The position numbers were made by a program, and so were the translations under genes. This document shows positions 1 to 36,838 of a stretch of DNA of 36,838 nucleotides, in pieces; position 1 is the stretch's first letter; every line of letters starts with the position of its first letter. Under the pieces are notes generated by a model. It saw only the letters and a list, made by a program, of their open reading frames with translations. It searched no databases and was not told the origin of the DNA. This DNA is from an uncultured Verrucomicrobiota bacterium. Its GTDB lineage: Bacteria > Verrucomicrobiota > Verrucomicrobiia > Limisphaerales > UBA9464. The stretch is taken from NCBI GenBank assembly GCA_903842505.1, contig CAIMMI010000082.1, forward strand, positions 1-36,838. The letters are read 5' to 3'.

Positions 1-1
1 A

Positions 2-157
2 GGCGGAGCGGAACCGCTCATCGGTGCGCTCCGTAAATTGTCGGAGAAGAACCTCAGCAACCTGACCCCGCACCCTTGGTACAGCTTCTTCCACTACTCG
101 CATCCGACCCTGATCGAGCGGGAAGCCGCGCTGCGGACTCCGACCGGCCATCCTTAG
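2..157 (+). CDS. M48 (Ste24/CAAX-type) metalloprotease, C-terminal fragment
   Basis: This is the last 51 codons of a gene that begins left of the window, read in frame from base 2 to a TAG at 155-157. The peptide contains [20 protein letters not shown] followed by HYSHP and LIEREAAL. That run matches the C-terminal end of Ste24-type M48 zinc metalloproteases, where a conserved NLxPHPxY...HYSHPxxxER block follows the catalytic domain. The family consists of membrane-embedded endopeptidases that cut prenylated or misfolded membrane proteins. The HExxH zinc site lies outside the window, so activity cannot be judged. The gene converges on the pseudopilin gene at 246-689. Confidence 0.75.
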
Positions 158-198
158 ACTGCGTGCGGACGGCGGGAGGGGACAGAGGACTGGGGCTT

Positions 199-230
199 GG
201 GGGCCTGCCCAATCGCCCCCATCCTTTTGC
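199..230 (+). terminator. possible terminator between convergent genes
   Basis: A GGGGGC (199-204) and GCCCCC (215-220) stem with a ten-base loop is followed by ATCCTTTT. It lies 42 bases after the protease stop codon and before the 3' end of the opposing pseudopilin gene. The stem is short and the T run interrupted, so this is a tentative intrinsic terminator for the + strand transcript. Confidence 0.4.
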
Positions 231-245
231 CCCTTTCCAATCCGA

Positions 246-689
246 TCACTGGTCGTCCATCAGGATCGTGCCACCGGCGGGCACATCTCCGAGCTTGGAA
301 GGCGTGGTGGCGGCAGGCGGTTGGTCGACGGCGTTGATCTGGTAGGTCTCTCCCACCACCTTGGCCGGAAACTTGCCGCCGTTGAAGTACGGGGCCAACT
401 CGGCTTCGGTGGGGGTATCGTTGCCGCCCTTCTTGTTCTCGGCGGCCCACTGGGTCTTGAGCGAATCGATGGTGCGGAGGTTGACCTTGATCGCCTGCAA
501 CCGGGCACGCTCGAGAGCGCGCTTCACGTTCGGTACGGCGATCATGGCCAACAATCCAATGATCAGCACCACGATCATGATCTCGACCAGCGTGAAGGCG
601 GACTGGGCGGACTGGGCCGACCGGGCCGACTGGGCGGACGTGCGGGTGACTGCCCGCCGACCGGCGAAGGAACGAATTGACAGGTTCAT
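246..689 (-). CDS. Type II secretion/type IV pilus-like pseudopilin (PulG-type)
   Basis: The 147-residue product has the prepilin hallmark at residues 32-54: F-T-L-V-E followed by a hydrophobic helix (IMIVVLIIGLLAMIAVP). Prepilin peptidase would cut before Phe32; the -1 residue is Ala instead of the textbook Gly, which is common in verrucomicrobial pseudopilins. The mature part is short and rich in small residues, with no GspG calcium-site signature I can identify, so it is a minor or specialised pseudopilin. The leader holds a tandem S-A-Q/R repeat encoded by nine-base DNA repeats (about 595-645). No other secretion genes are nearby, so it appears to be a stand-alone gene. The 255 bp upstream (690-944) shows nothing I recognise. 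Confidence 0.8.
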   Translation of the reverse strand: MNLSIRSFAGRRAVTRTSAQSARSAQSAQSAFTLVEIMIVVLIIGLLAMIAVPNVKRALERARLQAIKVNLRTIDSLKTQWAAENKKGGNDTPTEAELAPYFNGGKFPAKVVGETYQINAVDQPPAATTPSKLGDVPAGGTILMDDQ

Positions 690-944
690 GATTCTAAGGA
701 TTCCGCGGTCTGTTGGATGCCGCTGGACTGGGTGAACGCCATCAGCATCGAAAAGTTTCGCGGACCCTAACAGGGCTGGAGCCAGCGGGCAAAGCCTATG
801 CTCCTGTGAGGCGGGATGGACGTCCTGTTGCTTCGGGCAGGATGCTTGGCCCCATCGTCCGGAAGGCTCGGAAACGTTCCAGCCACGCCGCTTGAACCGA
901 GCTGGTTTTCCCAGTACAAGACCCCGCGCCCGAGGCGCATTTTC

Positions 945-2129
945 ATGGCCGATACTCTCGACATCACCATCGTCATGCCCTGCCTCAACGAGGCGGAAAC
1001 CCTGGCGGTCTGCATTCAGAAGGCACAGGCCGGCATCGCCCGGGCCGGTGTGACGGGCGAGGTCCTGATCGCCGACAACGGTTCAACCGACGGCTCCATC
1101 CAGATCGCAGAATCCTTGGGAGCCCGGGTCGAACATGTTCGGGAGAAAGGCTATGGAAACGCCCTGCGCGGTGGGATCCAGGCGGCACGTGGTCGGTGGA
1201 TCCTCATGGGAGATTCTGACGATTCCTACGATTTCTCCAACATCGGCGGCTTCATCACCAAGCTTCGGGAAGGTTCCGAACTGGTCATGGGCTGCCGGTT
1301 GCCCTCCGGGGGCGGCACCATTGTCCCGGGCGCCATGCCCTGGAAGAACCGCTGGATCGGAAACCCGATCCTGTCGTCGATCGGCCGACTTTTCTTTCGG
1401 ACCCCGATCCATGATTTCCACTGCGGGATGCGGGGATTCTCCGCCGACGCGTACCGGAAGATGGACCTGAAGACGACCGGGATGGAGTTCGCCTCCGAGA
1501 TGGTCATGAAGGCGACGCTGAAGGGCCTTCGGGTTGCGGAAGTGCCGATCACCTTGCATCCGGACGGTCGTTCCAGGCCGCCCCACCTGAAGCCGTGGCG
1601 GGATGGGTGGCGGCATCTCCGGTTCATGCTGATCTACTCGCCGAAATGGCTGTTCCTGATGCCGGGCGTCGTCCTGTTCGTGTTGGGTCTCCTCGGCATC
1701 ATTGCGACGTTGCGAAGCCCCTTTGTCCTCGGAGCGATCACCTTGGATGTCGGCACCATGCTCATGGCCAGCATGGCAACGGTGCTGGGGTACCAACTCG
1801 TGGCGCAGGCCTTCTATGCCAAGGTCTTCGCGGTTGGCGAAGGATTGCTCCCCAACGATGCGCACTTCGCAGGACTGTTCCGCCACTGGAATCTGGAGAA
1901 AGGCTGCATCCTGGGCGCCTTGTTGACCTTGATCGGGCTGGGGACGCTGGGATCGGCGGTCTGGACCTGGGGTGCGTCCGACTTCGGCAAACTGGATACC
2001 GGCGAAAACCTCCGTCGCCTGATCCCGGGCGCAACCCTGACGATCCTGGGACTTCAGACCATCTTCAGCAGCTTCCACCTCTCGGTGCTCGGATTGAAGA
2101 CCATGGGTCGCCGTCCACCTTCGTCGTAA
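945..2129 (+). CDS. GT2 family glycosyltransferase, polyprenyl-phosphate sugar synthase-like, with C-terminal membrane helices
   Basis: The 394-residue protein starts with a GT-A fold: ITIVMPCLNEAETL (8-20), ADNGSTDG (43-50) and the metal-binding acidic cluster MGDSDDSYD (88-96). This pattern matches dolichol/undecaprenyl-phosphate glucose or mannose synthases, which move a sugar from a nucleotide donor to a lipid phosphate on the cytoplasmic side. About four hydrophobic helices follow residue 230, as in membrane-anchored members. The ATG at 945 is preferred because the frame stays open upstream to 816 but the extra 43 residues look non-coding. The gene is 16 bases before a methyltransferase gene and probably co-transcribed with it and the GT-C gene after it, to which it may supply the lipid-linked sugar. 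The actual sugar is unknown. Confidence 0.85.
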   Translation: MADTLDITIVMPCLNEAETLAVCIQKAQAGIARAGVTGEVLIADNGSTDGSIQIAESLGARVEHVREKGYGNALRGGIQAARGRWILMGDSDDSYDFSNIGGFITKLREGSELVMGCRLPSGGGTIVPGAMPWKNRWIGNPILSSIGRLFFRTPIHDFHCGMRGFSADAYRKMDLKTTGMEFASEMVMKATLKGLRVAEVPITLHPDGRSRPPHLKPWRDGWRHLRFMLIYSPKWLFLMPGVVLFVLGLLGIIATLRSPFVLGAITLDVGTMLMASMATVLGYQLVAQAFYAKVFAVGEGLLPNDAHFAGLFRHWNLEKGCILGALLTLIGLGTLGSAVWTWGASDFGKLDTGENLRRLIPGATLTILGLQTIFSSFHLSVLGLKTMGRRPPSS

Positions 2130-2145
2130 GCCCACCCTATCGCCC

Positions 2146-2721
2146 ATGACCACCGTCGATCGATGGCTCCAGGATTGGAGAATCCGGAAGGCCTCCCCGT
2201 TCATCAAGCCGGGTGACCGCGTTCTGGATCTGGGCAGCGCCGATGGCGTCCTCTTCGAGCGGTTGGGGATCTGCGGGCCCGGGTCCGTGGGCATTGATCC
2301 CACCCTGCCTGCGGACATCAAGACCCGACAGGGCTTTGCTTTGGTCCGGGGATACTTCCCCCAGGACCTGCCCCCCGGCTCAGGCCCCTTCGACGCCATC
2401 GTGATGCTGGCGGTGCTCGAACACTTCCCGGAGTCCGGCTATGCGGCCCTGAGCGCCGGATGCGCACGCCTCCTGAAGCCGGGCGGGCGATTGGTGATTT
2501 CGGTGCCCTCCCCCGCAGTGGATGCGATCCTCGACGTCTTGATCCGATTGCGTCTGGTGCACGGGATGTCCCTCGAGGAACACCACGGCTACGACGTTGG
2601 CAGGACACCGGAGATCTTCCCTGAGCCTGATTTCAGATTGGTGGTCCACGAGACCTTCCAACTGGGCTTGAACAATTTGTTCGTGTTCGAAAGGCGCCCG
2701 ACTCGCGGGCCTACGTCCTGA
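2146..2721 (+). CDS. Class I SAM-dependent methyltransferase
   Basis: A 191-residue protein with a standard Rossmann methyltransferase layout: motif I VLDLGSADG (26-34), an acidic residue at the end of strand 2 (Asp51), a motif II/III region with FDAIVMLAVLEHFP (82-95), and LLKPGGRLVISVPSP after it. The class resembles ubiquinone/glycan-type small-molecule methyltransferases; the substrate cannot be read from sequence. It lies between a GT2 lipid-sugar synthase and a GT-C transferase, three bases before the latter, so methylation of a surface glycan or its lipid-linked precursor is a reasonable inference. Nothing in the sequence appears truncated. Confidence 0.85.
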   Translation: MTTVDRWLQDWRIRKASPFIKPGDRVLDLGSADGVLFERLGICGPGSVGIDPTLPADIKTRQGFALVRGYFPQDLPPGSGPFDAIVMLAVLEHFPESGYAALSAGCARLLKPGGRLVISVPSPAVDAILDVLIRLRLVHGMSLEEHHGYDVGRTPEIFPEPDFRLVVHETFQLGLNNLFVFERRPTRGPTS

Positions 2722-2724
2722 CCC

Positions 2725-4593
2725 ATGTCGGATCCGCTGCGACTGCCAAAGCTCTGGTTGGCTTGGAATGCCGTCGTGGTCTCTTCGGGTTGGCTGCTCT
2801 CCCTGGCGGGAGCCTTGAACCACGCTTCGTGGCTGATCCTGGGTATCGCCGGACTCGCCCTCTCCGGCTGGACCTTCTGGCACAACCCGATTCGCTGGCC
2901 CAAACCCGCCGCCCTCAAACGCCGATGGAAACGGTGGCCCGCCCTGGGATTCCTGCTTCTGGTGGTCGCGGGAGCTGTTGGAGGGTTGCTGTATGAACCC
3001 AACAACATCGATGCGCTGGCCTACCGGACACCCCGCGTTCTGCACTGGATTGCAGAGGGGCGCTGGCACTGGATTCCAGCGCCTTACCAACGCCTCAATA
3101 CGAGGGCCTGCGGCTTCGAGTGGACCACGGTGCCCCTCCTGACGCTCTTCAAGTCGGACCGCCCCCTGTTCCTGCTGAGCCTCACTTCGTTTTGTCTCTT
3201 GCCGGGCTTGGTCTTCAGTTCGCTGCGCCAGGCCGGTGTCAGCGGCCGGGCTTCAGCGGTCTGGATGTGGCTGTTCCCGACGGGCTACTGCTTCGCTCTC
3301 CAGGCCGGCAGCATCGGCAATGATCTCTACGGAGCGACCCTGTCGACGTCCGCCCTCTGCCTCGCCCTCGTCGCGCGCCGCAAGGCCGATCCCGCGTCCG
3401 CCGCCTGGTCGCTCGTCGCAGCTGGGTTGATGACCGGTGCCAAGAGTTCGAACCTTCCACTGCTGCTCCCTTGGTTGTTTCTGATCTGGCCAGCAGCAGG
3501 CCCATGGATTCGGCGACCCGCACTCGCCACGGCCTCCATACTCGTCGGCCTCGCCTGCTCCCTGGGACCCATCTCAGGGCTCAATCTCCGCCATACCGGC
3601 GACTGGACCGGCCTCCGGGCCGAGGACGCGTGGATCCGCCCCCCAGGGCCCGTCGCCTGCGCGATCCACAATCTCGGATTGCTCGCCACCCAAAACCTCC
3701 TGCCCCCCATCCTCCCGGGAGCCGGGAAGCTCAATGCTGCGGTCGAAAGGGCACTCCCTGAGGCCTGGAAAACCCTGGTCGATGGTTTTGCCGAAAATGG
3801 CCGGGCCGCCTACGCCGTCCGGGAGCTTCCCGGCGAAGAACACGCCGGCCTCGGTTTCGGAATCTCGTGGCTGGCCTTGGGCACCCTGGTGTGGGGCATC
3901 CGCCAACGCCTCGCGGGCCATCCAGGCGCGAAACCCCAAGTCCCAGCCTGGCTCCTCCTCCTGCCTTGGATCGCTCTCGGCCCCTACCTGGTGAAGTCAG
4001 GAATCACCACGGCCGGACGGATCCTCGCCCCGTATTACCCGTGGCTCCTCCCGGGTCTTCTGATCTTCGGCGCAGCCGATACCGCCATCCGGACCCGATG
4101 GTTCCGGACCGGCGCTGCGCTCGCCACGGCATTGACGCTGGTGTTGGTGGTCCTTCTTCCCACCCGCCCCCTCTGGCCCGCACAGACGATCCTCACCGCG
4201 CTTCGCCAGCGCTCCGGATCGCAGGCTCTGGATCGGGCATCAACCGTGTATGAGGTCTACGCCCGGCGAGCCGACGTCTTCGCCCCCCTGAAGCAGTGGA
4301 TCCCCGTGGACTCGCCCTGGATTGGGTTCGTCACGGTCAATGATGCCGAAACCTCGCTCTGGAAGCCGATCGGAAGCCACCGCGTGCGTCACCTGCTCGC
4401 AACCGACCGGATCGACGGACTCCGGGCGCAAGGCCTGCGTTGCGTCGTCGCCAGCACCGAGGACTTCGCAGCCCGTTTCCGCCAACCCCTCGAGGAGTGG
4501 GCCCGTGCCAACGGAGGACGCATCGCCGGTCGAACCTCCATCCGACTGCTCGCCCGGGAACCCGCCCGGGAGTACGTCGTTGTGGTCTGGTAA
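2725..4593 (+). CDS. Multi-pass membrane GT-C type glycosyltransferase (ArnT/PMT-like)
   Basis: The 622-residue protein has about ten to twelve hydrophobic helices and a C-terminal extracytoplasmic domain of about 130 residues. After the third helix it carries EPNNIDALAYRTPRVLHWI (about 92-110), corresponding to the P-N-N-x-D-x-x-x-Y-x-x-x-R-V-x-H-W pattern of the first periplasmic loop of bacterial GT-C enzymes related to ArnT and protein mannosyltransferases; the Asp is the likely catalytic base. Such enzymes transfer sugar from a polyprenyl-phosphate donor on the outer face of the inner membrane. The neighbouring GT2 enzyme could make that donor. The acceptor (protein, lipid or polysaccharide) is unknown. 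The start ATG follows the methyltransferase stop by three bases, consistent with translational coupling. Confidence 0.75.
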   Translation: MSDPLRLPKLWLAWNAVVVSSGWLLSLAGALNHASWLILGIAGLALSGWTFWHNPIRWPKPAALKRRWKRWPALGFLLLVVAGAVGGLLYEPNNIDALAYRTPRVLHWIAEGRWHWIPAPYQRLNTRACGFEWTTVPLLTLFKSDRPLFLLSLTSFCLLPGLVFSSLRQAGVSGRASAVWMWLFPTGYCFALQAGSIGNDLYGATLSTSALCLALVARRKADPASAAWSLVAAGLMTGAKSSNLPLLLPWLFLIWPAAGPWIRRPALATASILVGLACSLGPISGLNLRHTGDWTGLRAEDAWIRPPGPVACAIHNLGLLATQNLLPPILPGAGKLNAAVERALPEAWKTLVDGFAENGRAAYAVRELPGEEHAGLGFGISWLALGTLVWGIRQRLAGHPGAKPQVPAWLLLLPWIALGPYLVKSGITTAGRILAPYYPWLLPGLLIFGAADTAIRTRWFRTGAALATALTLVLVVLLPTRPLWPAQTILTALRQRSGSQALDRASTVYEVYARRADVFAPLKQWIPVDSPWIGFVTVNDAETSLWKPIGSHRVRHLLATDRIDGLRAQGLRCVVASTEDFAARFRQPLEEWARANGGRIAGRTSIRLLAREPAREYVVVVW

Positions 4594-4662
4594 AGCCGCT
4601 TCGCGAGCCGTCCCCACTTTCAAGGTGGCCAGTTGCGAGAGTGCGGCTAGCCTTGCCGCCTC

Positions 4663-5076
4663 ATGCGCGTTTCTCGTCTGCTCCATACCCGCTACCGGGT
4701 CGATGACCTCGACCGCTCTGTCCGTTTCTACAAGGACGTGCTGGGTCTCGACGAAGTCCGCCGCCACAAGTCTCCGCGCGGTTCCGAACTCGTCTTTCTC
4801 AAGGCGCCCCAGAGCGAGGAAACGATCGAACTCTGCTCCTTCCCCGCCAGCGGCCCGGTCCACGTCCAGTCCGACCTCACGCACCTGGCCTTCGAGGTCG
4901 ACAGCCTGGCCGCCTTTGCCGAGCACCTCGCCCGCCTGGGGATGACCTACTCCGATGGACCCCACTACAAGTCCGATGGCTCGGGCGGGTTCGCCTTTGT
5001 CGACGCTCCTGAAGGCTACGAGATCGAACTGATCCAACGCTCCCCCTCCAGCGCGTCCACCAACCAGACCTACTAG
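4663..5076 (+). CDS. gloA: Glyoxalase I-like VOC protein (lactoylglutathione lyase family)
   Basis: A 137-residue vicinal-oxygen-chelate protein with two beta-alpha-beta-beta-beta repeats, the usual length for glyoxalase I (about 135). All four metal ligands of the family are present in register: His8 (RLLHTRYRV), Glu56 (TIEL), His74 (LTHLAFEV) and Glu122 (GYEIELI). Glyoxalase I isomerises the hemithioacetal of methylglyoxal and a thiol to the lactoyl thioester in the cytosol. The thiol partner in this organism is not known, and related VOC enzymes such as methylmalonyl-CoA epimerase share the fold, but the ligand spacing favours GloA. The gene lies 69 bases after the GT-C gene and eight bases before folP. 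Confidence 0.8.
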   Translation: MRVSRLLHTRYRVDDLDRSVRFYKDVLGLDEVRRHKSPRGSELVFLKAPQSEETIELCSFPASGPVHVQSDLTHLAFEVDSLAAFAEHLARLGMTYSDGPHYKSDGSGGFAFVDAPEGYEIELIQRSPSSASTNQTY

Positions 5077-5084
5077 GGTCCGCC

Positions 5085-5951
5085 TTGAGCCAAACGCCCC
5101 CACCTTCCTGGCGCGCCGGCGCCCACTGGCTGCCCACCGACCGCCGACCGCTGGTCATGGGGATCGTCAACGTCACACCCGACAGCTTTTCGGACGGCGG
5201 CTGCTTCCTCGATCCCGGGAAGGCCATCGAACAAGGCCTGCAACTCGCCGCGGAAGGAGCGGACCTCCTCGACATCGGTGGCGAATCCACCCGCCCGGGC
5301 GCCGAACCCGTGCCCATCGACGAGGAACTCCGACGGGTCCTGCCCGTCATCCGCGGTCTGGTCGCCCAGGGCGCCCCACCGCTGTCGATTGACACCCGCC
5401 ACGTCGAGGTCGCCGCGGCCGCCCTCGACGCCGGTGCGTGCATCGTCAACGACGTCCAGGCCAACCGCTCGGACGACTCCCTTTGGCGCCTCATCCGAGA
5501 CTCCGGTGCCGGCTACGTCTGCATGCACATGCAGGGCGATCCCGCCTCCATGCAACGTGCCCCTTCCTACGCAAACGTTACCTCGGAACTCCTCCATTTC
5601 TTTGCTGAACGCCTTGAACAACTCGCACGCCTCGGTGTCGATCCCGCCCAAGTGGCCATCGACCCCGGAATCGGCTTCGGCAAGACCGTCGAACACAATC
5701 TCCAACTCCTGCAGGACCTCGGAGATTTCACGCGCCTTTCGCGCCCGATCCTGCTAGGCATTTCCCGCAAGAGCTTCCTGGGCCGGGTTACCGGCGCAGC
5801 CACCCGGGACCGTATCCCGGCAGGCCTCGCCTGTACCGTCTGGGCTGCCCAACGCGGCACGCGGATCTTCCGCACCCATGATGTCGCTCCCACCGTCCAG
5901 TCGCTCCAGATCCTGAACGCCATCGAGTCGTGCTCCCGCCCGAAATCATGA
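5085..5951 (+). CDS. folP: Dihydropteroate synthase
   Basis: The 288-residue TIM-barrel enzyme condenses 6-hydroxymethyl-dihydropterin pyrophosphate with p-aminobenzoate to give dihydropteroate, a cytosolic folate step and the sulfonamide target. The family motifs are in order: MGIVNVTPDSFSDGG near residue 25, DIGGESTRPGA near 63, SIDTRHVEV near 102, a Mg/pterin-binding DPGIGFGKT near 195, and GISRKSFLG near 226. The first in-frame start is TTG at 5085 with a weak AGGG upstream; the next, ATG at 5157, would remove the first strand region, so TTG is chosen. The TGA stop overlaps the cdaA start in an ATGA. folP directly ahead of cdaA is the interesting context. Confidence 0.93.
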   Translation: MSQTPPPSWRAGAHWLPTDRRPLVMGIVNVTPDSFSDGGCFLDPGKAIEQGLQLAAEGADLLDIGGESTRPGAEPVPIDEELRRVLPVIRGLVAQGAPPLSIDTRHVEVAAAALDAGACIVNDVQANRSDDSLWRLIRDSGAGYVCMHMQGDPASMQRAPSYANVTSELLHFFAERLEQLARLGVDPAQVAIDPGIGFGKTVEHNLQLLQDLGDFTRLSRPILLGISRKSFLGRVTGAATRDRIPAGLACTVWAAQRGTRIFRTHDVAPTVQSLQILNAIESCSRPKS

Positions 5952-6757
5952 ACGGCGTCCTCCCATTCCTGCTGCACTGGTGGCGCCCCGCCCTCGAGAT
6001 CACCATTCTCGCCGTCGGGATCTATCACGCCTTCATCTTCCTCCGCGGCACCCGCGGCGCCCCCATTGTCACCGGCTTCCTCGCCCTCCTCCTCGCGCTC
6101 ACCCTCACCACCCGCCTGCTCGACCTTCAGGTCCTCAACGCCCTCCTCAGCCAGTTTTTCGCCTTTCTCGCTGTCGCCGTCGTCGTCCTCTTCCAACCCG
6201 AGATCCGGCGCATGCTCGCCCAACTCGGCAACCTCCCTCTCGTCCCCAACGCCCAGCAGGAACGCGAGAAGATCGAGGTCATCTGCGAAACCGTCGACCG
6301 CCTCGCCCCCGTCCGCATCGGCGCCCTCATCGCCCTCGAACAGGGAATCCAACTCGCCGACCTCGTTGAATCCGGAATCAACGTCGACTGCGAGGCCACC
6401 CCGGAAATGCTCGAGACCATCTTCTTTCCCAACAACGCCATCCACGACGGCGGCGTCATCCTCAAGGGCGACCGTATCCTCAAGGCCGCCTGCATCTTTC
6501 CCCTCACCCAACGCCTCGACCTCCACAAATCCCTCGGCACACGCCACCGCGCCGCCATCGGCCTGACCGAGGAAACCGATGCCGTCGTCGTCGTCGTCTC
6601 CGAGGAAACCGGCCAGATCTCTTACGCCCACCGCGGCAACCTCACCCGCAACGTCACCGTCGAGGAACTCCGCTCCGTGCTGACCCAGGTGCTCGTCCGA
6701 CGCAACGAACCCCGCAACTGGTTCCGCTGGCTCCGCCCTGCCCAGCGCTCCACCTGA
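5948..6757 (+). CDS. cdaA: Diadenylate cyclase, CdaA type
   Basis: The protein (269 residues from the ATG overlapping the folP stop) makes c-di-AMP from two ATP. It has the CdaA architecture: about three N-terminal membrane helices within residues 1-80, a short linker, then a DisA_N cyclase domain. The catalytic motifs are HDGG (Asp167-Gly-Gly) and RHR (199-201, TRHRAAIG). Most family members read DGA where this one reads DGG, a conservative change. A GTG 18 bases upstream could also start the frame, but the ATGA overlap with folP favours 5948. The downstream ybbR and glmM genes reproduce the cdaA-cdaR-glmM cluster known from Firmicutes, where CdaR and GlmM regulate cyclase activity. Confidence 0.93.
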   Translation: MNGVLPFLLHWWRPALEITILAVGIYHAFIFLRGTRGAPIVTGFLALLLALTLTTRLLDLQVLNALLSQFFAFLAVAVVVLFQPEIRRMLAQLGNLPLVPNAQQEREKIEVICETVDRLAPVRIGALIALEQGIQLADLVESGINVDCEATPEMLETIFFPNNAIHDGGVILKGDRILKAACIFPLTQRLDLHKSLGTRHRAAIGLTEETDAVVVVVSEETGQISYAHRGNLTRNVTVEELRSVLTQVLVRRNEPRNWFRWLRPAQRST

Positions 6758-6763
6758 CCCGCC

Positions 6764-7198
6764 ATGTCGCTCCGCGAGTTCATCACCTACAACCCATGGC
6801 AGAAGGGCTTCTCCCTCCTCTTCGCCATCCTCATCTGGTTCACCGTCCGCCAGAGCGTCGAAAGCAATGGCGGCGACCCCGTCGTCCCCGAGGCCTATTC
6901 CCGCACTTTCGAACATCTCCCCATCCGCGTCCTCACCCTCGCCACCGACCTCGAACAATCCCGGGTCACCCCGGGAGAGGTCACGGTCGTCCTCCGCGGC
7001 CGCCCGGAAGTCCTCAACCGCCTCCGCCCGCAGGACGTTGAAGTCTACGTCAACCTCACCGAGGCCCCCCCTTCCCCCTCCGACCGCCGCCCCGTCCACG
7101 TCAACGCCCCAGGCGCCCAACTGGGCTCCGTCTCTCCTCAGGAGGTGTTGATCGAACGGGTCGTTCCAACCCATAAATCTCCTCGGGACAATCCCTGA
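6764..7198 (+). CDS. YbbR/CdaR-like membrane-anchored regulator, single domain
   Basis: A 144-residue protein with one N-terminal membrane helix (residues 13-30, WQKGFSLLFAILIWFTVR) and one extracytoplasmic YbbR-type beta domain containing LPIRVL, RVTPGEVTVVLRGRPEVLNRL and YVNLTEAP. The N-terminal NPWQKGFSLLFAILIW run is typical of YbbR proteins encoded after diadenylate cyclases. Firmicute CdaR usually carries three or four YbbR repeats; here there is one, so it is a minimal version. It starts six bases after the cdaA stop and ends ten before glmM. By analogy it would bind CdaA from the outside and tune c-di-AMP synthesis, but this has not been shown for a one-domain form. Confidence 0.82.
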   Translation: MSLREFITYNPWQKGFSLLFAILIWFTVRQSVESNGGDPVVPEAYSRTFEHLPIRVLTLATDLEQSRVTPGEVTVVLRGRPEVLNRLRPQDVEVYVNLTEAPPSPSDRRPVHVNAPGAQLGSVSPQEVLIERVVPTHKSPRDNP

Positions 7199-7208
7199 CC
7201 CCATCCCT

Positions 7209-8591
7209 ATGTCTCATCCGAAACGCATCTTCGGCACCGACGGCGTTCGCGGCCGCGCCAACATCGAACCCGTCACCGCAGAAACCGCCCTCAAGCTCGG
7301 CCGGGCCGCTGCCCACGTCTTCCGCAACCTCGCCGGTCAGGCCCGCAACCGCGTCCGCTACCGCATCGTCATCGGCAAGGACACCCGCCTCTCCGGGTAC
7401 ATGCTCGAAAACGCCCTCTCCTCCGGCGTCCTCTCCATGGGCGTCGACGTCATCTTCATCGGCCCTCTCCCCAGCCCCGGCGTCGCCTACGTCACCCGCT
7501 CCCTCCGCGCCGATGCCGGCATCGTCATCACCGCCTCCCACAACCCCTATGATGACAATGGCATCAAGTTCTTCGGGCCCGATGGCTACAAGCTCGCCGA
7601 TGACATCGAGGACCAGATCGAAAACCTCGTCTTCTCCGGAGAGATCGAAAACATCCGCCCCACCGCCAGCGAGATCGGGAAGGCCTTCCGCGTGGACGAC
7701 GCCGTCGGACGCTACGTCGAACACGCCAAGAGCAGCTTTCCCCGCGGCATGACGCTCGAGGGCCTCCGCATCGTCCTCGATTGCGCCCACGGCGCCGCCT
7801 ACAAGTCTACCCCCGCCGTCCTCCAGGAACTCGGCGCCGAACTCATGGTCTCCGGCGTCCAACCCAACGGCACCAACATCAACGCCGAATGCGGCTCGAT
7901 GCACCCCGCCAGCCTCTGCAATCGCGTCCGCGAGTACCGCGCCGACCTCGGCATCGCCCATGACGGCGACGCCGACCGCGTCATCCTCTGCGACGAAAAC
8001 GGCTCGCTCATCGACGGCGATGACATCCTGGCCATCTCCGGGCTTCAGATGCTCCGCGAGGGTACCCTCAAGAAGAAGACCTTGGTCGCCACCGTCATGT
8101 CCAATGCCGGCCTCGACGCCGCCATCCAGGCTGCCGGCGGCTCCGTGATCCGCACCGCCGTCGGCGACAAGAATGTCATCGACCGCATGCTCGCCGACGA
8201 CCTCAACCTCGGAGGCGAACAGTCCGGTCACCTCATCTTCCGAGATCACAGCACCACCGGCGATGGCCTCGTCGCTGCCCTCCAGATCCTCGCCACCCTG
8301 AAGAGCCAGCAGAAGCCCCTCTCCCAACTCGCCAACTGCTGGAAGCGCTTCCCCCAACTCGTCTCCAACGTCCGCGTCCGCGAGAAGCGCCCGTTCGAGG
8401 AACTCGACGAAGTCCTCGCCCTCGTCGCCAAGGCCGAGGCCGAACTGAAGCCCCGGGGCGGCCGCGTTCTCCTCCGCTACTCCGGCACCGAACCCAAGGC
8501 CCGCCTCCTGCTCGAAGGCCCGGATCAGGGAACCCTCGAACGTCTGTCCCGCAGCATCTGCGAATCCATCCAGCGCCAGGTCGGAGCCTGA
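7209..8591 (+). CDS. glmM: Phosphoglucosamine mutase
   Basis: A 460-residue alpha-D-phosphohexomutase that interconverts glucosamine-6-phosphate and glucosamine-1-phosphate for UDP-GlcNAc, peptidoglycan and LPS synthesis. Seen in order: the N-terminal FGTDGVRG (8-15), the active-site serine loop TASHNPYDDNG with Ser110, the metal-binding DGDADR near residue 255, sugar-binding GGEQSGH near 338, and the phosphate loop RYSGTEPKARLL near the C-terminus. The set is complete and the length close to the family norm (about 445). In bacteria with the cdaA-cdaR-glmM cluster GlmM also binds and inhibits CdaA; the adjacency suggests the same here. It ends two bases from the 3' end of the opposing propeller gene. 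Confidence 0.95.
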   Translation: MSHPKRIFGTDGVRGRANIEPVTAETALKLGRAAAHVFRNLAGQARNRVRYRIVIGKDTRLSGYMLENALSSGVLSMGVDVIFIGPLPSPGVAYVTRSLRADAGIVITASHNPYDDNGIKFFGPDGYKLADDIEDQIENLVFSGEIENIRPTASEIGKAFRVDDAVGRYVEHAKSSFPRGMTLEGLRIVLDCAHGAAYKSTPAVLQELGAELMVSGVQPNGTNINAECGSMHPASLCNRVREYRADLGIAHDGDADRVILCDENGSLIDGDDILAISGLQMLREGTLKKKTLVATVMSNAGLDAAIQAAGGSVIRTAVGDKNVIDRMLADDLNLGGEQSGHLIFRDHSTTGDGLVAALQILATLKSQQKPLSQLANCWKRFPQLVSNVRVREKRPFEELDEVLALVAKAEAELKPRGGRVLLRYSGTEPKARLLLEGPDQGTLERLSRSICESIQRQVGA

Positions 8592-8593
8592 CT

Positions 8594-10606
8594 TCACCTA
8601 CCCGGCGCCCGACGCGCCCGGTAGGAACGCAGCCCAACCGCATCGACCGAACCGGCTCCGTCGATCACGCTCCCCGGGAGCTCCCCAGCCCCAAACAACC
8701 TGATTTCCGACCAGGATTTCAGGTCCAATGTCCGTTCCACCCACACGGGGCCTTCCGCACGCCCGAGCACCCGGAAGCGGACGCCGCCGACGGGCGTTGG
8801 CTCCGGCATCGAGAGTTCAATCCCATCCGCCGGTTCAAAGGGCGAAGCCAAGACGGTTCCCGTGTCGCCCACCGCCACAAAACGCCCGGCTCCAAAACCA
8901 ATTCCCGAAAGCCGGTTCGCGACACCCGAGGCCCGACTCGCCCAATCGACTCCGTTCCGCGAGACCACGATCCGGCCACCATCCCCAACGGCCACGTACG
9001 CACCCCGCGCCCAGACAACCGACGACAGGTTGACCTCCAAACCGGACTGCCGCGTTCTCCAGGCGATTCCCTCGGACGATCCCAGCACCGTGCCTCCCTG
9101 GCCTGTTGCCACCACACCTTCCTCACCCGACGCCACCGCCAGCAGGTCGGCCGTTGTCCCGGACGAGCGAACCACCCAACCCAGGCCGTCTTCGGAGGTG
9201 GCGATCACCCCACCGGTCCCGACCGCAACAAACCTCGTCCCCGTGTACGCGACGTCCGTCAACTCGCCTGAACCCACCACCGTCTGCGGTTGGCTCCACA
9301 CCACCCCATCCAAAGAACGACTCACCACCCCCAGCAAGGCGCCTGTTCCCGGATCCCGACGGACGCCCACCGCGACCCAGGCAACTGTCCCACGGACGAC
9401 CCGATTGAATCCCACTGCCGCAGACAACCGGACCGTCCAGTCAAACCCGTCGGGCGATGTCAGGATACGCCCGCCATCGGGCACGCCGCCTTGCCGCTGC
9501 ACCGCCACGAAACCAACCGCATCCGCTGCCACGCCCTGCAGGACGTTCCGCGTGTTCGGATCGGATCGCCGCAACCTCCAGTCACGACCATCTTCCGAAG
9601 TCAGCACCGTGCCCGCCTCGCCTACCGCCACGAACCGACCCCGCGCGTAGGCCACACTTCGAAGCCATAGCCGCGTCCCGTTCACCGGAACATTCCAGTT
9701 CGTCCCATCCCGGGTCTCGGCCACAGTCCCCCCATCACCCACCGCAACGAATCGATCCCCGGTCCACACCAGATCGTTCAGGACCGTCGCACCGCGCACC
9801 GACCCCCAGGTCCAGGTGCGTCCATCCAACGATCGGTAGGCGGTATGCCCATCCGACGTCGACTCCGACCCCAGCGCCACGAACACGCCACCGCCGAACG
9901 CAACCTTGCGAACATCCATCGTCGCTGGCCCAGCCTGGGTGTCCCAGTGGATCCCATCGGCTGAGGTCGCAAAATATCCCTGCGTTCCGACCACCACGTA
10001 CACGCCGTTGCCGTACGCGATCCCATTCAGTCGCTTGTTGCCACCCGCACCCGTGTTCAACCACGTCACCCCGTCGTCGGATCGAACCACGCAGTAATTT
10101 CCGCCAACCGCCCGGAACTGGCCATCGAGGTACGAAACCGCCGTCAGCGATTCTCCTGTCCCGGACAGCCGACGCGTCCAGTTCATCCCATCCTCCGAAC
10201 TCCGGATCCGACCAATCTCACCCGCCACCACAAAACGCCCTTCACCGTAGGCCACCCCCTGCAGGTGGACATCGGTCCCCGAGACCTGCGCCTCCCACGC
10301 CAATCCATCCGGCGATGTGACAACGCTCCCATAGTCGCCCACGGCGACAAATTTCCCCTGTCCGTGCGCTACCGCACGCAGCGGCTGATCCGTGACCCGG
10401 CCGCACCGGAACCAAACCACCCCATCCCGCGACAACCGCGTCCCGCCTTCCGAATCCACCGCCACCAGCAAGCCCTTGCCCGAGGTCACTCCCAGCAGGT
10501 CCGCCGATTCCACCTCCCAATGATCCTGAGCGACACCTCCGAGGCCCCCCAACCAAAGCCCCGTCAACGCGGACGTAATCCACGACACCCTTCGGGCAGC
10601 TTGCAT
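8594..10606 (-). CDS. Secreted BNR/photosystem assembly factor-like beta-propeller protein
   Basis: The 670-residue product starts with a signal peptide (MQAARRVSWITSALTGLWLG, likely cut near GVAQD) and then consists of about a dozen repeats of roughly 40-50 residues with the consensus A-V-x-Y-G-x-G-x-F-V-A-V-G-x-x-G-x-I-x-T-S-x-D-G-x-x-W. This is the BNR/YCF48-type blade pattern of beta-propellers. The last 70 residues form a separate module (VWVERTLDLKSWSEI, then SYRAR) also seen in the RCC1 protein at 16331-18562. The start is set by AAGGAG nine bases before the ATG at 10606; the frame continues upstream to 11122 but that part overlaps the opposing helicase gene. Function is unknown; export and a binding role are inferred. 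Confidence 0.8.
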   Translation of the reverse strand: MQAARRVSWITSALTGLWLGGLGGVAQDHWEVESADLLGVTSGKGLLVAVDSEGGTRLSRDGVVWFRCGRVTDQPLRAVAHGQGKFVAVGDYGSVVTSPDGLAWEAQVSGTDVHLQGVAYGEGRFVVAGEIGRIRSSEDGMNWTRRLSGTGESLTAVSYLDGQFRAVGGNYCVVRSDDGVTWLNTGAGGNKRLNGIAYGNGVYVVVGTQGYFATSADGIHWDTQAGPATMDVRKVAFGGGVFVALGSESTSDGHTAYRSLDGRTWTWGSVRGATVLNDLVWTGDRFVAVGDGGTVAETRDGTNWNVPVNGTRLWLRSVAYARGRFVAVGEAGTVLTSEDGRDWRLRRSDPNTRNVLQGVAADAVGFVAVQRQGGVPDGGRILTSPDGFDWTVRLSAAVGFNRVVRGTVAWVAVGVRRDPGTGALLGVVSRSLDGVVWSQPQTVVGSGELTDVAYTGTRFVAVGTGGVIATSEDGLGWVVRSSGTTADLLAVASGEEGVVATGQGGTVLGSSEGIAWRTRQSGLEVNLSSVVWARGAYVAVGDGGRIVVSRNGVDWASRASGVANRLSGIGFGAGRFVAVGDTGTVLASPFEPADGIELSMPEPTPVGGVRFRVLGRAEGPVWVERTLDLKSWSEIRLFGAGELPGSVIDGAGSVDAVGLRSYRARRAPGR

Positions 10607-10615
10607 GGCTCGAAA

Positions 10616-10621
10616 CTCCTT
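10616..10621 (-). promoter_or_regulatory. Shine-Dalgarno site fixing the propeller start
   Basis: On the minus strand AAGGAG lies nine bases before the ATG at 10606. A second AGGAGG at 10626-10631 is too far for that start. Such strong sites are rare in this window, and this one decides between 10606 and the long open extension upstream. Confidence 0.7.
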
Positions 10622-10760
10622 CCCACCTCCTGGAACCGCAATCCCCCAAGGACCTACGCCGGAGGCGTTGGGGAATCTGGAAACTGGCAACTGAGAACTC
10701 CGCCCTGGAACTCCCTCTGGCCGCCCCGCTCCAACCCCGGTAGCCTGTTCCCCATTCACG

Positions 10761-13700
10761 ATGCCTGAGGTTGCATCCGAACACGCAGTCCCCACCACGC
10801 CACCGCCGGTGCTTTCCGGCGTCTCCTTCCTGCACCGCTGCCTGCTCGTTGACCTCGAAGTCACCCTCCGCGGGCGCATCACCCACGTTGGTGCCATCCT
10901 CGGCGACCAAATCCGCTCCGGCACAGCCGCCACCGGACTCGAATTCCTCGACGCCCTCGCCGGACTGGCGGACGCCGTCATCGGACACAACATCATCGAG
11001 CACGACTTACCCCGCCTCCACTCGACCAACCCTGACCATCCACTGCTGCAACTGCCCGCCATCGACACGCTGGTCCTGTCGCCCCTCGCCTTCCCGGCGA
11101 ACCCGTACCACCGCCTCGTCAAGGACTACAAACTGGTCCGCGAAAGCTCCAACGATCCGCTCGCCGACGCCCGTCTCGCCGGCTTGCTCTTCCTCGACGA
11201 ATGGGAGGCCCTCGCCCAACTGCGAAGCACGCATCCCGATCTCTTCACCGCACTCCACCACCTGCTCGCCACCCCGGACCCCGACGCCCGTCCGATGGAC
11301 AATTCGGGGCGCGGCTTCGAACTGGTTTTCCGCGCGCTCTCGGAGGGGCGAACCCTTCCTCCCAGGGCAGTGGCCCTCGCCGCCATCCACCGCTGGATCC
11401 ACGCCCACTCCTGCACCCAGGCCCGCCTGCCAGAAGCCGCCCTCGATTCCCGTGCCGCTCGACTTGGCCTCGCTTTCGCCCTCGCCTGGCTCGGCGTCGC
11501 CAGCGGCAACTCCGTGCTTCCTCCGTGGGTCCGACGCCAGCATCCCGCCACCGTTGCCTTGCTCCGCGAATGGCGATGCCAACCCTGCACCGATCCCAAC
11601 TGTCCCTGGTGCACCCAGCAGTACGAACCCCGCGTCCAACTCCAGCGCTGGTACGGCTTCGATGACTTCCGCCCCGAACCCCGCGCCCCCGACGGTTCCT
11701 CCCTCCAACGCCGGATCATCGAGTCCGGCATGCGCGACGAATCGCTCCTCGCCATCCTCCCCACCAGCGGCGGCAAGTCGCTCTGCTTCCAACTTCCCGC
11801 CCTGGTCCGCCACCAGCGCACCGGCGCCTTGACCGTCGTCATCTCCCCGCTCCAGGCCCTGATGAAGGATCAGGTCGACGGACTCGTCCGCCGCACCGGC
11901 AACCCCTGCGCCGCCGCCCTCTACGGAATGCTCACGCCGCCCGAGCGCGCGGACGTCCTCCGCCGCACCCAACTCGGCGACATCGCCGTCCTCTACGTCT
12001 CCCCCGAGCAGTTCCGCAACCGTTCCTTCCGCTCCGCCATCGCCAACCGCGAGGTGGGCTGCTGGGTCTTCGACGAAGCCCACTGTCTCTCGAAGTGGGG
12101 ACACGACTTCCGCCCGGATTACCTCTACGCCGCCCGGTTCATCCGCGAGTTCTCGGCCGATGTCGGCGTCCCCGTACCCGCCATCGCCTGCTTCACCGCC
12201 ACCGCCAAACAGGAGGTCAAGGATGAGATCCTGTCGCACTTCGAGAGGGAGACCGGCCGCCAACTCGTGTCCTTCGAAGGCGGCGTCGAGCGCGACAACC
12301 TGCTCTTCTCCGTCAGGGAAACCGGCGAGCACGGCAAACTCGGACAGATCGACGAACTCCTCCGCGAACACCTCACCCCAGGCCTGCCCGGAAGCGCCGT
12401 CGTCTTTCGATCCCGACGCCATTTCACCGAGGCCACCGCCGAGTTCCTGCGCGCCCAGGGCTGGGCTGCCGAACACTTTCACGCCGGGCTCACCCCCCCG
12501 GAAAAGAAACGCATCCAGGACGAATTCATCGCCGGCCGCATCCAGGTGATCTGCGCCACCAACGCCTTCGGCATGGGCATCGACAAGGAAGACGTCCGTC
12601 TCGTCATCCATGCCGACACGCCCGGCTCGCTCGAGAACTATCTCCAGGAGGCCGGTCGGGCCGGTCGCGACGGACGCAACGCCCGCTGTGTCCTCCTCTT
12701 CGACGAGGAGGATTGCGAAGCCCAGTTCCGCCTCGGCGCCCTGTCCGAACTCAGCCGACGCGACATCGCCCAGATCCTCCGCGGCATCCGTAAGGCTTCC
12801 CGCGGTCGCGACGAGGTCGTCCTCACCAGCGGCGAACTCCTCCGCGATGAAGACGTCGACGTCTCGATCGACCCCGGCGGCACCCTGGCCGACACCCAGG
12901 TGCGCACGGCCCTCGCCTGGCTCGAACGCGCCGGCTTTGTCCAACGCAACGACAACGTCACCTCCGTCTTTCAAGCCCGTCCCCTCGTCCGGACCCTCGA
13001 CGAAGCCCGCCCCATCCTCACCCAACTCCAACTCCCACCACCCGAGGCCAATCTCTGGCTCGCGGTCCTCCGCGAAATCATGAACACGGCACCCACGGAA
13101 AACCTCACCGTGGACCAACTCGCCCTCCTCCCCGAGTTCGCCGCCCTCCATCACCAACGCCCCATCGATGCCTCAGGCCCCGCCTGGGTCTCCTCCCGGA
13201 TCCTCAAGACGCTCGACTCGATGGTCTCCGCCGGACTCCTCAAACGGGACACGCTCCTCACCGCCTACGTCCGACACAAGGTCACCGACCACTCCGCTCT
13301 CCGGTTCCAACGCGTCGTCAAACTGGAACACGCCCTCCTCGGCCTCCTCGTCGAGACCGACCCGGACCCAGACCCCGAACGCTGGCTCCCGCTCTCCCTC
13401 CCCCTCCTCAACCAGCGACTCCTCGACGAAGCCCATCCCACTTCCGTCGACCAACTCCGCTCCATCCTCGTCAGCATCGCTCAGGACGGACGCGGCTTCG
13501 CCGGACGCCACGGGAGCTTCGATCTCCGCGCCAATAACCACGAATCCCTCGCCGTCCGCATCCGCCGCGGATGGGACACCCTCCGCAAACTCTCCGAACG
13601 CCGCGCCCGCGCTGCCGACATCGTCCTCCGTCGTCTCCTCGACCGCATCCCCAAGGACGCCGCCACCCAGGCCGATCTCCTCGTCGAGTTCACCTTCGAG

Positions 13701-16052
13701 GAGCTTCGCAACGCCATCGAATCGGACCTCATTCTCCGCTCCGAAACACCCGATCTGAACGCCACCGTCGAACGTTCGCTGCTCTTCCTCCACGAGCAGA
13801 AGGTCATCGAACTCCGCCAGGGTCTCGCGATCTTCCGATCCGCGATGACGCTCCGCCTGAACCGGCAGAAGAACGGCCAACGCTACGGCAACACCGACTT
13901 CGAACCCCTCGCCTCCCACTACCGCGAACGTATCCTCCAGGTCCACGTCATGGGCGAGTACGCCCGCCGCGGCCTCGAACGGATGGAGGAGGCCCTCGAA
14001 CTCGTCCTCGCCTACTTCCGACTCGGACGCGAGGAATTCGTCCAGCGTTACGTTCCCCTCAAGGCCGCCGTCCGCGAACACGCCACCACCGCCGCCTCCT
14101 ACGAGCGCATCGTCACCGACCTCGAGAACGCCGACCAGATCCGCATCGTCACCGCTCCGCTCAACCGCAACCTCCTCGTCCTCGCCGGCCCCGGCTCCGG
14201 AAAGACCCGCACCGTCGTCCACCGGACCGCCTTCCTCCTCCGTGTCCATCGCGTCCGCGCCCGCTCGATCCTCGTCTGCTGCTTCAACCGCAGCGCCGCC
14301 CTCGAACTCCGCCGCCGCCTCGTCGAACTCGTCGGGGACGACGCCCGCGGCGTCACCATCCTCACCTACCACTCGCTCGCCCTCCGCCTCCTCGGACGTT
14401 CTCTCACCCGGAAACCCTCCACACCCCACCAGAACGCAGACGGCAGTTCATCCGCCGCTTCCGAGGAAATCCAGTTCGACCATCTCGTCATCGAGGCCAC
14501 CGCCCTCCTCAAGGGCCAGCGCATCTCGCCCGGCATCGAATCCGACGAAATCCGCGACCGCCTCCTCGCCGGCTTCGAACACATCCTCGTCGACGAATAT
14601 CAGGACATCGACGAACACCAGTACCAACTCATCGCCGCCCTCGCCGGCCGCAACGTCGACGACCCGGACCAGAAACTCTCGATCCTCGCCGTCGGCGACG
14701 ACGACCAGTCGATCTACGCCTTCCGCGGCGCCAACGTGGAATTCATCCGCCGCTTCCAAACCGACTACCAGGCCGACGTCCAGTACCTCGTCGAAAACTA
14801 CCGCTCGTCCCGCCGCATCATCGACGCCTCCAACGCCGTCATCGCCATCAACCGCGACCGCATGAAGACCGGTCGCCCCATCCGCATCGACCGACACCGC
14901 GCCGATGCCCCAGCCGGCGGCCCACTGGAATCCCTCGACCCTCTCTCCCGTGGCCGTGTCCAGGTCATCGCCGTCGATGACCCGACCCACCAGGCCGAGG
15001 CCATTCTCGCCGAAATACGGCGCCTCCGTTCCCTCACCCTCACTCCTTGGTCGTCGTTCGCCATCCTTTCCTCCGAACACAAGGACCTCGCCCTCGTCCG
15101 CGCCGTCCTCGAACGGGAATCCATCCCGGTCCGCTGGCGCGCCGACCGCGCCCACTGGCCCAGCCTCCTCCACTTCCGCGAGATCCACGATTTCCTCCAC
15201 CGCATCGACTCCACCAATCGACGGCAGGTAAATCACGCCGAGCTTCTGGATTGGCTCGTCGAGGCCCGGTCCAACCACGGCTCAGCCAACCCCTGGATCC
15301 TCCTCCTAGAGCGACTCGTTGATTCCTGGAAGGACGAAGCCGGCGACACCGACGTCCCCGCCATCGACGTCGCCCGCTTCTTCCGCGAAACGCTCATCGA
15401 AATCCGACGCGACTCCGACGCGACCGACGGTGTCGTCCTGTCCACCGTCCACGCCGCCAAGGGCACCGAATACGACCACGTCCTGCTCGCCGGCCCCTGG
15501 CCCGAGGCTCCCGACCTCCGCCGTTCCGAGGAACGCCGCCGCACCTTCTACGTCGGCATGACCCGCGCCCGACAGTCACTCTCCGTCCTGGACCTGCGCA
15601 CCCTCCGTCCCTCGCTCCCCGGTCAGTTGATCACCCCCGAACTCCTCGCCCGCTCCGCCGTCGCCGCGCCAACCGATCCCAACATCCAGCACCGCCATTA
15701 CTCGATCCTGAGCCTCGGCGACATCTTCCTCTCCTTCGCCGGCATCCACCCAGACGGCGCCCCCATCCATCAGGCCCTCACCCAACTCCGCCCCGGCGAC
15801 CGCGTCCAACTCCGCCCCAACCCCAAGGGGATCGTCGAGATCCTGGACTCCGGGAAGACCGTGATTGGAAAATTGTCCCAGACCGGCTCCCGCATCTGGG
15901 CACCGCGCCTCGATACCTGCCAGGAAGTCCGCGTGCTCGCTCTGATCCGTCGCGTCCCCACCCCGGGCTCCGATCCCGAATCGCAGATCGAACTCCGCTC
16001 AACGTCTTGGGAAATTCCGCTCCTCGAAATCGTCTGGCAGGACCGTCCGTAG
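10761..16052 (+). CDS. Giant fusion helicase: DEDD exonuclease-like, zinc knuckle, RecQ and UvrD/PcrA domains
   Basis: This 1763-residue protein joins four modules. Residues 25-150 resemble a DnaQ-type 3'-5' exonuclease: DLE (Asp31, Glu33), GHNIIEHD (Asp82) and NDPLADA (Asp136); Asn131 stands where the general-base His is expected. Residues 273-284 are a C-x2-C-x4-C-x2-C zinc-knuckle-like motif. Residues about 310-680 are a RecQ SF2 helicase: LPTSGGKS (Lys339), DEAH (438-441), FGMGIDK and QEAGRAGRDG (629 on). After a long linker, residues about 1135-1610 are an SF1 UvrD/PcrA helicase: GPGSGKT (Lys1148), VDEYQD (1278), GDDDQSIYAFRG, TVHAAKGTEYDHV (His1564) and FYVGMTRAR. A role in DNA repair, recombination or defence is inferred; the partner genes are not nearby. 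The TAG stop lies in a palindromic repeat. Confidence 0.9.
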   Translation: MPEVASEHAVPTTPPPVLSGVSFLHRCLLVDLEVTLRGRITHVGAILGDQIRSGTAATGLEFLDALAGLADAVIGHNIIEHDLPRLHSTNPDHPLLQLPAIDTLVLSPLAFPANPYHRLVKDYKLVRESSNDPLADARLAGLLFLDEWEALAQLRSTHPDLFTALHHLLATPDPDARPMDNSGRGFELVFRALSEGRTLPPRAVALAAIHRWIHAHSCTQARLPEAALDSRAARLGLAFALAWLGVASGNSVLPPWVRRQHPATVALLREWRCQPCTDPNCPWCTQQYEPRVQLQRWYGFDDFRPEPRAPDGSSLQRRIIESGMRDESLLAILPTSGGKSLCFQLPALVRHQRTGALTVVISPLQALMKDQVDGLVRRTGNPCAAALYGMLTPPERADVLRRTQLGDIAVLYVSPEQFRNRSFRSAIANREVGCWVFDEAHCLSKWGHDFRPDYLYAARFIREFSADVGVPVPAIACFTATAKQEVKDEILSHFERETGRQLVSFEGGVERDNLLFSVRETGEHGKLGQIDELLREHLTPGLPGSAVVFRSRRHFTEATAEFLRAQGWAAEHFHAGLTPPEKKRIQDEFIAGRIQVICATNAFGMGIDKEDVRLVIHADTPGSLENYLQEAGRAGRDGRNARCVLLFDEEDCEAQFRLGALSELSRRDIAQILRGIRKASRGRDEVVLTSGELLRDEDVDVSIDPGGTLADTQVRTALAWLERAGFVQRNDNVTSVFQARPLVRTLDEARPILTQLQLPPPEANLWLAVLREIMNTAPTENLTVDQLALLPEFAALHHQRPIDASGPAWVSSRILKTLDSMVSAGLLKRDTLLTAYVRHKVTDHSALRFQRVVKLEHALLGLLVETDPDPDPERWLPLSLPLLNQRLLDEAHPTSVDQLRSILVSIAQDGRGFAGRHGSFDLRANNHESLAVRIRRGWDTLRKLSERRARAADIVLRRLLDRIPKDAATQADLLVEFTFEELRNAIESDLILRSETPDLNATVERSLLFLHEQKVIELRQGLAIFRSAMTLRLNRQKNGQRYGNTDFEPLASHYRERILQVHVMGEYARRGLERMEEALELVLAYFRLGREEFVQRYVPLKAAVREHATTAASYERIVTDLENADQIRIVTAPLNRNLLVLAGPGSGKTRTVVHRTAFLLRVHRVRARSILVCCFNRSAALELRRRLVELVGDDARGVTILTYHSLALRLLGRSLTRKPSTPHQNADGSSSAASEEIQFDHLVIEATALLKGQRISPGIESDEIRDRLLAGFEHILVDEYQDIDEHQYQLIAALAGRNVDDPDQKLSILAVGDDDQSIYAFRGANVEFIRRFQTDYQADVQYLVENYRSSRRIIDASNAVIAINRDRMKTGRPIRIDRHRADAPAGGPLESLDPLSRGRVQVIAVDDPTHQAEAILAEIRRLRSLTLTPWSSFAILSSEHKDLALVRAVLERESIPVRWRADRAHWPSLLHFREIHDFLHRIDSTNRRQVNHAELLDWLVEARSNHGSANPWILLLERLVDSWKDEAGDTDVPAIDVARFFRETLIEIRRDSDATDGVVLSTVHAAKGTEYDHVLLAGPWPEAPDLRRSEERRRTFYVGMTRARQSLSVLDLRTLRPSLPGQLITPELLARSAVAAPTDPNIQHRHYSILSLGDIFLSFAGIHPDGAPIHQALTQLRPGDRVQLRPNPKGIVEILDSGKTVIGKLSQTGSRIWAPRLDTCQEVRVLALIRRVPTPGSDPESQIELRSTSWEIPLLEIVWQDRP

Positions 16053-16072
16053 CCGCCGACGTCGGGAAGCGG
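16048..16072 (+). repeat. Half unit of the CGTAGCC palindromic repeat
   Basis: CGTAGCCGCCGACGTCGGGA and five further bases match the left arm of the repeat found at 25149, 33854 and 36590. The TAG inside it (16050-16052) is the stop codon of the fusion helicase. Confidence 0.7.
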
Positions 16073-16079
16073 ACAGGGG

Positions 16080-16114
16080 CAGTTCCCAGTCGCCAGTTCC
16101 CAGTCGCCAGTTCC
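16080..16114 (+). repeat. 14-base tandem repeat
   Basis: The unit CAGTTCCCAGTCGC occurs twice in a row (16080-16093, 16094-16107) and is followed by half a unit. Similar strings based on A-A-C-T-G-G occur at 10676-10705. The rest of the gap to the next gene (16115-16330) shows nothing I can name. Confidence 0.75.
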
Positions 16115-16330
16115 GGTGTTCGTCCGCCGTCGTCCGTGCCCCTCCCGATCACGCTTCATCCCCTCCCGCTTTGCATCCGCATGTCGCAGATGCCTCGGAT
16201 GGACGGAGCTGGAATGGAAGTTTCCATCCCGGTTGAGCACTCACCTCGCAGCTGTGCGACAACCCCAAGCAAGGCACCTTCCTATCCGTGTCATCTGCGC
16301 AATCCGTGGTTCCAACTGCCCTTTCCAGGT

Positions 16331-18562
16331 TCAGTTCGGAAAGTTCAGTGGAGCATCCGGATTCCGCAACCGGTAGAACCGCGCACCGCCACCGATGTCC
16401 GACGGGGTGAATGGCTCCGACGGCAAACCCGGATCCGGGACCTGATACGTCTGCACGGTCTCCCAGTCCTGGAGATCGGAAGAACGCTCCAGCACGAGGG
16501 AACCGGTCGTAGGCGGAACCTGGAAGGGCACAGTCGTCGCACCAACTTTCAAGGCCAGCTTCGACCGCTGGTAGGACCGAAACACCAGGGCATTTTCATT
16601 CGAACTCCGCCGGATCGTCCGACGGCCCCGATCATCCACGGCCTGGATCGTTGAAAAAGTCACCTCAACGAGGCCTGTGAACTCAACGTGGTAACGACGC
16701 GGCGTGCCCAGGGCAGCCGAAGGAAACGTCCGGGTAACACGGAAGGGATTGCCAATGACGAAGTCATGCTCGATGGACAGCTGGGCAACGTAGCCATCGG
16801 GATCCTCAACCTCCACGAAGTACTCCATCCCGCGACTGCAATAGACCTGCACCCCCGGCGGCGGCCAGACCACCCGGATGGCCGGAGAGAGGTTCTCGGG
16901 GACCGTCGGCTGATACCGGACACGAACCGGTTGTTCCCCATCCGCCTCGTACCAACGGGAAGGAGCCAACGAGAACTCCAACCACAGCGGTGTATTGTCC
17001 GCCTCGACGTAACTCGCATCCAAGGCCAGTGCCAGGCTGGTCTCCGAAGCCTCCAACCCGGCAAACTCGACGGCGCCCCGATTCACAAACAATCGCCAGA
17101 AATTCGTATCCGGACTCGGCAGGCCATTGGTCAGGAACGCCGCAACCCTCAACACCTGACGAAAGGGGACGACGGCGGTTCCCTCCCGTTGCAGCCGCAA
17201 CCGGGCGGCGTGCCCGTTCGTCCGTCGCGGGTTGGAAGGCTCGACCATCTGCTCGTCCTCCACGGTAAGCCGAAGCCGGGGCAACACGGCAGGCGTCCCC
17301 AGTAGAAATGGGGCCGCGCCTCCCGGAATGACGAGCGGTTGGGGATTGCTTGGCGTGACCACCGGGATCCCGCCCAACTGCCCATCGTCGTTGACGCCCT
17401 TCGCCCGGACCAATCCGTCCGGACCGAGGATCAACTGGAACAAAGGCGTCACCGACAACGCCTGAACCGGTTTCAGCTGAGGCTCCAATCGCATCCGGGT
17501 CTTGGCCCGGAACAGGTCCGGCGCCATGGTCCCAGGGAAGGGCCAGACCGTATCTCCCGGCCCGCATCCGGAAACCTCGCCAGCTTCGTCCACGAACAGG
17601 TAGCCGACTGTGTGATACCCGAGCCCCACCAACTGCCGCACCGGCAGCCCCGACGGTGCTCCCGGCACGAAACGCGGTTCCCGCATGGGGGCTTCCGAGA
17701 ACCCCCTTTCCACGTCAAACACATGACCCCAGACATAGATCTCGTCCCGATCCGTCCAGCCAAAGACCTGGTTCGATACCACAGCGATGCGCGTCCAGAC
17801 ACTTGCACCCACCGGCGGATCGACCTCCAGGAATCCCGTGCTGAATGAAGTCCCAGTCAATCCGCTCCGCGGACCCATCAACCCCAGGGACTCCTCGCCC
17901 GCAACAAAGACCCGTCCGGACTGCGTCAACGCCACAAAGCACCGACCGCCGCCCACCACATCCACCACCGGTCCCGCGTCAACCGGCAAGCCGGCCGGGT
18001 CCTCGCGGTACTCCGAGAATGCCAACGCCGACGCCAGCGCTGGTCGAGGAGCACGCAGCCACCACAGCGCACCGGATTCATCAATGCCCAAACCGAATGG
18101 CGCCAAACCCAACTCCGCCGTCACCACGGGGGGCACCGCCTTCTTCCAGGTTCGACTTCCAAGCCGCACCGGAAGCAGCGCCCGACTGTTCGGAGCCGAC
18201 GACGGGTTGATCTCAGGGGGGATCTCGGGTTCGCCCCAGGCGAAGAGGCGGCCATTCTGATCGATGGCGAAGTAGCGCAACCCCGGCGCGAACCAGCGCC
18301 ACTGCTTCACCCCTTCCGGAAGCGGCGCCGGTCGCCCGCTCAACCGGCTGTCCGTGGTTCCGTCGCCGTATTGCCCGAAATCATTGGACCCCCAACACCA
18401 CAACAGCCCGTCGTCTCCCAGGACGTAAGACGTCGCACGGGACCCTCGGGAAATCGCGGCATGGATCGTCGATGCCACCAACGTCTCCACCAGCGGCACG
18501 GCCACCAAACAGATCGCGATCCACAGGGGGTACCAGCGGCACGGATTCGGTCGGGAAGGCAT
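16331..18562 (-). CDS. RCC1-repeat (beta-propeller) protein, exported or membrane-anchored
   Basis: The 743-residue product has an N-terminal hydrophobic segment (residues 11-30, YPLWIAICLVAVPLVETLVA) that would act as signal peptide or anchor. It then shows RCC1-type blades: DDGLLWCWGSNDFGQYGDGT (50-69), QNGRLFAWG, QSGRVFVAGEESLG, DEIYVWGHV and DGLVRAKGVNDDGQLGG. A middle region looks like Ig/cadherin-type beta sheets. The last 70 residues (LVLERSSDLQDWETV ... GGARFYRLRNP) form the same kind of tail as in the propeller at 8594-10606. RCC1 repeats usually serve as a binding scaffold; the ligand is unknown. Upstream lie repeats; the gene probably has its own promoter. Confidence 0.8.
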   Translation of the reverse strand: MPSRPNPCRWYPLWIAICLVAVPLVETLVASTIHAAISRGSRATSYVLGDDGLLWCWGSNDFGQYGDGTTDSRLSGRPAPLPEGVKQWRWFAPGLRYFAIDQNGRLFAWGEPEIPPEINPSSAPNSRALLPVRLGSRTWKKAVPPVVTAELGLAPFGLGIDESGALWWLRAPRPALASALAFSEYREDPAGLPVDAGPVVDVVGGGRCFVALTQSGRVFVAGEESLGLMGPRSGLTGTSFSTGFLEVDPPVGASVWTRIAVVSNQVFGWTDRDEIYVWGHVFDVERGFSEAPMREPRFVPGAPSGLPVRQLVGLGYHTVGYLFVDEAGEVSGCGPGDTVWPFPGTMAPDLFRAKTRMRLEPQLKPVQALSVTPLFQLILGPDGLVRAKGVNDDGQLGGIPVVTPSNPQPLVIPGGAAPFLLGTPAVLPRLRLTVEDEQMVEPSNPRRTNGHAARLRLQREGTAVVPFRQVLRVAAFLTNGLPSPDTNFWRLFVNRGAVEFAGLEASETSLALALDASYVEADNTPLWLEFSLAPSRWYEADGEQPVRVRYQPTVPENLSPAIRVVWPPPGVQVYCSRGMEYFVEVEDPDGYVAQLSIEHDFVIGNPFRVTRTFPSAALGTPRRYHVEFTGLVEVTFSTIQAVDDRGRRTIRRSSNENALVFRSYQRSKLALKVGATTVPFQVPPTTGSLVLERSSDLQDWETVQTYQVPDPGLPSEPFTPSDIGGGARFYRLRNPDAPLNFPN

Positions 18563-18604
18563 ATCGATGGTTGTAAGCCTCGCCGTGCAGCTCAGACAAG
18601 CGAC

Positions 18605-18625
18605 GTCACCCCCCTCTCGGGGGAC
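18605..18625 (-). other. Small GC-rich hairpin upstream of the RCC1 gene
   Basis: CCCCC (18610-18614) and GGGGG (19-23 of the same line, 18619-18623) form a stem with a short loop, extended by GTC/GAC at its outer ends. It lies 43 bases upstream of the RCC1-type start on the minus strand and after the thuA-like gene. It could end the thuA transcript or sit in the RCC1 leader; no T run was seen. Confidence 0.35.
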
Positions 18626-18674
18626 TTTCGGCGTCTCGTCCGCCGGGCCGCGTTTGCGAAACCGCTGGAGCCAT

Positions 18675-18871
18675 TGTCCTCACGAGCCGCCGAAGAGCCC
18701 CAAGTTTCAGGTTTCAGGTTTCAGGTCTCAAGCAAGGGGTGGGGCGAGACTCCGTCGAGCCGCTCCAGAGTTCGAAGTTTTCAGTTTCAAGTTTGAAGCG
18801 GGAGCTGGCCTTGAATCTTGAATCTTGAAACTTGGGAGTCCCAAACGGCTCGTGAGGACACTGGCCCCCCC
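18675..18871 (+). repeat. Terminal-inverted-repeat element, copy 1 (plus partial copy)
   Basis: The core copy is 18738-18871. Its left end reads GGTGGGGCGAGACTCCGTCG followed by AGCCGCT, and its right end AACGGCTCGTGAGGACACTG followed by GCCCCCCC. The ends are inverted relatives sharing GGTGGGGCGAG-like and CGAGCCG-like blocks. Between them are seven-base repeats (CTTGAAT/TTTCAAG type). Just before it, 18675-18737 holds a partial end (TGTCCTCACGAGCCG) and a tandem AGGTTTC heptamer. The element lies in the 369-base gap between the RCC1 and thuA-like genes and is the reverse-oriented relative of 19961-20084. The remainder of the gap shows nothing else. Confidence 0.65.
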
Positions 18872-18931
18872 GCTGGGGGCAGCGTCCAGGTGAGCCCATC
18901 CCGATCCCGCAGTCCCCTTCAAACTCCCCAC

Positions 18932-19876
18932 TCACTTCCCCGCCCCCAACCACACCACGGCGTTCTCCACAACCTTCAACGCATTCGCATCCTTGAACAC
19001 CGGGTACGTCTCGTGCCCGGGACGGAAGTAGAACACGCGGCCGGCGCCCACCTTCCACACGGCTCCGCTCCGGAACCATTCTCCGGTCGCCCACCGTTCT
19101 TCCAGCACGACCTCGTCGGGAGGCGGCACGTGGAACGGTTCGTCATACATCTCCGTGGCTGCCAATTCGAACGTTGCCGGCAAGCCGCGAGCAATCGGAT
19201 GCCCAGGCCTCAGCACCCGCAACTGACTCGGCTTCCCGTCGCCGCGATACGCAGGGAAACAGCAGTTCGGCAGCGTCAATTGGACCTCCACGGGCCCCAC
19301 CGGGGGCTTTCGATAAATCACCGACGGCGTCACCCGATCCGTGTACCTGGGCGCCATCAACGCGCGGGGGAAAAGCTCGGACTCCTTCACCACGGCCGTG
19401 GTCCGCTCGGATTCCGGCAATCCCGCCAGGGCGTCCTGTCGCGCCCGCTCGTTCATGGCCTCCACAAACGGTCTCGACCAGTGGGCCGAGTGCAGCGCAA
19501 TCAACTGAAGCCTTCCCTCGCGGATCCGCCGGACGATGTCACGTGCCACCGGCGGCTCGATCTCCATCTGCCGCACGTGCCCCCACCAGACCAGCACGTC
19601 CGTCCGGTCCAACTCACCCAGGCCCTGCGCGGGATCGTCCAGCGCCGACGACGTCACCTTCAGTCCGGGCACCTTCCGCAGGTGCGCAGCGATCTCATTG
19701 CCCAACCAGTTCGAGTAGGCCTCCTTTTGTCGCGGTTGCCGTTCATCCCAGACAAGCACCCGGATGTCGGCTGCCTTGGCCCTCAAGCCCAGAAACAACC
19801 CGACCCAGACCGCAGCCAGCAACGATCCCGACGCCCGAATCCGTCGGGCCCAGTGCAATTGGTTCATGCCACACAT
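18932..19876 (-). CDS. ThuA-domain protein (trehalose-utilisation-like, glutamine amidotransferase fold), exported
   Basis: The 314-residue protein (311 if the second ATG at 19867 is used) has a signal-peptide-like start with a hydrophobic core (LLAAVWVGLFLGL) ending in RAKAADI, followed by a ThuA-type domain: IRVLVWDE, LGNEIAAHL, ELDRTDVLVWWGHV, VRRIREGRLQLIALHSAHWS, then LRPGHPIARGL and the C-terminal GRVFYFRPGHETYP. ThuA is a class I amidotransferase-like fold that lacks the catalytic Cys; some members act on disaccharides or keto-sugars, most are unassigned. Verrucomicrobia and planctomycetes carry many exported ThuA proteins in polysaccharide-degrading settings, but no glycosidase is beside this one. 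The gene has repeat elements on both sides in inverted orientation. Confidence 0.8.
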   Translation of the reverse strand: MCGMNQLHWARRIRASGSLLAAVWVGLFLGLRAKAADIRVLVWDERQPRQKEAYSNWLGNEIAAHLRKVPGLKVTSSALDDPAQGLGELDRTDVLVWWGHVRQMEIEPPVARDIVRRIREGRLQLIALHSAHWSRPFVEAMNERARQDALAGLPESERTTAVVKESELFPRALMAPRYTDRVTPSVIYRKPPVGPVEVQLTLPNCCFPAYRGDGKPSQLRVLRPGHPIARGLPATFELAATEMYDEPFHVPPPDEVVLEERWATGEWFRSGAVWKVGAGRVFYFRPGHETYPVFKDANALKVVENAVVWLGAGK

Positions 19877-19960
19877 CTACGCCCGGACCGTGGATGCAGG
19901 CGACCCGAAATCCGGACGCAATTCAGTTCGGAATGCATCTTGGCACTGCCCCCAGCGTGA

Positions 19961-20084
19961 GGTGGGGCGAGTGTCCTCACGAGCCGTTTGGGAGTCCCAG
20001 GTTTCAAGTTTCAAGGCCAGTGCTTGAAACTTGGATCTGAAAACTTGCGACTTCAGCAACGGCTCGACGGAGTCTCGCCCCACC
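19961..20084 (+). repeat. Terminal-inverted-repeat element, copy 2
   Basis: The 124-base element starts with GGTGGGGCGAG, then TGTCCTCACGAGCCGTT, and ends with AACGGCTCGACGGAGTCTCG followed by CCCCACC. The outer 11 bases (GGTGGGGCGAG) and inner nine (CGAGCCGTT) of the two ends are exact inverted matches; the bases between them differ. The middle contains TTTCAAG heptamers and a GGCCAG that also occur in copy 1 in reverse complement. No reading frame spans it, so it would be a non-autonomous, MITE-like element. The rest of the 362-base gap (19877-19960, 20085-20238) shows nothing recognisable. Confidence 0.65.
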
Positions 20085-20238
20085 AGATTCGGGGCCAGTG
20101 TCAAGATGCGACCAACCCCCCAGTCCCCCACGACATTCCGCTTTCGTCCGTGCCCCTGTTCCCCCCAATCCTTCCGGGAAGTCGAGTCGCGCAGAACGAA
20201 GGAAAGTCTCACGTCCCGGAATCTACGCCCCCACCCGC

Positions 20239-21294
20239 ATGCCCACACCCCTTGAAGCCCTCGAAGCCTGGATCCATTCCTGGCTGCCGCGCGAATCGTT
20301 GCGCGAACCGGCCGCTGCCGTGCCCGAACTCGCGCGCCGCTGGTCCGAACGCCACCGGTATTGGCACGGTCCTGGACACCTCCGTTGGCTCGTCGACGCC
20401 ATCCGCGCCGAATCGCCCTCCGGCAACCGATCCGCCCTCCTGCTCACCGCCCTCTACCACGACGCCATCTACGATCCCCGTTCCCACAACAACGAGGAGG
20501 ACAGCGCCCAACTCTGGCTCAGCCATGCCGCCCAACCCGACGCCCCGCTCGGCCGCCTCGTCGCCGAGACGATCCGCGCATCGGTGTGGAAGTCGCCGCC
20601 GGCTTCCGAAGTCGCCCGCCGCTTCTTCCAACTCGACACCCATCCCCTCGACGACGGATGTCCCCTCGCCGAGCGGGTTCGTTACGAGCAGGCCATCTTC
20701 CGCGAGTTCCAGTGGGTGCCCTTCGCCTCGTACCGGGAAAAGCGTGCCGAATTCCTCCGCCGTTGGAGCACGACGTATCCATCCCATGCCGCCGGCGCAA
20801 CCCAGTGCCTCGACCTCCTGGGCTCCCTCACCCCACGCATCGCCCTCTACCCGGGCTCCTTCAATCCCTTCCACCTCGGACACCTCTCGATCCTCCGCCA
20901 GGCTGAAAAGGCATTCGACAAGATCATCCTCGCCGTCGGCATCAACCGCCAGAAACCCGGCGCAGGCGAGGCCATGGCCGAACGACTCGCCCGACTCCAA
21001 TCCCAACTCCGGTTCCACGAGGTCACCGGCTTCGGCGGGCTCCTCTCCGACTTCATCGCCGAACTCGACCACCCGGTCACCGTCGTCCGCGGCGTCCGCG
21101 ACGGCACCGACCTGGAAGCCGAACTCCGGTTCGCCCGCTTCCTCAACGATCTCCGACCCGACACGCAGGTCGTCTGGATCGCCGCCGAACTCCAGCACGT
21201 CTCGTCCAGCGGGATCCGCGAACTCGAGAGCTTCAAGCCCGGCGCCGGCGTCCGAGACATCCCGACCACCGACTCGATTTACCAACCAGTCTGA
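20239..21294 (+). CDS. HD-domain hydrolase fused to phosphopantetheine adenylyltransferase (CoaD-like)
   Basis: The 351-residue protein has two domains. Residues 28-190 match the small HD-superfamily proteins of COG4339: RRWSERHRYWHGPGHLRWLV (33-52) and LLTALYHDAIYDP with His74-Asp75, then NNEEDSA (84-90); members are predicted metal-dependent phosphohydrolases. Residues 200-351 match CoaD, which joins 4'-phosphopantetheine and ATP to dephospho-CoA: ALYPGSFNPFHLGH (HxGH at 212-215), KIILAVGINRQKP, VVRGVRDGTDLEAE and VSSSGIRE (321-328). Both active sites look intact, although the segment linking the CoaD motifs is somewhat divergent. The start at 20239 is chosen because upstream sequence to 20098 is repeat-derived. 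The fused HD domain suggests hydrolysis of a CoA precursor or other nucleotide; this is inference. Confidence 0.85.
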   Translation: MPTPLEALEAWIHSWLPRESLREPAAAVPELARRWSERHRYWHGPGHLRWLVDAIRAESPSGNRSALLLTALYHDAIYDPRSHNNEEDSAQLWLSHAAQPDAPLGRLVAETIRASVWKSPPASEVARRFFQLDTHPLDDGCPLAERVRYEQAIFREFQWVPFASYREKRAEFLRRWSTTYPSHAAGATQCLDLLGSLTPRIALYPGSFNPFHLGHLSILRQAEKAFDKIILAVGINRQKPGAGEAMAERLARLQSQLRFHEVTGFGGLLSDFIAELDHPVTVVRGVRDGTDLEAELRFARFLNDLRPDTQVVWIAAELQHVSSSGIRELESFKPGAGVRDIPTTDSIYQPV

Positions 21295-21325
21295 CTTTCC
21301 CTCCGCGTCGGGGCACCCTCCGTTG

Positions 21326-21387
21326 GTAGGCCGCGTGCCCCCACGCGGCGTTTCACCATCCCCGCCGGGTGAAGGCACCCGGCCTAC
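21326..21387 (+). repeat. Palindromic intergenic repeat (GTAGGCC type)
   Basis: The arms GTAGGCCGCGTGCC and GGCACCCGGCCTAC pair over 13 of 14 positions, with about 34 bases between. It stands 31 bases after the HD-CoaD stop codon. It is a different family from the CGTAGCC repeats, though both start with GTAG. It may be a REP-type element or help end transcription. Confidence 0.65.
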
Positions 21388-21520
21388 AAGCCGTCGGCCG
21401 GGTCCAACCCCGTTCGGGCTCAGGTCAGGGGCGAGAGGCCCCCGAATCCACGCGGACCCCAAATCCGCATTTGCCCGTGTACGTACCATCGGTCAACCTC
21501 CGCCCAACCGGTTCTCCTCC

Positions 21521-21673
21521 ATGGCCGCATCCCGCAAATCGTGGTGTCAGAAGCTCGAGGATTCCACGGACCTCCCCCAGGTCATGGACATCCCCGCCAA
21601 GCTGCAGCCCCTACTCGGCTTCGACCGCCTGCGGATCCCCCGCAGCCAGACCCGCAAAGCCCCCGCATCATGA
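21521..21673 (+). CDS. 50-residue peptide, possibly the N-terminal remnant of an MGMT-family protein
   Basis: ATG at 21521 opens a 50-codon frame whose TGA overlaps the start of the radical SAM gene in an ATGA. The sequence begins MAASRKSWCQKLEDSTDLPQ and continues VMDIPAKLQPLLG. From memory this resembles the N-terminus (K-x-W-x-x-K-L-x-D-S-x-x-L-P-x-V-x-x-I) of small proteins annotated as MGMT family, normally about 130 residues, but their core PAPxEVD and catalytic region is missing here. It is therefore either a truncated remnant that now acts as a leader for the downstream gene, or a true short protein. The coupling to 21670 argues that translation matters. Confidence 0.5.
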   Translation: MAASRKSWCQKLEDSTDLPQVMDIPAKLQPLLGFDRLRIPRSQTRKAPAS

Positions 21674-23034
21674 GCACCCTCCCAGCCGATCCTTCGCCCG
21701 CCCCTTCGCCCACGACCCCAGCGCCCGCCGCCGCCCGCACGAACACCACGGCTGGCAACTACTTTGTCTCGAACTACCCGCCCTTCGGCGCGTGGAAGTC
21801 CGAGGACGTGGAAGCCTACCTCGGCGTCCTCGAGCAACCGCCGCGCCCGGACGTTCCCCTCGGCCTTTACACCCACATTCCCTTCTGCCGGAAGCGCTGC
21901 CACTTCTGCTATTTCCGGGTCTACACGGACAAGAATGCCGAGGACATCCGAGGCTACCTCGACACGCTCCTCCAGGAACTCACCCGATACGCCTCCAAGC
22001 CGGTCATCGGTGGCAGGAAACCGAAGTTCATCTATTTCGGCGGCGGTACGCCCTCGTACCTCTCGCCCGACCAGCTTGGTTTCCTCACCAAGGGCATGAA
22101 GGAACTCCTCCCCTGGGACGAAGCGGAGGAAATCACCTTTGAAGGTGAACCCGGCACCCTCACCGACCACAAGCTCCGTGCGATCCGCGAGATGGGCGTC
22201 ACCCGACTCAGCCTCGGGATCGAGCACTTCGACGACCACATCCTCGAGATCAACGGCCGGGCCCACCGTTCCAAGGAAATCCTCCGCGCCTACGCCTACG
22301 CCCGCGAGATCGACTTTCCCCAGATCAACATCGACCTCATCGCGGGCATGGTCGAGGAGACCGAGGAAAAGTGGTGCGAGGCCGTGGCCAAGGCCGTCGC
22401 GCTGCGGCCCGATTCGGTGACGATCTACCAGATGGAGGTGCCCTACAACACGACCATCTACCAGAACATGAAGGCCGAGGGACGCCTCGTCGCACCGGTC
22501 GCGGACTGGGAGACCAAGCGCCGTTGGGTCGACTACGCCTTCGGCGAATTCGAGAAGGTCGGGTACACCGTCACCAGCACCACCACGGTCGTCCGCGACC
22601 CACAGAAGGTGAAGTTCCAGTACCGGGCCGGGCTGTTCTCCGGAGCCGACCTTCTCTCCATCGGCGTCGCCAGCTTCGGCCACCTCTCCGGCGTCCACTA
22701 CCAGAACCAGCACGACTTCCAACCCTACCTGAGTGCCGTCCAGTCGGGTCGCCTCCCCATCTATCGCGCCCTCCAACCCACCCCCGCCGAACTTTACACG
22801 CGGGAGTTCATGCTCCAGCTCAAGCTCGGCTCCGTCAGCGCCAGCGCCTTCACCCACAAGTTCGGCACCGACCCCCGCACGACTTTCGCCACCCCGCTCT
22901 CCACACTTCGCGAATGGGGATACCTCGTCGAGGAGGGCGATCGCATCGGCCTGACCCGCGACGGTCTGCTTCAGGTCGACCGCCTCCTTCAGGAATTCTT
23001 CGATCCGAAATACCGGAAGGGACGTTACGCGTGA
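21670..23034 (+). CDS. HemN/HemW-like radical SAM enzyme (coproporphyrinogen III oxidase family)
   Basis: The 454-residue protein has a Pro/Ala-rich N-terminus (1-28), then a radical SAM barrel with the cluster motif C-x3-C-x2-C (Cys73, Cys77, Cys80, in FCRKRCHFCYF), YFGGGTPSYLS near 118, a glycine-rich FEGEPGTL and SLGIEHFDD, and a C-terminal HemN-type domain (SASAFTHKFGTDP ... LREWGYLVEEGDRIGLTRDG). HemN proper oxidises coproporphyrinogen; relatives include heme chaperones, methyltransferases and cyclopropanases. The usual HemN substrate residues cannot be checked here. The ATG at 21670 overlaps the stop of the preceding 50-residue frame and its own stop overlaps the GTG of the next gene, so the three form one operon. 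Confidence 0.8.
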   Translation: MSTLPADPSPAPSPTTPAPAAARTNTTAGNYFVSNYPPFGAWKSEDVEAYLGVLEQPPRPDVPLGLYTHIPFCRKRCHFCYFRVYTDKNAEDIRGYLDTLLQELTRYASKPVIGGRKPKFIYFGGGTPSYLSPDQLGFLTKGMKELLPWDEAEEITFEGEPGTLTDHKLRAIREMGVTRLSLGIEHFDDHILEINGRAHRSKEILRAYAYAREIDFPQINIDLIAGMVEETEEKWCEAVAKAVALRPDSVTIYQMEVPYNTTIYQNMKAEGRLVAPVADWETKRRWVDYAFGEFEKVGYTVTSTTTVVRDPQKVKFQYRAGLFSGADLLSIGVASFGHLSGVHYQNQHDFQPYLSAVQSGRLPIYRALQPTPAELYTREFMLQLKLGSVSASAFTHKFGTDPRTTFATPLSTLREWGYLVEEGDRIGLTRDGLLQVDRLLQEFFDPKYRKGRYA

Positions 23035-23606
23035 CTGGGCCCGCTCCCACCTCGATTTCCTGGCTCCATCCCTTGGCGGACTTCTACCAGTCGGCCGGTC
23101 GGGTCCTGCCCACCCATCATGCCGTCGCCCCGGAGCTGATCCCGGAACCCCAGCGGACGCTCCTCGTCCACCACCGGGACATGACCAGCACCCTGGAGCA
23201 ATTCCACGGTCGCCGGATCCACCTCGAGGTCCTCAGCCAGGAACTCCACGGAAATCTCCTCCATCGACAGGTGGTCCTGCTCCTCGACGATACCGATGAA
23301 CCGGTCGAGTTTGGTGCCACCCGGGTCCACCTCGACCGTTTTCCGGAACCTTGGCGCAGCGAAATCGTGGCCGCCCGACGCCCCCTCGGCGGCATCCTCA
23401 ACGCGGCCCGCCAACCCTACCTCAGCCGCCCCTCCGCCTTCATCGCCGTCGAACCGGATCCCTTCCTGAGCGCCGCCCTTCGCATCGCCGCCCCCTCCCC
23501 CAAGGCTCTCTACGGCCGCCAGAACACGCTCAGGACCCCCGAGGGACTGGAGATCGCTGAGATTCTCGAGATCCTGCCGCCGCACGCCGGACCTCGACCC
23601 TCCTGA
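23031..23606 (+). CDS. Chorismate lyase-like (UbiC/DUF98-type) protein
   Basis: A 191-residue protein beginning at a GTG that shares GTGA with the radical SAM stop. It contains RTLLVHHRDMTSTLEQFHG (residues about 43-61), a beta-rich core with HRQVVLLLDD and EPVEFGATRVHLDRFP, and RRPLGGILNAA. The pattern of a leading M-T-x-T-L-E-x-F, an E-F-G-A strand and a late R-x-P-L-G-x-I-L recalls the chorismate lyase-like fold, in which the enzyme releases pyruvate from chorismate to give 4-hydroxybenzoate. I am moderately sure of the fold and unsure of the reaction. Its translational coupling to a HemN-like enzyme suggests a shared pathway, perhaps quinone or aromatic-lipid synthesis; this is inference. 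Confidence 0.55.
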   Translation: MTGPAPTSISWLHPLADFYQSAGRVLPTHHAVAPELIPEPQRTLLVHHRDMTSTLEQFHGRRIHLEVLSQELHGNLLHRQVVLLLDDTDEPVEFGATRVHLDRFPEPWRSEIVAARRPLGGILNAARQPYLSRPSAFIAVEPDPFLSAALRIAAPSPKALYGRQNTLRTPEGLEIAEILEILPPHAGPRPS

Positions 23607-23614
23607 AAACAGGA

Positions 23615-23643
23615 AACGCCCGAATCCATTGGATTCGGGCGTT
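23615..23643. terminator. Bidirectional hairpin terminator between the chorismate lyase-like gene and rpsT
   Basis: AACGCCCGAATCC pairs perfectly with GGATTCGGGCGTT around a three-base loop (ATT). It begins nine bases after the + strand stop and about 100 bases after the end of rpsT on the minus strand. In the minus direction it is followed by TCCTGTTTTC; in the plus direction by ATCCC, so it fits best as the rpsT terminator that also serves the + operon. Confidence 0.75.
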
Positions 23644-23741
23644 ATCCCTACAGATCCCCTCCACCCAAGGGCGTCCCGGGGAGTGGGGTGTTCAACTCGA
23701 TCGCGAACGATCGGGAATCAGGCAGCGTATCAGGCAGCCCT

Positions 23742-24023
23742 TCAGGCCACCTTCTTCGCGGCGGTCGCGGCGTTCAGCCGCAACTGCAACCGGGACCGCT
23801 TGCGCGACGCGGTGGCCTTGTGGATCACGCCACCCTTCGCCGCCTTGGCCAGTGCCGAAGCAACAACCTGAAGCGCCGACTTGGTGTCCTCCGCCTTACC
23901 CGACCCAAGGGCGGTCTGGTACTTCTTCTCCAGCGTCTTCAGACGGGACTTGACGGACTGATTGCGCGCCGCCTTGCGGGCATTCCCGCGGACACGCTTC
24001 TCTGCAGACTTCGTATTCGGCAT
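23742..24023 (-). CDS. rpsT: 30S ribosomal protein S20
   Basis: The 93-residue, strongly basic protein begins MPNTKSAEKRVRGNARKAAR and continues NQSVKSRLKTLEKK, the standard opening of bacterial S20, and ends with an Ala/Lys-rich helix (LRLNAATAAKKVA). S20 binds 16S rRNA at the bottom of the body of the small subunit. The start is fixed by the family N-terminus and a GAGGAAG nine bases upstream; the frame stays open further back to 24110 but that part is not S20. It is transcribed divergently from accD with about 155 bases between the starts. Confidence 0.95.
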   Translation of the reverse strand: MPNTKSAEKRVRGNARKAARNQSVKSRLKTLEKKYQTALGSGKAEDTKSALQVVASALAKAAKGGVIHKATASRKRSRLQLRLNAATAAKKVA

Positions 24024-24032
24024 ATGGACTGT

Positions 24033-24039
24033 CTTCCTC
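24033..24039 (-). promoter_or_regulatory. Shine-Dalgarno site of rpsT
   Basis: GAGGAAG on the minus strand stands nine bases before the ATG at 24023 and supports that start over the open frame upstream. Confidence 0.75.
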
Positions 24040-24147
24040 GAAAATTGAGGGCCGGAGACTATCCAGACCCACCGCATTGTCAACGAAGCGTTCTGAACCA
24101 ATTCCAGCACTGGCCAAGTTCCACTGCGGATGGTATCCCCTTCCCAA

Positions 24148-24170
24148 CAACCCCCATCAACCGGGGGTTG
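24148..24170 (+). promoter_or_regulatory. Hairpin in the accD leader
   Basis: CAACCCCC (24148-24155) pairs perfectly with GGGGGTTG (24163-24170) around a seven-base loop. It ends eight bases before the accD ATG and its 3' arm is the only G-rich stretch where a ribosome site should be. It could therefore mask initiation; no T run follows, so it is not a classical terminator. A regulatory role is inference. Confidence 0.45.
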
Positions 24171-24178
24171 GTTCGTAC

Positions 24179-25120
24179 ATGCAGACCAAGGTCATCAGGA
24201 AGAAAAGCATCGGGGTCGACTCCGTCGAACCCAGTCTCACTCCGCCTCCGGCCACCGAGACCACGTTTCTCCTCAAGCCGAAGATCGTCGGCAAATCCAA
24301 GAAACGGGATATCCCCGAGGGCCTCTGGTCCAAGTGCCCCCGTTGTGACTCCCTGATCTACGACCGCGAACTCGACGACAACCTCAAGGTCTGCCCGAAG
24401 TGCCAGAACCACTTCGTCATCAGCGCCCGCGAACGGATCCATTCCCTCGTCGAAACCTGCACCTTCGAGGAAATCGACGCCACCATGGAGTCGGTCGACA
24501 TCCTCAAGTTCACCGGCGTCGCCTCCTACGAATCCAAGCTCGCCGCCTACAAGAAGAAGTCCTCCCTCCTCAAGGACGCCGTCGTCACCGGCATCGGAAC
24601 GATCGGAACCCACCGGGTCGCCCTCGGTGTCATGGATTTCGCCTTCCTCGGTGGCTCCATGGGCTCCGTCGTGGGCGAAAAGCTCACCCGCCTCATCGAG
24701 GCCGGTACGGACCGGGGAATACCTGTCATCATCTTCTCCACCAGCGGCGGCGCCCGCATGTACGAGGGAATGTTCTCCCTCATGCAGATGGCCAAGACCT
24801 GCGGCGCCCTCGGCTACCACGCCAAACAGCGCCTCCCCTACATCTCCGTCCTGATCAACCCCTGCTACGCCGGCGTCATGGCGTCCTACGCCTCCGTCGG
24901 CGACCTCATCCTCGCCGAACCCGATGCCATGATCGGCTTCGCCGGTCCCCGCGTCATCCGCGACACCACCCAGGCCGACCTCCCCGAGGGATTCCAGACC
25001 GCTGAATTCCTCCAGCAGCACGGCCTCATCGACGCCATCGTCCACCGCAAGGATATGCGGGCCCGACTCATCTACTACCTGGACTTCTTCGGCGCCGCCC
25101 GCCGCAAGGCCTCGGCGTAG
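24179..25120 (+). CDS. accD: Acetyl-CoA carboxylase, carboxyltransferase beta subunit
   Basis: A 313-residue crotonase-fold subunit which, with AccA, transfers the carboxyl group from biotin to acetyl-CoA to give malonyl-CoA, the first step of fatty acid synthesis. The zinc ribbon is complete: Cys53, Cys56, Cys72, Cys75 (CPRCDSLIY ... VCPKCQNHF). The catalytic part shows FLGGSMGSVVGEKLTRLIE and SGGARMYEGMFSLMQMAKT, then GFAGPRVIRDTTQADLPEGF. The ATG at 24179 is preferred; a TTG at 24077 is in frame but would add a non-family extension across the leader hairpin. The N-terminus (residues 1-40) is longer than usual before the KPKIVGKSKKRDIPEGLWSK region. accA is not in the window. Confidence 0.95.
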   Translation: MQTKVIRKKSIGVDSVEPSLTPPPATETTFLLKPKIVGKSKKRDIPEGLWSKCPRCDSLIYDRELDDNLKVCPKCQNHFVISARERIHSLVETCTFEEIDATMESVDILKFTGVASYESKLAAYKKKSSLLKDAVVTGIGTIGTHRVALGVMDFAFLGGSMGSVVGEKLTRLIEAGTDRGIPVIIFSTSGGARMYEGMFSLMQMAKTCGALGYHAKQRLPYISVLINPCYAGVMASYASVGDLILAEPDAMIGFAGPRVIRDTTQADLPEGFQTAEFLQQHGLIDAIVHRKDMRARLIYYLDFFGAARRKASA

Positions 25121-25148
25121 GGAGATCCCAGTCTCCGGTTCCGGGCCC

Positions 25149-25230
25149 CGTAGCTGCCGACGTCAGGAGGCAGTCCCCAACCGCCTCGTCACCTCGTCGG
25201 CTACCCGTAGCTGCCGACGTCAGGAGGCAG
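25149..25230 (+). repeat. CGTAGC palindromic repeat, one unit plus a half unit
   Basis: The first unit (25149-25205) has the left arm CGTAGCTGCCGACGTCAGGA and a degenerate right arm ending ACCTCGTCGGCTAC; the second (25206-25230) is a left arm only. They fill the 141-base gap between the convergent accD and YycJ-type genes. The accD stop TAG lies 31 bases upstream and is not part of this repeat. Confidence 0.75.
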
Positions 25231-25261
25231 GGCGCCGCAGGCATCTGCCAACCGCCCACCC

Positions 25262-26047
25262 TCACCCCAAGTCCAGCGTCGCACACGCCTTCTCCTGCGA
25301 TGTGCTCTCCAGACGCACATGGGTCGCCCCAATCTCCTTGAGGCGCTTCTCCACGGTCGCCTTCGCCAGTTCAGGACGATTGCAATCCCGGCTCAGGTGC
25401 CCGAGGTAGATCGTCCCTACCCCATCCGGCACCAACTCCACCGCCACCTCGGCCGCGGCGTCGTTCGAAAGATGACCGTGCCGGCTCAGGATCCGCTGCT
25501 TGGTGCTCCATGGCCTGCGGGTATCCTCCTGAATCAGCTTCAGATCATGGTTGGCTTCCAGCACCAATACCCGTGACTTCCGGACCCGCTCCAGCACCAG
25601 CTTCGTCACGTGTCCCAGGTCCGTCAGGAACCCGATCTCTCCCGCATTCGTCCGCAACGCGAATCCCACCGGATCCATCGCGTCGTGCGGCACACTGAAC
25701 GACTGCACCTCAATGTCCCCGACCGTGAATGCGGATCCGGTCTCGAAAACCCGATAGCAAAGCGCCTTGTCGCAAACGCGCCCGATCGCGTCCCGGGTCA
25801 AACGATTGGCGTAGACCGGAATTCCCAGCTTCTCGCAAAGCACACCCAACCCTTGGATGTGATCCCCATGCTCGTGGGTGATGATCACCCCGGAAAGGGT
25901 CTCGGGGCCGCGCCCGATGGCCGCCAGACGATCCCGGATTTGTCGCGCACTGAAGCCGGCATCGATCAGGAGCCGGGTTTCCCCGGCTTCCAGATAGGCA
26001 CAGTTGCCTCCGCTACCACTCCCCAGGATCGTGAATCGAACCGACAT
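25262..26047 (-). CDS. YycJ/WalJ-type MBL-fold metallo-hydrolase
   Basis: A 261-residue metallo-beta-lactamase-fold protein with the motif His58-x-His60-x-Asp62-His63 (ITHEHGDHIQGL), the later ligands in SFSVPHDAMDP, FLTDLGHVT and LEANHD, and GHLSNDAAAE and YLGHLSRDCN toward the end. This pattern and length match the YycJ/WalJ group, thought to be a DNA 5'-3' exonuclease or a cell-wall-associated hydrolase tied to the WalRK system. No walK or walR gene is near, so only the family is claimed. The start at 26047 is preferred over the ATG at 26056 because GAGG lies nine bases before it and MSVRFTILGSGSGGN fits the family N-terminus. Confidence 0.85.
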   Translation of the reverse strand: MSVRFTILGSGSGGNCAYLEAGETRLLIDAGFSARQIRDRLAAIGRGPETLSGVIITHEHGDHIQGLGVLCEKLGIPVYANRLTRDAIGRVCDKALCYRVFETGSAFTVGDIEVQSFSVPHDAMDPVGFALRTNAGEIGFLTDLGHVTKLVLERVRKSRVLVLEANHDLKLIQEDTRRPWSTKQRILSRHGHLSNDAAAEVAVELVPDGVGTIYLGHLSRDCNRPELAKATVEKRLKEIGATHVRLESTSQEKACATLDLG

Positions 26048-26056
26048 CCCCGGCAT

Positions 26057-26060
26057 CCTC
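26057..26060 (-). promoter_or_regulatory. Shine-Dalgarno core deciding the YycJ-type start
   Basis: GAGG on the minus strand is nine bases before the ATG at 26047 and directly touches the alternative ATG at 26056, which it could not serve. Confidence 0.5.
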
Positions 26061-26074
26061 GCCGACCCAACGAT

Positions 26075-27583
26075 TCAGGGCAACCCACTCCCGGCCCGAC
26101 GCCTCCATCCCACGTAGCCCAACCCGGCCAACCCAAGGATTCCTACGGGCACGCCCACCGAAACCTCCGGCACGAAGTTGAAACTGAGCCCGTACTGGGT
26201 CCCGAGGCTGCCATCCACGGCGATCGCGTACCGTCCCGGAGCCAGGTTCTGCAGGTAGATGTGCTCCACGTTGTCCACCGCACTGTCGCTCACGGCCAGG
26301 GACGTCAGCGGAGTCGAAACCCCATCGGTCGTCAGCACCTGCAGGCTCAGGTCGGCCAACGCGCTCGCCGCCAGCACCGTCGTCGCGTTCAACGTCGTGA
26401 AATTGGCCCCTCCCGTGCGCGCCGACCCCGTCGGATCGTTCGGATCCCCGGTCACCCGATTCCAGGTCAGGGTCACCATCAGGTTGCCGGCGTTCGCCAT
26501 CGTATTGTCGACGAAGTAGTACTGCACCCCCACCGCCCCCGCGCCCAGATCCCATCCCCGCAGGTCGCTCGCCGAACCCACGGTCTTCTCACCCGCCATC
26601 AGGACGTCGTACATGCGGTTGACCCGGAGTTCTCCCGCCCCCTGCTTCAAGTCGACCGGCTGCGTTGAACTGTTCGCCCACCCCGCCAACTTCTCGGCCC
26701 CGGTCATGATCAACGACCGCACCACCCGCGGATCATCCGCGTTGCCCAGCGACGGGGTCTCCTGCGCGCGATCCGCAATCAACGTCGCCGCCCCCGCCAC
26801 CAGCGGCATCCCATAACTGATCGGGGCCAACGGAACCACCACGTCCACCAGCACCCGCCCGGCTCCATCCACCGTCGACAACCCGTCCGACGACGCCCCA
26901 CTCGAAAGCCCAACCTGGATCGTGTTGTATCCCTGCCCCATCAACGCCGACGGCGACACCCCAGCCACCCCGTCCATCGCCGTCACGATCGTCACCCCAT
27001 CCCGATCCGCCAGATAGTCAGCGCGCCTCAGGATATCCGCATTCTCCTCCGCAGCCGTTGCCTGCCCCGCCCAACTGCCGTTGATCACCTTGGGAATTCC
27101 CAAGACCGAAAGCGCCGGATGCACCACGGGCGCTGTCGACGGATTCAACCCTTGCAGGGCCGCTGATCCCAGAAACGTGTTCACCTCCATCGAAACCAAC
27201 GTCGAAAGATCCGGCGACACCCCTCGCGTGCCGGATCCGTACCAACCCAAGCCGACGTCCCGTGCGTGCGTGCTGAACGTCACGGTGGGATCCAGTAGGA
27301 TCGGCGGTGGACCGGCCCGGAAAATACTCCGACCGGCCGTAATCAGGGGATCCGTGAGGTCCGGCCAATACACCGGGTAGTCGACGGCCGCGATATTGAC
27401 CGTGATCGGCGCCTCGGTCTGCCAACCCACAATCCCCGCTCCCTCGGGCAGGCTCGCTCCGTAGCGCGCCCTCAGATCCGTCAACCCGATCGTCGCCTCC
27501 CATTGCGCAGAAGCGGGCAAGGCTGCCAGAACCGCCCCAATCACGGGCAACCAGCGGGAAGGACGCCGAGCAGGAGAATGCAT
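26075..27583 (-). CDS. Exported protein with PEP-CTERM-like C-terminus, possible degenerate subtilase-like domain
   Basis: The 502-residue product has a signal peptide (RRPSRWLPVIGAVLAALPAS, cut near ASA-QW) and a C-terminal sorting-type tail: FVPEVSVGVPVGILGLAGLG followed by YVGWRRRA, that is a V-P-E motif, a hydrophobic helix and an Arg cluster. PEP-CTERM tails are handled by exosortase at the inner membrane. The middle has a stretch YGMPLVAGAATLIADRA (about 250-270) reminiscent of the subtilase serine region, and a later beta-rich domain like a pre-peptidase C-terminal domain (LSLQVL ... YLQNLAPGRYAIAVDG). The canonical GTSMAxP serine motif is absent, so activity is doubtful. It lies 27 bases upstream of the YycJ-type gene on the same strand. 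Confidence 0.7.
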   Translation of the reverse strand: MHSPARRPSRWLPVIGAVLAALPASAQWEATIGLTDLRARYGASLPEGAGIVGWQTEAPITVNIAAVDYPVYWPDLTDPLITAGRSIFRAGPPPILLDPTVTFSTHARDVGLGWYGSGTRGVSPDLSTLVSMEVNTFLGSAALQGLNPSTAPVVHPALSVLGIPKVINGSWAGQATAAEENADILRRADYLADRDGVTIVTAMDGVAGVSPSALMGQGYNTIQVGLSSGASSDGLSTVDGAGRVLVDVVVPLAPISYGMPLVAGAATLIADRAQETPSLGNADDPRVVRSLIMTGAEKLAGWANSSTQPVDLKQGAGELRVNRMYDVLMAGEKTVGSASDLRGWDLGAGAVGVQYYFVDNTMANAGNLMVTLTWNRVTGDPNDPTGSARTGGANFTTLNATTVLAASALADLSLQVLTTDGVSTPLTSLAVSDSAVDNVEHIYLQNLAPGRYAIAVDGSLGTQYGLSFNFVPEVSVGVPVGILGLAGLGYVGWRRRAGSGLP

Positions 27584-27790
27584 GTGGGGATTACCAACAC
27601 AAAACCCAGCCAACCGCAAGGGGACGGACCGGGTCGTCTCCCGCCCCCCCCCAACGCCAACCCACCCTCCACCACCGCTCAGCCCCCAGGTTTTTTCCAC
27701 TCTTCGGAAAATCCCACTTGCCGCCAAAGCCCAGCCCGCCTAGAAACTCGCCCCCGGCCCGCAAAAGGCCGAGATGTTCGTGTCAGCCAC

Positions 27791-27865
27791 GCCAGTGTAG
27801 CTCAGTGGCAGAGCAACGGTTTCGTAAACCGTAGGTCGTCGGTTCAATCCCGACCACTGGCTCCA
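27791..27865 (+). tRNA. tRNA-Thr (anticodon CGT)
   Basis: A complete cloverleaf of 75 bases. The acceptor arms are GCCAGTG (27791-27797) and CACTGGC (27855-27861). The anticodon stem ACGGT/ACCGT closes the loop TTCGTAA, giving anticodon CGT, which reads ACG (Thr). The T arm is GTCGG-TTCAATC-CCGAC, the variable loop AGGTC, the discriminator base T, and CCA is encoded (27863-27865). A repeat begins 19 bases downstream. Confidence 0.95.
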
Positions 27866-27884
27866 CTTTTCCTGTCCCGGCGCT

Positions 27885-28013
27885 GGATCAACCCGATGCC
27901 CGCAATCTCCGACCGGAACCTCACGGTTTACCTCGGACAGGATGACAGGATTCACAGGACGGTTCCAAACCGCCGCCCGCAGGCATCCTGCCCATCCTGT
28001 TCATCCTGTCCAA
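27885..28013 (+). repeat. Direct repeat copy 1 (GGACAGGATG palindromic type)
   Basis: The copy starts GGATCAACCCGATGCCCGCA and includes GGACAGGATGACAGGATTCA and, as the inverted right arm, CATCCTGTTCATCCTGTCC. The arms pair as GGACAGGATG-based stems. It is nearly identical to 28264-28378. Repeats with AACAGGATGAACAGGATG strings are common in environmental bacterial genomes. Confidence 0.85.
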
Positions 28014-28059
28014 AACCCCAGCCTTCCAACCCGTCCCAAGCGTCCCGCACCAGTCGAAA

Positions 28060-28244
28060 ACGGTTCCGATGCCTTACGAACGACCGCAGGTTATCTCCTG
28101 ACACCGGTCGCCGTCCCCGAGGCCTCCACCTGGGCAGCCATTTGCGCCGTTTGCGTTCTCGGAGGGTCCGTCCGGTGGTTGAGGAGTCGCCGGAGTTTTC
28201 GGGAAAGGGACGGGAACGCGCGGGATGCGTTGGTTCAGTCCTGA
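28060..28244 (+). pseudogene. Orphan PEP-CTERM tail, remnant of a deleted gene
   Basis: An open frame ending with TGA at 28242-28244 contains TPVAVPEASTWAAICAVCVL (28101-28160), then GGSVRWLRSRRSF. This is a near-classical PEP-CTERM tail: V-P-E-x-S-T-W, a hydrophobic helix and an Arg cluster. Upstream the frame opens within the repeat copy at 27942 but the intervening sequence (to about 28075) looks like non-coding Pro/Arg-rich translation and offers no signal peptide or domain. The tail also runs 16 residues beyond the Arg cluster. I read it as the 3' scrap of a lost PEP-CTERM gene, bounded on both sides by copies of the same repeat. The limits given are approximate. Confidence 0.55.
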
Positions 28245-28263
28245 ACCGGGGTCTCCTCGGTCG

Positions 28264-28378
28264 GGATCAACCCGATGCCCGCAATCTCCGACCGGAACCT
28301 CACGGTTTACCTCGGACAGGATGACAGGATTCACAGGATGGTTCCAAACCACCCCCGCAGGCATCCTACCCATCCTCA
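28264..28378 (+). repeat. Direct repeat copy 2, right arm truncated
   Basis: Same orientation as 27885-28013 and identical over about the first 75 bases; it diverges by a few bases after CAGGATGGTTCCAAACC and lacks the last CATCCTGTTCATCCTGTCC arm. It lies 379 bases from copy 1, with the PEP-CTERM scrap between. 28379-28487 shows nothing else recognisable. Confidence 0.85.
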
Positions 28379-28487
28379 AAAGCCTTTCACCCCGGCCCCG
28401 GCGGTGGGCAGCGGGTTCGGTGTTCCCCATCCCAACCGAACCGGCTAGCCTGTGCCCGTGGTCGACCGCAGTCCAACCGGCGAGAGG

Positions 28488-30233
28488 ATGTATCGGGGAA
28501 TACCCGTCTCAGCCGGCGTGTCTCACGGCAAGGTGATCGTCCTGGGGGATGCAGCACGAACCATCCTGCGCCGGGAAATCCGTGCTGATGAGACCTCAGG
28601 CGAACTGGCGCGACTGCAGGAAGCGGTCGCCCGGACGCGTCGCGACCTCCTCGAGGTCCAGCGGCAGGTCACCGAAGCCCTGGGCACCCATGAGGCCTCC
28701 CTCTTCGACGCGCACCTACTGGTCCTCGAGGACGAAATGATGCTCGCCGAGGTCCATCACCTCATCGGCGAGCAATACATCAACTGCGAGGCGGCCTATC
28801 ATCAGGTCGTCGAGAAGTTTGCCAAGGCCCTCGGCGAACTCGGCGACGACTACCTCCGTGAACGCGCGGCCGACATCCGCGACGTCGGCGGCCGCGTGCT
28901 GGACCACCTCCTGGGCCGCGCCACCGAACAGGACCTCCGGCACCTTCGCGAACCCTGCATCATCGTCGCCCCGGACCTGGCGCCCAGCACCACCGCGGTA
29001 CTGGACCGCACCCGGGTCCTGGGTTTCGCGACCGATGGCGGCGGAACCACGAGCCACACGGCCATCATGGCCCGCAAGCTCGGCATCCCGGCGGTCGTCG
29101 GCCTTGGTGACATCACCTCGCGGGTCCGCACCGGGGAATACGCGCTGATCGACGGTCACGGCGGCACCCTGACCGTCAATCCCACGGACCAGACGCTCTT
29201 CGAATACGGTCAACTCAAGCAACGCCGCGCGGCACTCGACGAGCGGATCGCCGCGCTGCGGGACCAACCCGCGATCACCCTCGACGGTCACTCCGTCACC
29301 TTGGCCGCCAACATCGACCAACCCGAGGACATCCCCTCCCTCGTTGACAGCGGCGCCCACGGGGTTGGCCTGTTCCGGAGCGAATTCCTCTTCATCAACC
29401 GCCGCGAACTGCCCACCGAAGAAGAACAGTACGTCGCCTACCGTCAGGTCGCGGAGGCCGCCGCTCCGCATCCCGTGGTCATCCGGACGATGGACCTCGG
29501 CGGCGACAAGCTCCCGCCTGCCTGGGCCAGGACCGGCGAGCAGAACCCCTTCCTCGGATGGCGTGCCATCCGCATCAGTCTGGCTCTTCCCGAAGTCTTC
29601 GAAGCCCAGCTTCGAGCCATCCTGCGGGCCTCGGCGCACGGCCGGATCCGGATCATGTACCCGATGATCTCCAGCCTGAACGAACTGCGGGACGCCAACG
29701 CCACCTTGGAACGTTGTCGTGACGACCTCCGGTCCGAGGGCATCCCGTTCGACGAGTCCATGCAGGTCGGCATGATGATCGAGGTCCCCGGCGCTGCGCT
29801 CATCGCCGAAACGCTCGCCCGCGAGGTCGACTTCTTCTCCATCGGAACCAACGACCTCACGGGCTACACCCTCGCGGTGGATCGACTCAACGAGAAGGTG
29901 GCGCCCCTCTTCGCCCCGACCCACCCCGGTGTCCTCCGCCTCATCCAGATGACCGTGGAAGCTGCCCGGAAGCATGGCCGCTGGGTCGGCGTCTGCGGCG
30001 AGGCAGCCGGAGATCCGGGGGTGGCCCCGGTACTGCTGGGCTTGGGTGTCGACGAACTCAGCGTCACACCCTCCAGCGTCCCGGCCATCAAGTTCCTGCT
30101 GCGCCGTCTCCGAATGCCCGAAGCGGTTACCGTCGCCCAGGCCGCGCTCAATGCCGAATCGGCAGAGGAAGCCCTCAAGATTTCAACAGCCCTCGCCCGC
30201 AAGGCCGCGCCCGAATTGTTCCCGGCCGGTTGA
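28488..30233 (+). CDS. ptsI: Phosphoenolpyruvate-protein phosphotransferase (PTS enzyme I)
   Basis: A 581-residue cytosolic enzyme that takes phosphate from PEP and passes it to HPr. Domains in order: the N-terminal HPr-binding/swivelling region, GGGTTSHTAIMARKLGIP with the phosphorylated His190 (close to His189 of the E. coli enzyme), GLFRSEFLF, the PEP site TMDLGGDKLPP, YPMISS, MIEVPGAAL, FSIGTNDLTGY and GVCGEAAGDP. All look intact. The start ATG at 28488 (MYRGIPVSAGVSHGK) matches the family N-terminus; GTG codons at 28452 and 28461 are in frame and cannot be excluded. No ptsH or sugar permease is adjacent, which fits a regulatory or nitrogen-type PTS, or an HPr encoded elsewhere. Confidence 0.93.
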   Translation: MYRGIPVSAGVSHGKVIVLGDAARTILRREIRADETSGELARLQEAVARTRRDLLEVQRQVTEALGTHEASLFDAHLLVLEDEMMLAEVHHLIGEQYINCEAAYHQVVEKFAKALGELGDDYLRERAADIRDVGGRVLDHLLGRATEQDLRHLREPCIIVAPDLAPSTTAVLDRTRVLGFATDGGGTTSHTAIMARKLGIPAVVGLGDITSRVRTGEYALIDGHGGTLTVNPTDQTLFEYGQLKQRRAALDERIAALRDQPAITLDGHSVTLAANIDQPEDIPSLVDSGAHGVGLFRSEFLFINRRELPTEEEQYVAYRQVAEAAAPHPVVIRTMDLGGDKLPPAWARTGEQNPFLGWRAIRISLALPEVFEAQLRAILRASAHGRIRIMYPMISSLNELRDANATLERCRDDLRSEGIPFDESMQVGMMIEVPGAALIAETLAREVDFFSIGTNDLTGYTLAVDRLNEKVAPLFAPTHPGVLRLIQMTVEAARKHGRWVGVCGEAAGDPGVAPVLLGLGVDELSVTPSSVPAIKFLLRRLRMPEAVTVAQAALNAESAEEALKISTALARKAAPELFPAG

Positions 30234-30293
30234 ACCATCCAAACAAGCGCTTTCCCCATCCGAAATCCTCGGTACCGTCGACCCCAAGCAGAC

Positions 30294-31040
30294 ATGAAAG
30301 TCCTCATCCTGGCCGCTGGCTACGCAACCCGGCTTTATCCCCTGACGTTGACCCAGCCCAAGCCCCTCCTGGCGGTGGCTGGCAAACCCATGGTCGACTA
30401 CGTGCTCGACAACCTGTCCCCGATCCCTGGGATCGACCGGGTCTACATCGTCACGAACGCCAAGTTCGCCGGGACGTTCCAGGTGTGGGCCGATGACTAC
30501 CGGGCCAGGAAGTCGAACCTCGAGTTCACCATCATCAACGATGGCTCGACGGACGACACCAACAAGCTCGGCGCCATCGGCGACCTCAACCTCGTCCTCG
30601 ACCGGGAGAACCTCGATGACGACCTGATCGTCGTTGCGGGCGACAACCTCTTCAACCAGTCGCTCGAAGCCTTTGGCACCTTCTGCCGCGAGAAGCAGGA
30701 AGTCGTCCTCGGCGTCTATGACGTGGGCAGCCTCGACCAGGCCAAGAAGTACGGCGTCGTCGACGTCGACACCTCGGGCAAGGTCCGCAGCTTCGTGGAA
30801 AAGCCAGCGAACCCCGCCTCCACCCAGATCGGCATCGCGCTCTACTACTACCCGAAGAAGACGCTTCCGTTGATCCGCCAGTACATCGCCGAGGGCAACA
30901 ATCCGGACCAACCGGGCCGCCTCATCCAGTGGCTCTACCCGAAGCAACCCGTCTACACCTGGTCCGTCCCGGGCATCTGGTACGACATCGGCTCCAAGGA
31001 AACCCTCGAGGAAGCCAACCGGATCTTCGCCCAGAGGTAA
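30294..31040 (+). CDS. Sugar-1-phosphate nucleotidyltransferase
   Basis: The 248-residue GT-A-like nucleotidyltransferase starts at MKVLILAAGYATRLYPLT with the pyrophosphorylase signature G-Y-A-T-R ... TQPKPLL (9-27), where the usual G-x-G-T-R reads GYATR. VAGDN near residue 118 gives the metal-binding Asp, and FVEKP near 165 and GIWYDIGSKETLEEAN near the end are typical of the RmlA-like group. It couples NTP and a hexose-1-phosphate to give NDP-sugar; the base and sugar are not certain. It has no C-terminal beta-helix or acyltransferase part. It follows ptsI by 60 bases and ends at a strong hairpin. Confidence 0.87.
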   Translation: MKVLILAAGYATRLYPLTLTQPKPLLAVAGKPMVDYVLDNLSPIPGIDRVYIVTNAKFAGTFQVWADDYRARKSNLEFTIINDGSTDDTNKLGAIGDLNLVLDRENLDDDLIVVAGDNLFNQSLEAFGTFCREKQEVVLGVYDVGSLDQAKKYGVVDVDTSGKVRSFVEKPANPASTQIGIALYYYPKKTLPLIRQYIAEGNNPDQPGRLIQWLYPKQPVYTWSVPGIWYDIGSKETLEEANRIFAQR

Positions 31041-31058
31041 CCGATCGCTCCGAAGTCT

Positions 31059-31098
31059 GCCCGGGTCCCGCCCATTCCGGGGCGGGCCCGGGCTTCTT
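31059..31098 (+). terminator. Intrinsic terminator after the nucleotidyltransferase gene
   Basis: GCCCGGGTCCCGCCC (31059-31073) pairs with GGGCGGGCCCGGGC (31080-31093) with one bulged T and a short loop, then TTCTT. It lies 18 bases after the stop codon and before the Lhr-type gene, so that gene probably has its own promoter. Confidence 0.75.
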
Positions 31099-31128
31099 CC
31101 ATCCCGTCTGCGCGCCAGACCCACGGTC

Positions 31129-33858
31129 GTGTTTGCGGACGAGTCCATCTTCAGCCGTTGGTTCCAGGCCCGCTTCCCGGAACCCACCCCTGCCCAGGCC
31201 GCGGCCGCGCCCCGGATCCTGGGCGGCGAGCACGTCCTGATCATCTCGCCCACCGGCACCGGCAAGACGTTGGCCGCCTTCCTGCCGATCCTCCACCAAC
31301 TGTCCCTCGACCACGCCCGAGGCCAGTTGCCCGACTCCCTCCAGGCCATCTACATCTCCCCGCTCCGCGCTCTTGCCTACGACCTCGACAAGAATCTCAA
31401 CGGTCCCCTCCACGAAGCCTACGACGGCAAGTCCCCGATCCGTATCGCCCGCCGCTCCGGCGACACCGAGACGGGCGAACGGCGCCAGCAGTTCGAGCAC
31501 CCGCCCCACATCCTTCTGACCACGCCCGAAAGCCTCGGCCTCCTCCTCAGCCAGTCCCGATGGCATCCCCACCTCGCCAGCGTGCGCTGGGTGGTCATCG
31601 ATGAAGTCCATGCCCTCGCCGAAAACAAGCGTGGCGCCGACCTGAGCCTGAGCCTCGAACGCCTGTCCCACCTCTGCGGAAAGGGCCCGCAACGCATCGG
31701 CCTCTCCGCCACCGTTTCCCCCGCCGCCGAGGTCGCGTCCTACGTCGCCGGCGCGGGCCGCGAGGCCACCGTCGTCGAAGCCCCCACCGCCAAGCGCATC
31801 GACCTCCGCGTCTACACCCCGCTCCAGCGCCAACCCTACCCCGCCGCTGGTTTCAGCGGCGAACGCCTCGTCGGCGAACTGGCCCGTCTCATCGACGCCA
31901 ACCGCACCACCCTCGTCTTCACCAACACCCGCTCCGGAGCCGAGGGCGCCACCTACTGGCTCCGACAGCAGCGCCCCGCACTCGGCGAACAGATCGAGTG
32001 CCACCACGCCTCCCTCGACCGTGACCTCCGCATCGCCGTCGAGGATCGCCTCAAGCGCGGCGAACTCCGCGCCGTTGTCTGCTCCACTTCCCTCGAACTC
32101 GGCATCGACATCGGCAGCATCGACCTGGTCGTCATGCTCGCCACCCCCAAGGGCGTCAGCCGCGCCCTCCAACGCACCGGCCGCGCCGGCCACCGCATCA
32201 GCGAGGTCAGCCGCGGCCTTCTCATGGCCACCAACGTCGGCGACCTCGTCGAGTGCTGCGCCACCGCCCGACTCGCCCGCGCCGGTCACCTCGACGCCAT
32301 CCGCATTCCACGCGCCCCACTCGACGTCCTCGCCCAGCAACTCGTCGGAATGGGCTGCATCCGCGAATGGAACCGCACCGAGGCCTTCGATCTCGTCCGC
32401 CGCGCCTGGCCCTACCGCGAACTCAGCCTCGCCGACTTCGATCAGGTCCTCGACTACCTCGCCGGCGGCGGACGCTCGCTCCGCCAGCAGTACACCGACG
32501 TCTTCGGCCGGATCCATCTCTCGGAGGAAACCTTCGAGGCCCGCGCCGGCGCCGCCCGACGCGACTACCTCCAGAACATCGGAACCATCGCGACCGAAGG
32601 CGTGATCCGCGTCCTGCTCCGCAACACGCAACTCGGCACCGTCGAGGAAGGATTCCTCCGCGGACTGAAACCCGGCGACGTCTTCACCCTCGCCGGACGC
32701 CCGCTGCGCCTCGAACGCGTTGGCACGATGGAATGCTGGGTGGCGCGGGCCGACGGAGCCACGCCCACTGTGCCCCGCTGGGGCACCAATAAATTCCCGC
32801 TCGCCAACCGGGTCGCTCAGGAGATCCGGTCGTTCCGAAAGGATCTCCGCGTCCGCTTCGAGCAGGGCGAATCCGCGGCGCTCCTCATGGAATGGATCGC
32901 CACCCGCCTCGACTGCGGCGCCAACAACGCCGCCATCATTCATCGGGTCCACGCCGCCCAGCACGGCATCAGCGAGATTCCCACGCCGGACTTCCTCCTC
33001 GTCGAGGAGTTCCTCGACGACATCACCCAATTGCCCGAAGGCGTGCCCCTCTCCTCGAAATCTGCCCGCCCGGCAACCCGACGCCCCGCCCAGTCCAGCC
33101 AACCTCCCGCCGAAGCTCCGCCCGTCGGCGGACAACTGGCCATGGCTTCCATCGACCTCGGCTCCCGTTCCAGCCGCCCGCGCAGTCCCTCCCGGCCGTC
33201 CACACCCGATCCCGCCGCCCCCACCACGCGCCAGCGCCACTACTTTTTCCACTCACTCATCGGACGCGCCGCCAACGACGCCCTCTCCCGGGTGGTCGGA
33301 CTCCGCCTCGGCCGACTCGGCGTCGGCAATCCGATCGCCACCGCCGACGACTACGGCTTCGTCCTCACCATCGGTGCCGATCGGCAGCTCTCCACGGAAG
33401 AGATCGCGGGTCTCCTGTCGCCGGAAAGCTTCGAACCCGACCTGGAAGAAGTCCTCCGCCGATCCGACCTCTTGAAGTACCACTTCCGGAATGCCGCCCA
33501 GACCGGCCTCATGGTCTATCGGAACTACTTCGGCGAACAGAAGAGCGCCCGCAAACTCCAGTGGAGCGCCGAAGTGATCTTCAACGTGCTGGTGCAGCAC
33601 GAACCCGATCACGTCCTCCTGCGTGAAGCCCGGCGCGATGCCTCCCACTCTTTCCTCGATGAACCCCGCGCCCTCGCCTACCTCCGAGACCTGACCTCCC
33701 GCGGTCTCCCCATCCGCCTCCGGACCGTCACGCGCGTTCCGCCACTGTCCTTCGGGATGTACGCCACCCGCATCCGCGAAGCCCTCCTCGTCGAAGATCC
33801 CCGCGAAACCCTCGAACGCCTCTACCATCACTGGTGGAACCAACTCTCCACACCGTAG
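31129..33858 (+). CDS. Lhr-type DEAD/DEAH-box DNA helicase
   Basis: The 909-residue SF2 helicase starts at a GTG and shows SPTGTGKT (Lys46), TPESLGLLLS, DEVH (158-161), GLSATVSP, ELGIDIGSIDLVV and QRTGRAGHR (348 on). After the two RecA folds come a winged helix and the Lhr-specific C-terminal DEAD-associated region (RVRFEQGESAALLMEWI, HRVHAAQHGISEI and the final RTVTRVPPLSFGMYATRI). Lhr-core enzymes are 3'-5' DNA translocases involved in repair; some are encoded beside a ligase and nuclease, not seen here. A proline-rich insert lies at about residues 645-705. The GTG is preferred because the product then begins near the helicase core. The stop TAG lies inside the palindromic repeat. Confidence 0.9.
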   Translation: MFADESIFSRWFQARFPEPTPAQAAAAPRILGGEHVLIISPTGTGKTLAAFLPILHQLSLDHARGQLPDSLQAIYISPLRALAYDLDKNLNGPLHEAYDGKSPIRIARRSGDTETGERRQQFEHPPHILLTTPESLGLLLSQSRWHPHLASVRWVVIDEVHALAENKRGADLSLSLERLSHLCGKGPQRIGLSATVSPAAEVASYVAGAGREATVVEAPTAKRIDLRVYTPLQRQPYPAAGFSGERLVGELARLIDANRTTLVFTNTRSGAEGATYWLRQQRPALGEQIECHHASLDRDLRIAVEDRLKRGELRAVVCSTSLELGIDIGSIDLVVMLATPKGVSRALQRTGRAGHRISEVSRGLLMATNVGDLVECCATARLARAGHLDAIRIPRAPLDVLAQQLVGMGCIREWNRTEAFDLVRRAWPYRELSLADFDQVLDYLAGGGRSLRQQYTDVFGRIHLSEETFEARAGAARRDYLQNIGTIATEGVIRVLLRNTQLGTVEEGFLRGLKPGDVFTLAGRPLRLERVGTMECWVARADGATPTVPRWGTNKFPLANRVAQEIRSFRKDLRVRFEQGESAALLMEWIATRLDCGANNAAIIHRVHAAQHGISEIPTPDFLLVEEFLDDITQLPEGVPLSSKSARPATRRPAQSSQPPAEAPPVGGQLAMASIDLGSRSSRPRSPSRPSTPDPAAPTTRQRHYFFHSLIGRAANDALSRVVGLRLGRLGVGNPIATADDYGFVLTIGADRQLSTEEIAGLLSPESFEPDLEEVLRRSDLLKYHFRNAAQTGLMVYRNYFGEQKSARKLQWSAEVIFNVLVQHEPDHVLLREARRDASHSFLDEPRALAYLRDLTSRGLPIRLRTVTRVPPLSFGMYATRIREALLVEDPRETLERLYHHWWNQLSTP

Positions 33859-34035
33859 CCCCCGACGTCAGGAGGGGGTTCCAAAGACCTTTCCCGAATC
33901 CCGCCTCCTCACGTCGTCGGCCACCCCCATTCCGTAGCCCCCGACGTCAGGAGGGGGATCCAAAGACCTTTCCCGAATCCCGCCTCCTCACGTCGTCGGC
34001 CACCCCCTTCCGTAGCCCCCGACGTCAGGAGGGGG
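33854..34035 (+). repeat. CGTAGCC palindromic repeats, two full units and a half unit
   Basis: Unit 1 is 33854-33927, unit 2 is 33933-34007, and a left arm is 34010-34035. The left arm is CGTAGCCCCCGACGTCAGGA plus a G run; the right arm CGCCTCCTCACGTCGTCGGC; they fold into an imperfect hairpin around a 20-base loop containing CCAAAGACC. The first TAG is the stop of the Lhr-type gene. The repeats fill most of the 246-base gap to 34105; 34036-34104 shows nothing else. Confidence 0.85.
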
Positions 34036-34104
34036 ACCAAGGCATCTGGCCACTCAGAACTCCCTCCGTTGCCATCCCCTCTCACCCACGCGTAACGTCC
34101 CTCC

Positions 34105-36594
34105 ATGCGACGACACGCATCGACGTTCCTGCAGTGCCTTTCGATCCCGTTCCTCGTGACGGCACGACTCCTGGCGCAGCAGCCAGCCATCGCCGAAACC
34201 GAGATCATCCTCAAGGAAGGCGTCGCTGTCGCGACCGGCGGGCGCATGGTCCGCACACCCTTCCACACGGATCCCATCGAGGCCCGGATCGTCGCGGGCA
34301 CCTGGACGCTGCCCGCGGCCGGCGAAACGCTCTCCCTTCCCGGCGGCACCAACCGGACCTGGGAAGCCGTCTCCGCCAGTGCCGACGGTTCCTTCAACCA
34401 CCCCGCACTCCGCGGCGGATACTTCGAAGTCCCCTACGTCTCGGACTCCGATCGCATCCTCCTCCTGCGCGCCAGCGGCCACTCCATGGCCTATGTGAAC
34501 GGCGAACCCAGGGCCGGCGACGTTTACCGCAACGAGACCGTTTCCCTTCCCATCCGGGTCCGACGCGGCACCAACGACCTCCTCTTCGCCACCGCGCGCG
34601 GCGGCCTGCGCGTGAAGCTCGCCGTCCCCTCCCGGCCCATCGCCATCGACCCGCGGGACCCGACGCTTCCCGACCTGATCCTGGGTCAGCGCAACGAAAC
34701 CTTCGGCGCCGTCCTCGTTGTCAATGCGACCACCGAAGCGCTCTCCGACCTCGTCCTTTCCGCCTCCGTTGCCGGCGGGCCTTCCACCGAAACCCCCGTT
34801 CCCTCTGTCCCGAAACTCGGCACGCACAAGACCGGATTCCGGATCCTCCATCGGGGCCGCTCGAACACCAACCGCCTCGACCTCGAACTGCGTCTCCGCC
34901 ACCGCGGCAAGGTCATCGACACCGCGCATTTCCCGATCTCGATCAAGCCCGCCGACCAGACCCGTCGCGAGACGTTCGTCAGCGAAATCGATGGGAGCGT
35001 GCAGTACTACGGGTTCGTGCCGGCGAGGCCGATGCCCGGAGCCCCCGAACGTCCCGGACTCGTGCTCAGCACGCATGGCGCCAGCGTCGAGGCTGCGGGC
35101 CAGGCCGCCTGTTACGCCCCCAAGACGTGGACCCACGTCGCCGCACCGACCAACCGCCGCCCCTACGGCTTCGATTGGGAGGACTGGGGCCGACGCGACG
35201 CCATCGAGGTGCTCGACCTCGTGCAGTCGAAGTACTCGACCGATCCGGCCCGGACCTACCTGACCGGCCATTCGATGGGCGGCCATGGTACCTGGCAGTT
35301 GGGCGTCACCTTCCCCGATCGCTTTGCAGCCCTCGCCCCGAGTGCCGGCTGGATCAGCTTCGCCAGTTACGGCGGTGGTCGTCGGCCCGAACCGACCAAC
35401 GAAATCCAGCAACTCATCCATCGCGCCTGGACTCCGGGCGACACGCTCGTCCTCGCCACCAATTATCTCCACCACGGCATCTACATCCTGCATGGCGACG
35501 CCGACGACAACGTCCCGGTCTCCGAGGCGCGCACGATGCGCAGCGTGCTCTCCACCTTCCACCAGGACTTCACCTGGCACGAACAACCCGGCGCCGGACA
35601 TTGGTGGGGCAACGCCTGTGTCGATTGGCCTCCCATCTTCGACCTCTTCGCCCGGCATCGCATTCCCCGCGATCATGAGGTCGGCCGGAACCGATTCGCC
35701 ACCGCCAATCCCGGCATCTCCGCTTCCTCGCGCTGGATCACGATCGAAGCCCAGCAACACGCCCTTGCCCGCAGCAGCGTCGACATCCGATGGGATGCTC
35801 CCGCCCGGCGTTTCGCCGGCGTCACGGAGAACGTCCGACGCCTGTCGTTCCACCTCGCGAATCTCCCCGGGGGAACCACGCCCAGCGTCGAACTCGATGG
35901 CCAACTCCTCACCAACCTGACCGTCACGCCCGGCACCCAACGGATCTGGGTCGCCCGCGACGGCGACCAATGGAAGTCCTCCGGCCCGTCGCCCCGCTCA
36001 GCCAAGGGTCCGCATCGCGCGGGGCCCTTCAAGGAAGCCTTCACCCATCGGATGCTCTTCGTCTACGGCACCCGCGGCACGCCCGAGGAGAACGCCTGGT
36101 CCTTCGCCAAGGCCCGCTTCGACTCCGAATCGTTCTGGTATCGAGGCAACGCCAGCATCGAACTCGTCACGGACACCGAGTTCCTCAAGTCCCACCTTCG
36201 CGACCGCGACCGCGGCATCATCCTCTATGGCAACGCGGACAACAACGGCGCGTGGAACTCACTCCTCGCTGACAGCCCGGTGCAGGTGCGACGCGGCTCC
36301 GTCCGTGTCGGATCCCGCGAGATCACCGGCGACGACCTCTCCTGCCTCTTCCTCCGTCCCCGACCGGGCAGCGAAATCGCCAGCGTCGGCGTCGTTGCCG
36401 GCACGGGCCTGCCCGGTCTCCGACTGACGGACCGCGTGCCCTACTTCATGGCCGGGGTTGCCTTCCCGGACGTCACGGTCTTCGGAAGCGATGCCCTGAC
36501 AAAAGGCTGGAGCGGCGCCCGAGCCGCCGGCTACTTCGGCCAGGATTGGTCCGTCGAAAACGGCGAATTCGCCTGGGGCAATCCCACCCCGTAG
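34105..36594 (+). CDS. Exported prolyl-oligopeptidase-like (S9) alpha/beta hydrolase
   Basis: The 829-residue protein starts with a signal peptide (FLQCLSIPFLVTARLLAQ, cut near LLA-QQ). Residues about 50-300 are beta-rich domains that may be a jelly-roll plus an Ig-like sheet. The catalytic alpha/beta hydrolase lies at about 310-520 with the nucleophile elbow GHSMGG (Ser390), HGDADDN (Asp465 or Asp468) and GAGHWWG (His499), the triad of COG4099-type predicted peptidases and esterases. The C-terminal 300 residues include an extension with FVYGTRGTPEENAW and ILYGNADNN. Likely a periplasmic or secreted esterase or peptidase; the substrate is unknown. The CCG-TAG end coincides with a palindromic repeat. 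Confidence 0.82.
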   Translation: MRRHASTFLQCLSIPFLVTARLLAQQPAIAETEIILKEGVAVATGGRMVRTPFHTDPIEARIVAGTWTLPAAGETLSLPGGTNRTWEAVSASADGSFNHPALRGGYFEVPYVSDSDRILLLRASGHSMAYVNGEPRAGDVYRNETVSLPIRVRRGTNDLLFATARGGLRVKLAVPSRPIAIDPRDPTLPDLILGQRNETFGAVLVVNATTEALSDLVLSASVAGGPSTETPVPSVPKLGTHKTGFRILHRGRSNTNRLDLELRLRHRGKVIDTAHFPISIKPADQTRRETFVSEIDGSVQYYGFVPARPMPGAPERPGLVLSTHGASVEAAGQAACYAPKTWTHVAAPTNRRPYGFDWEDWGRRDAIEVLDLVQSKYSTDPARTYLTGHSMGGHGTWQLGVTFPDRFAALAPSAGWISFASYGGGRRPEPTNEIQQLIHRAWTPGDTLVLATNYLHHGIYILHGDADDNVPVSEARTMRSVLSTFHQDFTWHEQPGAGHWWGNACVDWPPIFDLFARHRIPRDHEVGRNRFATANPGISASSRWITIEAQQHALARSSVDIRWDAPARRFAGVTENVRRLSFHLANLPGGTTPSVELDGQLLTNLTVTPGTQRIWVARDGDQWKSSGPSPRSAKGPHRAGPFKEAFTHRMLFVYGTRGTPEENAWSFAKARFDSESFWYRGNASIELVTDTEFLKSHLRDRDRGIILYGNADNNGAWNSLLADSPVQVRRGSVRVGSREITGDDLSCLFLRPRPGSEIASVGVVAGTGLPGLRLTDRVPYFMAGVAFPDVTVFGSDALTKGWSGARAAGYFGQDWSVENGEFAWGNPTP

Positions 36595-36697
36595 CCCCCG
36601 ACGTCAGGAGGGGGTTCCAAAGACCGTTCCCGAATCCCGCCTCCTCACGTCGTCGGCTACCCTGCTGATCGTAGCATCCAGTCGGGAGGCTGCGGGC
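36590..36697 (+). repeat. CGTAGCC palindromic repeat with a divergent half unit
   Basis: The full unit is 36590-36662, nearly the same as the copies at 33854 and 33933 (CCAAAGACCGTT in the loop). The TAG at 36592-36594 is the stop of the hydrolase. A diverged left-arm relative (CGTAGCATCCAGTCGGGAGG) follows at 36670-36697. Confidence 0.8.
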
Positions 36698-36744
36698 TCA
36701 GTCCACGGTTGAGTCCAACCCCAACTCCCGCGAACCATTCCGCC

Positions 36745-36838
36745 ATGGCGCACATCCACGAGAAGATCGATTTCACGGTCGCAGTCTTCGTCGTCTCCGA
36801 CTCCCGGATCCTCCTCATCCTGCACCGCCGCCTCGGCA
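36745..36838 (+). CDS. NUDIX hydrolase, N-terminal fragment
   Basis: ATG at 36745 opens a frame that runs off the right end after 31 codons: MAHIHEKIDFTVAVFVV, then SRILLILHRRLG. The pattern of a short lead, a F-T-V-A-V-F-V-V strand and a second strand with L-I-L-H-R-R-L-G is the usual N-terminus of NUDIX hydrolases, just before the G-x5-E-x7-REUxEExGU box, which is not in the window. NUDIX enzymes hydrolyse nucleoside diphosphates linked to another moiety. The substrate cannot be assigned from this part. Confidence 0.65.
   Translation, partial: MAHIHEKIDFTVAVFVVSDSRILLILHRRLG

Follow-up and report, generated by a model that had tools for sequence, protein, structure and literature searches.

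A bacterial protein that joins a DEDD-exonuclease-like domain, a four-cysteine site and RecQ- and UvrD-type helicase cores in one chain, found across several phyla

The window (the whole analysed stretch of 36,838 nucleotides, from an uncultured Verrucomicrobiota bacterium) encodes a single predicted protein in which a DEDD fold, a four-cysteine site, a RecQ core, a linker and a UvrD core follow one another, and sequence comparison shows that the combination is preserved in several phyla. Dozens of unrelated bacteria have the same protein, which appears to be unstudied. As to its function, we tentatively favour, with slightly less than even confidence, a self-contained accessory enzyme that processes DNA with two motors, most likely in conflict with foreign DNA. 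The features on which this prediction is built are listed in Table 1.

Table 1. Features of the fusion gene, with positions in the window
Feature	Positions	Strand	Basis
Complete gene (DEDD fold, four-Cys, RecQ, linker, UvrD)	10761..16052	+	One intact frame translated without a stop, 1763 residues; full-length relatives; purifying selection in the relatives' domains
DEDD-exonuclease-like domain, residues 22-145	10824..11195	+	Invariant carboxylates; phage exonuclease-subunit profiles; strand-helix order of the model
Helical domain with putative four-cysteine metal site, residues 146-290	11196..11630	+	Invariant cysteines; helices of the model
C218, first of the conserved cysteine set	11412..11414	+	86/86 sequences
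C276-x4-C281-x2-C284 (C-x3-C-x2-C in subfamily B)	11586..11612	+	86/86 sequences
RecQ SF2 helicase core, residues 291-660	11631..12740	+	TIGR00614; motifs; structure match to RecQ
Conserved folded linker, residues 661-1118	12741..14114	+	Model and conservation; same frame as the N-terminal domain
UvrD-like SF1A helicase, residues 1119-1612	14115..15596	+	Pfam; motifs; structure match to UvrD
C-terminal domain, residues 1613-1763	15597..16049	+	Evolves fastest of all the domains; absent from subfamily B; faint HIRAN-like signal

From a genome scan, the best 80 relatives of 383 confirmed candidate stretches were retained. These come from Verrucomicrobiota, Kiritimatiellota, Pseudomonadota, Thermodesulfobacteriota, Myxococcota and Acidobacteriota, and 72 of the 80 encode a near-full-length protein in a single frame (1600 or more aligned residues, or close to that where a contig end cuts the gene). 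A frameshift or assembly join of two adjacent genes, which the original prediction had named as a finding that would refute it, is thus ruled out. The count of homologues with the same domain order that it called for is extended by two profiles, A3 for the N-terminal region and A4 for the linker, neither of which includes a helicase core. Both find an identical set of 17 out of 388 Verrucomicrobiota genomes with strong scores and in the same frames, the exception being genome G235, where the copy is split in two adjacent frames. The few extra A3 matches, at E of about 1e-4, are mostly to frames of 195 residues, with one longer. A deeper branch, subfamily B, is about 30% identical, has about 1607-1664 residues and is without the C-terminal 150 residues. 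Five of the 17 Verrucomicrobiota carriers, translated in full, belong to it, the copy in genome G229 has a B-like length, and many of the copies on viral contigs are of this type. The domains are always fused, including in subfamily B, and therefore the fusion is old. Copies at loci L085, L094, L128 (genome G041) and L130 (G235) are broken by stops or frameshifts, either through decay or through assembly errors in these metagenome bins.

Comparison of close pairs gives dN/dS values of 0.03-0.33 for the five main domains and 0.19-0.46 for the C-terminal one, so that purifying selection maintains every part of the protein. The AlphaFold2 models are confident (mean pLDDT of 88.8 for residues 1-700 and 86.2 for residues 651-1763), and the fold-search matches of both models were taken up by the helicase cores. 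The claim that two complete helicases of different superfamilies lie in one chain behind an exonuclease-like domain is borne out by Pfam, NCBIfam and motif conservation, and across 73 sequences there is little or no variation in the Walker A lysines (K339 and K1148), the two DE boxes and the motif VI arginines of both motors.

The first motor matches the NCBIfam RecQ model TIGR00614 over residues 314-655 (269 bits against a cutoff of 219.8), with a DEAH box (438-441), an aromatic-rich loop (SKWGHDFRPDY) and motif VI (QEAGRAGRD) conserved, as are the core motifs in general, throughout the relatives. The modelled core aligns with E. coli RecQ (1oyy) with Z 25.6 and 2.3 A over 347 residues, and with Z of about 25 to BLM and RECQL5. 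By its SF2 motifs and aromatic-rich loop we place it in the RecQ family at the level of the core, which resembles those of E. coli RecQ, BLM, WRN and RECQL5 in being complete. The fusion protein differs from this family in carrying a UvrD motor and in lacking an RQC zinc module downstream of the core, since residues 661-1118 contain no cysteine that is invariant or nearly so; the HRDC domain gave no Pfam match up to E 1, and the RecQ orthologue model TIGR01389 scores 321.6 bits, below its equivalog cutoff of 640.2. The second motor matches the N- and C-terminal UvrD domains of Pfam (PF00580 at 1e-44 and PF13361 at 8e-21, residues ~1123-1609), carries DEYQD at 1278-1282 and YVGMTRA as motif VI, and in the model aligns with UvrD (2is6) with Z 26.5 and 6.5 A over 469 residues. 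With both domains and all motifs present, it is predicted to belong to the UvrD/Rep SF1A helicases and shares their full core with UvrD, PcrA and Rep, whereas it falls under every equivalog cutoff (182 bits against 1144 for TIGR01075) and, within the fusion family, is found only behind RecQ. Orthology to either RecQ or UvrD is ruled out by full-length scores far under the equivalog cutoffs. The full set of motifs, the confident models, the strong structure matches, the invariable fusion and the purifying selection all favour the accessory dual-motor enzyme.

WRN likewise has a DEDD-type domain ahead of a RecQ core in one chain. Compared with WRN, the fusion protein is bacterial, adds the four-cysteine domain and the UvrD motor, and has neither the RQC zinc site nor a Tyr or His at the catalytic position. 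The shared order, the repair-family origin of both motors and the purifying selection on all domains would also suit an accessory enzyme of repair or recombination, functionally a bacterial WRN with an added UvrD motor, which acts at stalled forks or in end resection on the host chromosome and has no special role against foreign DNA. We regard this alternative as possible but doubtful, for reasons of distribution given below.

The region between the motors, for which the original prediction had proposed structure modelling (residues 680-1130), is well folded in the model and not a spacer. It is predicted with good confidence and is strongly conserved, and a sequence search with its profile against solved structures gave no significant match. 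The same search with the C-terminal domain also gave no significant match. This domain ends with an invariant W-x2-P-x2-E pattern. HIRAN is a 3'-end binding domain, and PF08797 matches the C-terminal domain weakly (E 1.2; hhalign profile comparison P 0.02, probability 2%), such that a HIRAN-like C-terminus is only a lead.

Residues D31, E33, D82 and D136 correspond to the four metal-binding carboxylates of DEDD exonucleases and are invariant wherever aligned (86 sequences). In the AlphaFold2 model, the strand-helix order is that of a DEDD exonuclease, and 22-23 of 24 members are hit by PHROG profiles of phage DNA-polymerase exonuclease subunits, with best values of 2e-5 and 8.8e-5; the best match to a PHROG DNA polymerase profile is at 6e-8. 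Together these uphold the original call of an exonuclease-like domain. Pfam gives only a trace (RNase_H_2, 0.0094), and a search of solved structures with the domain's profile gave no significant match. DEDD exonucleases have a His or Tyr four to five residues ahead of the last Asp, the His of DEDDh enzymes being five before it. Here none of the 86 sequences has either at the corresponding position, 131, where N, S or A occurs instead, and position 132 is D or N in nearly all and H in one. A canonical DEDDh or DEDDy active site is thus ruled out, and exonuclease activity cannot be assumed because this His or Tyr is missing, a point that counts against the nuclease part of the favoured enzyme.

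The N-terminal domain may instead be a dead nuclease fold that clamps 3' ends, leaving the protein as a pure helicase/translocase. This would fit any reading of its role, and we consider it a serious possibility while leaning against it. The altered position 131 and the poor prediction of loop 121-125 in the AlphaFold2 model speak for it, but dead folds usually lose their metal-binding carboxylates, and all four are invariant here, which argues for metal binding. In addition, H117 and K121 are near-invariant in the 86 sequences and could stand in for the missing His, so perhaps the domain catalyses with an altered general base.

Behind this domain, a C-x2-C-x4-C-x2-C zinc knuckle had been proposed. 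The string is present at residues 273-284, but its first cysteine, C273, is private to the window protein (almost every relative has Asp or Glu there), and a knuckle of this form is ruled out as a family feature. The family-wide set is C218, C276, C281 and C284, and by this comparison the knuckle is partly coincidence. The conserved four form a putative metal site, for either zinc or an iron-sulphur cluster.

The gene is distributed as an accessory one. In the window's genus it is carried by four of nine genomes, and it lies on different contigs in genomes G000, G004 and G007. Collinearity between the window and four genus mates extends from ~4660 to 8590 and breaks off there; at the syntenic position, four genus mates lack the stretch with the fusion gene and its DUF6242 and RCC1-repeat flanks. 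The GC content shows no step at the fusion gene. The DUF6242 frame (8594-11122, minus strand) overlaps the start of the fusion gene on the opposite strand, and the RCC1-repeat protein (16331-18562, minus strand) lies on its other side. Further along, positions 18738-18882 and 19946-20084 are inverted copies, 80% alike, of a dispersed, MITE-like repeat of ~120-180 bp with ~35-40 more copies in the same genome (73-94% identity). Another short repeat, at ~21306-21412, has many copies in genus mate G006 and also occurs in G001 and G004.

Plasmids with the gene were identified in alphaproteobacteria, Chromatiaceae and Thiothrix, with weaker matches in cyanobacteria; in 16 plasmid records the match spans 80% or more of the protein. 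One 40-kb IMG/VR contig (L194/L218) has it inside a prophage of alphaproteobacterial type, immediately downstream of an O-like replication initiator, with genes for a ParB-methyltransferase, TerS and TerL on the other side. On this contig, the stretch 9434-11553 beside the fusion gene encodes a response-regulator-like protein and, in a second frame on the opposite strand, a probable sensor kinase, an unusual cargo for a phage. At L196 the gene abuts a prophage. The presence in only some genomes of the genus and of the phylum, on different contigs, on plasmids and in a prophage supports the favoured accessory enzyme and stands against a repair enzyme of the host chromosome. The plasmid records, the place next to the replication initiator and the presence of subfamily B in viral contigs could also mean that phages and plasmids process their own DNA with this protein and that the chromosomal copies are remnants or domesticated. 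We judge this improbable, since none of 50,697 phage records has a place covering 80% of the query, most copies lie on chromosomal contigs where phage families are not prominent among the nearest neighbours, and IMG/VR contigs classed as viral may carry flanking host DNA.

Canonical RecQ, scored over the curated cutoff, is present in 14 of 20 carriers, which rules out replacement of the host RecQ. Because carriers usually keep an ordinary RecQ, and the window's genome has other UvrD-family genes, we conclude that the fusion protein is an addition. This supports an accessory role in conflict and counts against one in general repair. In a Myxococcales bin, a second RecQ frame lies immediately upstream of the fusion gene (L072:403-2448). 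The gene tree is largely consistent with clades in Methylococcaceae and Chromatiaceae, and this inheritance, along with the conserved surroundings in Methylotuvimicrobium, is as expected of a stable housekeeping gene, favouring repair over the conflict role.

The gene was described in the original prediction as standing alone, and this holds at 78 loci. Clustering of the neighbours gave no recurring partner and thus ruled out a conserved operon; apart from a common cluster of sensors and regulators, recurrence is confined to the local synteny that Methylotuvimicrobium and its close kin retain. A solitary gene is consistent with a repair enzyme, whereas many defence systems have recurring partners. 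Defence genes are nevertheless found nearby. Within 4.5 kb of 20 copies, 29 PADLOC models were matched at 1e-40 (112 called genes), compared with 2 in random stretches of the same 20 genomes (114 genes); many of the 29 match the same protein, so that the true contrast is about five proteins against at most one or two. The five are two restriction-methylase matches, QatA, PDC-S05 and PDC-S23, with a type IIG enzyme near the L059 copy and QatA near that at L087. On plasmid pALVIN01 a type I restriction operon lies directly downstream of the fusion gene, on pTfr153 a type I-D CRISPR locus is ~4 kb away, and restriction or Abi-like genes, recognised by eye from translations, are next door at L193, L222 and L226. 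The fusion gene has defence genes, among them restriction and Qat genes, close by more often than random regions of the same genomes do, which is suggestive but no proof. This excess points towards conflict and away from plain repair, but it comes from about five proteins at 20 loci. Together with the mobile locations it gives circumstantial support to an anti-phage role.

The helicase cores match two PADLOC models of known defence systems strongly, DpdF at 1e-101 and GajB at 1e-52. Only residues 288-680 align with DpdF (NCBIfam DpdF 177 bits against a cutoff of 550), and the neighbours include no recurring GajA-like partner family as in Gabija. Orthology to DpdF or GajB is ruled out, since the alignments cover only the cores and the DpdF score is far under its cutoff. 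A single-gene system against phages or plasmids, with SF2 and SF1 3'-5' motors and a nuclease-fold end sensor dismantling foreign forks and ends without partners, seems to us unlikely.

For the favoured accessory enzyme, we can sketch a mechanism. The RecQ and UvrD families both move 3'-5' on single-stranded DNA, and by family both motors of the fusion protein would do so. As both run in this direction, each could take a different strand at a fork, D-loop or gapped end, or the two could work in tandem on the same strand. The enzyme would then open branched or ended DNA and translocate along it, with the DNA end gripped or trimmed by the N-terminal domain, a DNA-binding module that the cysteine site, with zinc or Fe-S, would support. 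The role may be to unwind or clear phage and plasmid intermediates, not to replace the host RecQ or UvrD.

The closest functional analogies are to WRN and to RecBCD, AddAB and AdnAB, and by the tests made the protein is a member of none of these. RecBCD, AddAB and AdnAB are multi-subunit enzymes with two motors, and the likeness to such two-motor or motor-plus-nuclease machines on DNA ends would be one of principle: the fusion protein is a single chain, pairs SF2 with SF1 and has a DEDD-like instead of a RecB-type nuclease domain. In line with the original remark that no RecQ-UvrD fusion was known to be characterised, no description of such a protein was found in the literature searched, a search that most subscription literature lies outside. 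Where the gene is listed on plasmids, it is annotated as 'RecQ family ATP-dependent DNA helicase', and because databases give it this label its spread has gone unnoticed. A single-chain pair of SF2 and SF1 motors, in fixed order across phyla, plasmids and prophages, would solve the two-motor problem in a new way and provide a compact test case for how two 3'-5' motors share a substrate.
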